Shown here one piece after another: positions 1 to 64,000 of a DNA stretch of 64,000 bases. How positions within the stretch are numbered: position 1 is the first letter of the stretch; each line of letters begins with the position of its first letter. The notes beneath the pieces are model-generated. The model saw only the letters and a list, made by a program, of their open reading frames with translations. It was not told the origin of the DNA and ran no database searches. A program made the translations under genes and the position numbers. Location of the stretch: positions 27,127 through 91,126 of the forward strand of contig JAFSNR010000025.1 in assembly GCA_017443345.1 (NCBI GenBank), given 5' to 3'. The DNA comes from Prevotella sp. (GTDB lineage Bacteria > Bacteroidota > Bacteroidia > Bacteroidales > Bacteroidaceae).

Positions 1-227
1 CTATTATGGCTGTCTTTCCAACGGATGGCCACGTATGCGGCAACAAACATTGCTGCCACTACCAACGCCAGTATGCCGCCCCACATTGTATAAGCCACGA
101 CGCATCCAATAGCCAAGGCGATAGCCGTCAGTTCCAAGATAACGACCAGTCGGTTATGCCTGTTCAACTGGCAGATTTCGTCCGTCAGCGTCTTGATACG
201 CTCTGTATATAGTTCCCTTGGACTCAT
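1..227 (-). CDS. MutS-like protein, N-terminal part (cut by window edge)
   Basis: The frame is open from the ATG at 225-227 to the window edge (75 codons). The peptide starts MSPRELYTERIKTLTDEI, continues with a basic stretch, and then has two hydrophobic segments (about residues 28-47 and 50-67). This short helix followed by a membrane hairpin resembles the N-terminus of the membrane-anchored MutS-related ATPases found in Bacteroidota; the ATPase domain would lie outside the window. The family call is from memory of that N-terminal pattern and is tentative. The reverse reading in this region has no family features. Confidence 0.5.
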   Translation of the reverse strand, partial: MSPRELYTERIKTLTDEICQLNRHNRLVVILELTAIALAIGCVVAYTMWGGILALVVAAMFVAAYVAIRWKDSHN

Positions 228-315
228 ACCTGTATATTAGCCGCCACAAAGTTACGTCTTTTCTGTCAGACCGCTGCAATTTGCCGTCCAGATTTAACCA
301 TGATTATATTTTCCC

Positions 316-348
316 CAAACGTCGAAAGACGTGGGGGCAAACGTCGAA
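316..348 (+). promoter_or_regulatory. 22-bp-spaced direct repeat, possible response-regulator site
   Basis: CAAACGTCGAA occurs at 316-326 and again at 338-348, exactly 22 bp apart (two helical turns), and the second copy ends 5 bp before the -33 box at 354. Paired direct repeats of this spacing just upstream of a promoter are the usual binding layout of LytTR-type regulators, and a LytTR regulator is encoded at 3120. The first copy also forms a small hairpin (ACGTC-GAAA-GACGT). The site is seen; the binding protein is inferred. Confidence 0.4.
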
Positions 349-353
349 GACGA

Positions 354-385
354 TTTGGAAGCAGACAGAATTCTTCATACCTTTG
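354..385 (+). promoter_or_regulatory. Bacteroidota-type promoter for the 455 gene
   Basis: TTTG at 354-357, a 20-bp spacer and TACCTTTG at 378-385 match the -33/-7 consensus. Transcription would start near 392, giving a leader of about 60 nt. Confidence 0.7.
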
Positions 386-454
386 CACTGTCAAAAGACG
401 ATAACAAAGTCTGAAGACAGAAACAGAGTATTAACAATTTAAAAATAAAAAGGT

Positions 455-817
455 ATGAAAAAGATGATGATCGCCCTCGTGGCAATGGTAGTGATGACAA
501 TGAGTGCTAATGCACAGAGTGTTAACAATGAGAGCAAGCTGACATTCGACCGTCTGAGCAGCTATCTGGAACTGAGAGTAGACCAGGTTGAACCTGTCAA
601 GACCGCTATGGCACAGTTCGCCACTTCAATGGAGGCTTACTATCAGCTGAGTGACGCTTCAAAGGCTGGTGAGGCTTGGGAGAAGATTCAGGCCAACCAT
701 AAGAAGACGATGAAGAAGGTCCTCGACGAGAAGCAGTACGACAAGTACATCCAGACGCTCGACCTGACAGCCAAGAACACCGCAGAGAGAATTATGGAGG
801 CTACCGCCAGCAAATAG
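455..817 (+). CDS. small exported helical protein, Spy/CpxP-like pattern
   Basis: This is a 120-residue protein with a clear signal peptide (MKKMMIALVAMVVMTMSANAQ, cut after AQ). The mature part is predicted to be nearly all helix. It has the pattern LSSYLELRVDQVEPVKTA near the start and LDEKQYDKYIQTLDLTAKN near the end, which resembles the Spy/CpxP-type periplasmic helical proteins of Bacteroidales; the exact function is unknown. It is a single-gene unit with its own promoter (354-385) and terminator (849-883). The directly repeated site upstream suggests it is controlled by a specific regulator. The start is the only ATG downstream of the promoter that gives a signal peptide. Confidence 0.75.
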   Translation: MKKMMIALVAMVVMTMSANAQSVNNESKLTFDRLSSYLELRVDQVEPVKTAMAQFATSMEAYYQLSDASKAGEAWEKIQANHKKTMKKVLDEKQYDKYIQTLDLTAKNTAERIMEATASK

Positions 818-848
818 CAGTACAACTGATCTTTGAGTTAGATAATTT

Positions 849-883
849 TCTCTCCTGCATAGAGATTATGCGGGAGAGATTTT
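849..883 (+). terminator. rho-independent-like terminator after the 455 gene
   Basis: A 12-bp stem (TCTCTCCTGCAT at 849-860 with ATGCGGGAGAGA at 868-879, one G-U pair) with a 7-nt loop is followed by TTTT. Confidence 0.7.
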
Positions 884-911
884 GCTGTTTCAAAAAGATT
901 TCGTAAATTTG
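881..911 (+). promoter_or_regulatory. promoter for the GH5-lytS-lytR unit
   Basis: TTTG at 881-884, a 19-bp spacer and TAAATTTG at 904-911 fit the -33/-7 consensus. The -33 box overlaps the T-run of the preceding terminator. Confidence 0.6.
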
Positions 912-934
912 CAACCACATAATTCCAACAAGAC

Positions 935-2116
935 ATGAAAAGATTATATTTACTAATATTCATCATATCTGGAACGAATTGCATAAATGCTCAACAGAAA
1001 ACGTTTGAGAATGCTCATCAGGCAGTCCGCAACATGAGTATCGGCTGGAACCTCGGGAATACGCTTGAAAGTTGCAACTACAGTCAGGACAGCCTCATAG
1101 AGAAGACTACCGACTGTTCTGTCAAGGCCTACGAGACTGCATGGGGGCAGCCACAGGCTACCCGCGAACTGATGCACAAGTTGGCAGAGGCAGGATTCAA
1201 GACTATCCGGGTGCCTGTAACTTGGTATCCCCACCTTGACAAAGAGAACCGTGTAGACCTGGAGTGGATGGCCCGTGTGGAGGAGGTTGTCAACTATGTG
1301 CTCGATGAAGGTATGTATTGTGTATTGAATGTACATCATGATGCTGGTGATCAGAAAACCTGTTGGCTGAGGGCAGACTTAGAACGCTTTGACGAAATCA
1401 ATGCACGGTTTGTCTCTTTGTGGCAGCAGATAGCCAATCGATTCAACAAATACGGGGAGCATCTCGTTTTTGAGGGTTGGGGTGAAATTCTCGATAAATA
1501 TGGGGCATGGGTTTGTCCTGAGGATTCAAACGCCTTCGAGGCCATGAACAGACTGGCTCAAAGTTTTGTGAATACCGTGAGGACAACAGGCGGGAATAAT
1601 GCCCAACGCAATCTGATGATCTGTACCTATAGTGCATCTGTTGGGGGCTGGTATAATCACGATGGAACTCGCAGACAGTCGGATGTCGCGCTTTCCTCTT
1701 TTATACTGCCAGAAGACAGTTTACCAGACCATCTGATTGCCAGTGTCCACAGCTATATCCCTTGGAATTGGGATCAGAATCACAGCAAATTGTCGGAGGC
1801 TCACATGGAAGAGATCAAGCAGACGTTCGGGAAGTTCGACAAGTATTTCCTGAGTCGCGGGATTCCTCTTGTTATTGGGGAATATGCTGCATTGTTTGTT
1901 GATGGTACTTATGCCCAGGAGGGTCCAGTCACAGAGGGTGATCAGGAAGAAGGTGCCAAATATGCCCGTCTAATGGTGGAAGAGGCAACCAAGCGTGACA
2001 TCTCGCTGCTCTACTTCATGGGTCTTATCGACAAAGAAGACCGAATGAAACTAAAGTGGAGCCGTCCAAAGACTGTTCAGGCAATTGTTGATACTTATAA
2101 TCAATTTAAGAAATGA
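935..2116 (+). CDS. glycoside hydrolase family 5 endoglucanase-type enzyme, exported
   Basis: The protein has 393 residues with a signal peptide ending at about NAQ (residue 20). GWNLGNT (37-43), RVPVTW (92-97), the paired His of NVHHD (132-136) and HSY (272-274) are family 5 landmarks, closest to subfamily 4 (beta-glucan or xyloglucan endohydrolases). The acid/base is Glu184 in EGWGEILD and the nucleophile is Glu316 in VIGEY. The residue before the acid/base, almost always Asn in clan GH-A, is Gly here, so activity or specificity may be altered. The stop overlaps the start of the sensor kinase by 4 nt, so enzyme and regulators are translationally coupled. Confidence 0.85.
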   Translation: MKRLYLLIFIISGTNCINAQQKTFENAHQAVRNMSIGWNLGNTLESCNYSQDSLIEKTTDCSVKAYETAWGQPQATRELMHKLAEAGFKTIRVPVTWYPHLDKENRVDLEWMARVEEVVNYVLDEGMYCVLNVHHDAGDQKTCWLRADLERFDEINARFVSLWQQIANRFNKYGEHLVFEGWGEILDKYGAWVCPEDSNAFEAMNRLAQSFVNTVRTTGGNNAQRNLMICTYSASVGGWYNHDGTRRQSDVALSSFILPEDSLPDHLIASVHSYIPWNWDQNHSKLSEAHMEEIKQTFGKFDKYFLSRGIPLVIGEYAALFVDGTYAQEGPVTEGDQEEGAKYARLMVEEATKRDISLLYFMGLIDKEDRMKLKWSRPKTVQAIVDTYNQFKK

Positions 2117-3117
2117 TAAAGATAAAGGGTAAGGAAATCTGGTTATTTGTGGCTCAAGTACTGCTACTGTCGCTCATTGTGCTCTCTCCAGGGTTCATCA
2201 GTTATATCAGTAGCGGTGATGGTGAACTTGCTTTGGAATCCACGTGGATAGCCTTTAATTGGTTGGCCCCGTCGATAGGGGCTTATCTTTTGAACTTCTA
2301 TCTCTGTATACCCCTGCTTTGGTTCCGCCATCGATATTGGCAGTATGGTGTAGCGAATGCTGTATTGATTATTATCGGTCATCTGCACCTTTTTGTTAGG
2401 AATATCAGCAACCTGCCCGACAGTTTCCGTGCCGGCTATTCCACGTTCATGATTTTCTCGCTACTGCTCTGCCTGATGGCTATCGGCATTGCTCTGAGCA
2501 TCCGCTATATGATGCGACGGAGTGAGCGGAAGCAGAAGGAGGTGGAAGCCGAGCTAGCGTGGCTGAAGAACCAGATCAATCCGCATTTCCTGTTCAATAC
2601 GCTCAACAACATCTCCAGTCTGGCACAGATTGACGGCGACGAGACACAGGAGGCCATCATGCAGCTGAGCGACCTGCTGCGCTATGCGATGTACGAGACC
2701 AACAAGCCCAAGGTGCGCCTCGATGGTGAAGTGGAGTTTATGCGCAATTACATCCAGCTGATGAAACTGCGCTGCAATGAGATGACAACAGTCAACTTTC
2801 AACTCTCAACTTTCAATTCTCAACTCGAAGTGCCTCCCCTGCTCTTCATCTCGCTTGTCGAGAATGCCTTCAAGCACGGTATGGACAGCAATTCACCTGC
2901 TACCATCGACATTCGTCTGCAACAACAGGATGATACACTCGTATTTACCTGCGACAATACGAATAATCCCAAGCCCACGAAGGACCGCAGCGGCTCTGGC
3001 ATTGGACTCGACAACACTCGTCGACGTCTCGATTTGCTCTATCCAGGCCGTTACACTTGGGAGCAGACGATTACCCCAGAGAATATCTATCACGTTTGTA
3101 TAAAATTGAAGAATTGA
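2113..3117 (+). CDS. LytS-type sensor histidine kinase
   Basis: The protein has 334 residues with four predicted membrane spans (about residues 9-30, 48-70, 76-95, 110-130), then a His_kinase domain with the phospho-acceptor His158 in NPHFLFNTLNN and an HATPase domain with the N-box LVENAFKHG (248-256). There is no obvious large periplasmic sensor loop, so it probably senses through the membrane. Residues of roughly 226-239 are encoded by a five-fold heptamer repeat (2792-2826) and are likely a tolerated insertion between the two catalytic domains. It pairs with the LytTR regulator that starts 2 nt downstream. Confidence 0.88.
   Translation: MIKIKGKEIWLFVAQVLLLSLIVLSPGFISYISSGDGELALESTWIAFNWLAPSIGAYLLNFYLCIPLLWFRHRYWQYGVANAVLIIIGHLHLFVRNISNLPDSFRAGYSTFMIFSLLLCLMAIGIALSIRYMMRRSERKQKEVEAELAWLKNQINPHFLFNTLNNISSLAQIDGDETQEAIMQLSDLLRYAMYETNKPKVRLDGEVEFMRNYIQLMKLRCNEMTTVNFQLSTFNSQLEVPPLLFISLVENAFKHGMDSNSPATIDIRLQQQDDTLVFTCDNTNNPKPTKDRSGSGIGLDNTRRRLDLLYPGRYTWEQTITPENIYHVCIKLKN
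2792..2826. repeat. heptamer array (5 x TCAACTY) inside the sensor kinase gene
   Basis: Five consecutive 7-bp units TCAACTT, TCAACTC, TCAACTT, TCAATTC, TCAACTC are seen. On the other strand the unit is RAGTTGA, which fits the NNGTNRR pattern shared by the arrays of this window. Confidence 0.8.
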
Positions 3118-3119
3118 AT

Positions 3120-3896
3120 ATGGCACTTACTTGTATGATTGTCGATGACGAGCCGTTGGCTGTGCGCCTGCTGGTTTCCTACGTGGAGAAGACACCCGAT
3201 TTGCAGCTGTTGGACTCGTTTACGGACTCTATCCGTGCCATCAATGCTGTCAAGGAACAGAAGCCTGACTTGCTGTTTCTCGACATCCAGATGCCCAATA
3301 TCGATGGTATGGAACTGGCGCATAGTCTGCCAGAAGAGACGCGTGTGGTCTTTACCACTGCTTTTAAGGAATACGCCTTCGAGAGCTATGAGGTGAATGC
3401 GCTCGACTTCCTGTTGAAGCCCATCCGTTACAGTAAGTTTCTCGCGGCAGTCGAAAAGGCGAGGGAATGGTTTACGGTTTACAGCTTACAGTTTACAGGT
3501 GTTTTGCAGACAAGCCCTTCAGATCCTTCAGAGCTATCATCTGTAAACAGTAAACCGTCAACAGTAAACAAAACGATTTTCCTCAAGGTCGATGGCGAGT
3601 GGCGCAGCGTGGTGATCGACAAGATTACCTACGTCAGCTGTATCAAGGACTACGTGATGTTTTATCTCGACGACGAGCCCAAGGCGCTGATCACCCACCT
3701 GACCATGAAGGCTGTAGAGCAGATGTTGCCAGCTGACAAGTTCCTGCGCATCCATCGTTCCTATATCGTTGCCACAGACAAGATCCGCAAGATCGACCGT
3801 AACGACTGCGTATACATCGGCAAGGAAATCATCCACGTGCCTGATGGCTATCTTCCTGCTTTCCGAGCCTTCCTCGAAAGCCGTTCCCCAAGTTAG
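3120..3896 (+). CDS. LytTR-family response regulator
   Basis: The protein has 258 residues. The receiver domain runs over residues 1-120, with acidic DDE (9-11) and phospho-acceptor Asp55 in FLDIQMP. The LytTR DNA-binding domain runs over about residues 150-250 (IFLKVDGEWRSV, FLRIHRSYIVA). The linker (about 118-150) is coded by two inverted heptamer arrays. The ATG at 3120 is preferred because it lies 2 nt after the kinase stop and starts the receiver fold directly; an earlier in-frame ATG at 3057 lies inside the kinase gene. It probably controls glucan-related genes, possibly through the direct repeat at 316-348. Confidence 0.9.
   Translation: MALTCMIVDDEPLAVRLLVSYVEKTPDLQLLDSFTDSIRAINAVKEQKPDLLFLDIQMPNIDGMELAHSLPEETRVVFTTAFKEYAFESYEVNALDFLLKPIRYSKFLAAVEKAREWFTVYSLQFTGVLQTSPSDPSELSSVNSKPSTVNKTIFLKVDGEWRSVVIDKITYVSCIKDYVMFYLDDEPKALITHLTMKAVEQMLPADKFLRIHRSYIVATDKIRKIDRNDCVYIGKEIIHVPDGYLPAFRAFLESRSPS
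3471..3498. repeat. heptamer array (4 units, TTTACAG type) inside the regulator gene
   Basis: TTTACGG, TTTACAG, CTTACAG and TTTACAG run in tandem. It is the inverted partner of the array at 3541, with 42 bp between them. Confidence 0.8.
3541..3569. repeat. heptamer array (4 units, CTGTAAA type) inside the regulator gene
   Basis: CTGTAAA, CAGTAAA, CCGTCAA and CAGTAAA run in tandem, in opposite orientation to the array at 3471. The pair could form a long imperfect stem. Confidence 0.8.
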
Positions 3897-3920
3897 ATGA
3901 AAGTTTGAAATATAAAAGAC

Positions 3921-4101
3921 GAAGTCCTCTTCTTCAGCAACATGAAATGGCTCGCCCGCCTCTACTTTGGCGTCAGGCTGTAGTCCTTTAGAGTCTATCC
4001 ATTGGCCACAAATTGACGAAGATCTTAGTTTTGAGGGAATGTTTGTGGATAACCATCTTTGTGAGCGTTCTCCCAAAGAGGAGTTGGTTTGCTATCCTTA
4101 G
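3921..4101 (+). pseudogene. decayed DUF2442-like gene fragment
   Basis: Two pieces in different frames are visible. The first (3921-3983) ends in a stop. The second reads SIHWPQIDEDLSFEGMF and ends in a TAG at 4099-4101. The IHW..IDEDLSFEGMF signature is what I recall from the C-terminus of DUF2442 proteins, which are often encoded beside DUF4160 in small toxin-antitoxin-like pairs. No start codon or continuous frame exists. The rest of 3897-4235 shows nothing recognisable. Confidence 0.4.
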
Positions 4102-4235
4102 AATTATTTTTTCAAAGTATGTTTGTCATCTTAGGGGCTGTTTATAATTTCAAAATACCAGCTAAGATAACACAATTTATTCAAACATGTAAAGCAAAAG
4201 CCTAATATTCGTTAATGTTATTCGTTCTAAGGGCT

Positions 4236-4556
4236 CTATATCCTCTTAATGAGAGTTTCAGGATTCATCCTTGTGTCCCAGATGTCGATGACGTGAACAA
4301 CATCTTCAATTTCGTCATATTAATGAATGATTTTAAAACGACGGTTCATTATGTGGCGACGACGATATATTATTTGTCTGTCATTGAGAAGTTCCTCTGG
4401 TGTGTAAGATTCTGGGAAAATTCTTACACGTTCTTCGAATGCAGAGATTTCATCTTTCCAGCGCATTGCCGTAGATTTGCCATATTCCACTAACGCATAA
4501 TTGATGTGGTAATCTAGGAGCGAACTGGCATTATCGTGCCAGATTATCTTAGCCAT
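4236..4556 (-). pseudogene. RelE/ParE-type toxin with an in-frame stop
   Basis: From the ATG at 4556 the frame gives 78 residues (MAKIIWHDNASSLLDYHINY to RRFKIIH) and then meets TAA at 4320-4322. The same frame continues at once as YDEIEDVVHVIDIWDTRMNPE and ends at TAG 4236-4238. The 107-codon reading has the length and the C-terminal VxHxxxIWDTRxNP pattern of the RelE/ParE family, so the internal TAA looks like a recent nonsense mutation that removes the last strand of the toxin. The first 13 nt overlap the upstream antitoxin gene, as is usual for such pairs. Confidence 0.75.
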
Positions 4557-4705
4557 GGGTACTTTTCATAAAGACGGTTCCACATCTGTTCTGATGTTAT
4601 CCACTTATTGGGGTCATTGCGTTCTGCCCAGGCTTGATCCACGCGGTTGATGGCCTCTTCAATCGTTTTGGGGCCGAAAATAGGAATGCCAATATCCTCA
4701 CTCAT
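4544..4705 (-). CDS. putative antitoxin of the ParE-type pair
   Basis: A short protein of 53 residues starting MSEDIGIPIFGPKTIEEAI, with a charged helical tail ending YEKYPWLR. It overlaps the toxin start by 13 nt and lies upstream of it, the usual antitoxin-first order. I know this sequence type only from its position beside RelE/ParE toxins in Bacteroidales. The ATG at 4705 is chosen because the -7 box TATATTTG (4730-4737) puts the transcript start near 4723, which rules out the TTG at 4732. The toxin partner is broken, so the antitoxin may now be an orphan. Confidence 0.6.
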   Translation of the reverse strand: MSEDIGIPIFGPKTIEEAINRVDQAWAERNDPNKWITSEQMWNRLYEKYPWLR

Positions 4706-4729
4706 AATCAATAATGACTCTTTCGGTTG

Positions 4730-4737
4730 CAAATATA
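4730..4737 (-). promoter_or_regulatory. -7 box for the antitoxin-toxin pair
   Basis: TATATTTG on the minus strand fits TAnnTTTG. No clear -33 TTTG is present. Confidence 0.45.
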
Positions 4738-4790
4738 GGAATAATTTCCGAACTTTGGAAAGGAAATGGTCAGAAACTGCGAAAAAAATG

Positions 4791-4831
4791 TTTATTTCTC
4801 GCAGAGCCAGTATTCTGACAGGCCGTTCACT
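4791..4831. repeat. 41-bp direct repeat, left copy
   Basis: Bases 4791-4831 are identical to 7814-7854. The repeat is the last 13 codons plus stop of the primase-helicase gene at 7815. After a single mismatch three more bases agree. The two copies bound a 3-kb segment with the ATPase/RloB pair. Confidence 0.9.
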
Positions 4832-5208
4832 TCGCTTACGCCATGATTGAACATATTGACATAGTTTAGGTTCTTCATCATCTCTGCTACAACGCTATTG
4901 CGGTAGTCGTTCACATGTGGGAAGTTCTCTGGACGGGCCTGTCCATAGAGACCGCCAGGGTTCATGATTTCTATATGATTGTCATACTGATATAGTCGAG
5001 TTGGCATGTTCGCTTGGTAATCACGATGCATCACAGCATTCATCATCAACTCACGCAGCACCTTACAGGGATAGTTTCGCACATCCTTTTCTCTCAGAAT
5101 GCTAATAGGAACAGGGCGTTTTGTTACGATACCATCACGGATAAAGTTCTCAAGATCAGGTAGCATCTTGTAAAGGCATCCTTCGAAACGTCTTTTCACG
5201 ATGCTCAT
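4792..5208 (-). pseudogene. fragment of a RecG-like/AlbA-type regulator fused to the primase 3' end
   Basis: The 138-residue frame contains VLRELMMNAVMHRDYQ, NHIEIMNPGGLYG and VVAEMMKNLNYVNMFN, the HATPase_c_4 half of the AlbA_2/RecG-like ATP-binding proteins. The N-terminal AlbA_2 DNA-binding half (about 200 residues) is missing, and the C-terminus is cut at the point where the family normally continues NRG. It is replaced in frame by VNGLSEYWLCEK, identical to the end of the primase-helicase at 7815. This is therefore a junction product at the 41-bp repeat, probably non-functional. Confidence 0.7.
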
Positions 5209-5253
5209 ATGTGCAGACCATTTTTGTATTCCTCTATTTTCGTTGCTCTTTTC

Positions 5254-5841
5254 TTATTCGCTTGTTCGTTTACTTATTCTCCCTTTTATCTGCCCTTTCA
5301 AAAGATCGATTAACTTGTAAATGCCAGTTGATGGATTTTGGAATTTTTTTAGTCCCTTGGCTCTTTTAACAGCAATCTCTGTATTGCCCTTCAAGAAAGT
5401 TTGTTGTGTCTCAGTGAAGTCTGATTTTGTATAGTTCTTCCACACTGATGCACACTTTTTGAGCTCTTTGATGAGATTCTCTGTTGTGATTGCTGTTTTC
5501 TGCTCTTTTGCATGTAACAACAACCAAATTTCAAAGCATGGATTGCTGAGCAACATTTCTGCTTTACAGGCCAAGACCTTCTCATTGATGGCTGCAACAT
5601 CCATGTCATACATTAGAAATGTATAAACTTTATCCCATTGTGAGATTTTAAGTTCTTTAGTACGATTGATGACAAGGTAGGGTGTTATCTTTGTCCCTTC
5701 AATATGGGATACTATTCTAATAGGTGATTTATACCATTTTTTCAGAAGGTTGATATAACTGACCTCAGTTTCGCCCTCGCAAATAACAAGAGCGATTTTG
5801 CGCATCCGCATGGATGGAGATGGTTCTCTTTTACTTGCCAT
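5254..5841 (-). CDS. rloB: RloB-like protein, candidate Toprim nuclease of a defence pair
   Basis: The protein has 195 residues. It has VICEGETEVSYI (19-30) and LMYDMDV (76-82), which resemble the Glu and DxD motifs of the Toprim fold, and NPCFEIWLLLH (100-110), the signature I associate with RloB. RloB genes sit beside an AAA15/RloA ATPase, first noted as R-linked ORFs in type I restriction loci, and the layout is like OLD-family and PARIS ATPase/Toprim pairs. The start is the ATG at 5841, 2 nt after the ATPase stop; a TTG at 5847 would overlap. A role in phage defence is inferred. Confidence 0.75.
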   Translation of the reverse strand: MASKREPSPSMRMRKIALVICEGETEVSYINLLKKWYKSPIRIVSHIEGTKITPYLVINRTKELKISQWDKVYTFLMYDMDVAAINEKVLACKAEMLLSNPCFEIWLLLHAKEQKTAITTENLIKELKKCASVWKNYTKSDFTETQQTFLKGNTEIAVKRAKGLKKFQNPSTGIYKLIDLLKGQIKGRISKRTSE

Positions 5842-5843
5842 AA

Positions 5844-7073
5844 TCAACCTTCCAATAATTGTTTGATACTTGACACCGATGAATCAACATAAGGTACAGC
5901 ATCAAAGCGCCCCTGTATATAACCTTTTTCGGCATCCATGTTCTCACGGAAGTCCTTGAAGTCATATAACGAATAAACATCCGTGGCTCCATCTTCTGTT
6001 TTATTGACAAACACAATTTGGTCTCGTCTTAATCTCCTCACGTCTATAAGGTTCGTATTGTGCGAGGTGAAAAGTAATTGACTATTTTCTGAGGCGTGTA
6101 TCAAATCAAGGATAAAATCTGCCAATCGAGTATGAAGCCCCATGTCAAATTCGTCCATCATAATGCTCTTCTTGTTCTTTACCACATCTAATAGACGGAT
6201 GAAAATCTGGAATAGCTTTCTTGTTCCGTTCGATTCCTCCATATCCATATCAAACATGATTTCTTTTTGGTTCCGGTGGAAAGTTTTGAAACGAAGAACA
6301 TCTACTAACTTGTACGATAACTCAGTCTGTCCAGGCACCATAACTGGAGCCGGCATTTGTTCTTTTCGTGCTTCAATATCAGTAATGTCGGTGTCGCAGA
6401 TTTCAAGTGCTTTAAGAATAACCTTTTTGTATGTGTTGAAACTATCCAACACCATCACATCATTCACATTCACGAGTCCAAGCAAGAACTGGTTCATGAA
6501 ATAGCGATAGAGTTTTTGGGCAATCTCGCGATTCATGGAACTAGCACGACTTAAGAAAAGATTCTTTTCGCTGGTATTAATTACCACATCAGAAGGTTTA
6601 ACCATTACACCTGTACCAAAGCTGTATTTCCCATTTGCATCTCGAATAAACACTTTTGCGCGTCTGCCGACAGGATAGTAATACAGACTTTCACTTATGA
6701 TACGATTACGGGTAAGTTCAAAAGAGTATTCATACTCAATATCATCACAAACGAAATCAATCAAGAATTTGCTGGGCTTCTCCTGCCATCCATCGAATTT
6801 AAATGGCTCGAAATTGAATGTCACACCTTCATTATGCTGATGTGACTCCAATATCATTCTGCAACAAAATGTGATTGCCTTAAGGATGTTTGATTTGCCA
6901 GAAGCATTAGGACCAAATAACCCTACTGTTTTAAGGACAGGCACACCTTTCCACTCCATTACATTATGACTCAACTCACGAGCAAGAGTCGTATTGATAT
7001 TTCCAGCTCTGAAGTCAATTCTAATTCTGTCTCTGATAGAGAAGAAATTCTCAAATTCGATTTTAAGTATCAT
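5844..7073 (-). CDS. rloA: AAA15/OLD-like ATPase (RloA-type)
   Basis: The protein has 409 residues. It has the N-terminal MILKIEFENFFSIRD strand, Walker A GPNASGKS (54-61), a Walker B/signature region SIMMDEFDMGLH, and an H-loop-like LLFTSHNTNLID near the C-terminus. This is the ABC/SMC-like ATPase layout of AAA15 and OLD proteins. The ATG at 7073 is chosen over 7103 because the -7 box at 7101-7108 puts the transcript start near 7094. It is cotranscribed with the RloB-like gene and probably acts as its ATPase sensor. The pair lies between 41-bp repeats, so it may have arrived as one cassette. Confidence 0.85.
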   Translation of the reverse strand: MILKIEFENFFSIRDRIRIDFRAGNINTTLARELSHNVMEWKGVPVLKTVGLFGPNASGKSNILKAITFCCRMILESHQHNEGVTFNFEPFKFDGWQEKPSKFLIDFVCDDIEYEYSFELTRNRIISESLYYYPVGRRAKVFIRDANGKYSFGTGVMVKPSDVVINTSEKNLFLSRASSMNREIAQKLYRYFMNQFLLGLVNVNDVMVLDSFNTYKKVILKALEICDTDITDIEARKEQMPAPVMVPGQTELSYKLVDVLRFKTFHRNQKEIMFDMDMEESNGTRKLFQIFIRLLDVVKNKKSIMMDEFDMGLHTRLADFILDLIHASENSQLLFTSHNTNLIDVRRLRRDQIVFVNKTEDGATDVYSLYDFKDFRENMDAEKGYIQGRFDAVPYVDSSVSSIKQLLEG

Positions 7074-7100
7074 TTCAGTTTTAATTTTGTAGATTTTCTG

Positions 7101-7108
7101 CAAAAATA
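7101..7108 (-). promoter_or_regulatory. -7 box for the ATPase/RloB pair
   Basis: TATTTTTG on the minus strand fits TAnnTTTG; the -33 region is AT-rich without a clean TTTG. The 216 bp from 7109 to 7324 are AT-rich and show no gene. Confidence 0.5.
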
Positions 7109-7324
7109 CAGCTTTAATTTTGTTTTAATGTCGTTTTGGATAAAAAAGTACATCTTTTATACCATATTTAACATAACTTATATCAAATTGGTATATAATA
7201 TTTGAAAAGTAGATCAACAAATATTTTCAAACTCGTTGAGCTACACGCTATTTTGTTGCGTTTTGTTATGTATTTGCCTATCGGTGTCATTTATCCTATT
7301 AGAAAGTAGCTCCGTGAATGGCTG

Positions 7325-7804
7325 TTAGGGATTCGCAAATGTAATCGGGCAGGTGTATTTCACTCTGACTGGCATACCAGCCTGGTGGCCTGGTGTCCAT
7401 TTGGGCATCGAGCTGATTACGCGCTTGGCTTCATCTTGAAACAGATTACCGTAGAGGTTGGTTAGTTCCAGTTCGCTCATACCCGACTTTTCGAGCAATT
7501 TCCTCTTGTTCTTAAAGTGTACCAACGACTGCACTGGCTGAACGTGACTGATTGTCCCGTCAGCTTCTACTACAAAAGTAGTAATCACTCTACCTTCAAC
7601 GCCATTCTTTTTGGCCTCTTTGGGATATTTAAGATGGAATCCGATATATCGCGCCAGGTCATTCATGCCACTTCTGAACTGTGGTAATCTATCTCCTTTG
7701 CCAGTCAAAACTATCGGATCCACGCAGGTCGAATCTTGCACTACCTGCGCTTTTAAGCCTATGCTCAGTATCGCGAGCAAAGTTGTTATGATCGTTTTTT
7801 TCAT
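7325..7804 (-). CDS. exported protein with TonB C-terminal domain
   Basis: The protein has 159 residues with a signal peptide (MKKTIITTLLAILSIGLKAQ). The mature part has YPKEAKKNGVEGRVITTFVVEADGTISHVQPVQS, followed by a long helix and MPKWTPGHQAGMPVRVKYTCPI. This is the TonB_C fold as it occurs in Bacteroidota energy-transducer-like proteins. It lacks a proline-rich spacer and a membrane anchor, so it is more likely a soluble periplasmic paralogue than a working TonB. It lies just downstream of the primase gene's upstream neighbour and inside the segment bounded by the 41-bp repeats. Confidence 0.75.
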   Translation of the reverse strand: MKKTIITTLLAILSIGLKAQVVQDSTCVDPIVLTGKGDRLPQFRSGMNDLARYIGFHLKYPKEAKKNGVEGRVITTFVVEADGTISHVQPVQSLVHFKNKRKLLEKSGMSELELTNLYGNLFQDEAKRVISSMPKWTPGHQAGMPVRVKYTCPITFANP

Positions 7805-7813
7805 ATTCTCTTT

Positions 7814-7854
7814 TTTATTTCTCGCAGAGCCAGTATTCTGACAGGCCGTTCACT
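7814..7854. repeat. 41-bp direct repeat, right copy (native 3' end of the primase gene)
   Basis: Identical to 4791-4831. Here the sequence is in its natural place as the last 13 codons and stop (7815-7817) of the primase-helicase gene, so this copy is the probable source. Confidence 0.9.
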
Positions 7855-9938
7855 ACGCGATGCTTGAAGTTGAAACGGTAGTTGTTCATGGCCCTACCCA
7901 GTTTGTTTGGTGTTGTCTTTTCGGCATCGAAATAGGCATATCGTGAGGCGAACAGATTCAGTATGTCGCCTGTTCCCCACCAGCGTCCCTCACCATCTTT
8001 GGGCTTGCGGAAAGTCTCAGCAATCATCTCCTCCAGTGGAACGATGCGCTGATAAGGTTCGTTCTCCTTCATCAACTCAGCGATTTCGGCATCGTCGAGC
8101 CAGAAACGTTCGTTCTTGCTTATCAAGTCGAGCACTTGGGCGAAGAGCTGACGGTGGTTGATGTTGTCCGTATAGTCGATGTTCTTGCCGTTGGGGATGC
8201 CCACGCAGACGAAACGACGCGAACCAGTGGGATCGACAAGAGGCTGCTTCTGGTTAGTGGTGCCAATGAACGAGGTATAGCGACGATACTGCTTGATGGT
8301 CTTACCATAAGGAGGACGGAACTTGACGTCGCTCGACGACAGCAGGTATTTGAGTACGATCTGCTGAGAGTTGGTCGTCTTGTCGAACTCGTCGATATTG
8401 ATGAGGGCGAAGCTTGTCAGTGCGATGTTCAGGTCGAACTCGTTCTTGAAGTTCAGCTTGTCGTTGTAGTAGTCGCGCAGTTCCTCAGGCAATAGAATCT
8501 TACAGAAACGCGTCTTTCCGCAACCTTGACGACCTATGAGTAACGGTGTTAAGGCATTGCCAGTCAGCTGCTTATCGCTTTCTTGCCATTGTCTGACCAT
8601 ACCGATGAGCCAGTATCGCAGGTACTTTTCCCAATGGGGCTGGTCAGTTGGAACTCTTGCTGCGAGGTCCTTGATATAGTCGTGGCCATCCCAAGGCTGG
8701 AGATCCTTGAGCCAGGTATTTACTGGGTCATACTGCTCGATACGGGTGGAGTCGATAAAACGATTCACATCCTGATCCCACGACTTCAGGCCTTGCTCTC
8801 GAGCCTCGATGGTCATGTCGTTACGTACCTCGATGGTCAATGGCTTAAACGTCTGGTCCTCAGAGTATTTCATGCGATATTCAGCCACTCCCGTCATCAG
8901 GTTCTTGCGCATGTCGTAGTTCGAAGTGAGGAAGATCTCTGTGCGCATCGTCTGCAGCGTTTCCTGTGGCACGCTCTTCAGAGGCTTCATCTTGTGCTTC
9001 TTCTGATAGTCCTCCATCAGGGTTATCTCATAGGTGGTTGAGAATACGCTCTTCACAAGCTCAGGATCGTTGTGGAACAAAGGATGTTCGAGTGTCATCC
9101 CTTGGGCATGCGAGAGGGGAATGCCTTGCTCGAGTGACTTGCGTGCTATCTGCTGCAGCATCTGCATCTGGCGATCCTCGTCGGGCAGAACATGGTAGCT
9201 GCCCAGCACCTCGCGAAGGATGAAGACCCAGTTGAAGTGATAGGTCCGTTTAATGGTTCGTCCTGGCATCAGCATGCTGCTTTCCCACGAGATGGACGCA
9301 GGCTCTTCCTCTTTGTGTACCTTGGCATCGGCCTTGAAGGCGCGTGCATCGGGATTGAAGTACATCTCTGGATCGGCACTGATATAGACAGCTCGCTCCA
9401 GACGAGGCTCCAGGTATTCGATGTCCAGACCAAACTGGTTCTGATAAGCCCTGCGGGCTGTATTATATAAATTAAGGTGGAACTGCCTGATCTCCTCCTC
9501 GTTTTCAGGCAAGTCTTTCTCCTCAAACATCTCGCCTCGGCAAACGATTTTCACACTCATGCCTGATGCTCCAAGGAATGCCATCACCGTCTCGTCCATC
9601 CTCGAAGCCAGAGTCCTGATCTTCACGGCTTCTTCGTAAGTCTTCAGGCCATTGACCTCGATGACTACCAAGGCATTGTATCTCAGGAATCTGATGCCTC
9701 CTTTGTACTTGTCGCACTCAGCAGAGAAGATGATTCTGGGCAATCCGATGACGTGCTCGCCATCATAGACGATCTGACCATCATCCAAACGTTTAGGCTT
9801 GAAGAACTGATAGTTCAGTCGCAGGTTGAAAACGGACTGTTCGTTAGGGTTCTTTCGAATCGTATCTGCCAGTTCCGACAGCTCCATGCGGTTCATCACC
9901 TGATTCTTGCGTGCGAATTTGATGATTGTTACTTTCAT
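7815..9938 (-). CDS. VirE/BT4734-type primase-helicase
   Basis: The protein has 707 residues. The N-terminal third (to about residue 200, with GIRFLRYNALVVIEVNGL) resembles the BT4734/BF3469 primase-like domain. The middle has the VirE-type AAA helicase with Walker A GRQGCGKT (469-476), NIDEFDKT as Walker B and FIGTTN as sensor 1. The C-terminus resembles DUF3874. Such proteins are common in Bacteroidales mobile elements and are thought to prime or unwind DNA. The ATG at 9938 is used because the promoter (9975-10006) starts the RNA near 9968. The iteron/palindrome block lies directly upstream. Confidence 0.85.
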   Translation of the reverse strand: MKVTIIKFARKNQVMNRMELSELADTIRKNPNEQSVFNLRLNYQFFKPKRLDDGQIVYDGEHVIGLPRIIFSAECDKYKGGIRFLRYNALVVIEVNGLKTYEEAVKIRTLASRMDETVMAFLGASGMSVKIVCRGEMFEEKDLPENEEEIRQFHLNLYNTARRAYQNQFGLDIEYLEPRLERAVYISADPEMYFNPDARAFKADAKVHKEEEPASISWESSMLMPGRTIKRTYHFNWVFILREVLGSYHVLPDEDRQMQMLQQIARKSLEQGIPLSHAQGMTLEHPLFHNDPELVKSVFSTTYEITLMEDYQKKHKMKPLKSVPQETLQTMRTEIFLTSNYDMRKNLMTGVAEYRMKYSEDQTFKPLTIEVRNDMTIEAREQGLKSWDQDVNRFIDSTRIEQYDPVNTWLKDLQPWDGHDYIKDLAARVPTDQPHWEKYLRYWLIGMVRQWQESDKQLTGNALTPLLIGRQGCGKTRFCKILLPEELRDYYNDKLNFKNEFDLNIALTSFALINIDEFDKTTNSQQIVLKYLLSSSDVKFRPPYGKTIKQYRRYTSFIGTTNQKQPLVDPTGSRRFVCVGIPNGKNIDYTDNINHRQLFAQVLDLISKNERFWLDDAEIAELMKENEPYQRIVPLEEMIAETFRKPKDGEGRWWGTGDILNLFASRYAYFDAEKTTPNKLGRAMNNYRFNFKHRVVNGLSEYWLCEK

Positions 9939-9974
9939 ATCTACAGTTTTATTCTTGTTTTTGAAATTTAGCTG

Positions 9975-10006
9975 CAAAGGTACTGCTTTTTTCTCGTTCT
10001 GACAAA
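9975..10006 (-). promoter_or_regulatory. promoter for the primase-helicase gene
   Basis: On the minus strand TTTG (10003-10006), a 20-bp spacer and TACCTTTG (9975-9982) match the consensus. Confidence 0.75.
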
Positions 10007-10120
10007 TTTTGGCAGATATTTTTGCTCAAATTTCTGTGTCAAAGATGTTCATTTTGCTTTTTAATGCTACTAAAATATGGTTAATTAGCTGATTAATAGC
10101 TATATACGCTAAATCTTAAT

Positions 10121-10179
10121 CCTACTTTATTCCTGCTATATCTCTACTTTATTACTACTATATTACTACTGAATACTAC
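10121..10179 (-). repeat. left iteron array, 11-bp units
   Basis: Read on the minus strand, units GTAGTATTCA (10 bp), GTAGTAATATA, GTAGTAATAAA, GTAGAGATATA and GCAGGAATAAA are followed by a half unit GTAGG. CTAC cores on the plus strand end at 10125, 10136, 10147, 10158, 10169 and 10179, so the period is 11, 11, 11, 11, 10 bp. The unit matches that of the right array at 10481. Confidence 0.8.
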
Positions 10180-10300
10180 GCTGATTCCACTTCGAAGCTA
10201 CGTTTCTAGCTATTCCTTACCTGCTTTTGGACTGTTGCCTCCCTACCTAACCCATTCATTAATACGAGCTCGCAAGATTTTATATACTACCTTCTTTTTG

Positions 10301-10316
10301 AATTCTCTAGAGAATT
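10301..10316. repeat. 16-bp perfect palindrome
   Basis: AATTCTCTAGAGAATT is its own reverse complement. The same 16 bp form the centre of the palindrome at 10360-10387; the two centres are 65 bp apart. Confidence 0.85.
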
Positions 10317-10323
10317 GCACGAT

Positions 10324-10335
10324 AACCCTAGGGTT
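10324..10335. repeat. 12-bp perfect palindrome between the two copies
   Basis: AACCCTAGGGTT. A further 6-bp palindrome TTCGAA follows at 10341-10346. Confidence 0.8.
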
Positions 10336-10359
10336 AAGTCTTCGAAAGGTACGGGTAAA

Positions 10360-10387
10360 CTCTCCAATTCTCTAGAGAATTGGAGAG
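10360..10387. repeat. 28-bp perfect palindrome
   Basis: The arm CTCTCCAATTCTCT (10360-10373) is followed without a loop by its exact reverse complement (10374-10387). It contains the 16-bp core seen at 10301. Confidence 0.85.
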
Positions 10388-10480
10388 CAAAGTCTATGTT
10401 TGAATCTTTCTTCTCCGTAGTTCTATCTGCTCTATCTCGCCTATCGAATGTAACGATGTCTTGTGTTATTGCCATATTTG

Positions 10481-10535
10481 GTAGAAATATAGTAGGAATA
10501 TAGTAGGACTAATATAGAATTATTGTAGGATTATA
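10481..10535 (+). repeat. right iteron array, 11-bp units
   Basis: Five tandem units are seen: GTAGAAATATA, GTAGGAATATA, GTAGGACTAAT, ATAGAATTATT and GTAGGATTATA, starting at 10481, 10492, 10503, 10514 and 10525. It faces the left array in inverted orientation. The whole stretch 9983-10673 holds no credible gene; the short frames in it cross the palindromes and arrays. Confidence 0.8.
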
Positions 10536-10673
10536 AAACTTTGTAAATCTTTATATGCCAAATAGATAACATATATTTAGTAGTATTAAAACATTTAATA
10601 ATATCTTTCATTTGTTTTTGATATATTATAAAGAGTTACATGTCGTTTAAAAGCTTAAAAATATGCATATATA

Positions 10674-10705
10674 TTTGGAACTTCCGACTTTTTTGCTTAA
10701 TTTTG
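10674..10705 (+). promoter_or_regulatory. promoter for the AbiE-like pair
   Basis: TTTG at 10674-10677, a 20-bp spacer and TAATTTTG at 10698-10705. The transcript would start near 10712, which excludes the in-frame ATG at 10663. Confidence 0.7.
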
Positions 10706-10725
10706 CCAGCGATAAACAGTTGTTC

Positions 10726-11064
10726 ATGATGCAAAAGCAAGAGATAAAACCATATCTGATAGAGCGGCTAAAACAGGAGAATGCCTTTTGGTCGTATAAG
10801 GTAGATGCCATCAAGGATGTACCAGATGATATCTTGGTGGAATTGGTAATGCTGCATCTTGATATGGACGATATTGACAGGCTCTTCGAGATTTATTCAC
10901 ATAAGTTTATTAAGAAAGCTTGGATTGAGAATGTTGTGCCTTTAGGCGATCGCTATTACGTTCTTAATAAATTCTTTGCATGGTACTATTTCCAGATGAA
11001 GAAACCAGGGGCTTATGTGAAATCTATGGAAACTCGCCAACTAAATAAAAGGATGGTTGCATGA
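10726..11064 (+). CDS. partner (probable antitoxin) of the AbiEii-like protein
   Basis: The protein has 112 residues starting MMQKQEIKPYLIERLKQENAFWSY, nearly all helix, with DVPDDILVELVMLHLDMDDIDRLFEIY and a basic C-terminus. It resembles the DUF6922-type proteins encoded upstream of nucleotidyltransferase toxins in Bacteroidales. The last codons overlap the next gene by 4 nt (ATGA), so the two are co-translated. The start is set by the promoter at 10674-10705. It takes the antitoxin position of AbiEi, but I see no winged-helix signature, so DNA binding is not shown. Confidence 0.65.
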   Translation: MMQKQEIKPYLIERLKQENAFWSYKVDAIKDVPDDILVELVMLHLDMDDIDRLFEIYSHKFIKKAWIENVVPLGDRYYVLNKFFAWYYFQMKKPGAYVKSMETRQLNKRMVA

Positions 11065-11717
11065 TGAACGGATTAGCACCTCAGACTTCTGAGATTTTTG
11101 AACGAATCACTCGTTTGGAATGTATAAAGCCTTTTGTTTTGGTAGGAGGAACTGCATTGAGTTTGCAGTTGAATAAGCGCCAGAGCGAAGACTTGGATTT
11201 TATGTGCTGGAAGAAGTCTGCAAAGGACAAACTGGAAATACCAATATCTGCGATAAAGCACGAATTAGAATCTATAGGCCATATAGACTCGATGGATATT
11301 GGGAGCTTCAGTTTCGTGAAGTTTGTAGTAGAGGGCGTGAAGTTGTCATTCTATGCTGCTCCAAGGAAGCGGATTCCTTCTATGCAGGTTGTGCCTTTTG
11401 CGAACAATTTGCAGTTGGCTGATATCACGTCAATAGGCGCAATGAAGATGGAGGCAATGCTTCGTCGCAGCAAATTCCGTGATTATTATGACATCTATAC
11501 CATATTGAAGGAAGGCGTTGATATTCAGACAATGATTGAAATGGCATTGGAACACTCCGAGCATCTTCTTAAAAGGAAAAATCTATTAGCGTTCTTATGT
11601 GATGGAGATCGATTCAGAAAGGATAAGGCTTTTATGCAACTTAATCCCATCTACGATGTCAGCCCCTACGACATTCAGGAGTATATTAAGCAGAAATTGC
11701 TGGAGAAAAAGGCATAA
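11061..11717 (+). CDS. AbiEii/AbiGii-type nucleotidyltransferase toxin
   Basis: The protein has 218 residues. LVGGTALSLQL (27-37) followed by RQSEDLDF (40-47) is the first motif of the DNA polymerase beta-type nucleotidyltransferases in the AbiEii family. KFRDYYDIYTIL near residue 150 matches their later conserved Lys/Asp region. Members are toxins of type IV-like systems and some give abortive phage infection; known relatives modify tRNA 3' ends. The gene overlaps its partner by 4 nt. It is intact by length and motifs. Being in an accessory block with a primase-helicase fits a mobile or defence locus. Confidence 0.8.
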   Translation: MMNGLAPQTSEIFERITRLECIKPFVLVGGTALSLQLNKRQSEDLDFMCWKKSAKDKLEIPISAIKHELESIGHIDSMDIGSFSFVKFVVEGVKLSFYAAPRKRIPSMQVVPFANNLQLADITSIGAMKMEAMLRRSKFRDYYDIYTILKEGVDIQTMIEMALEHSEHLLKRKNLLAFLCDGDRFRKDKAFMQLNPIYDVSPYDIQEYIKQKLLEKKA

Positions 11718-11729
11718 AGATAAAAGTCG

Positions 11730-12323
11730 ATGATCATAAGATTATTATTAACGATATTCATCCTGCTGATGTCGCAGGACATTCAGGCTCAGGAGGTTAA
11801 GGACTCGACGTTAATGTCACCAGTGGAGTTTTCACTACCGCCATTGACTTATCGGGGGACGATTGCGCATTATCCTTATTATAATGGGCTGATGATGGGG
11901 TTCCATGACTGGGAACTGCATCCTGGGCTCAATGCTTCGCTCTCGGCTGCTGCTATCTTCGGGTTTGGGAGTAACGCAGGATCGGGCTTTGCCAATAGTA
12001 TGGCTGTGGCCTATGCTGGGAATATCACGCGAAAGCTTTCGTACTCCATAGGAGGATACACTTCGTTTCTCGACTATGCGAATCACGCGATGAAGGATGT
12101 TGGACTGACGGCTATGCTCAACTATCGATTCAACGAGCATTGGGAAGCAGCTCTGTTCGCCCAGAAGTCGATCCTCCAGCCTAAGGTGCCTCCCTATCTC
12201 TATTGGATGAATGATGTGGGTGACAAGATTGGTGCTGCTGTGCGTTACAACATCAATCCGTCGTTCAGTATTGGCCTCAGCGTTTGGAAAGGCACTTCAC
12301 CTTATCAATATTATGATAGGTAA
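11730..12323 (+). CDS. exported beta-strand-rich protein, probable outer-membrane protein
   Basis: The protein has 197 residues with a signal peptide (MIIRLLLTIFILLMSQDIQAQ). The mature part has alternating hydrophobic strands with aromatic ends, such as MAVAYAGNITRKLSYSIGGYT, LTAMLNYRFNEHWEAALFAQ and AAVRYNINPSFSIGLSVWKG, as in small beta-barrels. I do not recognise a named family. It starts 12 nt after the AbiEii-like gene on the same strand and may be read from the same transcript, though its export signal makes a shared function unlikely. The end is 3 nt from the convergent B3/4 gene. Confidence 0.65.
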   Translation: MIIRLLLTIFILLMSQDIQAQEVKDSTLMSPVEFSLPPLTYRGTIAHYPYYNGLMMGFHDWELHPGLNASLSAAAIFGFGSNAGSGFANSMAVAYAGNITRKLSYSIGGYTSFLDYANHAMKDVGLTAMLNYRFNEHWEAALFAQKSILQPKVPPYLYWMNDVGDKIGAAVRYNINPSFSIGLSVWKGTSPYQYYDR

Positions 12324-12326
12324 GAG

Positions 12327-12992
12327 TTACCTGTACAGGGTAACAGAACCTCCGTCGCTCTGACAGTATTTGCGCAGGAGGTCCTGAATGAAACGGGCGT
12401 TTTCTGTGACACGTTGCTCATTGCCGTCGTAGCCGTTGATGAGGACGACGAGGTGGGTGGTCTCGATGGTCATCTTCGTGCGCTCGTTGTCGCTGGTGGG
12501 AGTGCCAACGCCACCTTGGGCATCGCGATAGACGGGTAGTCCTGCGATATTGAGCATCCCTCGACCAATGCCTTCATAGGGTTCGCCTTCACGGCCTACG
12601 CCTAAGGTCAGCGTGTCGCCCACGAACTTGTCAGCATCGAAACCTCCGATGCTGTAGCCGTATGCGATGGATGCGAGATTGACGAGGTCGACGAGGGTGT
12701 CGATCTGATAGAGTTCCTTGCCCTGAAGCATGCGACGGATCAACTGTTCGCTTGCAGGGCGATAGCGCGAGGGATCCTTGCCACAGGCTTTGTAGACACG
12801 ACGGGTGGCTGCGATGCTGGCCAGTTCCTTCAGACTCTCTGTGGTCAGCTCCTGGCGAAAACGCTCTTCGAGCGCATGAATCTCGTCCCAAAGCTCTGGA
12901 CAATGCTCCGTATTGACCACACGTGCCTCAACGGCTGCACCAACGAAACCTGGGCAGACGTTCTCAATCTCTTGGGAAACGATGATGTTCAT
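12327..12992 (-). CDS. B3/4 (tRNA synthetase editing-like) domain protein
   Basis: The protein has 221 residues. CPGFVGAAVEARVVNTE at the start, RYRPASEQLIRRMLQGKELYQIDTLVDLVNLASI in the middle and SDNERTKMTIETTHLVVLINGYDG at the end are the conserved parts of the B3/4 domain of phenylalanyl-tRNA synthetase beta chains, here as a free protein. Free B3/4 proteins may edit mischarged tRNA, but the substrate is unknown. The ATG at 12992 overlaps the stop of the upstream membrane protein by one base (TGATG). It is the last gene of a six-gene minus-strand operon. Confidence 0.85.
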   Translation of the reverse strand: MNIIVSQEIENVCPGFVGAAVEARVVNTEHCPELWDEIHALEERFRQELTTESLKELASIAATRRVYKACGKDPSRYRPASEQLIRRMLQGKELYQIDTLVDLVNLASIAYGYSIGGFDADKFVGDTLTLGVGREGEPYEGIGRGMLNIAGLPVYRDAQGGVGTPTSDNERTKMTIETTHLVVLINGYDGNEQRVTENARFIQDLLRKYCQSDGGSVTLYR

Positions 12993-13561
12993 CAATCGTC
13001 GGGGTTTCGCTTATAGTGGAACTCCTGGATGTTGGGGTTGCTGCCAAGGTCGGTATCAGGCACTGTAGGCTGGATGATCTTCTGATTGTAGCCCTTGTGG
13101 ACAGGACCTACATCGAGCAGAATGTCCTTATAAATAACTGTAGGTATGATGAGTCCGAACACGCCAACACCAACGCGTACACCCTCGGGGTGCATATTGT
13201 TGACCAGACGGGCAGTGGCATAGAACGTGTGGCGATAAGCCTCGAGCTTATTATACATGCGATAGGCCTTCATCACCTCCTCTGAAATCTGTGTGGAATC
13301 ACTTACCGTGAAGATGGAACCCAGGTTGTTGACGTAGTCGTCGATGGGGTCGCCCTTGATGCTGTCGTTGGCCTGGAGGCACTCGATGATGTTGTCGTCC
13401 ATCTCTACCAGCATCTCTTTTTCTGTGGGTGTGGTAAAGTAGGCCACGCAGAGCGCGATGAGGAGGAAGATGCCGAGGATGACAATCTTGCCCAGACAAC
13501 TGTGCATGAATGCTTTTCTGATGGGTTCGTTGGTTCTGTAACCTCTGTCTTGCTGATACAT
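12992..13561 (-). CDS. single-pass membrane protein of unknown function
   Basis: The protein has 189 residues. It has a short cytoplasmic N-terminus, one strong membrane span (about 24-42, KIVILGIFLLIALCVAYF) and an external domain with helical and beta segments (MKAYRMYNKLEAYRHTFYATARLVNN, then GVFGLIIPTVIYKDILLDVGPV). I recognise no family. It lies between folE and the B3/4 gene with gaps of 6 nt and an overlap, so it belongs to the same operon, but nothing links it to folate chemistry. Confidence 0.65.
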   Translation of the reverse strand: MYQQDRGYRTNEPIRKAFMHSCLGKIVILGIFLLIALCVAYFTTPTEKEMLVEMDDNIIECLQANDSIKGDPIDDYVNNLGSIFTVSDSTQISEEVMKAYRMYNKLEAYRHTFYATARLVNNMHPEGVRVGVGVFGLIIPTVIYKDILLDVGPVHKGYNQKIIQPTVPDTDLGSNPNIQEFHYKRNPDD

Positions 13562-13567
13562 ATTGAC

Positions 13568-14173
13568 TTAGATTTGATTGTTATGTATTAAATTCATGAA
13601 TTCCTGACGGGTTTTGGCTTGGTTGAAGGCACCACTGAAGTCGCTGGTGGTGGTGATGGAGTTCTGTTTCTCGATACCTCTCATCTGCATGCACATGTGC
13701 TTGGCCTCGATGACCACCATCACGCCAAGGGGCTTCAGGGTATCCTGGATGCAGTCCTTGATCTGCTGGGTCATGCGCTCCTGCACCTGAAGACGGTGGG
13801 CATAGATGTCGACCACGCGGGCTATCTTCGAAAGGCCAGTGATATAGCCGTTGGGGATATAGGCCACGTGGGCTTTGCCGTAAAAGGGGAGCATGTGGTG
13901 TTCGCAGAGCGAGAAGAAGTCGATATCCTTCACGATGACCATCTGCGAATAATCTTCTTTGAAAAGTGCGTCCGTCAATACTTTGTGAGCGTCCATCTGG
14001 TATCCCTTGGTCAGCGTCTGCATGGCCTTGGCTACTCGCATGGGCGTCTTCTCCAGCCCCTCGCGCTCAGGGTCTTCACCCAGTAGCGTGAGTATCTCCT
14101 TGTAGTGTTCTGCCAGATCTTCGAGCCCTTCGCGATAGCGCTCGTTGTCGTATTCCTTAATCTCTATGTTCAT
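13568..14173 (-). CDS. folE: GTP cyclohydrolase I
   Basis: The protein has 201 residues, the usual family length. It converts GTP to dihydroneopterin triphosphate, the first step of folate (and possibly queuosine precursor) synthesis. [20 protein letters not shown] carries the zinc Cys and His, [27 protein letters not shown] is the core signature, and [12 protein letters not shown] gives the last zinc Cys. The ATG at 14173 overlaps the SPOR gene stop by 4 nt; a longer frame upstream lies inside that gene. A second folate gene, folK, is at 36609. Confidence 0.95.
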
Positions 14174-14778
14174 GGATATGGAACGGTTATTTTTCCTTTG
14201 ACGATGATAGCCGACTCGTAGCCCATCTGCTTCACGCGACTCAGCATCTCGTGAGCCTCCTCGTAGGTACGGTAGTTGCCCATGCGACAGATCCATCTCG
14301 GACTATAGAAATGTACGTATACGGGCACGCCGGGGAAGAGTGCCTTGACCTCGCTGCCTGCCTTCTCGGCCTTCAGACGGTCATTGCGCGAATTACCTCC
14401 TGCGAAGACCTGTACACGATAGCCTGTAATCTTATAGCCGTTCCTGATCATCTTCTTGTTATCTGTGGTGTCAGGCACGATGACGGTCGTCTGGTTGGCT
14501 GTATCAACGGGCTTCTCTGCTATCTTGTCCTGATTTGTAGCAGTGTCGTTTTGTTTCTTTTCTGTTTGTTTCTGAGTCGTGGCAGTCGTGGTTGCAGGCT
14601 TGGTGGACTGCTCGGCAGTCTTGCCGTTGACTAGCTCGTCAATTTCCCTGCTTTCATGGACAGTCACTTTTCCTTCACCTACCTTGCTCTTCTGCAGGCG
14701 TTCGGTAAAGGATGATTGTGCGTTGGCTGCAGTGATACAGCCAACACACATCATCATGATTATTGCGAAACGTTTCAC
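14170..14778 (-). CDS. exported SPOR-domain protein
   Basis: The protein has 202 residues with a signal peptide (ending ITAANAQ), a low-complexity Thr/Gln/Lys-rich middle (about 55-110) and a C-terminal SPOR domain: [76 protein letters not shown] domains bind denuded peptidoglycan glycans at division sites. It lies between the DoxX-TPI gene (4 nt gap) and folE (4 nt overlap); this order is conserved in Bacteroidales as far as I recall. Confidence 0.88.
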
Positions 14779-14782
14779 TTTC

Positions 14783-16747
14783 TTACTTCTTCCAAGCGTC
14801 GATAATACCCTTGAAGTCAGCAGCCTTCAGCGAAGCGCCTCCAATCAGACCACCGTCGATGTCGGGCTTTGCGAAGAGCTCAGGAGCATTGCTGGCCTTG
14901 CAAGAACCACCATAGAGGATGGTTGTGCCGTCAGCAACAGCTGCACCATACTTCTCAGCGATGATTGAACGGATGTAAGCGTGGATCTCCTCAGCCTGCT
15001 CAGCGGTAGCGGTCTTACCAGTACCGATGGCCCAGATTGGCTCGTAAGCGATAACGATCTTGCGGAAGTCCTCCTCAGAGAGGTTGAATACGCTGCCCTC
15101 GAGCTCGGCCTTTACGACCTCGTTCTGCTTGCCAGCCTCGCGCTCCTCGAGTGACTCGCCAATACAGAAGATCACCTTCAGGTCGTTCTTCTGAGCGAGC
15201 AGCACCTTCTCCTTCAGGATCTCAGGAGTCTCCTTGTAATACTCACGACGCTCTGAGTGACCCAGAATAACGTACTGGGCACCAGTGCTCTTTACCATCT
15301 CTGCAGATACCTCACCTGTGAAGGCTCCCTTCTCCTTGTCAGCGCAGTTCTCAGCACCCAGACCGATGATGTCCTGATCGAGGAACTGTGCGATAGAAGC
15401 GAGGTGGATAAACGGTGTGCAGATTACTACACCACAGTTGGGCTTGTCAGCCTTCAATGTCTCATTCAGCTCCTTTGCAAGAGCGATACCATCCTGGAGA
15501 TTCATGTTCATCTTCCAGTTTCCTGCTACGATTTTCTTTCTCATAATTTTATTTTCTTTGTTTAAAGGGTTATTGTCTTTAATGGCCTTCTTGGCCTTGT
15601 CTGCATATTTCTTGTTTTGCGATCTGACCCAACGGCTCCACGCCCAGAGGCGATCAGCGATGGTGAGGAGCACGAGTGGCAGTACGAACCACGTGAGGAT
15701 CCACAGGATCTTGCTGGCTACATTATCAGAGGGCAACTGACCCAGTTCAATGTCTTCGAGGCGACCACTGAATTCCTGCTCATTGGGCAGTGCGTTATGG
15801 CTCCACTTCTGGATGATTACACCATCCTTCAGCAACAGCAGGCCTGGGTTAGAGCGGATGATGGTCTTCAGCATGATGTCGTCTGTCTGACAGAACGGAT
15901 ATTCAGCTCCAGTCATGTCGCACCAACGGTTGATGGCTTTCTCAGAACTGGCTGTCAGACAATAGAAAGGATATTCATTGTCGAGACAGTATTCGTAAAT
16001 CTGATTCAGCTCACCCAGTTGTGAGTCGTCAGCCTGCTCCAGATGTGGTGAAACCATTAGGAAGGTGTAACCTTCGCTGTTGAGCACCTGCTCTGTGATA
16101 TCCTCTCCCTCCTCAGTGGTCTCAATGAAGAAGTCTGCGAGCGGGGAGTCCTCTCCATCCATCATCTTCTGCCAGCCTTCCCTCAGATTGGCTCCTATGT
16201 GATAGGGACGGAAGTCGAACTGGGGCAGGGTATAGAGGCTGCGACCTGAGATGATGACGAGGATGAAGATGGCCGAGTAGTTCATCACGATCCACTGGTT
16301 GGGTTCGCTGATGAGTCTTGGCATCTCGAGGGGCCATCGCCATACGACAACGGCAGCGATCAGCAGGATGACATTCTTCCAGAAGGTCTGCCAGTTGGTG
16401 AGCACCAGGGCATCGCCAAAGCAGCCACAGTCGTGGATGGGGTCGTCTATTGCCAGCCAAAGCGTAAGCAGGGTCATTGCTGCGAGCATCACGAGGACAA
16501 TCTTCGAAACGAGCCTGCGCCTGATGGCGAAGAGCAGACAGATGCCCAAGAAAAACTCAGCTGCTGAAAGCAATACAGAGGCTGATAACGTCATGAAATC
16601 AGGCACATAGCGACCTAATCCCAAGGCTGTCAAGTAGTCCTGTATCTTATACTGCGTACCTAATGGGTCAACCGCTTTGACGAATCCTGAAAGGATGAAC
16701 GTCACGGCGAGTACCAGGCGGCAGATATTGACTGCGAGTTTCTTCAC
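14783..16747 (-). CDS. tpiA: DoxX/MauE-like membrane protein fused to triosephosphate isomerase
   Basis: One uninterrupted 654-codon frame holds two genes. Residues 1 to about 395 are the DoxX/BT_3928-type membrane protein: four spans near the start, the DCGCFGDA motif of MauE-like proteins, a thioredoxin-like middle and a last span near 370. Residues 402-654 are a complete triosephosphate isomerase: GNWKMN, LGHSERR (catalytic His), [12 protein letters not shown] (catalytic Glu) and GGASL. The join ([11 protein letters not shown]) is AT-rich like a leader, and an ATG at 15544 could start free TPI. The GTG start at 16747 overlaps the DUF1599 stop. Relatives have two separate genes. Confidence 0.85.
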
Positions 16748-17298
16748 TCTGATAATTTAATTACTCCAAAGACCGCGTAGTTGATAATGTCCATATAATT
16801 GGATCCGATGCCTTCGCTGACCTTCAGCTGCTCGCCACGCTCCTCGAGGTCCTCGATTTCCTTGATACGTTCGATCTTGGTAAGGATGAGGTCGGTATAG
16901 CTGCTGACACGCATCGAGCGCCACGCCTCGTCGTAGTCGTGGTTCTTCTTCTTCATGAGCTCAAGCGCTTCGTTGGCAAACTGGTCGTAGAGGCGCATAG
17001 CCTGCTCGTTGGGCATGTCGACGGTGTCAGCAAACCCCTCGCTGAGCTGGATGAGTCCCACGATGCCATAGTTGATCAGTGCAATGAACTCAGGACGAAT
17101 GCCTTCGCCCACCTTCGATTCTTTCTTGATCTCGAGCGAACGAATACGTTTGGCCTTGATGAAAAGCTGGTCTGTGAGAGCCGTTGGTCGCAGGATGCGC
17201 CAAGAGGCTTTGTAGTCATGAAGCTTCTTCTCGAACAATGCCCTGCATTCGGCAAGTGCTTGCTCAAATTGCGTGTTTGTCTTCTCCAAATAGTCCAT
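16744..17298 (-). CDS. DUF1599 protein, tandem duplicated domain
   Basis: The protein has 184 residues made of two similar halves: [15 protein letters not shown]...KAKRIRSLE...[24 protein letters not shown], then [15 protein letters not shown]...KIERIKEIE...[24 protein letters not shown]. This is the DUF1599 repeat, whose role is unknown. It is the first gene of the six-gene operon. The ATG lies 9 nt after the -7 box (17307-17314), so the transcript is leaderless or nearly so. The stop overlaps the GTG start of the DoxX-TPI gene. Confidence 0.9.
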
Positions 17299-17306
17299 AT
17301 CGGGTG

Positions 17307-17314
17307 CAAAGGTA
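17307..17314 (-). promoter_or_regulatory. -7 box for the DUF1599-TPI-SPOR-folE operon
   Basis: TACCTTTG on the minus strand, 9 nt before the ATG. No clear -33 TTTG. Confidence 0.6.
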
Positions 17315-17351
17315 AGAAATAAAAATGAAAAAACGCTATTTTTTCAATTTT

Positions 17352-17801
17352 TTATTCCTTCTGCTTCTGGTGAATGTAGCGAATTTTCATACCCAGCGTC
17401 TCGAATTGTGTACGGATGGAATCACGTTTCATGCGAGTTCGGGTCAACAGCGTCAGCTCCTCTGGAGTAGCTTTCAGGGCTTTCTTGTGCTCATCCACCT
17501 GTGCCTGCAAGGCTTCGAGTTCCTGATTGGCTACTTGCAACAGGCTGTCTGTCAAGGCCATCTCGTCCTGAGCAGCCTTCAGTTCGATTTCCTGATGCAG
17601 TTTCAGGGCGCCTTTGCGGGCTTCAACGATATTCGGAAAGGTCTTGCGCAGTGAGTCGATGTCTTTGCGGGCTGCATCGAGATCGCCTTGCTCGAAGTGA
17701 GTCTGGGCTTCCATGAGAAGCTTCTGGGCTTCCTGCTTGGTGTTGTCACCACAGCCTGCTAACATGATGGCAACTGCGAGAATCAAAAACGGGTGTCTCA
17801 T
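17352..17801 (-). CDS. coiled-coil lipoprotein of unknown function
   Basis: The protein has 149 residues. It has a lipoprotein signal with lipobox MLAGC (Cys about residue 17), a TPR-like stretch LLMEAQTHFEQGDLDAARKDIDSL, and then a long coiled coil (about 60-125). It resembles the small Bacteroidales outer-membrane lipoproteins with a tetratricopeptide-like start. The ATG at 17801 is used; a GTG two codons upstream is possible. It is monocistronic, with a -7 box at 17839-17846. Confidence 0.7.
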   Translation of the reverse strand: MRHPFLILAVAIMLAGCGDNTKQEAQKLLMEAQTHFEQGDLDAARKDIDSLRKTFPNIVEARKGALKLHQEIELKAAQDEMALTDSLLQVANQELEALQAQVDEHKKALKATPEELTLLTRTRMKRDSIRTQFETLGMKIRYIHQKQKE

Positions 17802-17838
17802 TGTCACGGGTTTCGTTTTGTTTTGTTCTTTCTGATTG

Positions 17839-17846
17839 CAAAGGTA
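17839..17846 (-). promoter_or_regulatory. -7 box for the coiled-coil lipoprotein
   Basis: TACCTTTG on the minus strand; the -33 region has no clean TTTG. Confidence 0.5.
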
Positions 17847-17906
17847 GGCTTTTTCTAGGATTTGTTAGCATAAAAGACTATTTTTTTTCGATATGTCTCG
17901 AATTAT

Positions 17907-17937
17907 TTTGTTTTTTCGCTGATTTTGACTATCTTTG
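17907..17937 (+). promoter_or_regulatory. promoter for the CCA-adding enzyme and GH89 cluster
   Basis: TTTG at 17907-17910, a 19-bp spacer and TATCTTTG at 17930-17937, 22 bp before the ATG. Confidence 0.7.
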
Positions 17938-17959
17938 CAGTCTCAAATATAGCTGAAGA

Positions 17960-19411
17960 ATGAAATTATACTCTGACGAAGAACTGGCAGAGATATTGGA
18001 CCAGGACATTTTCCACCAGATCAGTGAGGCTGCAGACCATCTGGGGCTGGAGTGCTACGTGGTGGGAGGCTATGTCCGTGACATCTTCCTCGAGCGCCCA
18101 TCTAACGATATTGACGTGGTGGTCGTGGGGAGTGGTATCTCCGTGGCTGAGGAGCTGAAACGGATGGTGGGCAAGAAGGCTCATCTGTCCGTATTCCGCA
18201 ATTTTGGAACAGCCCAGGTCAAATTCCGTCAGAAGGGTATAGAGTACGAGGTGGAGTTCGTGGGAGCCCGAAAGGAGAGCTACAGTCACGACTCTCGCAA
18301 GCCCATCGTGGAAGACGGTACGTTGGAAGATGACCAGAATCGTCGCGACTTTACCATCAATGCGATGGCTATCTGTCTGAATAAGGAGCGTTTTGGTGAA
18401 CTTGTCGATCCCTTTAACGGACTTGCAGACCTTGAGGATGGTATCATCGCCACCCCGTTGGAACCAGACATCACCTTCTCTGACGATCCCTTGCGAATGA
18501 TGCGCTGTATCCGATTTGCCACCCAACTGAATTTCCAGATTGAGGAAGAAACGTTTGTGGCCCTTGAGCGGATGGCTGAAAGGATCAAGATTGTCAGTGG
18601 TGAGCGTATCAAGGACGAACTCAATAAGATCCTGCTTTCACCTGTACCCTCAAAGGGGCTCGTGGACTTGCAGCGATGCGGACTGCTGAACATCATCCTG
18701 CCAGAACTCTCTGCTCTCGACATTGTTGAGCAGAAGAACGGCCGTGCACATAAGAACAATTTCTATCACACCTTAGAGGTACTCGATAATGTCGCCTCCC
18801 ATCAGGATCCTGAATCTGAGAGCAAACTGTGGCTCAGATGGGCAGCATTGATGCACGACATCGGCAAGACCAAGTCGAAACGCTGGGATCCTGCAATAGG
18901 CTGGACCTTCCATAATCATAATATGATAGGTGCGAAGATGGTGCCTGTCATCTTCCGTCGTCTGATGTTACCAATGGATATGAAGATGAAGTATGTTCAG
19001 AAACTCGTGGATCTGCACATGCGTCCCATCGCCATTGCTGATGACGAGGTGACTGATTCTGCTGTCCGTCGCCTGCTGAACGATGCTGGTGAGGACATCG
19101 AAGACCTGATGACACTTTGCGAAGCTGACATTACGTCGAAAAACGAGGTGCGCAAGAAGATGTTCCTCGAGAATTTCCGTATGGTTCGTGAGAAACTGGC
19201 CGATCTGAAGGAGAAAGATTACGTCCGTCTGCTTCAGCCCGTGATCGATGGTAACGAGATTATGGAGATGTTCAACCTGAAGCCGAGTCGTGAGGTGGGT
19301 GTGCTGAAGCAATATCTCAAAGATGCCGTTCTTGATAACAAGGTGGAAAACGAACGCGAACCTCTGATGGCTCTGTTGATGGAGAAAGCAAAAGAAATGA
19401 AACTGATATAA
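17960..19411 (+). CDS. cca: CCA-adding tRNA nucleotidyltransferase with HD domain
   Basis: The protein has 483 residues. The nucleotidyltransferase head has GGYVRDIFLERPSNDIDVVV (about 32-51) with the catalytic DID, and RRDFTINAMA is the second motif. DDPLRMMRCIRFATQL is the RNA-binding region. A C-terminal HD domain has ALMHDIGKTK and later His/Asp residues. It adds or repairs the CCA 3' end of tRNA, and the HD part is a phosphatase/phosphodiesterase in relatives. Its own promoter is at 17907-17937, and the GH89 gene follows after 11 bp. Confidence 0.92.
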   Translation: MKLYSDEELAEILDQDIFHQISEAADHLGLECYVVGGYVRDIFLERPSNDIDVVVVGSGISVAEELKRMVGKKAHLSVFRNFGTAQVKFRQKGIEYEVEFVGARKESYSHDSRKPIVEDGTLEDDQNRRDFTINAMAICLNKERFGELVDPFNGLADLEDGIIATPLEPDITFSDDPLRMMRCIRFATQLNFQIEEETFVALERMAERIKIVSGERIKDELNKILLSPVPSKGLVDLQRCGLLNIILPELSALDIVEQKNGRAHKNNFYHTLEVLDNVASHQDPESESKLWLRWAALMHDIGKTKSKRWDPAIGWTFHNHNMIGAKMVPVIFRRLMLPMDMKMKYVQKLVDLHMRPIAIADDEVTDSAVRRLLNDAGEDIEDLMTLCEADITSKNEVRKKMFLENFRMVREKLADLKEKDYVRLLQPVIDGNEIMEMFNLKPSREVGVLKQYLKDAVLDNKVENEREPLMALLMEKAKEMKLI

Positions 19412-19422
19412 ATATTTTAAAT

Positions 19423-21648
19423 ATGATGAGACCACTACTAACTATTATCGCCATGCTGCTGACCATGCAGGTTTGGGCTAATCCAGTTGATGAACTACTG
19501 GAGAGAATCGACAAGGGTGCTTCTGCCAAGTTTAAGATCGAAAAGGTCAAGAGTGAAAAGGACTTCTTTGAACTCGATCAACAAGGCCGTAAGGTTGTGG
19601 TACGAGGCAACAACTGGGTGAATATCGCCTCAGGTGTTAACTGGTATCTCAAGTATTATGCAGGCATCCACCTTTCGTGGAACCAGATGCAGGCAAAACT
19701 TCCTGCCTCGCTACCTGCAGTCAGCAAGAAAGAACGTCATGAGACGGACTTGGGTCTGCGTTACGACTTCAATTACTGTACGTTCTCCTATTCGATGGCT
19801 TTCTGGGATTGGAAACGTTGGGAACAGGAGATCGACTGGATGGCCCTTCATGGTGTGAATCTGCCTCTGGCCATCGTTGGTGAGGAGTGTGTTTGGCGAA
19901 ACATGCTGTTGAAACTCGGCTATACGGAGAAAGAGGTGGGCGAGTTTATCGCTGGTCCTGCTTTCCTCGCCTGGTGGGAGATGAACAACCTCGAAGGGTG
20001 GGGTGGACCTCTACCGCTTACTTGGTATGATCGTCAGGAGAAACTGCAGAAGCAGATCCTTGCCCGCATGAAACAGCTCGACATGCATCCTGTCTTGCCA
20101 GGCTATTGTGGTATGGTGCCTCACGATGCGAAACAGAAACTGGGACTGAACGTCGCTGATGCTGGTCTGTGGAATGGTTTCCAGCGTCCTGCTAACCTTC
20201 TGCCTACTGATGCGCGCTTTGCTGAAATCGCCACCTTATATTATAATGAGCTCACCAAACTCTTCGGTAAGGCGGATTACTACTCGATGGACCCCTTCCA
20301 CGAAAGCAATGATGATCCTTCAATCGACTATGCCAAGGCTGGCGAGGCTATGATGCAGGCCATGAAACGTGTGAATCCTAAGGCCGTCTGGGTCATCCAG
20401 GGTTGGACGGAGAACCCTCGTCCGCAGATGGTGGATGGCATGAAGACAGGTGATCTGCTCGTACTCGACCTCTTCTCAGAGTGTCGTCCCATGTTTGGCA
20501 TCCCCTCTATCTGGAAGCGCGATGAGGGTTATAAGCAGCATGAGTGGCTGTTCTGTCTGCTTGAGAACTTTGGTGCTAATGTAGGTCTTCATGGTCGCAT
20601 GGACCAGTTGCTCGACAACTTCTATGTACCCAAGAATCATTGCAAAGGTATTGGTTTCACAATGGAAGGGTCGGAGAATAATCCCGTGATGTTCGAGTTG
20701 ATGAGCGAACTGCCTTGGCGTCCTGAGAAGTTTACGAAGGAAGCCTGGATCAAGGACTACGTGAAGGCCCGTTATGGCGTAGAGGATCCTACGATTGAAA
20801 AGGCTTGGCTAGTTCTTGTCAACAGCATTTACAACTGTCCAGCAGGCAACAACCAGCAAGGCCCTCATGAGAGCATCTTCTGCGGGCGTCCCTCACTCAA
20901 TAACTTCCAGGCATCATCCTGGTCGAAGATGAAGAATTATTACGACCCAGCTGATACGAAGGAAGCTGCGAGATTGATGAACAGTGTGGCTGAGAAATAT
21001 CGTGGTAACAATAATTTCGAATACGATCTCGTGGATATCACCCGTCAGGCACTTGCAGATCAGGCTCGTCAACAGTATCAGCGCACCATCGCTGACTACA
21101 AGGGCTTTGCCCGTCAGGAGTTTGATAAGGACGCTGCTCGTTTCTTGGATATGCTACTGATGCAGGATAAACTTCTGGGGACACGCTCTGAGTTCCGTGT
21201 GGGCCATTGGACGCAGGATGCTGTTAATGCTGGTGTTACTCCTGAAGAGAAGAAACTCTATGAATGGAACGCCCGCGTACAGATTACGACTTGGGGCAAC
21301 CGTTATTGTGCTGATACGGGTGGTCTGCGCGACTATGCCCATAAAGAGTGGCAGGGATTGCTGAAAGATTTTTACTATCCGAGGTGGAAGGCCTATTTTG
21401 ATGCATTAGCTGCTCAGATGAAGGCTCAGACGTCTCCTCAGCCAGAACTCTTAGGTGGTGGTCCCAATGCGACGAAGACAGCAGCAGAACTCTTCCAGAT
21501 GGCCTTGCCTCAGGAAGTTCAACTCGACTATTATGCGATGGAGGAACCATGGACTCTCCAGCAGAATCCTTATTCTGCTGCCCCAGAAGGGTCAGCTGTA
21601 GACGTGGCACGTGAAATTACTCAAAAGTATTTGGATTATGGCAAGTAG
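19423..21648 (+). CDS. alpha-N-acetylglucosaminidase, GH89
   Basis: The protein has 741 residues with a signal peptide (ending VWANP). The domain order matches NAGLU: an N-terminal alpha/beta domain (VRGNNWVNIASGVNWYLKYY), a TIM barrel (WDWKRWEQEIDWMALHGVNLPLA; GWGGPLPLTW; DPFHESND) and a helical C-terminal domain. MEGSENNPVMFELMSELPW is a GH89 signature. The family removes terminal alpha-GlcNAc from heparan sulfate or mucin glycans. It overlaps by 11 nt a homologue of the lysosomal acetyltransferase that prepares the substrate of human NAGLU. It probably acts in the periplasm. Confidence 0.92.
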   Translation: MMRPLLTIIAMLLTMQVWANPVDELLERIDKGASAKFKIEKVKSEKDFFELDQQGRKVVVRGNNWVNIASGVNWYLKYYAGIHLSWNQMQAKLPASLPAVSKKERHETDLGLRYDFNYCTFSYSMAFWDWKRWEQEIDWMALHGVNLPLAIVGEECVWRNMLLKLGYTEKEVGEFIAGPAFLAWWEMNNLEGWGGPLPLTWYDRQEKLQKQILARMKQLDMHPVLPGYCGMVPHDAKQKLGLNVADAGLWNGFQRPANLLPTDARFAEIATLYYNELTKLFGKADYYSMDPFHESNDDPSIDYAKAGEAMMQAMKRVNPKAVWVIQGWTENPRPQMVDGMKTGDLLVLDLFSECRPMFGIPSIWKRDEGYKQHEWLFCLLENFGANVGLHGRMDQLLDNFYVPKNHCKGIGFTMEGSENNPVMFELMSELPWRPEKFTKEAWIKDYVKARYGVEDPTIEKAWLVLVNSIYNCPAGNNQQGPHESIFCGRPSLNNFQASSWSKMKNYYDPADTKEAARLMNSVAEKYRGNNNFEYDLVDITRQALADQARQQYQRTIADYKGFARQEFDKDAARFLDMLLMQDKLLGTRSEFRVGHWTQDAVNAGVTPEEKKLYEWNARVQITTWGNRYCADTGGLRDYAHKEWQGLLKDFYYPRWKAYFDALAAQMKAQTSPQPELLGGGPNATKTAAELFQMALPQEVQLDYYAMEEPWTLQQNPYSAAPEGSAVDVAREITQKYLDYGK

Positions 21649-22714
21649 TCAGCGATTATTAAGTCTTGATATCCTGCGCGGTATCACGGTGGCAGGAATG
21701 ATTCTCGTCAACAATGGTTGGGGCGAATCCTTTGAAATGTTAGGACATTCAAAATGGAACGGTATGACGCCTTGCGACCTCGTGTTCCCCTTCTTCCTCT
21801 TCATCATGGGAATCTCATGCTACCTCTCGTTGGTGAAGTCGGAGTTTAAACCCACTCCGAAGGTCATCCGACGAATCGTCAAACGAACGGTCCTGCTTTT
21901 TGTCATAGGTCTGTTTATCAACTGGTTCGATCATGCCATCGAGGGTGATCTGCTCTGTTTCGGACATCTGCGAATATGGGCTGTGATGCAGCGTATTGCC
22001 CTCTGCTATGGTATCGTGTCGCTCTTCGCCCTATTCTGTAATCATAAATATACGGTGCCCGTGATTATCGGGCTGTTAGTCATCTATACGGCTATTCTGG
22101 TCTTTGGCAACGGCTATGCCGAGGATGCCAGTGTGAACATTCTGGCGCAGGTAGATTTGAATCTTTTTGGCTATGACCATATCTATCATAAGAGTCCTGT
22201 TGATCCTGAAGGTCTGATGGGTACCATCTCGTCTGTAGCCCATGTGCTGCTTGGCTTCTATTGTGGTATGCAGATCCTCAAGAAGGAGACAATCGATCAG
22301 AAGGTGATCGCCCTCTTCGTGGTTGGAACGGTACTGGTGATAGGCGGTTATCTGCTGTCTTACGGACTGCCACTCAATAAGCGCATCTGGAGCCCTAGCT
22401 ATGTCATGATGACCTGTGGTCTGGCCTCTTTGCTGCAGGCTTTCCTGATGTATGTTATTGATATTCAGAAGAAATCCGGTTGGACGACGTTCTTCCATGT
22501 CTTTGGCGTCAATGCCCTTGCACTCTATGTGTCGAGCGAACTGCTAGCCATCCTTTTAGGCCATATCGGTTTGTCTGAGATGGTTTATAATGGCATCCAT
22601 GCTGTCATCGCTCCGTTGAAATGGGCTTCATTGGCCTATGCCATCTATTTCGTGCTGCTGAACTTTGCTATCGGCTACGTACTTTATCGTAAAAAGATTT
22701 ACATCAAACTCTAA
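21638..22714 (+). CDS. HGSNAT-like (DUF5009) membrane acetyltransferase
   Basis: The protein has 358 residues with about 9-10 predicted membrane spans. LSLDILRGITVAGMILVNN at the start and MTPCDLVFPFFLFIMGISCYLSL are the signatures of the heparan-alpha-glucosaminide N-acetyltransferase/DUF1624 group, which moves acetyl groups from acetyl-CoA across the membrane to glucosamine. The ATG at 21638 gives the conserved start and overlaps the GH89 stop by 11 nt. Next to the GH89 enzyme it suggests acetylation of terminal glucosamine followed by removal of GlcNAc. The GH2 gene starts 4 nt later. Confidence 0.8.
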   Translation: MASSQRLLSLDILRGITVAGMILVNNGWGESFEMLGHSKWNGMTPCDLVFPFFLFIMGISCYLSLVKSEFKPTPKVIRRIVKRTVLLFVIGLFINWFDHAIEGDLLCFGHLRIWAVMQRIALCYGIVSLFALFCNHKYTVPVIIGLLVIYTAILVFGNGYAEDASVNILAQVDLNLFGYDHIYHKSPVDPEGLMGTISSVAHVLLGFYCGMQILKKETIDQKVIALFVVGTVLVIGGYLLSYGLPLNKRIWSPSYVMMTCGLASLLQAFLMYVIDIQKKSGWTTFFHVFGVNALALYVSSELLAILLGHIGLSEMVYNGIHAVIAPLKWASLAYAIYFVLLNFAIGYVLYRKKIYIKL

Positions 22715-22717
22715 CAT

Positions 22718-24511
22718 ATGAAAAAACTTCTTGACACTATCATGCTGGTTGTGGGATTGTTGTTCCCCGCCACGCTGGCAGCCGAGTCGCTGCCCTTGAT
22801 CCAGAATGTGAATGCTTATGAGAGCATGTCGCTCAATGGCGAATGGAATTACATTGTCGATGTACAAGAAGAGGGCTACTACGACTATCGTATGAAGCCT
22901 ACTCGCTGGGGTTTTTTCCAGAATGCCAAGCCCCAGCGCCCTGAAGATCTGATCGAGTACGACTTCGATAAGTCGCCAACGATGCAGATTCCTGGTGACT
23001 GGAATACCCAGGACGAGCGCCTGTTCTTCTACGAGGGTACCGTCTGGTTCAAGAAGAGTTTTCAGGCTGTGCCGACGAGCGACTGTCGCACTTTGCTTTA
23101 TTTCGGAGCCGTCAACTATGACTGTCGCGTCTGGGTAAATGGTAAGGAGGCCGGGCATCATATCGGCGGTTTTACGCCTTTCAACTTTGATATCAGTGAC
23201 CTGCTGCGAGAGGGCGAGAATGTGGTCATCGTGAAGGTCGACAACAAGCGCCATGCCGAGGATGTGCCCACACAGATCTTCGATTGGTGGAACTATGGCG
23301 GTATCACCCGCGATGTGAAACTTGTTAAGGTATCACCTGTGTATCTTGAGGATTACAACCTGCAACTGACCAGTCTCGAAGGCCGTCAGATCTCGTTCAG
23401 CGTCAAGTTGAACAAGCCTGAGGCCAACCATACGGTGACCCTCACGATTCCTGAGTTGAAGATCAAGAAGACCCTCACCACCGCTGCTGATGGAACGGCT
23501 GCAATCAGCATGAAGGCTAAGCCTCAGTTGTGGAGTCCGGAGAATCCCAAACGCTATCAGGTGGAGATCATGCTTGATAACAGCACCATCGCCGACAGTA
23601 TCGGTTTCCGTAAGATTGAGACGCGCGGCAAGCAGATCCTGCTGAATGGCCAACCCATCTTCCTCAAGGGCATCAGCATCCATGAGGAGAAACCCAATGG
23701 CGGCGGGCGTGCTAATTCTCCCGAGGATGCCAGGACGCTGCTTTCATGGGCCAAGGAGCTGGGCTGCAACTTCGTGCGTCTGGCCCACTATCCGCATAAT
23801 GAATACATGGTGCGCGAGGCTGAGCGTATGGGTATCCTTGTGTGGTCTGAGATTCCTTGTTACTGGACGATCGCCTGGACCAATCCGGCTACCCTCGACA
23901 ATGCCCGTCAGCAGCTGACTGATATGATCCGTCGTGACCATAATCGTGCCAATGTCATCATCTGGAGTATTGCCAACGAGACACCCCATTCTGCACAGCG
24001 CGATGCCTTCCTTAGCCAACTGGCCAAGCATGCCCGTTCACTTGATGATACCCGTCTGATATCGATGGCTATGGAGGTGACGGGAGCCTCCAACTACGTG
24101 AACCGCCTGAACGACAATATGAACGAGTATGTCGATGTGGTCAGCTTCAACCAGTACATTGGCTGGTATCGCGATGTGAACGATGCCCCCAAGATGACGT
24201 GGGAGATTCCCTATAATAAACCCGTCATTATCAGTGAGTTCGGAGGTGGAGCGCGTTATGGCTATCATGGTGCCAAGAACCAGCGTTGGACAGAGGAGTT
24301 TCAGGAGAACCTCTACCGCGAGAATTTAGCTATGCTCGACAAGATTGACGGCCTCTCAGGAACCACCCCTTGGATTCTGAAGGATTTCCGTTCACCCCGT
24401 CGTGTGCTCCCTGGTGTACAAGACTACTATAACCGCAAAGGCCTGCTGAGTGACAAAGGCGAGCGTAAGTTAGCTTTCTATGTCCTTAAGCAATGGTACG
24501 ACGGTAAATAA
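22718..24511 (+). CDS. GH2 beta-glucuronidase/beta-galactosidase-type enzyme
   Basis: The protein has 597 residues with a signal peptide (MKKLLDTIMLVVGLLFPATLAAES). The sandwich domain has YEGTVWFKKSF and NYDCRVWVNGKEAGHHIGGFTPF; the TIM barrel has LKGISIHEE, acid/base Glu421 in WSIANET and nucleophile Glu507 in IISEFGG. The size and NE-T pattern are nearer to beta-glucuronidases than to long beta-galactosidases. With GH89 and the acetyltransferase it forms a set that would fit glycosaminoglycan-like chains of alternating uronic acid and glucosamine; the specificity is inferred. Confidence 0.85.
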   Translation: MKKLLDTIMLVVGLLFPATLAAESLPLIQNVNAYESMSLNGEWNYIVDVQEEGYYDYRMKPTRWGFFQNAKPQRPEDLIEYDFDKSPTMQIPGDWNTQDERLFFYEGTVWFKKSFQAVPTSDCRTLLYFGAVNYDCRVWVNGKEAGHHIGGFTPFNFDISDLLREGENVVIVKVDNKRHAEDVPTQIFDWWNYGGITRDVKLVKVSPVYLEDYNLQLTSLEGRQISFSVKLNKPEANHTVTLTIPELKIKKTLTTAADGTAAISMKAKPQLWSPENPKRYQVEIMLDNSTIADSIGFRKIETRGKQILLNGQPIFLKGISIHEEKPNGGGRANSPEDARTLLSWAKELGCNFVRLAHYPHNEYMVREAERMGILVWSEIPCYWTIAWTNPATLDNARQQLTDMIRRDHNRANVIIWSIANETPHSAQRDAFLSQLAKHARSLDDTRLISMAMEVTGASNYVNRLNDNMNEYVDVVSFNQYIGWYRDVNDAPKMTWEIPYNKPVIISEFGGGARYGYHGAKNQRWTEEFQENLYRENLAMLDKIDGLSGTTPWILKDFRSPRRVLPGVQDYYNRKGLLSDKGERKLAFYVLKQWYDGK

Positions 24512-24586
24512 TATTTATGAACTATAATAGCTAATAAACTTTGTTAAAAAACGAGAATACTGATATATCTAAAGATATATTTTTAG

Positions 24587-24594
24587 TAACTTTG
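24587..24594 (+). promoter_or_regulatory. -7 box for the RND efflux operon
   Basis: TAACTTTG fits the consensus. A small palindrome (TATATCT-AA-AGATATA, about 24565-24580) lies just upstream. Confidence 0.6.
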
Positions 24595-24635
24595 CACCTC
24601 GAAAACTGAATGACGTTCCTCGGTTTTCGGGGTGC
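24594..24635. promoter_or_regulatory. 13-bp inverted repeat at the efflux promoter, possible operator
   Basis: GCACCTCGAAAAC (24594-24606) pairs with GTTTTCGGGGTGC (24623-24635) with one mismatch (a G-U pair in RNA) and a 16-nt spacer. It begins at the last base of the -7 box and covers the transcription start, where a TetR/AcrR-type repressor would block, or it could act as a leader hairpin. Confidence 0.55.
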
Positions 24636-24674
24636 ACTGGTTTTGAAAGGTATAAAATTACAATAGTTTACAGT

Positions 24675-25835
24675 ATGAAAAAGAACAAGATTTTGATGTT
24701 TGCTGCCGCAACGATGCTGTTGGCTTCTTGCGGTGGTGGCGGTGGTCGCCCTACATTCGGCGACAATGAGTATCCCGTGACAACCGTGGGAACCTCAAGT
24801 ACAGACATGCAAACCACTTATCCTGCTGCTATCAAGGGTGTGCAGGATGTGCAGATCAGTCCAAAGGTGGCTGGTTTTATTACTCAGATCAATGTGAAGG
24901 AAGGTCAGACGGTCAGTGCTGGTCAGGTATTGTTTGTCATCGACAATGTGACCTATCAGGCTACTGTTCGTCAGGCACAGGCAGGTCTTAATACTGCTCA
25001 GGCTAGTTTGAATACAGCCAAACTGAATTATGAGAATTCACAGAAACTGCATGAGAACGGTGTGATTGGTGATTTCGAACTTCAGTCGGCTACCAATCAG
25101 TTTGAGCAGGCAAAGGCAGCGGTGTTTCAGGCAGAGGCTTCGCTGGCATCGGCTAAGGAGATGCTGAACTTCTGCTACGTGAAGAGTCCTGCAGCTGGTG
25201 TGGTAGGTACGCTGCCTTTTAAGGTAGGTACTCTGGTTAACACAGCCAGCGTGCTGACAACGGTTTCTAACAACTCTTCGATGGAGGCTTACTTCTCCGT
25301 GACCGAGAAAGAGGCAATGATCATCTCGAAGACCGGTTTGGACAAGATCCCCGCTGTGAAGCTTCAGTTGGCCGACGGTAGTATCTATGGTCTGGAGGGT
25401 CATGTCACAAAGATGAGTGGTGTGATCGATGCTACGACGGGTTCTGTTCAGCTGATCGCTGCTTTCCAGAATCCTGAGAAACAGCTGAAGAGTGGTGCAA
25501 CGGGTACAATCATTATCCCCCGTCAGAACAGCGACGCCATCATCATTCCTATGGGTTGCGTCAGTGAGGTGCAGAACAAGAAGTTTGTCTATCTGCTGGG
25601 CAAGGACAACAAGGTGAAGTACACCGAAATCAAGGTAGACCCACAGAACGACGGCAACAACTATATCGTCACCGAGGGTCTGAAGACGGGTGACAAGTAT
25701 GTGACCAACGGTATCACCAAACTGAACGATGGTATGGAGATTGTGCCCATCACGCCAGAGCGCTACCAGCAGAAGATCCAGGAACAGGCTAAGGCTATGA
25801 GCGCTGGTGACATCGTGAATGCGATGAAGAAGTAA
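24675..25835 (+). CDS. RND efflux periplasmic adaptor, lipoprotein (AcrA-type)
   Basis: The protein has 386 residues with lipobox LLASC (Cys19) and a Gly-rich tether. The lipoyl/barrel-sandwich halves (VQISPKVAGFITQINVKEGQTVSAGQVLFVID; YVKSPAAGVVGTLPFKVGTLV) flank a helical hairpin (about 90-160), followed by beta-barrel and membrane-proximal domains. It links the inner-membrane pump at 25871 to the outer-membrane factor at 29157. It is the first gene of the operon. The stop is followed by a heptamer array that fills the gap to the pump gene. Confidence 0.92.
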   Translation: MKKNKILMFAAATMLLASCGGGGGRPTFGDNEYPVTTVGTSSTDMQTTYPAAIKGVQDVQISPKVAGFITQINVKEGQTVSAGQVLFVIDNVTYQATVRQAQAGLNTAQASLNTAKLNYENSQKLHENGVIGDFELQSATNQFEQAKAAVFQAEASLASAKEMLNFCYVKSPAAGVVGTLPFKVGTLVNTASVLTTVSNNSSMEAYFSVTEKEAMIISKTGLDKIPAVKLQLADGSIYGLEGHVTKMSGVIDATTGSVQLIAAFQNPEKQLKSGATGTIIIPRQNSDAIIIPMGCVSEVQNKKFVYLLGKDNKVKYTEIKVDPQNDGNNYIVTEGLKTGDKYVTNGITKLNDGMEIVPITPERYQQKIQEQAKAMSAGDIVNAMKK

Positions 25836-25866
25836 ATTGTAAATAGTAAATTGTCAAATAGTAAAT
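25831..25866. repeat. heptamer array (AGTAAAT/TGTAAAT) between adaptor and pump genes
   Basis: AGTAAAT, TGTAAAT, AGTAAAT, TGTCAAAT (8 bp) and AGTAAAT. The first unit overlaps the adaptor stop codon. In shifted phase the units are TAGTAAA and TTGTCAA, fitting NNGTNRR. Confidence 0.75.
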
Positions 25867-25870
25867 CAGT

Positions 25871-28800
25871 ATGACTTTTACAACATTTATCAAACGCCCA
25901 GTGTTGTCGACGGTGATTTCTATCCTCATCGTGCTGCTGGGTTTCATCGGACTGGTGTCGCTGCCTATTGAGCAGTACCCCAATATAGCACCGCCTACCG
26001 TTGCGGTATGGACGAGCTATCCCGGTGCCGATGCCGAGACGGTGAAAAACTCCGTCATAGTGCCGTTGGAAGAGAGTATCAACGGTGTGGAGGGTATGGA
26101 CTATATCTCGTCTACAGCCGGTGCTGGTTCAGCACAGATTAGTGTACTGTTCCGTCAGGGTATGAATGCCGATATGTGTGCCGTGAACGTACAGAACCGC
26201 GTGTCGCAGGCTCTGGCCCTGCTGCCTGCTGAGGTAACGCGTATCGGTGTGACGGTGACGAAACGTCAGACATCACAGGTGCTGATGTTTACGCTGACGT
26301 CTGATGGCCGTTACGACGACGAGTTCCTGACGAACTATAACAACATCAATATCATTCCAGCTATCAAGCGTATTCAGGGTGTGGGTGACGTGCAGAGCCC
26401 GGGTATGAAGAACTACTCGATGCGTATCTGGCTGAAGCCCGACGTGATGAAGCAGTACAACTTGATGCCAAGCGACATCTCGAATGTGCTGGCTGAGCAG
26501 AACATCGAGGCTGCACCAGGATCGTTCGGTGAGCGCTCGGATGTGGCCTACGAATACACGATGCGCTATACTGGTCGTCTGAAGACCGCTGAGGAGTTTG
26601 GCAACATCATCATTTCGAGTGACCGCAACGGTCAGACACTGAAGTTGAAGGATGTGGCAGAGATCGAGCTGGGTGGTCAGACCTACGCGGTGTCGATGCG
26701 TAACAACAACCTTCCGTCTGTGCTGGGTATGGTACAGCAGATTGCTGGCTCGAACGCCAACGAGATTGCCAAGGCTGTGAAGGCCGAGTTGGAGGATCAG
26801 GCCAAACTGTTCCCTCCAGGCATGGAGTATAAGATCAACTACGACGTAACGGAGTTCCTTTATGCTTCAATCGAGGAGGTGGTATTCACACTGGTGTTCA
26901 CCCTGATTCTGGTGTTCATCGTGATTTATATCTTCCTGCAGGACTGGCGCTCAACGCTGATCCCGCTTATCGCCGTGCCAGTGTCGTTGATTGGTACGTT
27001 CTTCTTCCTGAACGTCTTCGGCTTCTCCATCAACCTCTTGACGCTATCCGCCTTGCTCTTGGCTATTGCCATCGTGGTGGACGATGCCATCGTGGTGGTC
27101 GAGGCTGTGCATGCGAAACTGGACCAGGGCTATAAATCACCGCTGACGGCCTCTATCGATGCCATGAACGAGATTTCGGGTGCCATTATCTCCATTACGC
27201 TGGTGATGGCATCTGTGTTCGTGCCAGTGTCGTTCATCGGTGGTACTTCTGGAACGTTCTATCGTGAGTTCGGTGTGACGATGGCCGTCTCGATCTTCAT
27301 CTCGGCTCTGAACGCCTTGACGCTGTCGCCTGCCTTGTGTGCCATCTTCCTGAAGCCTCACGATGCAGAAGGTCATGAGAAGAAGATGTCGACGATCGAC
27401 CGCTTCCATGCTTCTTTCAATACAGCCTTTACGACCACGACCAATAAGTATAAGGACATTGTGGAGAAACTGGTACGCAAACCCCTTGCCATCGGTATTG
27501 CGGTTATCATCGGTATTGCTGTACTGGCCACGACGATGTTCACGACGAAGACAGGTCTTGTGCCTGACGAGGATACTGGTACACTCTTCTGTACCATCAC
27601 GATGCCTCCCTCAACATCTGTTGCGCGCACGCGTCAAGTGATTAATGAGGTTGACAGTATTCTTGCTGCCGATCCCGCTATCCTTAGCCGTGAGCAGATT
27701 CAGGGTTATAACTTCATTGCTGGTTCTGGTTCAGACCAAGCTACGTTTATTATTAAGCTGAAGCCGTTCTCTGAGCGTCAGAAAGGATTCTTCTGGAAAC
27801 TCTCAGGTCTGTGGCAGGGTGATGGTATCTACCGTTTCTTCCTGAATCCTTACGAATCGACGGGTGTCATTGCCCAGATCTTCCTGAAGACAGCTCATAT
27901 CAAGGACGCTCAGGTACTGGCTTTTGCACCGCCTATGATTCCCGGCTTCTCGGCTAACTCGGGTGTTTCGTTGGTGATGCAGGACCGTACAGGTGGTTCG
28001 CTGACTAAGTTCTATGATATCGTGAAGGAATTCCTTGTGGAACTTAACAAACGTCCTGAGTTCCAGGCTGCACAGACATCGTATAACCCCAACTATCCAC
28101 AATATATGATTTATATGGATGTGGCTAAATGTAAGCAGGCAGGAGTCTCACCAGCTACGGTGCTCTCTACTCTGCAGGGTTACTATGGCGGACTCTATGC
28201 ATCGAACTTCAATGCCTATGGTAAGCTCTTTCGTGTCATGATTCAGGGATCACCTGAGACACGAATGACGCCAGAGTCGTTGAAGAGCATCTATGTCCGC
28301 ACATCGAATGGTATGTCGCCTGTTGAGGAGTTCTGCCGCTTGGAGCGTGTCTATGGTCCTGCGAACATCAACCGTTTCAACCTTTATACAAGTATCAATG
28401 TGACAGGAACAGTTGCTAGCGGTTATTCTTCAGGTGAGGCCATTAAGGCTGTCCAGGAAGTGGCAGCTGATATATTGCCAGCAGGTTATACCTACGACTA
28501 TTCTGGTCTGACACGTGAGGAGGCCAAGTCGTCGAATTCAACGGCTATCATCTTCCTGCTCTGCTTTATCTTCATCTACCTGATTCTGTCGGCACAGTAC
28601 GAGTCATATATCTTGCCGCTGTCAGTAGTCCTTTCAGTGCCCTTCGGACTGGCAGGTTGTTTCCTGTTCACCAGCCTCTTCGGTCACGCCAATGATATCT
28701 ACATGCAGATCTCACTGATCATGCTGATTGGTCTGTTGGCAAAGAACGCCATTCTGATTGTACAGTTCGCTCTGGAGCGTCGTCAGATGGGTATGGCCAT

Positions 28801-29128
28801 TTCTTGGTCAGCAGTGTTGGGTGCTGCTGCTCGTCTGCGTCCTATTCTGATGACCTCTTTGGCCATGGTTATCGGTTTGTTGCCGATGATGTTTGCCTCG
28901 GGTGTAGGCAAGAATGGTAACCAGACACTGGGTGCTGCTGCCGTTGGCGGTATGTTGATTGGTACGATCCTTCAGCTCTTCGTCGTTCCAACGCTGTTCG
29001 TTATTTTCCAGTCACTGCAGGAGAAGTTCAGTCCGCTGAAGTTCGAGGATGAGGAGAACGAGGAGATTGCTGCCGAGTTGGCTCAGTATGCACATAAGAA
29101 ACCAGAAGACTATGAGCTGGAGAAGTGA
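25871..29128 (+). CDS. RND efflux pump, HAE1/AcrB family
   Basis: The protein has 1085 residues, the usual size for the family. It has an N-terminal span (FIKRPVLSTVISILIVLLGFIGL), two porter regions and two blocks of five or six spans. LTLSALLLAIAIVVDDAIVVVEAV in the fourth span carries the two Asp residues of the proton relay, and GLLAKNAILIVQFA is the matching region of the second half. It exports hydrophobic compounds or drugs by proton antiport. It is encoded between the adaptor and the outer-membrane factor. Confidence 0.95.
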   Translation: MTFTTFIKRPVLSTVISILIVLLGFIGLVSLPIEQYPNIAPPTVAVWTSYPGADAETVKNSVIVPLEESINGVEGMDYISSTAGAGSAQISVLFRQGMNADMCAVNVQNRVSQALALLPAEVTRIGVTVTKRQTSQVLMFTLTSDGRYDDEFLTNYNNINIIPAIKRIQGVGDVQSPGMKNYSMRIWLKPDVMKQYNLMPSDISNVLAEQNIEAAPGSFGERSDVAYEYTMRYTGRLKTAEEFGNIIISSDRNGQTLKLKDVAEIELGGQTYAVSMRNNNLPSVLGMVQQIAGSNANEIAKAVKAELEDQAKLFPPGMEYKINYDVTEFLYASIEEVVFTLVFTLILVFIVIYIFLQDWRSTLIPLIAVPVSLIGTFFFLNVFGFSINLLTLSALLLAIAIVVDDAIVVVEAVHAKLDQGYKSPLTASIDAMNEISGAIISITLVMASVFVPVSFIGGTSGTFYREFGVTMAVSIFISALNALTLSPALCAIFLKPHDAEGHEKKMSTIDRFHASFNTAFTTTTNKYKDIVEKLVRKPLAIGIAVIIGIAVLATTMFTTKTGLVPDEDTGTLFCTITMPPSTSVARTRQVINEVDSILAADPAILSREQIQGYNFIAGSGSDQATFIIKLKPFSERQKGFFWKLSGLWQGDGIYRFFLNPYESTGVIAQIFLKTAHIKDAQVLAFAPPMIPGFSANSGVSLVMQDRTGGSLTKFYDIVKEFLVELNKRPEFQAAQTSYNPNYPQYMIYMDVAKCKQAGVSPATVLSTLQGYYGGLYASNFNAYGKLFRVMIQGSPETRMTPESLKSIYVRTSNGMSPVEEFCRLERVYGPANINRFNLYTSINVTGTVASGYSSGEAIKAVQEVAADILPAGYTYDYSGLTREEAKSSNSTAIIFLLCFIFIYLILSAQYESYILPLSVVLSVPFGLAGCFLFTSLFGHANDIYMQISLIMLIGLLAKNAILIVQFALERRQMGMAISWSAVLGAAARLRPILMTSLAMVIGLLPMMFASGVGKNGNQTLGAAAVGGMLIGTILQLFVVPTLFVIFQSLQEKFSPLKFEDEENEEIAAELAQYAHKKPEDYELEK

Positions 29129-29154
29129 AAAGAGAGAAGTGAAAAGTGAAAAGT
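29124..29154. repeat. heptamer array (AGTGAAA type) between pump and outer-membrane factor
   Basis: AGTGAAA, AGAGAGA, AGTGAAA, AGTGAAA, AGT. The array includes the pump stop codon. The order of units is the same as in the array at 48781 inside fkp. Confidence 0.8.
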
Positions 29155-29156
29155 AT

Positions 29157-30536
29157 ATGAAAAAACTGATGATATTCATGTCCGCAGCCTTGCTGCTGTC
29201 GAGCTGCGGACTCTATAACAAATATGATCGCCCCGAAGTGAAGGCTGATGGCTTGGTTCGCGACCCAGTATCCCTGACGGATACACTGGCGGTGACGGAT
29301 ACTGTATCCTTCGGTAATATGCCGTGGCGCAGTGTGTTTACCGATCCCCAGTTACAGGCCCTCATTCAGCAGGGTCTCGACAATAACGTCGATCTGTTGA
29401 ACGCAGCCTTGAACGTTAAGCAGGTAGAGGTGGCACTGACTTGTGCAAAGTTGGCTTTCCTTCCCTCGCTGACACTCTCACCACAAGGAACGCTCAGTTC
29501 CTTTGACGGGGCAGCTGCCACCAAGTCTTATACGCTGCCTGTCACTGCCAGTTGGAATCTCGATCTCTTCGGCAATCTGTTGAGTCAGAAGCGTGCAGCA
29601 CAGATGCAGCTCCTCGCTACTCGCGACTATCAGACGGTGGTGAAGTGCAATGTCATCTCTGGCATTGCCAACCTTTACTATACGTTGCTGATGCTCGACC
29701 GTCAGGTGCAGATTGTCACAGATATGGAGCAACTGACTAAGGAGACTTGGGAGAAGATGAAGTTTATGCACGATAATCGTGTGGGCTATCGCTCCACCGC
29801 TGTACAGAGTGCTGAGGCTGCCTACTATAGTGTACAGTCTCAGAAGGTGGATCTCCTACGTCAGGTGCGTGAGATGGAGAACTCGCTCTCTCTCTTGGTT
29901 GGACAGCATGGCCAGACCATTGCCCGTGGAACATTCGACAATCAGTACCTGCCCACCGATCTCTCAACAGGTGTAGCTATTCAGATGTTGAACAACCGTG
30001 CTGATGTCCACTATGCCGAAATGTCGCTGGCCGACTGTTTCTACGATATAGAGACAGCTCGCAGTCGCTTCTATCCGAATATTACGGTCTCGGCTACTGC
30101 TGCATTTACGAACTCCAACGGAGCCGTTAATCCAGGCAAGTGGTTACTCTCTGCCGTTGGAAGTCTGGTACAGCCCATCTTCCAGCACGGGCAGATTGTC
30201 GCTGGTCTGAAGGTGGCAAAGTATCAGTATGAGCAGGCTTTTAATACATGGCAGAATGCGATACTGAAGGCTGGCAATGAGGTGAGCAATGCACTCGTCG
30301 GCTACAACTCTTACGCAGAGAAGGCTGAGCTCGATGGCAAGCGTGTTGCAGTCCTCAAGAAGAATGTCGAGGATACTCAGAAGTTGATGGAGTCATCGTC
30401 GAACACCACATATCTGGAGGTTATCTCTGCTCAGAGCAACCTGCTCAATGCTGAAATCTCCAAGGTTCAGGACGATTTCTATAAGATGCAGGCGGTAGTC
30501 AACTTGTATCAGGCCCTTGGTGGCGGCGCGAAGTAA
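29157..30536 (+). CDS. outer-membrane efflux factor, TolC/OprM type
   Basis: The protein has 459 residues with lipobox LLLSSC (Cys17). Two duplicated helical/beta-barrel halves have the usual LDLFGNLLSQKRAAQMQL and ARSRFYPNITVSATAAF motifs and the C-terminal TYLEVISAQSNLLNAEI. It forms the outer-membrane channel of the RND system. The ATG at 29157 begins the signal peptide; an earlier in-frame ATG lies in the pump gene. A purine-rich repeat array fills the intergenic gap. Confidence 0.92.
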   Translation: MKKLMIFMSAALLLSSCGLYNKYDRPEVKADGLVRDPVSLTDTLAVTDTVSFGNMPWRSVFTDPQLQALIQQGLDNNVDLLNAALNVKQVEVALTCAKLAFLPSLTLSPQGTLSSFDGAAATKSYTLPVTASWNLDLFGNLLSQKRAAQMQLLATRDYQTVVKCNVISGIANLYYTLLMLDRQVQIVTDMEQLTKETWEKMKFMHDNRVGYRSTAVQSAEAAYYSVQSQKVDLLRQVREMENSLSLLVGQHGQTIARGTFDNQYLPTDLSTGVAIQMLNNRADVHYAEMSLADCFYDIETARSRFYPNITVSATAAFTNSNGAVNPGKWLLSAVGSLVQPIFQHGQIVAGLKVAKYQYEQAFNTWQNAILKAGNEVSNALVGYNSYAEKAELDGKRVAVLKKNVEDTQKLMESSSNTTYLEVISAQSNLLNAEISKVQDDFYKMQAVVNLYQALGGGAK

Positions 30537-30569
30537 AGGAAAAAAGGTAAAAAAGTAAAAAGGTAAAAA
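30537..30569. repeat. A-rich short tandem array (GGTAAAA type) before lpxA-like gene
   Basis: Units of 7-8 bp, AAAAAGG / TAAAAAAG / TAAAAAGG / TAAAAAA, fill the whole gap between two genes. Confidence 0.65.
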
Positions 30570-31349
30570 ATGGCAAGTGAAATAAGTCCAAAAGCCGAGG
30601 TTTCTCCAAAGGCGAAAATCGGTAACAACTGTAAGATATTCCCCTTCGTGTATATCGAGGATGATGTGGAGATAGGTGATAACTGTATTATCTTCCCTTT
30701 CGTCAGCATCTGTGATGGCTCGCGTATCGGAAATGGCAACAAGATCCACCAGGGCAGTGTTATTTCCGCCCTGCCGCAGGATTTCAATTTCCGTGGTGCC
30801 AAGTCGTACGTGGTGATTGGCGACAACAACGTCATCCGCGAGAACGTGGTTATCAATCGCGGTACGCAGCGTGACGGCAAAACCGTCATCGGTAATAACA
30901 ACTTCCTGCTTGAAGGTACGCATATCAGTCACGACACGAAGGTGGGCGACCACTGTGTGTTTGGCTATGGTGTGAAGATTGCGGGCGACTGTGAGATTGA
31001 CAATGGTGCGATCTTCTCGTCGAGTGCCATCCAGAACGCCAATACCCGTGTGGGGCGTCTTGCACTGGTTCAGGCTGGTTGTACCTTCTCAAAAGATGTG
31101 CCTCCATTCATCGTGGCAGGTGGCAAGCCTTTATCCTATAGCGGCCCCAATACGACGATGATGAACGAGGCCGGCATCGATCCGAAGGTACAGAAGCACA
31201 TCGCAAACGCCTATCGTCTGCTGTTCCACGGTAAGACGAGTGTGTTCGATGTGATTAACCAGATCAAGGATCAGGTGCCCGATGGTCCTGAGATTCGTAC
31301 CATTATCCAGTTCCTGGAAGGTACCCGTCGAGGAATCATGGGAAAATAA
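30570..31349 (+). CDS. LpxA-like acyl-ACP:UDP-GlcNAc O-acyltransferase
   Basis: The protein has 259 residues of left-handed beta-helix hexapeptides (SPKAEVSPKAKIGNNCKIFPFVYIEDDVEIGDNC) and a helical C-terminus. INRGT and THISHD carry the LpxA signature and catalytic His. The family acylates UDP-GlcNAc in the first step of lipid A synthesis. The region after the catalytic His departs from classical LpxA: the usual VHQF turn is absent and reads NANTRVGRLALVQAGCTFSKDVPPF. It may be a paralogue with another acyl or sugar substrate. It ends at a strong terminator. Confidence 0.8.
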   Translation: MASEISPKAEVSPKAKIGNNCKIFPFVYIEDDVEIGDNCIIFPFVSICDGSRIGNGNKIHQGSVISALPQDFNFRGAKSYVVIGDNNVIRENVVINRGTQRDGKTVIGNNNFLLEGTHISHDTKVGDHCVFGYGVKIAGDCEIDNGAIFSSSAIQNANTRVGRLALVQAGCTFSKDVPPFIVAGGKPLSYSGPNTTMMNEAGIDPKVQKHIANAYRLLFHGKTSVFDVINQIKDQVPDGPEIRTIIQFLEGTRRGIMGK

Positions 31350-31359
31350 CTAAAAGAAT

Positions 31360-31381
31360 ATCCCCGCCAACTGGCGGGGAT
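31360..31381. terminator. bidirectional terminator between lpxA-like and DUF4251 genes
   Basis: A perfect 9-bp stem ATCCCCGCC (31360-31368) / GGCGGGGAT (31373-31381) with a 4-nt loop lies between convergent genes, with A-rich and T-rich flanks. Confidence 0.8.
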
Positions 31382-31387
31382 GATTGT

Positions 31388-31885
31388 TTATAAAGCATAG
31401 ACAGAACCTTCGTAGTCGATGTAATCGCGACTCTCAGGTGTCACGCGGATCTTGGCCTTGCCGTAGTTGTCGATCGTAATCGAGAATTTCAACTCTTCAC
31501 CACTGTACTTCGTCGTGAAGGTCACCACACCGCTCTTCTTCTTGGGCAGAAGTTGCAGCAGGTAGTTCTCAATAGTACCTCTGAACTCGATCTTCGAGTC
31601 CATACGCATCTCACCACGGGTCTTCAGGTGGGGAATGTCTTCTTTACCAGCATAAGGCAGTGAACAGTCAATCTGGTCACCCTCGATCTTCAGGTAACGA
31701 TTCGACACATAGACCGATGTGCCACGCATAGGAGTCATCTGACTCACAGAGATCTTGTACTTCTGGCTACCAACACTCGCTTTCACCACTTTCAGGTTTT
31801 CTGCCTGACGGGCAGCCCGCTCTTCAGGTGTGGCGCATGCTGCTACCAGCAGCACCGCCGTGATCATGATTAGGAATTTTTTCAT
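31388..31885 (-). CDS. DUF4251 lipoprotein
   Basis: The protein has 165 residues with lipobox LLVAAC near residue 15. The mature part has LKVVKASVGSQKYKISVSQMTPMRG, SVYVSNRYLKIEGDQIDCSLPYAG and IEFRGTIENYLLQ, the pattern of the Bacteroidales DUF4251 family. The function is unknown. An ATG three codons upstream (31894) is also possible. It follows the radical SAM gene on the same strand after a gap of about 25 nt and may be cotranscribed. Confidence 0.8.
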   Translation of the reverse strand: MKKFLIMITAVLLVAACATPEERAARQAENLKVVKASVGSQKYKISVSQMTPMRGTSVYVSNRYLKIEGDQIDCSLPYAGKEDIPHLKTRGEMRMDSKIEFRGTIENYLLQLLPKKKSGVVTFTTKYSGEELKFSITIDNYGKAKIRVTPESRDYIDYEGSVYAL

Positions 31886-31910
31886 TGTCTCCATATTTAT
31901 AGATGAAAAA

Positions 31911-32687
31911 TCAGTATGATGCAGTACAAGGAATACCAGCAGCGATGACTCGGTCACGGATGGCATCGAGTTGTTCGTGTGTCGCCTTCAGCAGTCCTTG
32001 GGTAGGCGTCTCTCTGTCGATCGTGTAGATCATCACCTGCTGGGGAGCAATGGATTTGACGGCTTCCAACCAGGGAACGACATACGCTTCGCTGGTATTG
32101 TCGACACTCTCACCTTGGCATTCGCCTCGCATGAACATCGTCTGGATGATAACATGTCCCTTGAATGCCTTCAGACGCTCGATGATGTGGTTGACATCAT
32201 AGGTGCCATTGGGATGGTCCACCTTATTTATATATATAGGGTCTACGGTGTCGAGCTTCAGGATATTGTTGTCTACCTTCATTAATGCATCGTGCACATC
32301 CTGACGGTGGATCATGGTCGAGTTGCTGAGTACCGAGACTTTCGCTTTCGGACAATACTGGTTGCGCAGACGGATGGTGTCATCGATAATCTCAGGGAAA
32401 TGCGGATGACAGGTGGGTTCACCGTTACCAGCAAAGGTCAGAACATCGGGCAGTTGTCCCTCTGCAACCATCTCTTGCAGCTTCTTCTCCAGCTTTTCTG
32501 CCACTTCCTCACGTTTGGGCAGAGGCAGAGTGGGGCGGTGGTCTTCGTTGAAGCCGCATTCACAGTAGATACAGTCAAAACTGCACACCTTTCCGTCGGC
32601 AGGCAGCAGGTTGATGCCGAGCGAGATACCGAGCCTACGGCTGTGAACAGGCCCGAATATCGGCGATGGATATATTATTGTACTCAT
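31911..32687 (-). CDS. radical SAM protein of unknown substrate
   Basis: The protein has 258 residues. CSFDCIYC (Cys35, 39, 42) binds the 4Fe-4S cluster, followed by VLTFAGNGEPTCHP, the GGE-like SAM-binding motif, and VSVLSNSTM. The opening FGPVHSRRLGISLGINLLP is typical of the small radical SAM group in anaerobes that is related to MoaA/NifB-type activases. I cannot name the substrate. It has a -7 box TAAATTTG at 32696-32703, 9 nt before the ATG, so the leader is very short. Confidence 0.85.
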   Translation of the reverse strand: MSTIIYPSPIFGPVHSRRLGISLGINLLPADGKVCSFDCIYCECGFNEDHRPTLPLPKREEVAEKLEKKLQEMVAEGQLPDVLTFAGNGEPTCHPHFPEIIDDTIRLRNQYCPKAKVSVLSNSTMIHRQDVHDALMKVDNNILKLDTVDPIYINKVDHPNGTYDVNHIIERLKAFKGHVIIQTMFMRGECQGESVDNTSEAYVVPWLEAVKSIAPQQVMIYTIDRETPTQGLLKATHEQLDAIRDRVIAAGIPCTASY

Positions 32688-32695
32688 ATCGGGTG

Positions 32696-32703
32696 CAAAT
32701 TTA
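32696..32703 (-). promoter_or_regulatory. -7 box for the radical SAM gene
   Basis: TAAATTTG on the minus strand fits TAnnTTTG. Confidence 0.5.
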
Positions 32704-32778
32704 CAGTTTTCTCAAGACAAAAGAACAAAAGAAACAAAAAAATTGATGTTCTTATGTACTTATGTCTAAAAAAATATG

Positions 32779-32786
32779 TAACTTTG
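32779..32786 (+). promoter_or_regulatory. -7 box for the ftsX operon
   Basis: TAACTTTG. The RNA would start near 32793, so the in-frame ATG at 32762 is excluded and the ATG at 32819 is the ftsX start. Confidence 0.6.
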
Positions 32787-32818
32787 CAGCCAAAATCGAT
32801 TTTTACGTTCGTAAATTC

Positions 32819-33697
32819 ATGAAAAGAAGCAAAAAGAATGCTGGCAACCGTCGTGGTGTTCAGATCGTGTCACTCTGCATCAGTACGGCGATGGTGCTGG
32901 TGCTTTTAGGTTTGGTCGTATTGTCTGTACAGACCTCCTATAACCTGTCGAATTGGGTGAAGGAGAACCTGACGGTGACGGTGATGCTGAGCGACGATGT
33001 GAGTGTGAACGGCGCCAAGCTGCTTTGCCGTGACCTTTATCACAGGCCGTATTCGAAGAACATCGACTATATCAGCCGAGACCAGGCGCTGAAGGAGCAG
33101 ACGGAGGCTATGGGCTCCGATCCCTCGGAGTTCCTTGGTGTGAACCCCTTCCCAGCCACGCTTGAGTTGCAGATGCACTCGGAATATGCCAACCGCGACT
33201 CGCTGAAGTGGATTGCCGAGGAAATCAGGAAGAATCCGAAGGTGGCTGATGTGACGTATCAGGTGGACCTGATGGACAGCGTGAACAAGAATCTGACGAA
33301 GCTGAACCTGCTACTGTTGGCACTGGCGATGCTGTTGACATTCGTGTCGTTTGAGCTCATCAGCAATATGGTGCGTCTGAGTGTATACTCCCGACGTTTC
33401 ATTATCCACACGATGAAGCTGGTGGGTGCCTCATGGGGCTTTATCCGCAGACCTTTTGTGAAACAGGCTCTTGTGGTGGGCGTCATTGCCGCCTTTGTCG
33501 CTATCCTTGTGCTGGGTGGCTGTTTCTACGGACTGTGGTACTATGAACCTAACATCGTCAACATCATCACATGGAAGGAACTGACGATTACCGGGGTGGC
33601 TGTGCTGTTACTGGGTATTCTGATAACTGTGATTTGCTCCTACATTTCAGTGAATCGTTTCCTGAAGATGACACCGGGAGAGCTGTATAAGATATAA
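32819..33697 (+). CDS. ftsX: cell-division ABC transporter permease FtsX
   Basis: The protein has 292 residues with four spans: one near the N-terminus (about 16-38), a periplasmic domain (NLTVTVMLSDDVSVNGAKLLCRDL), then three spans at 160-180, 215-240 and 262-285. LVGASWGFIRRPFVKQA is the FtsX loop. With the ATPase FtsE, which is not in this window, it activates peptidoglycan hydrolases at division. The genes downstream (DUF3098, uppP, truB, queA) follow the usual Bacteroidetes order. Confidence 0.9.
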   Translation: MKRSKKNAGNRRGVQIVSLCISTAMVLVLLGLVVLSVQTSYNLSNWVKENLTVTVMLSDDVSVNGAKLLCRDLYHRPYSKNIDYISRDQALKEQTEAMGSDPSEFLGVNPFPATLELQMHSEYANRDSLKWIAEEIRKNPKVADVTYQVDLMDSVNKNLTKLNLLLLALAMLLTFVSFELISNMVRLSVYSRRFIIHTMKLVGASWGFIRRPFVKQALVVGVIAAFVAILVLGGCFYGLWYYEPNIVNIITWKELTITGVAVLLLGILITVICSYISVNRFLKMTPGELYKI

Positions 33698-33728
33698 GTG
33701 AAAAGTGATAAGTGAAAAGATAAAAGTG
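33698..33728. repeat. heptamer array (GTGAAAA type) between ftsX and DUF3098 gene
   Basis: GTGAAAA, GTGATAA, GTGAAAA, GATAAAA, GTG fill the entire gap from the ftsX stop to the next ATG. Confidence 0.75.
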
Positions 33729-33959
33729 ATGGATAAGAAGAATTTTGCATTCGACAAGGTGAACTACATATTGCTGGCTGTAAGTATGGCTATCGTGGTA
33801 ATCGGCTTTTTGCTGATGGTAGGTCCCAATTCGACGGATACAGCCTTTGAGCCTGATATTTTCAGCGCACGTCGCACAAAGGTGGCACCCATTATCTGCC
33901 TGTTCGGCTTTGTAGCGATGATTTATGCTGTCGTAAGAAAACCAAAAGATTTAGATTAA
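33729..33959 (+). CDS. DUF3098 membrane protein
   Basis: The protein has 76 residues with two membrane spans (VNYILLAVSMAIVVIGFLLM and VAPIICLFGFVAMIYAVV) and the conserved FEPDIFSARRTKVAP loop between them. This is DUF3098, found between ftsX and uppP in Bacteroidota. The function is unknown; the position hints at cell-envelope work. The ATG at 33729 follows directly after a heptamer array. Confidence 0.85.
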   Translation: MDKKNFAFDKVNYILLAVSMAIVVIGFLLMVGPNSTDTAFEPDIFSARRTKVAPIICLFGFVAMIYAVVRKPKDLD

Positions 33960-33962
33960 TAT

Positions 33963-34763
33963 ATGGATTGGATACAAGCACTGATTCTTGGAATCGTACA
34001 GGGACTGACGGAGTATCTGCCTGTCAGCTCGAGTGGCCACCTGACCATTATCTCCACGTTCTTCGGTATCGATGGAGCTGATAACCTGGAGTTTACGGTG
34101 GCTGTGCATGTGGCTACGGTACTGTCGACGCTAGTCATCCTATGGCGCGAGATTGACTGGATCCTGAAGGGTCTGTTTAAGTTTGAGATGAATGACGAGA
34201 CGAAGTATGCCCTGAACATCATCGTGTCGATGATTCCTGTAGGCATCGTGGGTCTGTTCTTTAAGGATAAGGTGGAGGAAGCTTTTGGCTCTGGTCTGCT
34301 CATCGTAGGCGTGATGCTTCTGGTGACAGCTGTGTTGCTGACATTCTCCTACTTTGCCAAACCCCGTCAGAAGGAGCACATCTCCTTGTGGGATGCCTTC
34401 GTCATCGGTGTTGCTCAGGCGTGTGCCGTCCTGCCAGGTCTGTCGCGTTCAGGTTCAACCATCGCAACAGGTCTGATGCTTGGCGACAAGAAAGAGAAAC
34501 TCGCTCAGTTCTCCTTCCTGATGGTGATCCCCCCGATTTTGGGTGAGGCACTGCTCGACGTGCTGAAGGCCCTGAAGGGTGAGGAGGCTTTTGGTGGCAG
34601 TATCGATGCGTTTCCACTGGCAGTTGGCTTCCTGGCTGCATTCTTGTCGGGCTGTTTTGCCTGCAAGCTTATGATCAACATTGTGAAGAAGGGTAAGTTG
34701 ATATACTTTGGCCTCTACTGTGCAATCATAGGTGTTGCCATTCTGGCCTTCCAGCTGATATGA
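33963..34763 (+). CDS. uppP: undecaprenyl-diphosphate phosphatase
   Basis: The protein has 266 residues with about eight spans. [16 protein letters not shown] and [14 protein letters not shown] are the two catalytic motifs of the BacA/UppP family, which recycles the lipid carrier for peptidoglycan and other glycans by removing a phosphate from undecaprenyl diphosphate. It starts 4 nt after DUF3098 and overlaps truB by 4 nt. Confidence 0.95.
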
Positions 34764-35461
34764 TGGATTTCCAGGCAGGGGCATATATCTATATCAATAA
34801 GCCTTACCGCATGTCGAGTTTCGGCGCATTGGCACATATCCGCTATCTGCTGTCGAAGCGTCTGCATGTGAAGCGGGTGAAGATGGGGCATGCAGGAACA
34901 CTCGATCCCCTTGCCACTGGTGTGCTGATCCTGTGTACGGGGAAGGCTACCAAGCAGATCGAACAGCTGCAGCTACACGATAAGGAGTATACTGCAACCC
35001 TGCAGTTGGGAGCCACGACAGCGAGCTATGATAAAGAGCACACGGTGGATTATACCTATCCTACGAAGCATATCACCCGTGAGCTGATCGAGAAGACGTT
35101 GCCCCGTTTTGTGGGCGATGTGATGCAGGTGCCCCCAGCTTATTCGGCTTGTATGGTGGCTGGCGATCGCGCCTACGAACTGGCAAGAAAAGGAGCCGAC
35201 GTGAACCTGGCAGCCAAGCCGGTGCATATCGACGAGATTGAATTGACGCACTTCGATGCCGAAAAGATGCAGATGTCGATCCGTGTGGTATGTGGCAAGG
35301 GCACGTATATCCGCTCGTTGGCCCGTGATATCGGTGATGCACTGGGCACTGGCGCTTTCCTGACGGCGCTCTGCCGAACGAGAGTAGGTCATGTGCGTCT
35401 GGAGGACTGTCTGACGTTTGACGAGTTCCCAGCGTGGATGGAAGATCAGATGAAAGAGTAA
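34760..35461 (+). CDS. truB: tRNA pseudouridine-55 synthase
   Basis: The protein has 233 residues. [25 protein letters not shown] holds the catalytic Asp, followed by the [18 protein letters not shown] and [20 protein letters not shown] motifs. It makes pseudouridine 55 in the T loop of tRNAs. It is slightly shorter than E. coli TruB and lacks a C-terminal PUA domain. The start overlaps uppP by 4 nt (ATGA). Confidence 0.93.
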
Positions 35462-35490
35462 TTGATAGTAAGAACGTAAAAAGAGATATA

Positions 35491-36609
35491 ATGAAGTTAT
35501 CACAGTTTGATTTTAAACTACCTGGGGGGCAGGTTGCCCTTGAGCCTCCATACCATCGCGACGAGTGTCGTCTGATGGTTCTTCACCGTAAGAGCGGGCG
35601 TATTGAGATGACCAAGAAAGACGAGGAAGGCAATGACCTGAAGGACGAGGAAGGCAATCCCGTCTATCTGGATTTTCGTAATATTCTCGACTATTTCGAC
35701 GAGGACGATACCTTTATCTTCAATGACACGAAGGTGTTCCCTGCCCGTTTGTACGGCACCAAGGAGAAGACCGATGCCAAGATTGAGGTCTTCCTGTTGA
35801 GGGAGCTGAATCCCGACCTTCGTCTTTGGGATGTACTTGTCGAGCCAGCCCGTAAGATCCGTATCGGCAATAAACTCTTCTTTGAGGAGGATGGTCCGAT
35901 GGTAGCCGAGGTGATCGACAACACCACCAGTCGTGGACGTACGTTACGCTTCCTCTACGACTGTCCTCATGATGAGTTCAAACAAGAGCTTTTCGCACTC
36001 GGTGAGGCTCCATTGCCACGCTATATCGTCGACAATCGCCCTGCCACACCTGAGGATATGGTCAACTTCCAGACCATTTATGCCAAGAACGAGGGTGCGG
36101 TGACAGCCCCTGCAACGGGTCTGCATTTCAGCCGTGAGCTGATGAAGCGCATGGAGATCCGTGGTATTAACTTCGCCTTCATCACGCTGCACTGTGGACT
36201 TGGAAACTTCGATCCCATCGAGGTGGAAGATCTGACGAAGCACAAGATGTCATCCGAGCAGATGTTTGTCGACAAGGAAGCCTGTGAGCTGGTGAACAAG
36301 ACCAAGCGCGAGGGCCATCGTGTGTGCTGCGTAGGCGTAAGTACGGCACGTGCCACAGAGTCGGCTGTAGGAACAGACGGCATGCTGAAGGAGTTTGAGG
36401 GATGGACCAACAAGTTCATCTTCCCTCCATACGAGTTCGGATTGAGCAACGCCTTGGTCTCTAACTTCTATCACCCGGAGTCGACGATGATGATGACTCA
36501 GTGCTCATTCGGCGGCTACGACCTGGTTTACGAAGGCTATACAAAGGCCGTGAAGAACGGTTATAAGTTCGGCTGCTACGGTGATGCCATGCTGATACTC
36601 GACGATTGA
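35491..36609 (+). CDS. queA: S-adenosylmethionine:tRNA ribosyltransferase-isomerase
   Basis: The protein has 372 residues. It starts MKLSQFDFKLPGGQVALEPPYHRDECRLMVL, a Bacteroidetes version of the LPxxxIA..P start, and continues with DTKVFPARLYGTK, NEGAVTAPATGLHFS, HCGLGNFDPI and GTDGMLKEFEGWTNKFIFPPY. It moves the ribosyl part of SAM to preQ1 in tRNA for queuosine. The ATG at 35491 gives the conserved start, 29 nt after truB. The stop overlaps folK by one base. Confidence 0.95.
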   Translation: MKLSQFDFKLPGGQVALEPPYHRDECRLMVLHRKSGRIEMTKKDEEGNDLKDEEGNPVYLDFRNILDYFDEDDTFIFNDTKVFPARLYGTKEKTDAKIEVFLLRELNPDLRLWDVLVEPARKIRIGNKLFFEEDGPMVAEVIDNTTSRGRTLRFLYDCPHDEFKQELFALGEAPLPRYIVDNRPATPEDMVNFQTIYAKNEGAVTAPATGLHFSRELMKRMEIRGINFAFITLHCGLGNFDPIEVEDLTKHKMSSEQMFVDKEACELVNKTKREGHRVCCVGVSTARATESAVGTDGMLKEFEGWTNKFIFPPYEFGLSNALVSNFYHPESTMMMTQCSFGGYDLVYEGYTKAVKNGYKFGCYGDAMLILDD

Positions 36610-37016
36610 TGCATCAGGTATATCTGGGATTGGGGAGCAACATCGGCGACCGCCAGCAGTGCATAGCCGATGCCATCCGTCTCATCAGTGAGCGGGTGGG
36701 AGCAGTCCTCCGCCAGTCGTCAATGATAGAGACCGAGCCCTGGGGATTTAAGTCGAAGCACAAGTTCCTCAACGGCGTCATTCTCTGCGAGACAGACAAG
36801 AGTCCCCGTGAGGTGCTGACGCTGACCCAGCAAATTGAACGCGACTTGGGTCGCACCAGAAAAACTTGCTCCTCGAGATATCACGATCGCCCCATCGACA
36901 TCGATATCCTGCTTTATGACGATCTCACCATCGATGAACCTGACTTGAGAATACCCCATCCGCTGATGCACGAACGCGACTTTGTGATGATCCCCCTGAA
37001 CGAAATAAGAAACTAA
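36609..37016 (+). CDS. folK: hydroxymethyldihydropterin pyrophosphokinase
   Basis: The protein has 135 residues. YLGLGSNIGDRQQCIADAI, SSMIETEPWG and RTRKTCSSRYHDRPIDIDILLYDD are the HPPK motifs for pterin, ATP and magnesium binding. The enzyme pyrophosphorylates 6-hydroxymethyl-dihydropterin for folate. TGATG joins it to queA; the ATG at 36609 is used rather than the TTG at 36606. Confidence 0.94.
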   Translation: MHQVYLGLGSNIGDRQQCIADAIRLISERVGAVLRQSSMIETEPWGFKSKHKFLNGVILCETDKSPREVLTLTQQIERDLGRTRKTCSSRYHDRPIDIDILLYDDLTIDEPDLRIPHPLMHERDFVMIPLNEIRN

Positions 37017-37029
37017 TCATACTGAGACA

Positions 37030-38526
37030 ATGAAAAAATCGATTTTACTGTTATTGAGCCTCTGCTCATTCCTTGGTGCAAGTGCCCAGCAAACGTCTGG
37101 CGACTGCATGAAATGCGACAATCCTTACAAGAAGTACACGCAGGACCTGCCTTTCAGAATGCCTGAGGTGAAGGCCCCTGTCATCCCTGATACGAAAGTA
37201 TCTATCCTGGATTTCGGAGGTGATGCCACTGGTGTCACACTCTGCACCGAAGCCTTTGCTAAGGCCATCGACGCCCTCTCACAGAAAGGTGGAGGTCACC
37301 TGATCGTGCCTGCAGGCGTATGGCTCACGGGACCCATCGTCCTCAAGAGCAACATCGACCTGCATCTCGAGATGGGCGCTATCCTCCAGTTTGCTGCCGA
37401 TGAAAAGCTCTACCCGATCATCAAGACCTCCTTCGAGGGACTCGACACCCGTCGCTGCCAGTCACCCATCTCTGCCAACGGTGCTGAGAATATTTCCATT
37501 ACAGGTCGTGGAGCCATCGATGGTAACGGTCAGTACTGGCGCCCTGTCAAGAAGGCCAAGGTCAACGAAAACCATTGGAAACAGTTGTTGGCCGTTCCTG
37601 GCAGTGTCGTGATGCCTGGCAACTATTGGGCCCCATCAGCCAGCTATGCCAAGGGCCATGAAGGAGCTGACCTGAACGTTCCTACAGCGAAGACCGATGA
37701 GGAGTTCGAGGCCATTCATCGTTTCCTCCGCCCCGTCATGATCAGTCTTGTTGGCTGCAAGAATGTGTTGCTCAAGGGTGTGATCTTCCAGAACTCCCCC
37801 GCCTGGAACATCCATCCGCTGATGTGCGAGAATATCATTATCGATCAGGTGCTTGCCCGTAATCCCTCGTATGCTCAGAATGGTGATGCCCTCGACCTTG
37901 AGTCATGTAAGAACGCCTTGATTGTCAACTCTCGCTTCGATGCTGGCGACGATGGCATCTGTATCAAGAGCGGTAAGGATGCCGATGGCCGTCGTCGTGG
38001 TGTTCCCTGCGAGAATGTAGTGGTCGATGGCTGTACGGTGTTCGCTGGCCATGGCGGTTTCGTGGTAGGTTCTGAGATGAGTGGAGGCGTGAAGAATTTC
38101 AAGGTGCAGAATTGTCAGTTCCTTGGTACCGATGTAGGTCTGCGTTTCAAGTCTACCCGTGGTCGTGGTGGTATCGTCGAGAACATCTTCATCGACAATA
38201 TCTCGATGATGGACATCAAGACAGATGCCATTACCTTCAATATGTACTATGGCGGCAAGTCAGTGGCTGAGATGCTGGCTGATGGCGACACCCCCGACAA
38301 TACGACGAAGATGCCTGTAGACGAGACCACACCCATCTTCCGCAATATCAATATTCAGAACGTGAATTGCAGCGGTGCAGGCCGTGCCATGGAGTTCAAT
38401 GGCCTCCCCGAGATGCCCATGGATAATATCAGCCTGAAGAATATCACCATCCGCGCAAATCAGGATGCCGTCTTCACCAACTGCCAGAACGTCAAACAAG
38501 AGAATGTGAAGATTATTCTTCCATAA
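37030..38526 (+). CDS. GH28 polygalacturonase/rhamnogalacturonase-type enzyme, exported
   Basis: The protein has 498 residues with a signal peptide (ending LGASAQ). It is a right-handed beta-helix with the GH28 motifs NGDALDLESC, GDDGICIKSG (paired Asp), GHGGFVVGSEM (His) and RFKSTRGRGG (Arg-x-Lys). The spacing and EMSGG loop fit exo-acting enzymes. It would release galacturonic acid from pectin. It is a natural partner of the uronate genes at 56.6-60.5 kb, though 18 kb away. It follows folK after 13 nt and ends at a terminator. Confidence 0.92.
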   Translation: MKKSILLLLSLCSFLGASAQQTSGDCMKCDNPYKKYTQDLPFRMPEVKAPVIPDTKVSILDFGGDATGVTLCTEAFAKAIDALSQKGGGHLIVPAGVWLTGPIVLKSNIDLHLEMGAILQFAADEKLYPIIKTSFEGLDTRRCQSPISANGAENISITGRGAIDGNGQYWRPVKKAKVNENHWKQLLAVPGSVVMPGNYWAPSASYAKGHEGADLNVPTAKTDEEFEAIHRFLRPVMISLVGCKNVLLKGVIFQNSPAWNIHPLMCENIIIDQVLARNPSYAQNGDALDLESCKNALIVNSRFDAGDDGICIKSGKDADGRRRGVPCENVVVDGCTVFAGHGGFVVGSEMSGGVKNFKVQNCQFLGTDVGLRFKSTRGRGGIVENIFIDNISMMDIKTDAITFNMYYGGKSVAEMLADGDTPDNTTKMPVDETTPIFRNINIQNVNCSGAGRAMEFNGLPEMPMDNISLKNITIRANQDAVFTNCQNVKQENVKIILP

Positions 38527-38540
38527 GTTAATAAATAGAA

Positions 38541-38572
38541 AGAGAGAGGCACCCGATTGGATGCCTCTCTCT
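38541..38572. terminator. terminator between GH28 and smalltalk genes
   Basis: A perfect 11-bp stem AGAGAGAGGCA (38541-38551) / TGCCTCTCTCT (38562-38572) with a 10-nt loop lies between convergent genes. Confidence 0.75.
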
Positions 38573-38573
38573 C

Positions 38574-38678
38574 TTAGTGAAGACCCATGCATGAGGTCGT
38601 GCCGAGGGCGGTAAGTACTGCTGAGATAATCGAGGCGAGTATCTGCAGCGACCACTTAAGCGTTTCCTTCTTCGTCAT
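38574..38678 (-). CDS. smalltalk-type small membrane protein
   Basis: A 34-residue protein: a Lys-rich start MTKKETLKW, then one hydrophobic helix LQILASIISAVLTALGTTSC. This matches the Bacteroidales smalltalk proteins, which I recall as tiny genes beside HU-like proteins, amidases and primase genes. The function is unknown; a phage- or element-derived role is possible. It lies downstream of the HU-like gene on the same strand with only an octamer array between them. Confidence 0.75.
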   Translation of the reverse strand: MTKKETLKWSLQILASIISAVLTALGTTSCMGLH

Positions 38679-38704
38679 AGTTCACCTCCTTTTCTAAATT
38701 CAGA

Positions 38705-38744
38705 ATTCTTCAATTCTTCAATTTTTCAATTCTTCAATTCTTCA
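38705..38744. repeat. octamer array (5 x ATTCTTCA) between smalltalk and HU-like genes
   Basis: ATTCTTCA, ATTCTTCA, ATTTTTCA, ATTCTTCA, ATTCTTCA, ending 1 bp before the HU-like stop codon. Confidence 0.8.
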
Positions 38745-38745
38745 T

Positions 38746-39531
38746 TTAGTTCCCGAGGTCGAAGCCACCGCTTTCGCCGCTCTTAGTGAACGTCTTAGAC
38801 GCTACCTCAGAAGTCTCACCGTCGAGGATGGCAATGGCCTTGATGGTCGTGGTTGCGCTCAGAGTGATGGCCTCGCTGTAGAGGGTGCTCTCTGCGTTAG
38901 GATCGCTTCCGTCAGTGGTGTAACGAACCTCTGCGCCCTGAGGACCTTGGATGGTCACCTGAGTGGAGTCAGTGAACAGAGAAGTTCCTGAGATCTCTGG
39001 TGCCATTACGTTCTCGGTCTCTGAGCCCGTCGAAGAGCCGCTACCGCTGTTCTCGTTCTCATTCTCGTTCTCCTCGTTGTCCTCCACCTCACCGCTGGTT
39101 GAGGTCACACGCTTCACCTCGTTGCCGTTGCGGTCGTAGCAGGTGATCATAATGCTGGTAGCAGCCAGCTCGTCCTTCAGGTCAACCGATGGGGTGAAGA
39201 TGATGCGGCGGCTCTTGATCAGTCCGGTCTTCACGTCCTCGACCTTCTCTACCGACTTCGAACGCAGTCCGAATCGCATCGAACCCAGTCCAGGCAGAGC
39301 CACGGCGTGGCCTTCCGTTGCCCAGGCCTTGATCACCTCGCCAGCTGCATCCCAGCAGGCCTTCATCACTCCCTGGCTCACGCCGCTGCGCAGGGCAGCC
39401 TCACGGATTACCTTCGACTGACTCAGCGTGGAGTACATCTCCGGCTTCATCATGTAGCGGTAAACGCCAGGATCATTCTCGTCTTTTGTAAACTTCAGCA
39501 GTCTCTCTACTGCTTTAACTTTAAGTGCCAT
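38746..39531 (-). CDS. HU-related DNA-binding protein with chitobiase-like C-terminal domain
   Basis: The protein has 261 residues. Residues 1-130 match the Bacteroidota HU-related family (ALKVKAVERLLKF, VSQGVMKACWDAAGEVIKAWATEGHAVALPGLGSMRFGLRSKSVE). An acidic Glu/Asn/Ser linker (about 150-170) leads to a domain like CHB_HEX_C (FTDSTQVTIQGPQGAEVRYTTDGSDPNAEST). There is no signal peptide, so a domain otherwise known from secreted chitinases is joined to a cytoplasmic DNA-binding domain. The leader is about 165 nt. Confidence 0.85.
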   Translation of the reverse strand: MALKVKAVERLLKFTKDENDPGVYRYMMKPEMYSTLSQSKVIREAALRSGVSQGVMKACWDAAGEVIKAWATEGHAVALPGLGSMRFGLRSKSVEKVEDVKTGLIKSRRIIFTPSVDLKDELAATSIMITCYDRNGNEVKRVTSTSGEVEDNEENENENENSGSGSSTGSETENVMAPEISGTSLFTDSTQVTIQGPQGAEVRYTTDGSDPNAESTLYSEAITLSATTTIKAIAILDGETSEVASKTFTKSGESGGFDLGN

Positions 39532-39703
39532 AAATAATTAAAAATTTTAAGGGTGTAAAAATTATTCCTATTCCTTAAAACCTTTTCCTTTGTCCTCTGT
39601 TTTGCGGTATGCCTATGAAAAACTTCCTCGTCGACTAAGAAAAATTTACTCTATAGTTATGCCGCAATTTTAGCTGCTTGATGTCGTTTTTGCAACTATG
39701 TTG

Positions 39704-39735
39704 CAAAGGTACGAATTTTTCTTGAAACTACCAAA
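39704..39735 (-). promoter_or_regulatory. promoter for the HU-like gene
   Basis: On the minus strand TTTG (39732-39735), a 20-bp spacer and TACCTTTG (39704-39711). The RNA would start near 39697, giving a leader of about 165 nt. The gap 39532-39843 holds this promoter, that leader and the divergent promoter. Confidence 0.7.
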
Positions 39736-39782
39736 TATTTCCCTAATTATTTTTCAAAAAACTGAAAAAGTTCCGAGCAAAA

Positions 39783-39814
39783 TTTGGTACTTTCACAGAA
39801 ATCCACTATCTTTG
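39783..39814 (+). promoter_or_regulatory. promoter for the PIN toxin-antitoxin pair
   Basis: TTTG at 39783-39786, a 20-bp spacer and TATCTTTG at 39807-39814; the ATG follows 29 bp later. Confidence 0.7.
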
Positions 39815-39843
39815 CCCACAAAATATAGGAAATTGGGATTATT

Positions 39844-40119
39844 ATGACAACAATAGAGTTAAGAACATCCATTGCAGCTGAACTCGATCAGATGAGTGTC
39901 GAGATGCTGGAAAGCGTGTCGCGCTACGTGAAGCGGCTGCGCCACCATCCCCGTCCAGCAAGACGAACTGAGCAGAGCCGCCATGCCGAGAGTGCCGATG
40001 CTATTGCATCAGGCCTTTCGCCCCGTGTGTTGCAGTTCCAGCGCGGTAACCCTTGGTATGCCACCGACGAGGAAGTTGACAAATTGCGTCAGGAATACTT
40101 AGCTGAGAAGTACAAATGA
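39844..40119 (+). CDS. antitoxin-like partner of a PIN toxin
   Basis: The protein has 91 residues: an N-terminal helix (IAAELDQMSVEMLESVSRYVKRL), a basic middle (RHHPRPARRTEQSRH) and an acidic tail (YATDEEVDKLRQEYLAEKYK). It overlaps the PIN gene by 4 nt and precedes it, which is why I call it an antitoxin; no ribbon-helix-helix or AbrB motif is clear. It is probably autoregulated by binding near 39783-39814, but no operator is obvious. Confidence 0.65.
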   Translation: MTTIELRTSIAAELDQMSVEMLESVSRYVKRLRHHPRPARRTEQSRHAESADAIASGLSPRVLQFQRGNPWYATDEEVDKLRQEYLAEKYK

Positions 40120-40427
40120 AGCGAGTATTCGTTGATGCCAACATCGTTATCGACCTGCTGTGCGAACGCTACCCTCGGTTCCCTAAGGTGCTGCGGATCT
40201 TCAGCATGGGCGACCTGGGACAAATAGAGTTGTTTTGTTCCTCGCTTTCGCTGGGCACTGCCAGTTACATCATGGAAACCCGCAAGCTGAGCACTCAGGA
40301 CATCTTCGACGGCATTTCCTTGCTCTGCAAGATGTGTACGCCTACCATCGTTGATGAGTCGGTGGTGAATAGTGCCCTCACTTCTGTATTAAGTGATCAT
40401 ATAGACATCAAAATAGGTAAGTATTAA
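40116..40427 (+). CDS. PIN-domain toxin, C-terminally truncated
   Basis: A 103-residue PIN protein. It starts KRVFVDANIVIDLL with the first catalytic Asp7, and has the later TASYIMETRKL helix. Full-length relatives are about 130-145 residues and end with a third acidic site (an FxDxEDA-like helix) and a strand with TRN. Here the sequence leaves the family at SVLSDHIDIKIGKY and stops. Without the third acidic residue it is probably inactive as a VapC-like RNase. The downstream bases show no remnant of the lost part. Confidence 0.7.
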   Translation: MKRVFVDANIVIDLLCERYPRFPKVLRIFSMGDLGQIELFCSSLSLGTASYIMETRKLSTQDIFDGISLLCKMCTPTIVDESVVNSALTSVLSDHIDIKIGKY

Positions 40428-40450
40428 CATAAAAATGATTATATAAACTT

Positions 40451-41113
40451 ATGATGAGAAAGATTGTAATTTTATTGCTAGTCATTTTTCCTTTCTTTGC
40501 TGCTTCTGCGCAAAAGATAAGTGTTACTTATGAGAATAGGATTGATTCCCTTTCAGACGTGACGAAACAGTACTTTATGATGCAAGGCATGCAGACTTTT
40601 CGCCTGAAACTCAAAGGGGATTTTAATGGAAAGCGTGCGAAAATAAAGAAGGTTACATGTGAAAAGGGCGTTTTTAAGGAACAAGAATTACTTGCAGACT
40701 ATCTGCATCTAATCATGACGGATAGTATTGAAACACTTGATTTTATGGCTCTACCTTATGGAAAGGACAGTATACGTATCGCCTGCTTCTACCCCATAAG
40801 CAACAATCAAAGACTGTTCCAAGATGTCTTACCCATCGACAATATGAAAATACTGATGGAGACATATGCAGCTGGTGCAGGTCCAAATACACCAATTATG
40901 GCATATTCGACAGGCATTCCTTTTGAGGGTGGCACTTGGTTCTGTGGATTACGTGACTCTGGTGTCGAGCCTCGTCTTTGGTATGAAAAATACGGGATAG
41001 ACGGATATGTTTTCTATGAGATTGCACTTGAAGAAGAAACCCCACCAGACGAAAACACTCCCATCTTCATAAAGGTTGCAAAAAAGGGTTCTTACGCTGC
41101 TCACGAACAATAG
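40451..41113 (+). CDS. exported protein of unknown function
   Basis: The protein has 220 residues with a signal peptide (MMRKIVILLLVIFPFFAASAQ). The mature part is mixed alpha/beta (KLKGDFNGKRAKIKKVTCEKGVF, SIRIACFYPISNNQRLFQDVLPIDNMKILMETYA). I recognise no family. Base composition is more AT-rich than the neighbouring housekeeping genes, consistent with acquired DNA. It starts 24 nt after the truncated PIN gene. Confidence 0.6.
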   Translation: MMRKIVILLLVIFPFFAASAQKISVTYENRIDSLSDVTKQYFMMQGMQTFRLKLKGDFNGKRAKIKKVTCEKGVFKEQELLADYLHLIMTDSIETLDFMALPYGKDSIRIACFYPISNNQRLFQDVLPIDNMKILMETYAAGAGPNTPIMAYSTGIPFEGGTWFCGLRDSGVEPRLWYEKYGIDGYVFYEIALEEETPPDENTPIFIKVAKKGSYAAHEQ

Positions 41114-41312
41114 GAAGATTATTTGAGAAAAACAACCGTTAGTCGTATATATCTGTTATTTTTTAGTATTTTTTGCCAATTTGGGGCTAAAGGCGTACGA
41201 TTTTAAACGAAAAATGTAAAAATTTTACCTAAGAAGATTCTTGGTTATAAGACGAACGATTACCTAAAATCTATTAATATATTCCTGCATCTATATACCC
41301 TAAACAGGTAAC

Positions 41313-41384
41313 TTTTGACTTCGTCGAAAACTCTCACACTCGGCAGTGTTCAAGCAAGCTTGACACTGCCCTCGTTTAATCGAG
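41313..41384 (+). repeat. bulged-hairpin repeat element, copy 1
   Basis: Conserved flank GTCGA...CTCACACTCGG, then a hairpin GGCAGTGT-T-CAAGC-AA-GCTTG-ACACTGCC (41342-41370) with an unpaired T at 41350, then CTCGTTTAATCG. The copy at 43911-44008 (opposite strand) has the same flanks, the same bulged T and AA loop, but different, compensating stem bases. Confidence 0.75.
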
Positions 41385-41408
41385 TTTTTCACTTTTTCAG
41401 TTTTTCAC
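41385..41408. repeat. octamer array (TTTTTCAC type)
   Basis: TTTTTCAC, TTTTTCAG, TTTTTCAC, then TTTTGAC; it directly follows the hairpin element. Confidence 0.65.
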
Positions 41409-41429
41409 TTTTGACATTTAGAAGAGCAG

Positions 41430-41585
41430 ATGATCCGCTATGCGTCCATTCTATTGGATATAGCTGATGGGACCAAGCAGGAATTTGACGAGCTGCTATT
41501 AGAGCAGCATTGCAGTGTCTGCTGGTTGCACTTCGCAGTAAGGTCGAAGGATAATCGGAGGCGGATTGCGTTTTTGAAGGCTTAA
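41430..41585 (+). CDS. possible 51-residue protein or gene fragment
   Basis: An ATG-started frame gives MIRYASILLDIADGTKQEFD and later CWLHFAVRSKDNRRRIAFLKA. The composition looks protein-like (acidic helix, then a basic one), but I recognise no family, and there is no promoter match. It could be a remnant of a longer gene. Apart from this frame and the two repeats, 41114-41587 shows nothing I can name. Confidence 0.3.
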   Translation: MIRYASILLDIADGTKQEFDELLLEQHCSVCWLHFAVRSKDNRRRIAFLKA

Positions 41586-41587
41586 AA

Positions 41588-41622
41588 AAATAACCCCCTC
41601 TTTCTTTCGGAGGGGGTTATTT
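41588..41622. terminator. terminator downstream of rpsO
   Basis: A perfect 13-bp stem AAATAACCCCCTC (41588-41600) / GAGGGGGTTATTT (41610-41622) with a 9-nt loop lies 6 bp beyond the rpsO stop. Confidence 0.85.
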
Positions 41623-41628
41623 GTTGAC

Positions 41629-41898
41629 TTACTTGCGAAGACCGAGGGCCTTTACGATAGCACGATAACGATTGATATCGGTGTTGTAGAGGTACTTCAG
41701 CAGCTTGCGGCGCTTACCTACGAGCATAGTCAGCGAACGAGCTGTGTTGTGGTCCTTGTGATTCTTCTTCAGGTGCTCAGTCAGGTGAGAGATACGGTAA
41801 GAGAAGAGGGCGATCTGTGCCTCTGCAGAACCGGTATCAGTGGCTGTCTTGCCGTACTGACCGAAGATTTCCTGCTTCTTAGCTTTGTCTAAATACAT
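41629..41898 (-). CDS. rpsO: 30S ribosomal protein S15
   Basis: The protein has 89 residues. GKTATDTGSAEAQIALFSYRISHLTEHLKKNHKDHNTARSL and LVGKRRKLLKYLYNTDINRYRAIVKALGLRK are the S15 signature; it binds 16S rRNA in the platform of the small subunit. It stands alone between a terminator and a -7 box at 42012-42019, with a leader of about 100 nt that could carry autoregulation, although I cannot define a structure. Confidence 0.97.
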   Translation of the reverse strand: MYLDKAKKQEIFGQYGKTATDTGSAEAQIALFSYRISHLTEHLKKNHKDHNTARSLTMLVGKRRKLLKYLYNTDINRYRAIVKALGLRK

Positions 41899-42011
41899 AA
41901 TTAAAATGTGATTAAAATGTTGTTTGCAAAGACATCTTTCAGACGCGTTTCAAGCCTAATCACAGACGAGTTTACGTCATCGGATGCTTCGGATTTTCCG
42001 AAATGCGGGTG

Positions 42012-42019
42012 CAAAGGTA
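42012..42019 (-). promoter_or_regulatory. -7 box for rpsO
   Basis: TACCTTTG on the minus strand; no clear -33 TTTG because a heptamer array occupies that region. Confidence 0.5.
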
Positions 42020-42025
42020 CAACAA

Positions 42026-42053
42026 AAAAGTGAAAAGTGAACAAGGAAAAGTG
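42026..42053. repeat. heptamer array (AAAAGTG type) between rpsO and typA promoters
   Basis: AAAAGTG, AAAAGTG, AACAAGG, AAAAGTG in tandem, lying where the rpsO -33 region would be. Confidence 0.7.
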
Positions 42054-42093
42054 AAAAATTTGCAGAAAATATGAAAAATAACGTTTTTTTTCG

Positions 42094-42101
42094 TACCTTT
42101 G
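42094..42101 (+). promoter_or_regulatory. -7 box for typA
   Basis: TACCTTTG. It places the RNA start near 42108 and the ATG at 42126 as first start codon. Confidence 0.6.
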
Positions 42102-42125
42102 CACCCGTTTTTAAGTAAAATAGGT

Positions 42126-43934
42126 ATGCAAGATATCAGAAATATCGCAATTATTGCGCATGTAGACCACGGAAAAACGACACTCGTGGACAAGATGATG
42201 CTGGCAGGAAATCTCTTCCGTGAGGGACAGAACCTCAGCAATCAGGTGCTGGACGCAAACGACCTGGAGCGTGAGCGTGGTATCACCATTCTTTCGAAGA
42301 ACGTATCGATCAATTGGAAAGGAACGAAGATCAACATCATAGATACTCCAGGACACTCCGACTTTGGTGGAGAGGTTGAGCGTGTGCTCAATATGGCTGA
42401 CGGCTGTCTGCTGCTGGTCGACGCTTTTGAGGGACCGATGCCTCAGACGCGTTTCGTGCTGCAGAAGGCACTCCAGATAGGATTGAAGCCTATCGTGGTG
42501 GTCAATAAGGTGGATAAGCCTAACTGTCGCCCGGAAGAGGTCTATGAGATGGTATTCGACCTGATGTTCTCACTGAATGCCACTGAGGACCAGCTTGACT
42601 TCCCCGTTGTCTACGGTTCGGCCAAGAACGGCTGGATGGGTGAGGATTTCCGTAAGCCTACTGATAATATTACCTATTTATTGGATAAGATTATCGAGGT
42701 GATTCCTTCCCCCAAACAGATAGAGGGAACGCCCCAGATGCTGATTACCTCACTCGACTATTCGAGCTATCAGGGACGTATCGCCGTGGGACGTGTACAT
42801 CGCGGACAGTTGAAGGATGGCATGCAGGTGACGATTGCGCATCGCGACGGTTCGATGGAGAAGACTAAGATCAAGGAGTTGCATACGTTTGACGGTATGG
42901 GCCACGTTAGGACCGACTCGGTGGATTGTGGTGATATCTGTGCTGTGATAGGACTGGAGAAGTTCGAGATCGGCGATACGATCTGTGACTTGGAGAATCC
43001 CGAGCCGTTACCACCGATTGCCATCGACGAGCCTACGATGTCGATGCTCTTTACAATCAACGACTCGCCGTTCTTCGGTAAGGAGGGTAAGTTTGTGACC
43101 TCGCGTCATATCAACGATCGTCTGGAGAGGGAGCTGGAGAAGAATCTGGCCCTTCGTGTGGAGCCTTTCGAGGACTCTACCGATAAGTGGATTGTCTCAG
43201 GTCGTGGTGTGCTGCATCTTTCCGTGCTTGTGGAGACGATGCGCCGTGAGGGCTATGAGTTGCAGGTTGGACAGCCACAGGTAATATATAAGGTAATTGA
43301 CGGACAGAAGTGCGAACCTATCGAGGAACTTACCATCAACGTGCCCGAGGAGTTCTCGTCGAAGATGATTGATATGGTCACTCGTCGTAAGGGCGAGATG
43401 ACGTCGATGGAGAGTCAGGGTGAGCGTGTGAACATCGAGTTCGATATCCCCTCGCGCGGCATTATCGGTCTGCGTACCAATGTGCTGACAGCCTCTCAGG
43501 GTGAGGCTATCATGGCTCACCGCTTCAAGGAGTATCAGCCTTACAAGGGCGAGATAGAGCGTCGTGTCAACGGTTCGATGATCTCGATGGATACGGGTAA
43601 CGCCTATGCCTATGCCATCGACAAGCTGCAGGATCGCGGTAAGTTCTTTATCGACCCGGGTGAGGATGTGTATGCAGGTCAGGTGGTAGGCGAGCATGTG
43701 CACGACAACGATCTTGTGGTGAATGTGTGCAAGGCCAAGCAGTTGACAAACGTCCGCGCCTCAGGTACCGATGAGAAGGCCCGCATTATCCCGAAGACTG
43801 TCATGTCGCTTGAGGAATGTCTCGAATACATCAAGCAGGACGAGTTGGTGGAGGTTACTCCGAAGTCGATGCGTATGCGCAAGACCATCCTCGACCACGA
43901 TCAGCGGAAAAAGGCTGCGATTAAGCGAGAGTAG
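42126..43934 (+). CDS. typA: ribosome-associated GTPase TypA/BipA
   Basis: The protein has 602 residues. The GTPase domain has [36 protein letters not shown] and NKVDKP; the EF-G-like domains follow, with the BipA-specific C-terminal domain ([57 protein letters not shown]). It helps ribosome assembly and stress growth. The last codons (AAIKRE) coincide with the conserved flank of the bulged-hairpin element, so the C-terminus seems to be supplied by that repeat. Confidence 0.96.
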
Positions 43935-44008
43935 AACAAAGCTTGCTTTAGTTCTACCGAGCGTGAGCAGGCTCGACAGTAGGTCAAGGCTGCGATTAAG
44001 CGAGAGTA
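43911..44008 (-). repeat. bulged-hairpin repeat element, copy 2, with 23-bp duplication of the typA end
   Basis: Read on the minus strand, CTCACGCTCGG is followed by the hairpin GTAGAAC-T-AAAGC-AA-GCTTT-GTTCTAC (43931-43957) and CTCGCTTAATCG. The 23 bp at 43911-43933 (end of typA) recur at 43986-44008. Compared with copy 1 the stem differs but stays paired, and the bulged T and AA loop are kept. Confidence 0.75.
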
Positions 44009-44017
44009 TAGAACAAT

Positions 44018-44043
44018 AATCCCCAACCAAGCGGTTGGGGATT
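44018..44043. terminator. terminator between typA and luxS
   Basis: A perfect 11-bp stem AATCCCCAACC (44018-44028) / GGTTGGGGATT (44033-44043) with a 4-nt loop, followed by CGTTTT, between convergent genes. Confidence 0.85.
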
Positions 44044-44047
44044 CGTT

Positions 44048-44542
44048 TTATGCATCAGCAAAGACTTTTCCGTCTTCGAGGGTGATCTGTAATTTCGTGT
44101 ACTCGCTGTGGAAATCGTTCTGAAGACGATCGAGATACCTGCGGCTCTCCCAATGACACATCGGCAGGTCATGTAACAGGTAGTTGCCACAAGCCTCAGG
44201 TCGTGTAGCGGGCACTTCCGTCTGTGTCAGAATCCATTGGAGACATCTGATAGTCAGGCTTCGCATGTCCTCAACCGAGTAAGTGCCTGTCATAATGATA
44301 TACATGCCTGTGAGACATCCCATAGGTCCTACATACACCACATCGTCTTTTGCCTCGGAATTGCGGAACCAGGTGGCCATCAGGTGTTCCAGACTATGCA
44401 TGGCAGCAGGAGCCACAGCAGGTTCCTTGTTCGGCTCTGTGATACGCAGGTCGAACGTTGTAAATCCTTTATCTTCGCGTGAGACGTAGATGCCCGGCTT
44501 CAGCTGGGTGTGGTCGATGGTGAAACTTTGTATGACTTCCAT
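44048..44542 (-). CDS. luxS: S-ribosylhomocysteine lyase
   Basis: The protein has 164 residues. The metal site HSLEH (His49, His53) and GPMGC (Cys76, active-site region) are present, as is the later ACGNYLLHDL. LuxS splits S-ribosylhomocysteine into homocysteine and DPD, the precursor of autoinducer AI-2. The ATG at 44542 gives the usual MEVIQSFTIDHTQLKPGIYVS start. It lies 31 nt after the nucleosidase that makes its substrate, with a heptamer array in the gap. Confidence 0.95.
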   Translation of the reverse strand: MEVIQSFTIDHTQLKPGIYVSREDKGFTTFDLRITEPNKEPAVAPAAMHSLEHLMATWFRNSEAKDDVVYVGPMGCLTGMYIIMTGTYSVEDMRSLTIRCLQWILTQTEVPATRPEACGNYLLHDLPMCHWESRRYLDRLQNDFHSEYTKLQITLEDGKVFADA

Positions 44543-44550
44543 AAAATAAG

Positions 44551-44578
44551 GGGTTAGGGGTGAGAGGTGAGGGTTAGA
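44551..44578. repeat. heptamer array (GGGTTAG/GGGTGAG) between pfs and luxS
   Basis: GGGTTAG, GGGTGAG, AGGTGAG, GGTTAGA; it overlaps the stop codon of the nucleosidase gene (44574-44576). Confidence 0.7.
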
Positions 44579-45224
44579 GAGACTCGATGAAGGTCTTGGT
44601 GACTTGGAAGGAGTTCTCTGCGATGGTGTCCCAGAAGTTATGATACTGAGAGGCGTCTGTGTCGCGCAGGGGGATGTCGCTGATGACGCGGAAGGAGATA
44701 AACGGCACCTTATATATATAACACGTGTGCGCGATGGCTGCACTCTCCATATCGACAGCTTTTGCCTCGGGGAAGTGACCGATGATCTCACGCATCTTCT
44801 CCTTGGAGTCGACAAACCAGTCACCAGTGACGATTAATCCTGGATGAATTGATAATTGACAATTGACAATTGATAATTCTTGCGCTTTGCGCAGGAGGTA
44901 GGGATCAGCCTGGAAACGGGCAGGCAGGCCTTGTACCTGTCCATACACCGTCGTGCTGTCGATGGCGGTACCACAATACACATCGTGGTAGGCGAGTTCT
45001 GAGCTCACCACCACATCCTGTACGTTGACATCATCGCCATTACCTCCTGCACAGCCAGAGGAGATGATGACATCGGGTTTATACTGGCGGATCATCTCCA
45101 CCGCCTGGATGGCGGCGTTTACCTTGCCGATACCGCTCTTCTGGAGGATCACCTTGTCTTCTGGGAATAATGGACGGAGCTGCTTCAGTTCCTTATCCAT
45201 TGCTACAATCATTCCTATTTTCAT
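44574..45224 (-). CDS. mtnN: 5'-methylthioadenosine/S-adenosylhomocysteine nucleosidase
   Basis: The protein has 216 residues. MKIGMIVAMDKELKQL, ISSGCAGGNGDDVNVQDVVVSSEL, AVDMESAAIAHTCY and FRVISDIPLRD are the family motifs for the nucleobase and ribose sites and the catalytic acid. It hydrolyses SAH and MTA and feeds LuxS. A four-unit heptamer array (44847-44878) codes for ELSIVNCQLSIH in the middle, an insertion in a surface region compared with the short family members. Confidence 0.93.
   Translation of the reverse strand: MKIGMIVAMDKELKQLRPLFPEDKVILQKSGIGKVNAAIQAVEMIRQYKPDVIISSGCAGGNGDDVNVQDVVVSSELAYHDVYCGTAIDSTTVYGQVQGLPARFQADPYLLRKAQELSIVNCQLSIHPGLIVTGDWFVDSKEKMREIIGHFPEAKAVDMESAAIAHTCYIYKVPFISFRVISDIPLRDTDASQYHNFWDTIAENSFQVTKTFIESL
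44847..44878. repeat. heptamer array (AATTGAC type) inside the nucleosidase gene
   Basis: AATTGAT, AATTGAC, AATTGAC, AATTGAT, AATT. On the other strand in shifted phase the units are TTGTCAA and TTATCAA, so most fit NNGTNRR. Confidence 0.8.
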
Positions 45225-45234
45225 ATTCTTATTG

Positions 45235-45263
45235 TTTACTCTTTTACCTTTTTACCTTTTCTC
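45235..45263. repeat. short tandem array at the 3' end of the SpoU gene
   Basis: On the minus strand GAGAAAA, GGTAAAAA, GGTAAAA, GAGTAAA. It codes for the last residues GKKVKE and the stop, and matches the array at 57941, which does the same for another gene. Confidence 0.65.
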
Positions 45264-46054
45264 TGGCGCACGGCTTCGTACATGAGGATGGCAGCAGAGA
45301 CGCTGACATTGAGTGAGTCGAGGCGTCCCAGCATAGGGATGCGGATATGGGCATCGGCTGCCTCGCGCCATTGAGGTGTCAAACCTGTTGATTCCGTTCC
45401 CATCACGATGGCCGTAGCCTGGCGTATGTCGTAGTCGTAGTATTCGTACGAGTCCTGCAATTGCGCTGTGAGGATACGCACCTTATGCTCTTTGAGGAAA
45501 GCAATGCACTCCTGCGACGTACAAACGGCTGTGGGCACACAGAACACGCCTCCGATACTGGCTCGAATCAGGTTGGGGTTATAGAGATCCGTCAAAGGAT
45601 CGCAGACGATGACAGCATCTACGCCTGCAGCCTCTGCTGTGCGCAGGATGGCTCCCAGGTTACCAGGCTTCTCCACGCTTTCAAGCACAATCACTAATGG
45701 GTTGTTTACGGTGGACAGTTTACGGTTTACAGATAATATGCTGTGGTCCTTGACTTTGGCAATGGCGATGAGGCCTTCAGTACTGCCACGATAGGCCATC
45801 TTCTCATAAACCTGTGGAGATACCCTTGTTACAGGGTAATCACCTGTAAACTGTAAACCGTCAACTGTCAACTGTACCCCGTCCACCGTAAACACCTCCA
45901 CAATCTCGTATCCGCAGGCGATGCAGTGCTCGATTTCGCGCTGGCCCTCAACCACGAAGAGCCCCTCCTCACGACGGAGCGAGGACTTCTGCTGTAAAGC
46001 CGCAACGTGCTTAATACGGGCGTTTTGGACGCTGGTAATGATATTTTCTTCCAT
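45236..46054 (-). CDS. SpoU/TrmH-family RNA 2'-O-methyltransferase
   Basis: The protein has 272 residues. The N-terminal RNA-binding domain (MEENIITSVQNARIKHVAALQQKSSLRREEGLFVVEGQREIE) is followed by the SPOUT knot with LESVEKPGNLGAILRTAEAAGVDAVIV, MGTESTGLTPQW and IPMLGRLDSLNVSVSAAILMYE. The substrate (rRNA or tRNA site) cannot be told from sequence. Two inverted heptamer arrays code for VFTVDGVQLTVDGLQFTG and HSILSVNRKLSTVNN, extra segments between the two domains, and a third array forms the C-terminus. Confidence 0.9.
   Translation of the reverse strand: MEENIITSVQNARIKHVAALQQKSSLRREEGLFVVEGQREIEHCIACGYEIVEVFTVDGVQLTVDGLQFTGDYPVTRVSPQVYEKMAYRGSTEGLIAIAKVKDHSILSVNRKLSTVNNPLVIVLESVEKPGNLGAILRTAEAAGVDAVIVCDPLTDLYNPNLIRASIGGVFCVPTAVCTSQECIAFLKEHKVRILTAQLQDSYEYYDYDIRQATAIVMGTESTGLTPQWREAADAHIRIPMLGRLDSLNVSVSAAILMYEAVRQRKGKKVKE
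45704..45732. repeat. heptamer array (GTTTACG type) inside the SpoU gene
   Basis: GTTTACG, GTGGACA, GTTTACG, GTTTACA, G. Inverted relative to the array at 45844. Confidence 0.8.
45844..45893. repeat. heptamer array (7 units, CTGTAAA/CCGTCAA) inside the SpoU gene
   Basis: CTGTAAA, CTGTAAA, CCGTCAA, CTGTCAA, CTGTACC, CCGTCCA, CCGTAAA: the longest heptamer array of the window. Confidence 0.85.
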
Positions 46055-46065
46055 ATTTCGGATGC

Positions 46066-46095
46066 AAAGTTAGTGATTTTTTTGTAAATCGCAAA
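46066..46095 (-). promoter_or_regulatory. promoter for the SpoU gene
   Basis: On the minus strand TTTG (46092-46095), an 18-bp spacer and TAACTTTG (46066-46073), directly before the ATG. Confidence 0.6.
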
Positions 46096-46111
46096 AAAAA
46101 CACTAACTTTG
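46081..46111 (+). promoter_or_regulatory. promoter for yfhO and fkp, overlapping the divergent one
   Basis: TTTG at 46081-46084, a 19-bp spacer and TAACTTTG at 46104-46111. The two promoters overlap, so only one polymerase can sit here at a time. Confidence 0.65.
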
Positions 46112-46138
46112 CACGCAGAATAAAAAAACTTGCAAGTT

Positions 46139-48628
46139 ATGACATTATTGAAAAAGTGCCTGCCCGATGTTTTGGCAGTGCTATTGTTCGCCGTTCTGGC
46201 TTTTGCCTATTTCTTCCCTGCAGACATCGAGGGACGAATCCTTTATCGTCATGATGCCTCTGCAGGACGTGGTGCTGGTCAGGAGGGTATCGAGTATCTT
46301 CAGAAGACTGGTGAACGAAGCCGTTGGACCAATGCTTTGTTTGGTGGTATGCCCACCTATCAGATGGCCCCTTCCTACGGATCGACGAATCTGTTGACGA
46401 AGGTGGTGAACGCCTATCATCTGTGGTTGCCTGAGAACGTGTGGTATGTATTCGCCTACCTCCTGGGCTTCTATATCCTGCTCAGGGCATTCGACTTCCG
46501 TCAGCATCTGGCAGCCTTAGGCTCCATTATCTGGGCTTTCTCCACCTATTTCCTGATCATCATTGCTGCAGGCCATATCTGGAAGGTATGGGCGTTGGCC
46601 TATCTGCCACCGATGATAGCTGGTCTGGTTCTGGCTTATCGGGGGAAATATCTCTGGGGATTGTTGTTGACAGCCGTCTTTACAGCCTTTGAGATCAATG
46701 CGAACCACGTGCAGATGACCTATTATTACCTGTTTATTATCATCGCGATGGTGATAGCCTGGCTCATAGAGGCCATCAAGGAGAAACAGATGGCTCGGTT
46801 CCTGAAGGCTACTGCCGTTTGTCTTGTTGGAGCTGCCATCGGTGTGAGCATCAATCTCTCGAACCTCTATCATACCTGGCAGTACAGTAAGGAGTCGATG
46901 CGTGGTAAGAGTGAACTGGTGAAGGAGAACAGCAGCAACCAGACGAGTAGTGGTCTGGAGCGCGATTATATCACCCAGTGGAGCTACGGCATCGGTGAGA
47001 CGTGGACGCTGCTGATCCCTAACACCAAGGGTGGCGCCTCGATGCCTTTGAGTCAGAGTGAGACAGCGATGAAGCATGCAGATCAAGATTTCCTGCCCAT
47101 CTATCAGCAGATAGGCCAGTATTGGGGTGAACAACCTGGTACGAGTGGCCCTGTCTATGTCGGTGCTTTCGTGATGATGCTCTTTATTCTGGGCCTGTTT
47201 ATCGTGAAAGGTCCTGTGAAGTGGGCCGTGCTGGCTGTGACCATCCTCTCGATCCTCTTGTCGTGGGGTAAGAATTTTATGGGCTTTACCGATTTCTTCA
47301 TCGATTATGTGCCCATGTATGCGAAGTTCCGTACGGTAGCTTCCATTCTCGTGATAGCTGAGTTTACGATTCCCCTGTTGGCCATGCTGGCTTTGAAAGA
47401 ATTGTTTACATCTGTAAACCGTAAACCGTCAACTGTAAACAAATACATACTGATTAGCTTCCTCCTGACGGGTGGTATCGCCCTGCTTTTTGCCGTGATG
47501 CCCTCGATGTTCTTTGATAGCTTCATTTCCACCAGTGAGATGCATGCTATCAAGAGTCTGCCAGCTGAGTATATCCAGCCCTTGGTGGCCAATCTGACGG
47601 AGATGCGACAGGCTGTGTTTACCTCCGACTGTTGGCGCACGTTCGTGATCATCGTCCTGGGTACATGCCTCTTGTTATTATGTCAATATGGTAAGCTCAA
47701 TCCTGAATACACGGTGGGGGCTATTCTCGTGCTCTGTCTGATTGACCTGTGGCAGGTGAATAAGCGTTATCTGAACGATGAGATGTTCGTACCTGAGGCC
47801 GAGCGTGAGGCTCCTCAGCAGAAGACACAGACTGACGAGCTGATCCTGCGCGATCAGAATCTCGACTATCGTGTGCTGAATCTGGCATCTAATACCTTCA
47901 ATGAGAACGAGACTTCTTATTATCATAAGAGCGTCGGTGGCTACCATGCTGCCAAGTTGCGCCGTTATCAGGAGATGATCGAGGCTTATATCAATCCCGA
48001 GATGCAGTCGCTCTTTAAGGGCGTTTCTGAAGCTGGTGGAGACATGACACAGGTGAATGGCGACAGTATCTGTCCTGTTCTGAACATGTTGAACACCCGC
48101 TACTTCATATTCCCTTTGCAAGGTGGTCAGACGGTACCCATCCAGAATCCGTATGCCTATGGTAATGCATGGTTTGTCGACAAGCTCGATTACGTGGACA
48201 ATGCCAACGATGAGATTGCTGCTGTCGGAAAGATCGACCTGCGTCATCAGGCTGTGGCTGATTCAAAGTTCAAGGAACAGCTTGGTGAAGCAACTGCACA
48301 GGATACACTCAGCGTGGTGACGATTACCTCGTATGAGCCTAATCGCCTGACCTATGAGGTAAGCTCTGACAAGGGTGGTGTGCTCGTGTTCTCAGAGATC
48401 TATTATCCAGGTTGGGAAGCTAAGGTTGATGGCCAGCCTGTAGAGTTAGGTCGTGTGGATTATATTCTTCGCGCCTTGAATATCCAGCCTGGCAAGCACG
48501 AGGTGGAACTGTCGTTCTTCCCGAAGTCGGTGAATGCGACAGAGACCGTTGCCTACGTGGCTTATGTGCTCTTGCTCTTGTTGGTATTAGGTGGTGTCTT
48601 CATGGAGTATCGACGACGGAAAATATGA
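46139..48628 (+). CDS. YfhO-family membrane protein
   Basis: The protein has 829 residues with about a dozen spans through residue 560 and a C-terminal beta-rich external domain (TYEVSSDKGGVLVFSEIYYPGWEAKVDGQPVELGRVDYILRALNIQPGKHEVELSFFPKS), which is the YfhO signature. In Gram-positive relatives YfhO is a GT-C-like glycosyltransferase for lipid or teichoic acid decoration; the role here is unknown. A heptamer array (47404-47440) codes for SVNRKPSTVNK in one loop. It overlaps fkp by 4 nt. The ATG at 46139 follows the promoter. Confidence 0.88.
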   Translation: MTLLKKCLPDVLAVLLFAVLAFAYFFPADIEGRILYRHDASAGRGAGQEGIEYLQKTGERSRWTNALFGGMPTYQMAPSYGSTNLLTKVVNAYHLWLPENVWYVFAYLLGFYILLRAFDFRQHLAALGSIIWAFSTYFLIIIAAGHIWKVWALAYLPPMIAGLVLAYRGKYLWGLLLTAVFTAFEINANHVQMTYYYLFIIIAMVIAWLIEAIKEKQMARFLKATAVCLVGAAIGVSINLSNLYHTWQYSKESMRGKSELVKENSSNQTSSGLERDYITQWSYGIGETWTLLIPNTKGGASMPLSQSETAMKHADQDFLPIYQQIGQYWGEQPGTSGPVYVGAFVMMLFILGLFIVKGPVKWAVLAVTILSILLSWGKNFMGFTDFFIDYVPMYAKFRTVASILVIAEFTIPLLAMLALKELFTSVNRKPSTVNKYILISFLLTGGIALLFAVMPSMFFDSFISTSEMHAIKSLPAEYIQPLVANLTEMRQAVFTSDCWRTFVIIVLGTCLLLLCQYGKLNPEYTVGAILVLCLIDLWQVNKRYLNDEMFVPEAEREAPQQKTQTDELILRDQNLDYRVLNLASNTFNENETSYYHKSVGGYHAAKLRRYQEMIEAYINPEMQSLFKGVSEAGGDMTQVNGDSICPVLNMLNTRYFIFPLQGGQTVPIQNPYAYGNAWFVDKLDYVDNANDEIAAVGKIDLRHQAVADSKFKEQLGEATAQDTLSVVTITSYEPNRLTYEVSSDKGGVLVFSEIYYPGWEAKVDGQPVELGRVDYILRALNIQPGKHEVELSFFPKSVNATETVAYVAYVLLLLLVLGGVFMEYRRRKI
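47404..47440. repeat. heptamer array (CTGTAAA/CCGTAAA) inside yfhO
   Basis: GTTTACA, then T, then CTGTAAA, CCGTAAA, CCGTCAA, CTGTAAA, C. The first unit is inverted to the others. Confidence 0.8.
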
Positions 48629-51234
48629 AAAAGCTGCTTTCTTTGCCACCAAATCTGGTGGGTGCGTTTCATGAGGTAACAGGTCTGAGTCCTGAGAACT
48701 ACTTCTGTACCTGCGATCCTGTAGGTCATCGTCTGGGTAGTGGTGGAGGAACCACCTGGTTGCTTCAGGAGGCCTGTAGAAGTGAAAAGAGAGAGGTGGA
48801 AAGTGAAGAGTCATTTCTTTCATGGCTCGCACAGGAGAAACGTATCCTGATCCATGCAGGTGGACAGAGCAAGCGACTGCCCAGCTATGCTGTCTCAGGT
48901 AAGATCCTGATTCCGCTTCCCGTCTTCCGTTGGGAACGTGGACAGAAGCTCTCACAGGATCTGCTGAGCGTACAGTTGCCCCTCTACGAGAAAATGATGC
49001 GGATGGCCCCCGATCATATTCATACGATGATTGTCAGTGGCGATGTGCTGATTCGTGCCACCCAGCCTCTTCAGCCTATTCCTGACGCTGATGTCGTGTG
49101 CTATGGTCTCTGGCTCGATGCCTCTGTGGCCAGGAATCATGGGGTGTTTGTCAGTAGCCGTCGCACACCGTCTGTGTTGAAACAGATGTTGCAGAAGCCA
49201 TCGGTGGCCACTCTTAGTGATCTGCAGAAGGATCATTTCTATCTGACGGATATCGGTGTGTGGATGCTTAGCGATAAGGCAGTCAGATTGCTCACCAAGA
49301 AATGTCAGGATGAAAACAGACAATTAAAAGAATACGATCTCTATGGTGAGTTTGGCTGTTGTCTGGGCACAGATCCAACGATCGTCGACGAAGAACTGCG
49401 CCAGTTGAAGGTGGCCATTGTCCCCTTGGCTGGTGGCGAGTTCTATCATTTCGGTACTTCACGTGAGATGATCAGTTCGACCCTGCGTCTTCAGAACCTC
49501 GTCAACGATCAGCGACAGATCATGCACCTCGACCGTAAGCCGCATCCCAGCATTTTCGTACAGAATGCGATGACTGAGATCCCATTGACAGAGGAGAACA
49601 CCAACGTGTGGATAGAGAATTCCTATATAGGTAAACGTTGGCGCCTGACGCACGACCATGTGATTACAGGTGTACCCGAGAATGATTGGGACATCAGCCT
49701 TGAACCTGGTGAATGTATCGACGTGGTGCCAGTCGGTGACAGTGACTATGAGATACGTCGCTATCGCATCGATGAGCCTCAGAATAGCAATGAACTCGCA
49801 GAGCGCGCCAATCTGCGTCGGCTCTTTGATCAGCGCAGGAAGTTCCGTAAGCAGAACTGGAGTGCATTGGCCCGTAACTGGAGTCACAGCGTGTTCTATC
49901 AGTTGGATTTGGCTGATGCTGCAGAACAGTTCAAGAAGGAACAGATACCCATGCCTGCGCCGTTGTTGGAAGATGCACCGTTGATGACACGTATCCATGA
50001 TGCCATGTTCCGTGGGCAAAGTGAACAGGCTTTCGCCTTGCTCCGTGAAGGACTCTGTTCGTATGCTGCTGACAATCAACAGCGACCGTCTCTGTGCGTT
50101 GCTGAAGATCAGATCGTATGGGGACGTTCTCCTGTACGTATAGACATTGCTGGCGGATGGACTGACACACCGCCTTACTGTCTGATGGAAGGTGGCAATG
50201 TCATCAACCTCGCGATAGAACTGAATGGACAGCCTCCATTGCAGACGTACGTGCGCCCCTCGAAGGAGCTGCGAATCGTGTTACGAAGCATCGACCTTGG
50301 TGCGATGGAAGTCGTGGAGACCTTTGAGCAGCTGACGGATTTTATGCATGTCGGCTCGCCTTTCTCCATCCCTAAAGCCGCTCTCGTTCTGGCAGGCTTC
50401 GGATCTGGCTATCCATCCTCTACGCATAACTCACCACTCGGCTCTGGCGCTTCGCTCCGTGAAGAACTTGAGGCCTTTGGCTGTGGTATCGAACTGACGT
50501 TGCTCTCTGCCATTCCTGCAGGTAGTGGTCTGGGCACCTCGAGCATCCTTGCTGCAACCGTATTGGGAGCCCTCAATGATTTCTGTGGGCTTGGATGGGA
50601 TAAGAATGAGATTGGACGCCGTACCCTGATACTCGAACAGATGCTGACAACTGGTGGCGGATGGCAAGACCAGTTCGGTGGTGTCTTAGGTGGTGTAAAA
50701 CTCTTGCAGACGGGTAGGGGATTCGATCAGAGTCCTCAGGTGAGATGGTTACCAAACGATCTGTGGATCCAACCCGAATATCGCCCTTGTCATCTGTTGT
50801 ATTACACGGGTATCACGCGTACCGCCAAACAGATCCTGGCAGAGATTGTCCGTAGAATGTTCCTGAATCATGGCGACGAACTGGCATTGTTGCGTGAGAT
50901 GAAGGAACACACGATGGAGATGTATGAAGCCATCCAGCAGAACGATTTCCTGCGCATGGGCAAGCTGATGCGTCGTACCTGGGAGCAGAACCAGCAGCTC
51001 GACAGTGGAACGAATCCACCAGCAGTAAAGGCACTGACGGATCTTGTCGATGACCTCTGTCTCAGTTACAAGTTGCCTGGTGCAGGTGGTGGTGGCTATC
51101 TCTATATGATAGCCAAGGATCCAGAGGCTGCAGCTCGCATCAAACAGACGCTGAATACACATTGTCTGAACAAGAATGCCCGTTTTGTGGAGATGACACT
51201 CTCTACGACGGGACAGCAGATTAGTAGGAGTTGA
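48625..51234 (+). CDS. fkp: bifunctional L-fucokinase/GDP-fucose pyrophosphorylase
   Basis: The protein has 869 residues. The N-terminal half is the guanylyltransferase (ILIHAGGQSKRLPSYAVSGKILIPLPVF; GVWMLSDKAV), the C-terminal half a GHMP kinase: GGWTDTPPYCLMEGGN, IPAGSGLGTSSILAATVLGAL (ATP loop) and LPGAGGGGYLYMIAKD. It turns salvaged L-fucose into GDP-fucose for capsule and glycoprotein fucosylation, as known for Bacteroides fragilis Fkp (949 residues). A heptamer array codes for RSEKREVESEES near residue 53. It overlaps yfhO by 4 nt. Confidence 0.93.
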   Translation: MKKLLSLPPNLVGAFHEVTGLSPENYFCTCDPVGHRLGSGGGTTWLLQEACRSEKREVESEESFLSWLAQEKRILIHAGGQSKRLPSYAVSGKILIPLPVFRWERGQKLSQDLLSVQLPLYEKMMRMAPDHIHTMIVSGDVLIRATQPLQPIPDADVVCYGLWLDASVARNHGVFVSSRRTPSVLKQMLQKPSVATLSDLQKDHFYLTDIGVWMLSDKAVRLLTKKCQDENRQLKEYDLYGEFGCCLGTDPTIVDEELRQLKVAIVPLAGGEFYHFGTSREMISSTLRLQNLVNDQRQIMHLDRKPHPSIFVQNAMTEIPLTEENTNVWIENSYIGKRWRLTHDHVITGVPENDWDISLEPGECIDVVPVGDSDYEIRRYRIDEPQNSNELAERANLRRLFDQRRKFRKQNWSALARNWSHSVFYQLDLADAAEQFKKEQIPMPAPLLEDAPLMTRIHDAMFRGQSEQAFALLREGLCSYAADNQQRPSLCVAEDQIVWGRSPVRIDIAGGWTDTPPYCLMEGGNVINLAIELNGQPPLQTYVRPSKELRIVLRSIDLGAMEVVETFEQLTDFMHVGSPFSIPKAALVLAGFGSGYPSSTHNSPLGSGASLREELEAFGCGIELTLLSAIPAGSGLGTSSILAATVLGALNDFCGLGWDKNEIGRRTLILEQMLTTGGGWQDQFGGVLGGVKLLQTGRGFDQSPQVRWLPNDLWIQPEYRPCHLLYYTGITRTAKQILAEIVRRMFLNHGDELALLREMKEHTMEMYEAIQQNDFLRMGKLMRRTWEQNQQLDSGTNPPAVKALTDLVDDLCLSYKLPGAGGGGYLYMIAKDPEAAARIKQTLNTHCLNKNARFVEMTLSTTGQQISRS
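48781..48811. repeat. heptamer array (AGTGAAA type) inside fkp
   Basis: AGTGAAA, AGAGAGA, GGTGGAA, AGTGAAG, AGT. Unit order matches the intergenic array at 29124, so these look like copies of one larger sequence. Confidence 0.8.
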
Positions 51235-51248
51235 AAGTTGAGAGTTGA
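51228..51248. repeat. heptamer array (GAGTTGA type) between fkp and the GSCFA gene
   Basis: GAGTTGA, AAGTTGA, GAGTTGA, running through the fkp stop codon to the next ATG. Confidence 0.7.
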
Positions 51249-52090
51249 TGGAGTTCAGGACGATTGTCGATATTGAGAAACCTGGTTTCGAGATAGGGCC
51301 ATGTGAGGAGATGCTTTTTGTAGGCTCCTGCTTTGCCACAGAAATCGGACGAAGGTTCCAGGAGGAGAAATTCCGTGCAACGGTGAATCCCTTTGGTGTG
51401 ATGTATAACCCTGCCTCCATCCTCCATACCATCGAGAAATTGTTTGCCAGCAAATCATCTGCAGACTGTAAACCGTCCACAGTCAACTATCAAACCGTCT
51501 TCCTGACCCTGGGCACAAACCATGTCTATCGTCTGAAGGAAACAGGCGAGATTGTCGATAATTGTCAGAAACGACCAGCTTCGCTCTTTACGGAAGAAGA
51601 ACTGACTGTCGATCAATGTGCCGACTATCTGCAGAAGGCTATCGAACTCCTCCGTGAGAAGAATCCTGATGTGCATATCGTCTTGACGGTCAGTCCTATC
51701 CGTTATCGTAAATACGGCTATCACGGTTCGCAACTCTCAAAAGCCACGTTGCTGCTCGCAGTGAATAAACTTTTCACTTCTCACTTTTCTCTTTTCACTT
51801 CTTACTTCCCTGCTTACGAAATCGTCAATGACGAACTGCGCGACTATCGTTTCTATCAGAATGATATGTTGCACCCATCTTCGCAGGCTGTTGAGTACAT
51901 CTGGCAACGCTTCTCGGAAGTCTATCTGAGTGATGAGGCCAAGAACTTCCTGAAGGAGTGGGCTCCCTTGAAAGCAGCCCTTGCTCATAAGCCCTTCGAT
52001 CCTGAATCAGAGGAATATCGGGCTTTTATGAATAAAACTATGTTAAAAGTTGCAGAATTGCAGAAAAAATATCCTATCTTTGCAGTATGA
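51248..52090 (+). CDS. GSCFA-domain protein
   Basis: The protein has 280 residues. FVGSCFATEIGRRF (about 26-39) is the defining GSCFA motif, like the Ser block of GDSL esterases. HPSSQAVEYIWQRF near residue 215 would carry the catalytic His. The family is a predicted lipase/esterase-like group of unknown substrate. Two heptamer arrays (51466, 51771) code for extra loops. An ATGA overlap joins it to murF-alr. Confidence 0.85.
   Translation: MEFRTIVDIEKPGFEIGPCEEMLFVGSCFATEIGRRFQEEKFRATVNPFGVMYNPASILHTIEKLFASKSSADCKPSTVNYQTVFLTLGTNHVYRLKETGEIVDNCQKRPASLFTEEELTVDQCADYLQKAIELLREKNPDVHIVLTVSPIRYRKYGYHGSQLSKATLLLAVNKLFTSHFSLFTSYFPAYEIVNDELRDYRFYQNDMLHPSSQAVEYIWQRFSEVYLSDEAKNFLKEWAPLKAALAHKPFDPESEEYRAFMNKTMLKVAELQKKYPIFAV
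51466..51493. repeat. heptamer array (CTGTAAA/CCGTCCA) inside the GSCFA gene
   Basis: CTGTAAA, CCGTCCA, CAGTCAA, CTATCAA in tandem. Confidence 0.75.
51771..51805. repeat. heptamer array (TTTTCAC type) inside the GSCFA gene
   Basis: TTTTCAC, TTCTCAC, TTTTCTC, TTTTCAC, TTCTTAC. The reverse complement shows the AGTGAAA/AGAGAAA units of the arrays at 29124 and 48781. Confidence 0.8.
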
Positions 52091-54558
52091 AATATTCGAT
52101 TGAGAAAGTGACGACGCTCATTGGCGCCCGTCGAATAGGAGAGGCCGATGCACAGATCGGTTGGCTGTTGACTGACAGCCGTTCTTTGTGTTTCCCTGAG
52201 GAGACGCTGTTCTTCGCCCTACGTACTGCCCGTAATGACGGACATCGTTATATTGCCGACCTCTATCGTCGTGGGGTGCGTAACTTTGTGGTGGAAGCCA
52301 AAGGCTATAAGGATTTCATGCCTGATGCCAACTTTCTGATCGTGCCTTCACCGTTAGCAGCCCTCCAGCGTCTGGCTGAGCGCCATCGCGATGAGTTCGA
52401 TGTGCCTATCATCGGTATCACTGGCTCCAATGGCAAGACGATGGTCAAGGAGTGGCTCTATCAGTTGCTGCTTCCTTCACAGAAGATAGTCCGTTCGCCC
52501 CGTAGTTATAACTCCCAGATAGGTGTTCCTCTTTCCGTATGGCTGCTGAACGAGCAGACTGAGATCGGTATCTTTGAGGCTGGTATCAGTCAGCCTGGCG
52601 AGATGTTTGCCTTGCGCGATATTATCCAACCCACCATCGGTGTGTTCACTTCCCTGGGTACAGCCCATCAGGAGAACTTCCGTTCGATGGAAGAGAAGTG
52701 TATGGAGAAACTCGAACTGATGCACGATACCGAGGCGATGGTCTATTGCTCTGATAACGATACCGTCAGCCGCTGTATCCGTCGATTGATGTACAAAGGT
52801 GAGAAGATCTCCTGGTCCCAGTGCGACGAACAAGCAGCCCTCTTTGTCAAGGAAATCAAGACCACGTCGCGCTTCACCCGTATCACCTATATCTGGCAGG
52901 GAGAGGAGAACTGCTTCGAGATGCCCTTCTTCGATGAGGCCAGTGTCGAGGACGTCATCACCTGTGCAGCCGTAGCCCTGTATATGGGACTCACTCCTGC
53001 CCAGTTGGCTGATCGTATGCCTCATCTGGAGCCCGTTGCCATGCGCCTTGAGGTGAAAGAAGGACAGCGTGGTTGTGTGCTGATCAATGACTCTTATAAC
53101 TCTGATGTCAACTCTCTCGACATCGCCCTCGACTTCATGCAGCGACGCAGTCAAAACAACTCTCAACTTAAGAAGACCCTGATTCTCAGCGATATCTTCC
53201 AGACTGGTACATCGCCTGATGCCCTGTATGCTCAAGTGTCTGAGCTGGTTGTGAAACGTGGCGTCGATAAGTTTATTGGTATTGGTCCTGAACTGACGGC
53301 CCAGGCAGATAAGATTCAGATTGCTGACAAACAGTTCTTTGTCGACGTCCCCCATTTCCTCTCCAGTGAGGCTTTTGCAACCTTGCGCGATGAACTCATC
53401 CTGTTGAAGGGAGCCCGTTCGTTTGGTTTCGACCAGATTACGGAACAGTTGGAGCAGAAGGTTCACGAGACCATCCTTGAGGTGAATCTCAACGCCGTTG
53501 TGGAGAATCTTAACTACTATCGCTCGTTCCTGAAGCCCGAGACGAAGATGGTGTGCATGATCAAGGCCGATGCCTATGGTGCAGGCGCCATTGAGATTGC
53601 CAAGACGCTGCAGGACCAACGTGTCGATTATCTCGCAGTGGCTGTGGCTGATGAGGGTGTGACGCTCCGTAAGGCTGGCATTACCGCCAACATCATGATT
53701 ATGAATCCTGAGATGACGGCTTTCAAGACGATGTTCGACTACGATCTGGAGCCTGAGGTCTACTCCTTCCGATTGATGGACGCACTGATTAAGGCAGCTC
53801 GCAAAGAGGGTATCACAGGCTGGCCTGTACATATTAAGTTCGACACGGGTATGCACCGTCTCGGTTTCGATCCCGTTGAGGACATCGACGAACTCGTCGA
53901 CCGTCTGAAGCATCAGCAGGCTATTATCCCACGTTCCGTATTCAGCCATTTCGTGGGCTCCGACAGCGATGGCTTCGACGAATTCTCAGCCCGTCAGTTC
54001 GCTCTCTTTGAGGAGGGTAGTGATAAGCTCCAGTCGGCCTTCAGCCATCATATCCTGCGCCACATGGACAACTCTGCAGGCATCGAGCACTTCCCTGAGC
54101 GACAGATGGATATGTGTCGTCTTGGCATTGGCCTTTATGGTGTCGACCCCAGAGACAATCGCATCCTCCATACAGTCTCCACGCTGAAGACCACCATCCT
54201 CCAGTTGCGCCATGTGCCCAAGGGGGAGACGGTAGGCTACAGCCGAAAAGGCAAGATCGAGCGCAACTCCGTGATTGCCGCTATACCTATTGGTTATGCC
54301 GACGGACTGAACCGTCATCTGGGTAATCGTCATGGCTACTGCCTTGTCAATGGGCAGAAAGCTGAATATGTGGGTAATATCTGTATGGATGTGGCGATGA
54401 TCGATGTCACAGATATCCCTTGCAAGGAGGGCGATCAGGTGGAGATCTTTGGTGAACATCTGCCCGTCACCCAACTCAGCGACGAGCTCGACACCATCCC
54501 CTACGAGGTGCTCACGGGCGTCTCTAATCGCGTCAAGCGCGTTTTTTTTCAGGATTGA
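52087..54558 (+). CDS. MurF-alanine racemase fusion
   Basis: The protein has 823 residues with two enzymes. Residues 1-455 are MurF, which adds D-Ala-D-Ala to UDP-MurNAc-tripeptide: ITGSNGKTMVKEWLYQLL is the ATP loop and LINDSYNSDVNSL the later motif. Residues 465-823 are alanine racemase: CMIKADAYGAGAIEIAK carries the PLP Lys, and GNICMDVAMIDVTDIP the C-terminal motif. Making D-Ala and using it in one polypeptide is known for Bacteroidota. It overlaps the GSCFA gene by 4 nt. Confidence 0.95.
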   Translation: MKYSIEKVTTLIGARRIGEADAQIGWLLTDSRSLCFPEETLFFALRTARNDGHRYIADLYRRGVRNFVVEAKGYKDFMPDANFLIVPSPLAALQRLAERHRDEFDVPIIGITGSNGKTMVKEWLYQLLLPSQKIVRSPRSYNSQIGVPLSVWLLNEQTEIGIFEAGISQPGEMFALRDIIQPTIGVFTSLGTAHQENFRSMEEKCMEKLELMHDTEAMVYCSDNDTVSRCIRRLMYKGEKISWSQCDEQAALFVKEIKTTSRFTRITYIWQGEENCFEMPFFDEASVEDVITCAAVALYMGLTPAQLADRMPHLEPVAMRLEVKEGQRGCVLINDSYNSDVNSLDIALDFMQRRSQNNSQLKKTLILSDIFQTGTSPDALYAQVSELVVKRGVDKFIGIGPELTAQADKIQIADKQFFVDVPHFLSSEAFATLRDELILLKGARSFGFDQITEQLEQKVHETILEVNLNAVVENLNYYRSFLKPETKMVCMIKADAYGAGAIEIAKTLQDQRVDYLAVAVADEGVTLRKAGITANIMIMNPEMTAFKTMFDYDLEPEVYSFRLMDALIKAARKEGITGWPVHIKFDTGMHRLGFDPVEDIDELVDRLKHQQAIIPRSVFSHFVGSDSDGFDEFSARQFALFEEGSDKLQSAFSHHILRHMDNSAGIEHFPERQMDMCRLGIGLYGVDPRDNRILHTVSTLKTTILQLRHVPKGETVGYSRKGKIERNSVIAAIPIGYADGLNRHLGNRHGYCLVNGQKAEYVGNICMDVAMIDVTDIPCKEGDQVEIFGEHLPVTQLSDELDTIPYEVLTGVSNRVKRVFFQD

Positions 54559-54582
54559 TCAATCAATAAGCTTTCCAACGAT

Positions 54583-56427
54583 ATGAACAAAGACTTGCTT
54601 CTTGTACTTCTGACGCTTCTTCTGCTGACCACAGGTGCCCCGCGTGTCTGTGCCGAAGAGAAACTGCCACCCAAGCTGCAGCGATTGGCCGACGAGGCCT
54701 ATCGAGATTACAGCTCACGTGCTACCGACGAGTTCTTCGACGCCGTGAACAGGTTGAAGGATGCCACTGAGTATTCTGAGTATCAGGAAACTTACTATCG
54801 CGCCTGCAGCTACGAGGCCATCTACATGTTTGAGTACGTCGATCGTCAGAAGGGCGTCGCGATGTCACATGCCATCTACCATCATGCCAAGGATAATGAC
54901 AGTAACATTGGCATGTACTTCGCCACCTTCACACTTGGCACCATCCGCGAACAGTCGGGTAATAAGGGACTTGCCGAGAAGAGTTTCAATGAGGCGCTGA
55001 ATTTGAAGAAAAAGTATCTGCCCAACGAGAGTACGGCGCCCTGCTACCTAGGACTTTGCGAGGTGGCGCTCCAGAGAAAGGATTACGAAGAGGTGCAGGA
55101 ATATGCCCGTAAGGCCCTCGACGAGCCCGGTATCATTCCGATGAATAAGATTACGGCCTGGAGTTATAAATGTCTGGCGCGCTATAACCAGGGCGACAGT
55201 CTAGGGTTTGAGGAAGCCTACAAGGAGCGGGCTATGCTGATAGCCGAGTACGGTGGGCAGGGCGGTCTCTTCGGTGAGCTGATCAACGTCTACCAGGCCA
55301 AGAACCGTAAGCAGTGGCAGTTGGCTCTGCAGCGCACAGAGAAGCTGATACACCAGCAGAATAAATGTGCGCAGAAAGCCTCGATCTACGAACACATGGG
55401 CGACCTGCAGCAGGCCCTCTTCTGGCAGAAGAAGACCCGCGAAGTGATCGATTCCATCCAGTCGTCTGAAGCACGTCTGCAGATGAACGAGTTCGACGCC
55501 GAGCTCTCCCTGACCTATGCGGAGAACGATGCCCAGGAACAGATGCTGGCCAAGGAGCGCACGATGCTCATCGCAGGCGCCGTTATTGCAGCAGTCATTA
55601 TCGCCTTCCTCTCCATCATCGCCATTCGCCGCAAGAAGACCATGAGCCAGTTGCAGGCAGTCCACAGCAAGTTGCAAGCGGCCTACAACCAGTTGGAGGA
55701 GACGACAGCGGCCAAGGAGCGCATCGAGAGCGAGCTGCGCATTGCCCGCGAGATACAGAAGCGCATGCTGCCCCATGTCTTCCCCAAGCGCAGGGATGTC
55801 GATATCTATGCAATGATGACCCCCGCCAAGGAGGTTGGCGGCGACCTCTATGGCTATGCTCTGGTCGACGACCTGCTGTACTTCTGCGTGGGCGATGTTA
55901 GCGGCAAGGGCGTTCCTGCGGCCCTCTATATGGCCGAGGTGACCCGCATGTTCCGCACGCTAGTCGACGGCCGGCTGTTGCCTGATAAGATTGCCGAGCG
56001 CCTGAATAATGCGCTTGTCGAGGATAACGATCAGGGCATGTTTGTCACAATGTTCATCGGGCTCATCAACCTGAAGACCGGCCGCATGGAGTACTGCAAT
56101 GCCGGCCACAACCCGCCCCTGCTCGACGGTGAGTACATGAAGATGGAGTCGAATGCCCCTATCGGCCTGTGGTCTGAGGTGGAGTATGCAGGCGAGGAGG
56201 TGGGCGACATGCACGGGAAGACGCTCTTCGTATATACCGACGGCATCAACGAGGCCGAGAACATCCACAAGGAGCAGTTCGGCAATGCCCGCCTGCGGGA
56301 GCTGCTGCAGCGTGACTGGGGCGATGCGCGCCAGACCTCGGAGAGCATCCACAAGGCCGTGGAGGACTTTGTCGGTGATGCCGAGCCGAGTGACGACCTC
56401 ACGAAGATGTGTATCATCATGAAGTGA
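54583..56427 (+). CDS. membrane SpoIIE/PP2C-type phosphatase with exported TPR domain
   Basis: The protein has 614 residues: a signal peptide (ending RVCAEE), TPR-like helices (about 60-300), one membrane span (about 326-346, MLIAGAVIAAVIIAFLSIIAI), a coiled coil (about 350-395) and a cytoplasmic SpoIIE phosphatase (RIAREIQKRMLPHVFP; GGDLYGYALVDD; GDVSGKGVPAALYMA; CNAGHNPPLL; DDLTKM at the end). It likely dephosphorylates an anti-sigma antagonist or similar protein in response to a periplasmic signal; no RsbV/RsbW-like partner is in the window. It starts 24 nt after murF-alr. Confidence 0.88.
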   Translation: MNKDLLLVLLTLLLLTTGAPRVCAEEKLPPKLQRLADEAYRDYSSRATDEFFDAVNRLKDATEYSEYQETYYRACSYEAIYMFEYVDRQKGVAMSHAIYHHAKDNDSNIGMYFATFTLGTIREQSGNKGLAEKSFNEALNLKKKYLPNESTAPCYLGLCEVALQRKDYEEVQEYARKALDEPGIIPMNKITAWSYKCLARYNQGDSLGFEEAYKERAMLIAEYGGQGGLFGELINVYQAKNRKQWQLALQRTEKLIHQQNKCAQKASIYEHMGDLQQALFWQKKTREVIDSIQSSEARLQMNEFDAELSLTYAENDAQEQMLAKERTMLIAGAVIAAVIIAFLSIIAIRRKKTMSQLQAVHSKLQAAYNQLEETTAAKERIESELRIAREIQKRMLPHVFPKRRDVDIYAMMTPAKEVGGDLYGYALVDDLLYFCVGDVSGKGVPAALYMAEVTRMFRTLVDGRLLPDKIAERLNNALVEDNDQGMFVTMFIGLINLKTGRMEYCNAGHNPPLLDGEYMKMESNAPIGLWSEVEYAGEEVGDMHGKTLFVYTDGINEAENIHKEQFGNARLRELLQRDWGDARQTSESIHKAVEDFVGDAEPSDDLTKMCIIMK

Positions 56428-56500
56428 TTGCCTCGCAACGGGACGCTCCCCGAAGTGAAGGACGAATAAGACCTTTGCAAACGATAACGTAAAAAAAGAG

Positions 56501-56531
56501 AGCGAAATGCAATGCGTTTCGCTTTTTTTTT
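56501..56531 (+). terminator. terminator after the phosphatase gene
   Basis: The stem AGCGAAATGC / GCGTTTCGCT (10 bp, one G-U pair) with loop AAT is followed by a run of T. Confidence 0.75.
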
Positions 56532-56532
56532 G

Positions 56533-56540
56533 TACCTTTG
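56533..56540 (+). promoter_or_regulatory. -7 box for the uronate transport operon
   Basis: TACCTTTG immediately after the terminator T-run; no clean -33 TTTG. Confidence 0.55.
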
Positions 56541-56582
56541 CAAACAAATTCAGCTAAAACAAAAAACTAAGATATAGAACAA

Positions 56583-57953
56583 ATGGAACAAGTATTCAGT
56601 TACATTATCAGTCTGGGTGCATCAGTGATGATGCCTATCCTGTTTACTATCATCGGCCTGTGCATCGGTATGAAGTTCGGAAAGTCGCTCAAATCGGGAC
56701 TCTATGTGGGTGTCGGTTTCGTGGGACTTGGCATCGTGACAGCCCTGCTGACCAACAACTTCGGCAGTCCGCTGAGTGAGATCTCTCGCCTCTACAACCT
56801 GCAGCTTGGCGTGTTCGACATGGGCTGGCCCGCTGCCGCAGCTGTGGCCTATAATACAGCTGTGGGTGCACTGATCATCCCCATCTGTCTGGGCGTGAAT
56901 TTCCTCATGCTTATTACAAAATGTACGCGTACGGTCAACATCGACTTGTGGAACTACTGGCATTTTGCCTTCATCGGTGCTGTGGCCTATTTCGTGATGG
57001 ACCAGAGTCTGGCATGGGGCTACTTCGCTGCCATCGTCTGCTACATCATCACCTTGGTGATGGCTGACCTGACAGCCTCGAAGTTCCAGGGCTACTACGA
57101 CGATATGGACGGTATCTCCATTCCGCAGCCCTTCTGCCAGAGCTTTACGGCGTTTGCCATCGCTATCAACTGGCTGCTCGACAAGATTCCCGGCTTCTCT
57201 AAGCTCGACATCGATGCTGAGGGACTGAAGCGTAAGTTCGGTGTGCTGGGTGAGCCCATCGTGCTGGGTGTCATCGTAGGTGCCCTGATTGGTGCTGTAG
57301 CCCAGCTCGACATCAAGAAGGTGCTCTTCCTGGGTGTGACCATGGGTGCTGTGATGGAGCTGATTCCTCGTATCACGAAGCTGTTCATCGACGGTCTGAA
57401 GCCGATTGCTGAAAAGACGCAGGAGGTAGTTCAGAAGAAGTGGGCAGGCAAGAAGGTGTATATCGGCATGTCGCCAGCCTTGGTGATTGGTCATCCTACG
57501 ACACTCGTCGCTTCGCTCATCCTGATTCCGTTGGCACTGCTGATGGCTGTGGCTCTGCCTGGCAATGAGTTCCTGCCGCTGGCATCGCTCGCTGGTATGT
57601 TCTATGTGTTCGTTATGGTGCTGCCTTATACGAAGGGTAATGTGGTGAAGACCTTGATTGTGGGTATCGTCACTGTGGGAATCGGTCTGTGGTTTGTGAC
57701 TGACATGGCGCCTGCGTTCACACAGGCTGCCCAGACGGTGTATGCCCAGACTCAGGACCCTGCCGCCAAGATTCCTGAGGGATTCCAGGCTGGAGCCATC
57801 GACTTCGCATCGAGCCTCTTCGGATGGGTTATCTACAAGTGCGTCAACAATCTGGCCTATGTAGGTGCTGGCATCCTGACCCTCATCACCATCTGTATGA
57901 TGTTCTGGAACCGCAAGCTCATCGTGGCTGACGAAGCGAAGGTAAAAGAGTAA
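56583..57953 (+). CDS. galactitol-type PTS EIIC-like transporter, without PTS partners
   Basis: The protein has 456 residues with about 10-12 spans. IISLGASVMMPILFTIIGLCIGMKFGKSL, FDMGWPAAAAVAYNT and GLYVGVGFVGLGIVTALL match the galactitol (GatC) EIIC family. No EIIA, EIIB, HPr or EI gene is present in the window. It is followed by KduI and a hexuronate carrier, so it probably moves a uronate-derived sugar, perhaps without phosphorylation. The C-terminal residues KVKE and the stop come from a short tandem array. Confidence 0.82.
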   Translation: MEQVFSYIISLGASVMMPILFTIIGLCIGMKFGKSLKSGLYVGVGFVGLGIVTALLTNNFGSPLSEISRLYNLQLGVFDMGWPAAAAVAYNTAVGALIIPICLGVNFLMLITKCTRTVNIDLWNYWHFAFIGAVAYFVMDQSLAWGYFAAIVCYIITLVMADLTASKFQGYYDDMDGISIPQPFCQSFTAFAIAINWLLDKIPGFSKLDIDAEGLKRKFGVLGEPIVLGVIVGALIGAVAQLDIKKVLFLGVTMGAVMELIPRITKLFIDGLKPIAEKTQEVVQKKWAGKKVYIGMSPALVIGHPTTLVASLILIPLALLMAVALPGNEFLPLASLAGMFYVFVMVLPYTKGNVVKTLIVGIVTVGIGLWFVTDMAPAFTQAAQTVYAQTQDPAAKIPEGFQAGAIDFASSLFGWVIYKCVNNLAYVGAGILTLITICMMFWNRKLIVADEAKVKE

Positions 57954-57973
57954 AAAGGTAAAAGAGTAAAAAA
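57941..57973. repeat. short tandem array (GGTAAAA GAGTAAAAA, twice)
   Basis: GGTAAAA, GAGTAAAAA, GGTAAAA, GAGTAAAAA. It supplies the end of the EIIC-like gene and most of the gap to kduI. Confidence 0.7.
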
Positions 57974-57990
57974 ATGAAATAACAACAATT

Positions 57991-58995
57991 ATGAAGAAAA
58001 CAGTTCTGACTATTGCAGGGGCTATAGCCCTCTCGCTGACTGTTGCCAATGCACAGGAAGCCGACAGGTTTGTAGGCGCGCAGCATGTGAAATTCCAGAC
58101 CGCCTGCCATCCTGAAGATGTAAAACATTACGACACGAAGCTGCTCCGTGAGCGCTTTGTCATGGAGAAGGTGATGTCGCCCGACTCTATCCTGCTCACT
58201 TACTCTCATTACGACCGTTTCATCTTCGGTGGAGCGATGCCAGTCAACACGACCCTGAAGCTGGAGAACTTCTGGGAACTGGGACTCGATGTCGACAAGA
58301 CCATCAAGGAGAAGTATTTCATGTATAATCGTGAGCTTGGCGTGGTGAACTGTGGTGCTGGCGACGGTGTGGTAATCGTCGACGGTAAGGAGTACGCCCT
58401 GTCTCCCAAGGAGGCCCTCTACATCGGACGTGGTCATATCGGTAAGGATCAGGACGTGAACAAGTCCGTTCAGTTCCGCTCGAAGGATCCCAAGAATCCT
58501 GCCAAGTTCTACCTCAACAGTGCAACCGCTCATCAGCACTACAAGACCCAGTGGATCACCCTCGATGGTCGTAAGGGCTCGCTGAAGGCTGCCGTATGGG
58601 GACCCGTGGGAACCGTTGAGGAAGCCAACAACCGCACGGTCTATAAGCTCATCGTGAACGATGTGCTCGAGGAAGGCCCCTGCCAGCTGCAGCTCGGACT
58701 GACACAGCTGAATCCAGGTGCTGTATGGAACACGATGCCTCCTCACACCCATGGACGTCGCATTGAGGCTTATTACTATTTCAATCTGCCCGAGGGCCAG
58801 ACCATCTCTCACGTGATGGGTCAGCCTCAGGAGAGCCGCAACGTATGGCTGCACAACGAGCAGGCCATTATGTCGCCTGAGTGGTCGATGCACGCTGCTG
58901 CTGGTACTTACTACTATACCTTCATCTGGGGTATGGCTGGTGAGAATCTTTACTACAACGACAAAGATAATATTCCCGTAATAGATATACGATAA
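57991..58995 (+). CDS. kduI: 5-dehydro-4-deoxy-D-glucuronate isomerase with signal peptide
   Basis: The protein has 334 residues against about 278 for E. coli Kdu[17 protein letters not shown] and [26 protein letters not shown] carry the zinc His and Glu residues, and the two cupin halves are complete. The extra N-terminus is a textbook signal peptide ([22 protein letters not shown]). KduI normally works in the cytoplasm on unsaturated uronate from pectin, alginate or glycosaminoglycans; here the sequence suggests a periplasmic enzyme whose product is then imported by the next gene. Confidence 0.92.
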
Positions 58996-58997
58996 CT

Positions 58998-60455
58998 ATG
59001 GCTCCTGTACAAACTACTAAGATGTCCAATTTCCGCTGGGTCATCTGTGCGTTGCTCTTCCTGGCAACCACCGTTAACTATATGGACCGTCAGGTCTTGT
59101 CGCTCACATGGAAAGACTTTATCGCAGTCGACTTCCATTGGACTGATGCCGACTATGGTACGATTACCGGTCTGTTCTCTCTGTTCTATGCCGTCGCCAA
59201 CCTTTTCGCAGGTAAGTTCATCGACTGGATGGGCACCAAGAAAGGTTACCTCATCGCCATCTTCGTATGGTCAACGGGTGCCGTGCTCCATGCTGGTTGC
59301 GGCTGGGTGGCAATGAATATCGAAGGCTACGACTCTATCGAGGCCCTGCGCGCCGTGCAGGCAGGTAGCGATGCTGCTGTGGCTATAGCGACCATCTCTG
59401 TGTGGCTCTTCCTCAGCTGTCGTCTGATCCTCGCTGTCGGTGAGGCAGGCAACTTCCCCGCAGCCATCAAGGCCACCGCTGAGTATTTCCCTGCTAAGGA
59501 CCGTGCCTTCTCTACCTCTATCTTCAACAGCGGTGCCTCTGTGGGCGCCCTTGCTGCACCTGCAACGATTCCCCTTCTGGCTCGTGCATGGGGTTGGGAG
59601 ATGGCCTTCATCATCATCGGTGTGCTGGGTTACGTCTGGATGGGCTTGTGGGTATGGCTCTATGATAAGCCTCGCAAAAACAAGCGTGTCAACCAGGCCG
59701 AGCTCAACTATATCGAGCAGGATATCGACATCGCAGAGGTGCAGGATCGCGACAAGGTGAAAGAGGAGAAGGCTATTCCTTTCTTCAAGTGCTTCACCTA
59801 CAAGCAGACATGGGCATTCCTCGTGGGTAAGTTCATGACCGACGGTGTGTGGTGGTTCTTCCTGTTCTGGGCACCTGCCTACTTCTCCGACCAGTATGGC
59901 TATACCTCCGACTCAACCATGGGTATCCTGCTCATCTTCACCCTCTATTTCATCGTGACGGTACTCTCCATCGGTGGCGGTTATCTGCCTAAGTACTTCG
60001 TTGAGAAGCGAGGCATGAATCCTTATCTGGGTCGTATGCGCGCCATGTTCATCTTCGCCTGCTTCCCCGTGCTCGGTCTGCTCGCTCAGCCCATGGGCGC
60101 CTATAGTGCCTGGTGGCCCGCCATTCTGATTGGTCTGCTCGGTGCAGGTCATCAGGCTTGGAGTGCCAACCTCTTCTCCACCATCGGCGACATGTTCCCC
60201 AAGTCTACAATTGGTACGATTGTTGGACTGGGTACGATGACGGGTGGTTTCGGTTCTATGGCCATCAATATGGGTTCAGGTAACTTCTTCACCTGGGCAG
60301 CCGCTCAGGGCAGTGCCTTCTCGTTCTTCGGATTCGAGGGCAAGCCCGCTGCCTACATGGTGGTGTTCTGCATCTGTGCCGTAGCCTACCTCATCGGCTG
60401 GTGCATCATGAAGGCCCTCGTACCTAAGTACAAGCCCATCGTTGTAGAAGACTAA
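58998..60455 (+). CDS. MFS hexuronate transporter (ExuT-like)
   Basis: The protein has 485 residues with 12 spans and a central cytoplasmic loop (about 225-260). It starts FRWVICALLFLATTVNYMDRQVLSL and has VGEAGNFPAAIKATAEYFPAKDRAFSTSIFNSGASVGA, the anion:cation symporter signature of ExuT and related hexuronate or sugar-acid carriers. It starts 3 nt after kduI. It probably imports the keto-uronate made by KduI or free galacturonate. It ends at a strong terminator. Confidence 0.9.
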   Translation: MAPVQTTKMSNFRWVICALLFLATTVNYMDRQVLSLTWKDFIAVDFHWTDADYGTITGLFSLFYAVANLFAGKFIDWMGTKKGYLIAIFVWSTGAVLHAGCGWVAMNIEGYDSIEALRAVQAGSDAAVAIATISVWLFLSCRLILAVGEAGNFPAAIKATAEYFPAKDRAFSTSIFNSGASVGALAAPATIPLLARAWGWEMAFIIIGVLGYVWMGLWVWLYDKPRKNKRVNQAELNYIEQDIDIAEVQDRDKVKEEKAIPFFKCFTYKQTWAFLVGKFMTDGVWWFFLFWAPAYFSDQYGYTSDSTMGILLIFTLYFIVTVLSIGGGYLPKYFVEKRGMNPYLGRMRAMFIFACFPVLGLLAQPMGAYSAWWPAILIGLLGAGHQAWSANLFSTIGDMFPKSTIGTIVGLGTMTGGFGSMAINMGSGNFFTWAAAQGSAFSFFGFEGKPAAYMVVFCICAVAYLIGWCIMKALVPKYKPIVVED

Positions 60456-60477
60456 ATCATTTGTGTAAATATCAGAG

Positions 60478-60511
60478 AGTGGGGGCGTGTTAAAAACGAC
60501 ACGCCCCCACT
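60478..60511. terminator. bidirectional terminator
   Basis: A perfect 13-bp stem AGTGGGGGCGTGT (60478-60490) / ACACGCCCCCACT (60499-60511) with an 8-nt loop lies between convergent genes. Confidence 0.88.
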
Positions 60512-60537
60512 GAGCTTTGCGTTAAGGTGTAAGGTAC

Positions 60538-62991
60538 TCAAATCATGATGCCGATTTTGCGATACTTCACCTTGGTCTTACCATTAACGACGACCTTCTC
60601 TTCCTTCTCTATCAGACGATCTTTCTGGAAGCGACTGATCTTCACCCACACAGCCGACTCCGTCTGAAGATTGAAGCAGCGCATCACGTCTTCGGTCGTG
60701 AACACATCAGGCAGTCGATTGAAGCCTTCAACAGTCTTCTGATTTCGACGGAGATTCATATTGGCTTCGCGCAGTTTATTGTCGAAATAAGCCTCTGCCA
60801 TGGCTCCGAAGTAGAATCGCTGACAGGCGTATTGGATGTTGACGATCAACTCAGCCAGTCGCCAGTCCACATCATCCGTTTCGAACTCACCACACCAGAA
60901 CTCCCCGTCCTGATGGATCTGATCCCAGTGACGCATCACGATGAAAGGGGCCGAGAAATTCAGCCCGTGATAGGCACAGCGCTTCAAGAGCATCTCGTCA
61001 GCCTCGGAGTTGTTATCCTCCGCGTCCTGCATACGACGCTCCGTCCAATCGTAAAGCTCGTCGACAATCTTCTGGACCGACAGTTCGCCCTTGGTCTTGT
61101 CGAGCTTCTGCGCCCAATCGCTCAGACGCCTGTCGCTCTCGCCATCTAGCCGATTATCTCGCTCCAGCATCTTGAACTTGGTTGAAGGCAGGGGGATACA
61201 GGTCAGTCGCGTGGCCAGTCCCGATCCGAAGTTCTGCTCGTTCACCATCTTCTTCAACGCGATGGGCGTGCCCGTGTAGATGAAGTTCCAGACGACGAAG
61301 AAGTCCTGCAGGATCGAGTCGTTGTTCGAATACGCCTGACCGTCTTCTTCGTTATGGAAAGCTTTGAGCTGCAACGACTGCTTGTCGATATACGCCCCAC
61401 CCTTCTGAAGACTCAACGTGTTGTCGAGCTCCGTATCGAATGTCAGCATGTGCAACTGCATCATCTCGCCATCGACCTCCTCCACCGAGTTTACCATGTC
61501 CTGGATAAACTGCGCGTTAGAGGTTCGAGCTGGGTGAACTCGAACGACCACCTTGGGCTTTTTAGGTTTCTCCTTGTTGGCACCCTTCGTTCGCATCTGC
61601 TCGCGATAGGCGTTGATCGCATCCTTACCGATCTTGTCAGCAGCGATAATAGGCGCTGCGAGCAGTTTGTAGAGTCTGGTCGCGAACGACTTGCCACAGG
61701 CAGGATCGCCAATAATCAGCGTCGAATTATTGAGCCTTCGCAGCTCTTCCGGACGATGATAGAAGCGATAGGTACAGCGCGTCATCAGCGTCATCATCAG
61801 TCCCCCAGCCACGAACAAGGCAGCAGGATACTGGTTGCACTTCAACCCCTTGCAGATGTCTTTCAGAATCGGGTAATCCTCGAACATCCCCTCAATCCTC
61901 TCGCCCCAGTCCCATAGCCAGCGCGCCATGTCGTCATCAGCCATGACTGCCGAGTTGTCGACCCCGATAATTTCACGCATGGGTTTCGAGATGCCCTTAG
62001 GCGTTTCCTTACAGGCCGATTCGACGATGTTCTGCAACTCCTGTTCGTCGAGTCCCAATCGTGGCATCACCTGCAGCAACAATGCCTTGTTATTGTCGCA
62101 GATCGCACGCAGATTCACTGCTAACTGGTAGAGCTTCACGTTACGCTCCCCTTCCTGAGGCACGCCCCCGTTGCGCTTCCACCACTCGTCGATAATCTCC
62201 GAATACGGTCGCCCCTTGAACGTCGGCTGATTAATCCGAGCCTTCTCGTCATCCCGAGCCTCATGGTCATCCCGACCCTTCTCGTCATCCCGAGCCTGTC
62301 GAGAGATCTCTCCATGCGCTTCGCTTAGTCGAGATGACAATCCTTGCGCTTCGCTTAGCCACGGTCGGAAGTGCTTATTCGCCCGCTTCGCCGCCTCGGG
62401 CACCTCTTCCAAGCCACGACTCTCGCGATCTTTCAAACGCTGATACTCCGCCGCACTCTCCTCCACCGACAGCGGTTCCTCGAAGATTGCATCGTCCAGA
62501 TACAGCAACGTGTCCTCCGTGGCCGGACCTGTATACATCACGCGCGAATAGTCGTGGGCATTGGTATCGAGCTCCGTCTCGGCGATAGCGGCCACCCTCA
62601 CCTGATTCTCCAGAATCGTCTTGCCCGACTCGCGACGGCAGATGGCATGCAGGCCCCACCCGCTCGACACTGAGAGCTCCAGCAGTCCGATCTGCTCCTT
62701 CTTCTCCAGTATCCGCTGGGCAATCTCGCGACATTCAGCCTCCTTGCCGCAGTCAATGTCGAGCGCGAAGGTTGATGCCGCGTGCTTGCAGTTCTTCAGC
62801 ACCCCGTTGGGCAACAGCGCGTTGTAGTTTAATTGCAGCAGCTTGGCCTTCGCCTTCTGGTCGCCGGCTCGCGCCTTCTCGAAATTACGGACGTTCGTCG
62901 CGGCATTGCGCAGCGCGAAATACTCTTTACGGTTCTTAACGGGACGAGCCGTCTTGTGCCCGTCCCTGTTGATTTTAATGTAGTTTATCAT
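60538..62991 (-). CDS. DUF3987/BT4734-type primase-helicase
   Basis: The protein has 817 residues. The N-terminal half has TFALDIDCGKEAEC and LLELSVSSGWGLHAICRR, like the BT4734 primase domain. The AAA part has Walker A GDPACGKS (about 428-435), FDTELDNTLS as a Walker B-like strand and FIYTGTP as sensor-like loop. A winged-helix tail follows (DVFTTEDVMRCFNLQTESAVWVKISRFQKDRLI). Between the domains, residues 210-255 are coded by palindromic repeats (62244-62360). It is the second primase-type gene of the window and belongs to the phage-like module. Confidence 0.82.
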   Translation of the reverse strand: MINYIKINRDGHKTARPVKNRKEYFALRNAATNVRNFEKARAGDQKAKAKLLQLNYNALLPNGVLKNCKHAASTFALDIDCGKEAECREIAQRILEKKEQIGLLELSVSSGWGLHAICRRESGKTILENQVRVAAIAETELDTNAHDYSRVMYTGPATEDTLLYLDDAIFEEPLSVEESAAEYQRLKDRESRGLEEVPEAAKRANKHFRPWLSEAQGLSSRLSEAHGEISRQARDDEKGRDDHEARDDEKARINQPTFKGRPYSEIIDEWWKRNGGVPQEGERNVKLYQLAVNLRAICDNNKALLLQVMPRLGLDEQELQNIVESACKETPKGISKPMREIIGVDNSAVMADDDMARWLWDWGERIEGMFEDYPILKDICKGLKCNQYPAALFVAGGLMMTLMTRCTYRFYHRPEELRRLNNSTLIIGDPACGKSFATRLYKLLAAPIIAADKIGKDAINAYREQMRTKGANKEKPKKPKVVVRVHPARTSNAQFIQDMVNSVEEVDGEMMQLHMLTFDTELDNTLSLQKGGAYIDKQSLQLKAFHNEEDGQAYSNNDSILQDFFVVWNFIYTGTPIALKKMVNEQNFGSGLATRLTCIPLPSTKFKMLERDNRLDGESDRRLSDWAQKLDKTKGELSVQKIVDELYDWTERRMQDAEDNNSEADEMLLKRCAYHGLNFSAPFIVMRHWDQIHQDGEFWCGEFETDDVDWRLAELIVNIQYACQRFYFGAMAEAYFDNKLREANMNLRRNQKTVEGFNRLPDVFTTEDVMRCFNLQTESAVWVKISRFQKDRLIEKEEKVVVNGKTKVKYRKIGIMI
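62244..62360. repeat. palindromic/tandem repeat insert inside the primase-helicase gene
   Basis: CTCGTCATCCCGAGCC occurs twice (62245-62260, 62281-62296) with a related unit between. GCGCTTCGCTTAG occurs twice (about 62316 and 62346). GTCATCCCGAG and CTCGAC/GTCGAGATGAC parts form inverted pairs. In frame it codes for repeated RDDEK-type and LSEA-type peptides. Confidence 0.75.
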
Positions 62992-62994
62992 TCG

Positions 62995-63423
62995 TTATTC
63001 AAAGAATCTCATACTCTCCCATTCGCGGCGACGCTCCAGCCCGCGCAGCTTCTGACCGCCGGCATATACCCAGCGCTTGAACTCCCGTCGTATCTGACTA
63101 CGGGAGCCGCCCTCGCGGATCACCTTCAACAGCGTCGAACGATTCAGCCGTCCGATACCGAGGTTGAAGGCGAACGACACCAGTGCGTCGAACTGTCCCT
63201 GCGTGCGGGCCACGTGCAGCTGTCGGATGGCCGCCTCCGTCGCTCCGAGGTCGTTCCTCAGCAACTGCTCCGCATAGTACGTCGTGATGCAATCGCCCTC
63301 CTTGACATCGCTGCCCGTATGCCCGTAGCCGATGGTCAATACGCCCGCCACGTCGCGATACGCCTCCAGCCTCAGTCCTTCAAACTCCTTCAGTTTCTCG
63401 ATCAAAATCCCACTGGCTTCCAT
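62995..63423 (-). CDS. T4-type lysozyme (GH24), phage endolysin-like
   Basis: The protein has 142 residues. The catalytic triad Glu15, Asp24 and Thr30 has the same spacing (9 and 6) as Glu11, Asp20, Thr26 of T4 lysozyme, within FEGLRLEAYRDVAGVLTIGYGHTG. QFDALVSFAFNLGIGRLNRSTLLKVI and the WVYAGGQKLRGLERRREWE end complete the family. It cuts peptidoglycan. It has no signal peptide, as in endolysins that need a holin. It is 1 nt from the antirepressor gene and 3 nt from the primase gene. Confidence 0.93.
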   Translation of the reverse strand: MEASGILIEKLKEFEGLRLEAYRDVAGVLTIGYGHTGSDVKEGDCITTYYAEQLLRNDLGATEAAIRQLHVARTQGQFDALVSFAFNLGIGRLNRSTLLKVIREGGSRSQIRREFKRWVYAGGQKLRGLERRREWESMRFFE

Positions 63424-63424
63424 G

Positions 63425-64000
63425 TCAACAAAAATCTATCAAGTCCAACTCGTGTTCTTTTCTCTTTTCCTCCTCGCAGAAGTCATGCAGGAACTGTCGT
63501 CCGCTTTCCGTCCACACCAGTCTCACCGTCGAACGGTTCTTGCCGTCACGACATGTCCTCCAGTCGGTGCGCGTCTTGGCATAGCCTTTGCGAGCGAAGT
63601 CGGCATAGAGCATATACTGGCTCGACTGGTAATAGATGATGCCACGCTGTAGGAGTCGGCGCGTGAGGTCGTAGACCGTCATCGACATCTCCTTGGCCAC
63701 CTGTGTCATCGTGTAGCAGCTTACCGAGAGTAATACTTGCTGACAGTAGTCGGCCTGTGATGCCAAGAGTCTCACCTCCGATGGCAACAGCTCGTAGCGT
63801 CCCGTGCGTCGGATGGCTGGCAGCACCTCCGAGGTCACCCAACGTTTGAACACCCTCGCCTGTTCCAGCTTCGAGGAGAGCACCAGGGCGTAGAGTCCGC
63901 TCTCGTTGATGATTGTAACTCGGGTTTCATAGGCAGTGCCCTGAATCGGGGCAGTGCTCTTGTCCTCTTTGTCTACATGGGTTGCCAACGCATTGTGCGG
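63425..64000 (-). CDS. Bro-N phage antirepressor-like protein (cut by window edge)
   Basis: The frame is open to the right edge; the visible 191 residues include HVDKEDKS and RVTIINESGLYALVLSSKLEQARVFKRWVTSEVLPAIRRTGRY, the second half of the BRO N-terminal domain. The C-terminal half is helical with a likely DNA-binding helix pair (MTQVAKEMSMTVYDLTRRLLQRGIIYY), as in KilAC/antirepressors. The start lies beyond the window because the Bro-N beginning is missing; the TTG at 63988 is not a convincing start. It forms a phage-like module with the lysozyme. Confidence 0.85.
   Translation of the reverse strand, partial: PHNALATHVDKEDKSTAPIQGTAYETRVTIINESGLYALVLSSKLEQARVFKRWVTSEVLPAIRRTGRYELLPSEVRLLASQADYCQQVLLSVSCYTMTQVAKEMSMTVYDLTRRLLQRGIIYYQSSQYMLYADFARKGYAKTRTDWRTCRDGKNRSTVRLVWTESGRQFLHDFCEEEKRKEHELDLIDFC

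Follow-up and report, generated by a model that had tools for sequence, protein, structure and literature searches.

As seen in Table 1, the window, the whole 64,000-nt stretch of DNA that was analysed, contains a block in which inverted arrays of 11-bp units surround a pair of palindromes, with a virE/BT4734 gene on one side and probable cargo genes on the other. The arrays, the paired palindromes and the 28-bp palindrome were described in an earlier note and were recovered in a sequence check, far above chance. Allowing up to 3 mismatches, a two-unit pattern was matched 6 times in the window, compared to a mean of 0.00 in 100 shuffles. The inner arrays had been described correctly, but the outer units at 10580 (+) and 10070 (-) had been overlooked. 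By hand count, GTAGTATTAAA and GTAGCATTAAA each lie 55 bp (5 x 11, start to start) beyond the last inner unit, and the left one is part of the inverted pair I6 (10059-10074 / 10576-10591). The block had also been called AT-rich, and its GC content is 0.27-0.41; the centre is not the most AT-rich part, as GC is 0.37-0.41 between the arrays and the minimum (0.18-0.19) lies outside the right array, at 10500-10650. The coding flanks have a GC content of 0.47-0.50 on the left and just 0.34-0.42 on the right. By eye, the core sequence AACCCTAGGGTT has no second occurrence in the other listed cores, whose interiors differ.

Table 1. Features of the module and its neighbouring genes (positions in the window)
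Feature	Position	Strand	Basis or remark
virE/BT4734 gene, 707 aa, transcribed away from module; putative unit reader	7815..9938	-	Pfam, covariation in related loci, PDB 7pds
Outer left unit GTAGCATTAAA	10060..10070 (10070-10060)	-	55 bp outside last inner unit
Left inner array, about 5-6 units of 11 bp, GTAGKAATAWA	about 10115..10179	-	sequence
Palindrome AATTCTCTAGAGAATT, copy 1	10301..10316	.	sequence; inverted-repeat search
AACCCTAGGGTT within core	10324..10335	.	sequence
28-bp perfect palindrome enclosing AATTCTCTAGAGAATT copy 2 (10366-10381)	10360..10387	.	inverted pair I9
Right inner array, five 11-bp units, unit 4 degenerate (ATAG...)	10481..10535	+	sequence
Outer right unit GTAGTATTAAA	10580..10590	+	55 bp after start of last inner unit
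112-aa gene without Pfam match and AbiEii nucleotidyltransferase; probable cargo	10726..11717	+	Pfam; side of divergent HU gene in related loci

The adjoining gene is of the VirE/BT4734 type, as had been proposed, since both Pfam domains exceed their gathering scores (BT4734-like_N, 128.9 vs 22.4 bits; VapE-like_dom, 114.9 vs 25 bits). The only PDB sequence matched by the VirE profile was 7pds, PriRep1 of a staphylococcal island, and the matching part of VirE is its helicase part. The N-terminus of VirE resembles primases, and a Foldseek search with the N-terminal model gave no match at E 0.001 or better. The RepB' primase of RSF1010, which works with separate RepA and RepC at a single-strand initiation site, is 8% identical to VirE. 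Both Pfam domains are common to the window protein and the BT4734-like archaeo-eukaryotic primase family with a VirE/VapE helicase domain. That family is listed in the accessible part of PMC5862659, where VirE ATPases are predicted to be helicases of mobile elements and where no origin, iteron or specificity domain is described for it. Within a literature of limited coverage, no described function was found for VirE/BT4734 genes. Additionally, the last 45 bp of virE (7814-7858) recur 3 kb downstream at 4791-4835 with 97.8% identity, and TonB_C, AAA_21, RloB and a RecG-C-like fragment lie between the two copies. Cargo insertion at the virE 3' end, marked by such a repeat, was rejected as a general rule (0/67 related loci).

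The window unit was rejected as a family signature, being private to this locus. When it was searched for in relatives, as the earlier note had advised, only one of 99 (G051) responded, with one 2-mismatch match. In its own genome (4.16 Mb, 204 contigs), the two-unit pattern was found at this locus and at one 3-mismatch site on contig C95, and a reversed control gave 3 matches. Therefore, the palindrome pair was taken as the signature. The module family is constant in its two AATTCTCTAGAGAATT copies, spaced 65-66 bp centre to centre; inverted 11-bp arrays, whose unit varies, flank them in most cases. The palindrome-pair search in the own genome led to five places, and chance palindromes were rejected because all 12 genomic sites of AATTCTCTAGAGAATT with up to one mismatch fall in six 65-bp pairs.

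The same genome contains two further close virE genes of full length, with 67% and 65% identity to the window virE. Both have inverted 11-bp arrays upstream, built from other units (about ATGTCGGTTTT and ATGTAGGCTTT), and both sets of arrays surround two palindrome copies, one copy at the C175 locus carrying one change. In total, the genome has 16 VirE matches, some of them pieces of one gene, and 9 span only residues 304 and later. The C175 locus (L073) also contains direct repeats at 938-1102, 2595-2759, 3520-3634 and 7234-7348; by eye, at least some of these resemble the 3' end of the HU gene, recurring between small cargo genes. HU fragments consisting of the C-terminal part only were seen in 2 of 80 related loci.

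In the samples searched, the module family was seen in one genus only. The AATTCTCTAGAGAATT pair exists in 38 of 299 genus genomes, the own genome included, with a centre spacing of 65-66 bp in all places among the matches listed, and close VirE relatives exist in 45 of the 299. The named relatives are rumen Prevotella and Xylanibacter ruminicola. Across 251 genomes sampled from the family, the pair was matched in 4, 3 of them in the genus (the own genome; G458, n=13; G565, n=2); the fourth, G528, was rejected, as it holds a different tandem repeat, not this palindrome pair. The 13 cores of G458 exist without a close virE, and among the 8 that were fetched (L307-L314), 4 were viewed and have GGGTGCCAC-like repeats, not 11-mer arrays.

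The census of cores comprised 78 entries, from 74 fetched regions, the window and one IMG/VR contig (L093 is an overlapping tandem pair). Of the 38 genomes, 34 are represented by listed cores; G145, G171, G261, G307 and some further cores elsewhere lie outside the census. In G309, one virE-adjacent core and three isolated ones were counted. Compared to 228 random segments from the same loci (median 0.39, maximum 0.67), arrays were above the background maximum on both sides of 48 cores, on one side of 15 and on neither side of 14, among the 77 with both sides measurable. A virE match lies within 800 bp of 32 of the 78 cores, some of these matches being fragments or distant (L132, L144, L084, L092). 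No such match lies within 800 bp of the other 46, at least 4 of which (L095, L098, L099, L122) are no more than about 0.6 kb from a contig end, so that virE could be cut off there. Sites without an adjacent replication gene, named by the earlier note as grounds for refutation, are thus numerous for the architecture, but not for the exact unit.

The virE gene is oriented away from the core wherever the two are adjacent (32/32), and the start of a divergent HU gene lies within 1.5 kb in 31 of 72 virE loci, on the side taken in the window by the 112-aa and AbiEii genes. Initiators often autoregulate, and these orientations would also fit a bidirectional operator-promoter through which VirE (and HU) autoregulate the divergent virE and HU/cargo genes, with the isolated modules as a regulon or as stray operators. 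However, a rough ORF caller placed seven isolated cores (L088, L112, L115, L121, L125, L126, L142) between convergent genes pointing at the core, where a promoter is unneeded. In our judgement, paired palindromes of fixed spacing and in-phase outer units are also elaborate for such a role. The cores without virE and those between convergent genes both lower the standing of the "master operator" that had been offered as a main role, and the operator explanation as a whole is considered rather unlikely.

A similar pattern was in part observed around more distant virE genes (42-56% identity). For this set, 16 of 20 fetched regions were scanned (L321, L325, L331 and L334 were too short) together with L296 and L301, while L295 and L302 were inspected by eye. 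L335 and L336 have a palindrome and, on both sides, arrays exceeding the background maximum, and L329 has such arrays on one side. Inspection by eye also revealed paired repeats in L295, L324 and L326, surrounding palindromes such as GGAACTGTCAGTTCC, and the remaining distant virE regions had no arrays by the background-maximum test. BT4734 genes are also present in two loci of Bacteroides plasmids and in six faecal viral records, where inspection by eye showed in part other repeats upstream, and not this palindrome. In one Bacteroides plasmid record (L151), an annotated site-specific integrase (749-1702) and a divergent HU/BT4734 pair are separated by about 4 kb.

The isolated modules are intergenic, as placed and oriented with a simple ORF caller, and copies from a single genome resemble each other for about 0.5-0.8 kb before their flanks diverge. 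In G178, three isolated copies are identical over more than 300 aligned central columns, and two of these have about 1.5 kb in common in total. In G138, two gene-free homologous copies have inverted ends and differing flanks. Inverted outer units were visible in the isolated copies examined. Such sequences share with MITEs that they are non-coding, intergenic, multi-copy and within 50-1000 bp. They also resemble the BrickBuilt MITE of Porphyromonas gingivalis, likewise of the Bacteroidales, which is described in the accessible part of PMC4596501 as short and gene-free, with tandem units inside inverted ends. They might therefore be MITE-like non-autonomous transposable repeats of some transposase, one of which is merely carried by each virE locus, and their placement beside housekeeping-like genes (by eye) would agree with this. 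However, neither a target-site duplication nor a transposase with matching ends was made out in the isolated copies examined. Moreover, BrickBuilt has 23-nt units and insertion-sequence-like ends according to the same part of PMC4596501, whereas here the unit covaries with the primase-helicase. Neither this covariation nor the co-occurrence of cores with close virE genes would be explained by an unrelated transposase, and the MITE explanation is regarded as improbable.

Several isolated modules have particular neighbours. In L129 (G025:C19), an ORF resembling an insertion-sequence transposase (by eye) adjoins the module. In L025, a second 11-bp array with another unit (about GAGGTAACAAA) lies next to the module at about 1201-1260. 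In L096 (G143:C35), a close homologue of the window 112-aa gene (10726-11064) was seen by eye beside an isolated module with another unit, indicating that similar cargo meets different modules.

The genes adjoining isolated modules look by eye like parA, lrp, glycerate kinase, carB, fusA, ruvC and feoB, and the modules persist in genomes lacking close virE. Persistence, together with the parA, carB, lrp and fusA look-alikes, could suggest titration or copy-control sites, or domesticated host sites such as an auxiliary origin or an organising site. Against this, no consistent position was found across species, and the side of the gene differs between the two lrp cases and likewise between the two glycerate kinase cases; these roles are thought very unlikely. 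In one pair beside a binding-protein gene (G282, G178), the isolated modules are on the same gene side.

For the covariation analysis, 80 named loci were used, mostly from rumen Prevotella records and some from Xylanibacter ruminicola; 76 of them have at least 500 bp upstream, and units were derived for 41 modules including that of the window. Of the 76 loci, 42 have two perfect palindromes, 7 have up to 4 mismatches in total and 27 have neither; in L253 and L277 the same change is present in both palindrome copies. Unit matches numbered 599 in the expected orientation vs 73 in the opposite one, which is a descriptive count only because the consensus was derived from the same arrays. The spacing was 11 in 235 cases, with 54/55/65/66 next among larger spacings, and outer units 54/55/65/66 bp beyond the previous unit recur in the 41 related modules. 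For the 41 modules linked to virE, the correlation with the unit is r 0.62 for VirE residues 1-71 and 0.44 for residues 91-707. The partial correlation is 0.49 for residues 1-71 (0/999 permutations) and -0.10 for residues 91-707 (950/999). In a sliding scan, raised partial values were also found at residues 481-560, a nearly invariant stretch. Several relatives (e.g. G113:C51, G122:C32, G040:C29) align with the window VirE (84-86%) only from residue about 132-142, which suggests that the N-terminal part may be exchangeable.

The isolated modules were compared with the virE-adjacent units of their own genomes. Of the 78 rows, 19 were dropped beforehand because no unit was above threshold. A unit was obtained for 33 isolated modules, 18 of which share their genome with a virE-adjacent unit; the mean distance of these 18 to that unit was 1.13, vs 2.08 when permuted (4/9999). 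For 12 of the 18, at most 3 of 19 other genomes were as close, and the other 6 fitted poorly, with 5 or more. Artefacts may account for two of the poor fits, as G025:C69 had been put in another phase and the virE locus of G128:C71 was among the dropped rows. We read the tendency of isolated modules to carry the unit of the own-genome virE locus as pointing to action in trans. In the genome of the window, no isolated module carries the window unit; those with arrays (C1, C69) are of the C175 unit type, and the C67 core is without arrays.

An integrated element had been proposed by the earlier note, and no sign that it can excise was found: no integrase was found among 10 window proteins and 30 neighbours of seven related loci, and no circular form was seen. 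Of 72,556 plasmid records, 87 match VirE, all at less than 60% identity. One IMG/VR contig carries a module, and its ends have chromosomal-looking genes (by eye). Faecal viral records with a full-length virE were rejected as circular forms: of the 7 records covering at least 80%, 6 were examined, none had terminal repeats, and their upstream repeats differ. No exact insertion boundary was found in two comparisons. In the folE/B3-4 neighbourhood of 12 relatives, the order was kept in one (G020), on one side only, and the other 11 regions contained no window genes except B3/4 and one weak TonB match. For an empty site of the P. ruminicola virE locus, the other flank was found within about 1.5 kb in none of 13 relatives examined, out of 20 with the flanking esterase gene.

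Among known systems, the Pri-Rep-ori of phage-inducible chromosomal islands (SaPI, EcCI) is alike in having a primase and initiator-helicase gene beside two iteron sets around a centre. According to the accessible part of PMC6092414, this layout of two iteron sets flanking a central region is shared with no other known replicon. Both the Pri-Rep type protein and the two flanking iteron sets are present here, but the centre of the window module is not AT-rich. The module also lies 5' of the gene, whereas it is 3' in the islands of Gram-positive bacteria, as far as the accessible text describes them. Further differences are the inverted 11-mers around a paired-palindrome core, the dispersed gene-free copies and the lack of an integrase among the neighbours examined. 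Given the lack of an integrase among the genes examined and of an AT-rich centre in the window, the locus was not filed as a phage-inducible island. Within a literature of limited coverage, no description of these modules was found.

The origin-like anatomy beside a primase-helicase gene, first suspected from the window alone, is supported by the PriRep1 match, the two paralogous loci and the N-terminal covariation. The anatomy, its conservation, the covariation and the dispersed homologous copies are observed features of these genomes, and the block is best explained, with a probability of roughly 0.6, as the module recognised by the adjacent Pri-Rep-like VirE/BT4734 primase-helicase and probably used by it as a replication origin. 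The N-terminal 70 or so residues of VirE would read the 11-bp unit, and VirE copies would most likely bind in phase on both arrays. This would most likely bring the primase and the VapE-type helicase onto the palindrome-bounded core, where the origin would fire. A fixed architecture with a unit that diversifies together with VirE is what private initiator-origin pairs, one maintained by each lineage, would be expected to produce. The gene-free chromosomal modules would be non-autonomous relatives recognised in trans, or relics thereof. A wider and more tentative suggestion, which we hold to be possible but would not yet bet on, is a new minimal mobile replicon. It would consist of a symmetric origin and a primase-helicase gene, in many cases accompanied by a divergent HU gene, with no integrase. 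The origin alone would spread as gene-free copies served in trans, and the many private specificities would be set by the N-terminal 70 residues of the primase.

The covariation gives the frequent VirE/BT4734 genes a likely target and a candidate reading part, and the combinations of unit and VirE represent a set of candidate orthogonal protein-DNA pairs. Should the modules prove to be origins, the iteron layout reported as unique to phage-inducible islands would also exist in loci that appear to lack an integrase and that scatter bare origins through chromosomes.
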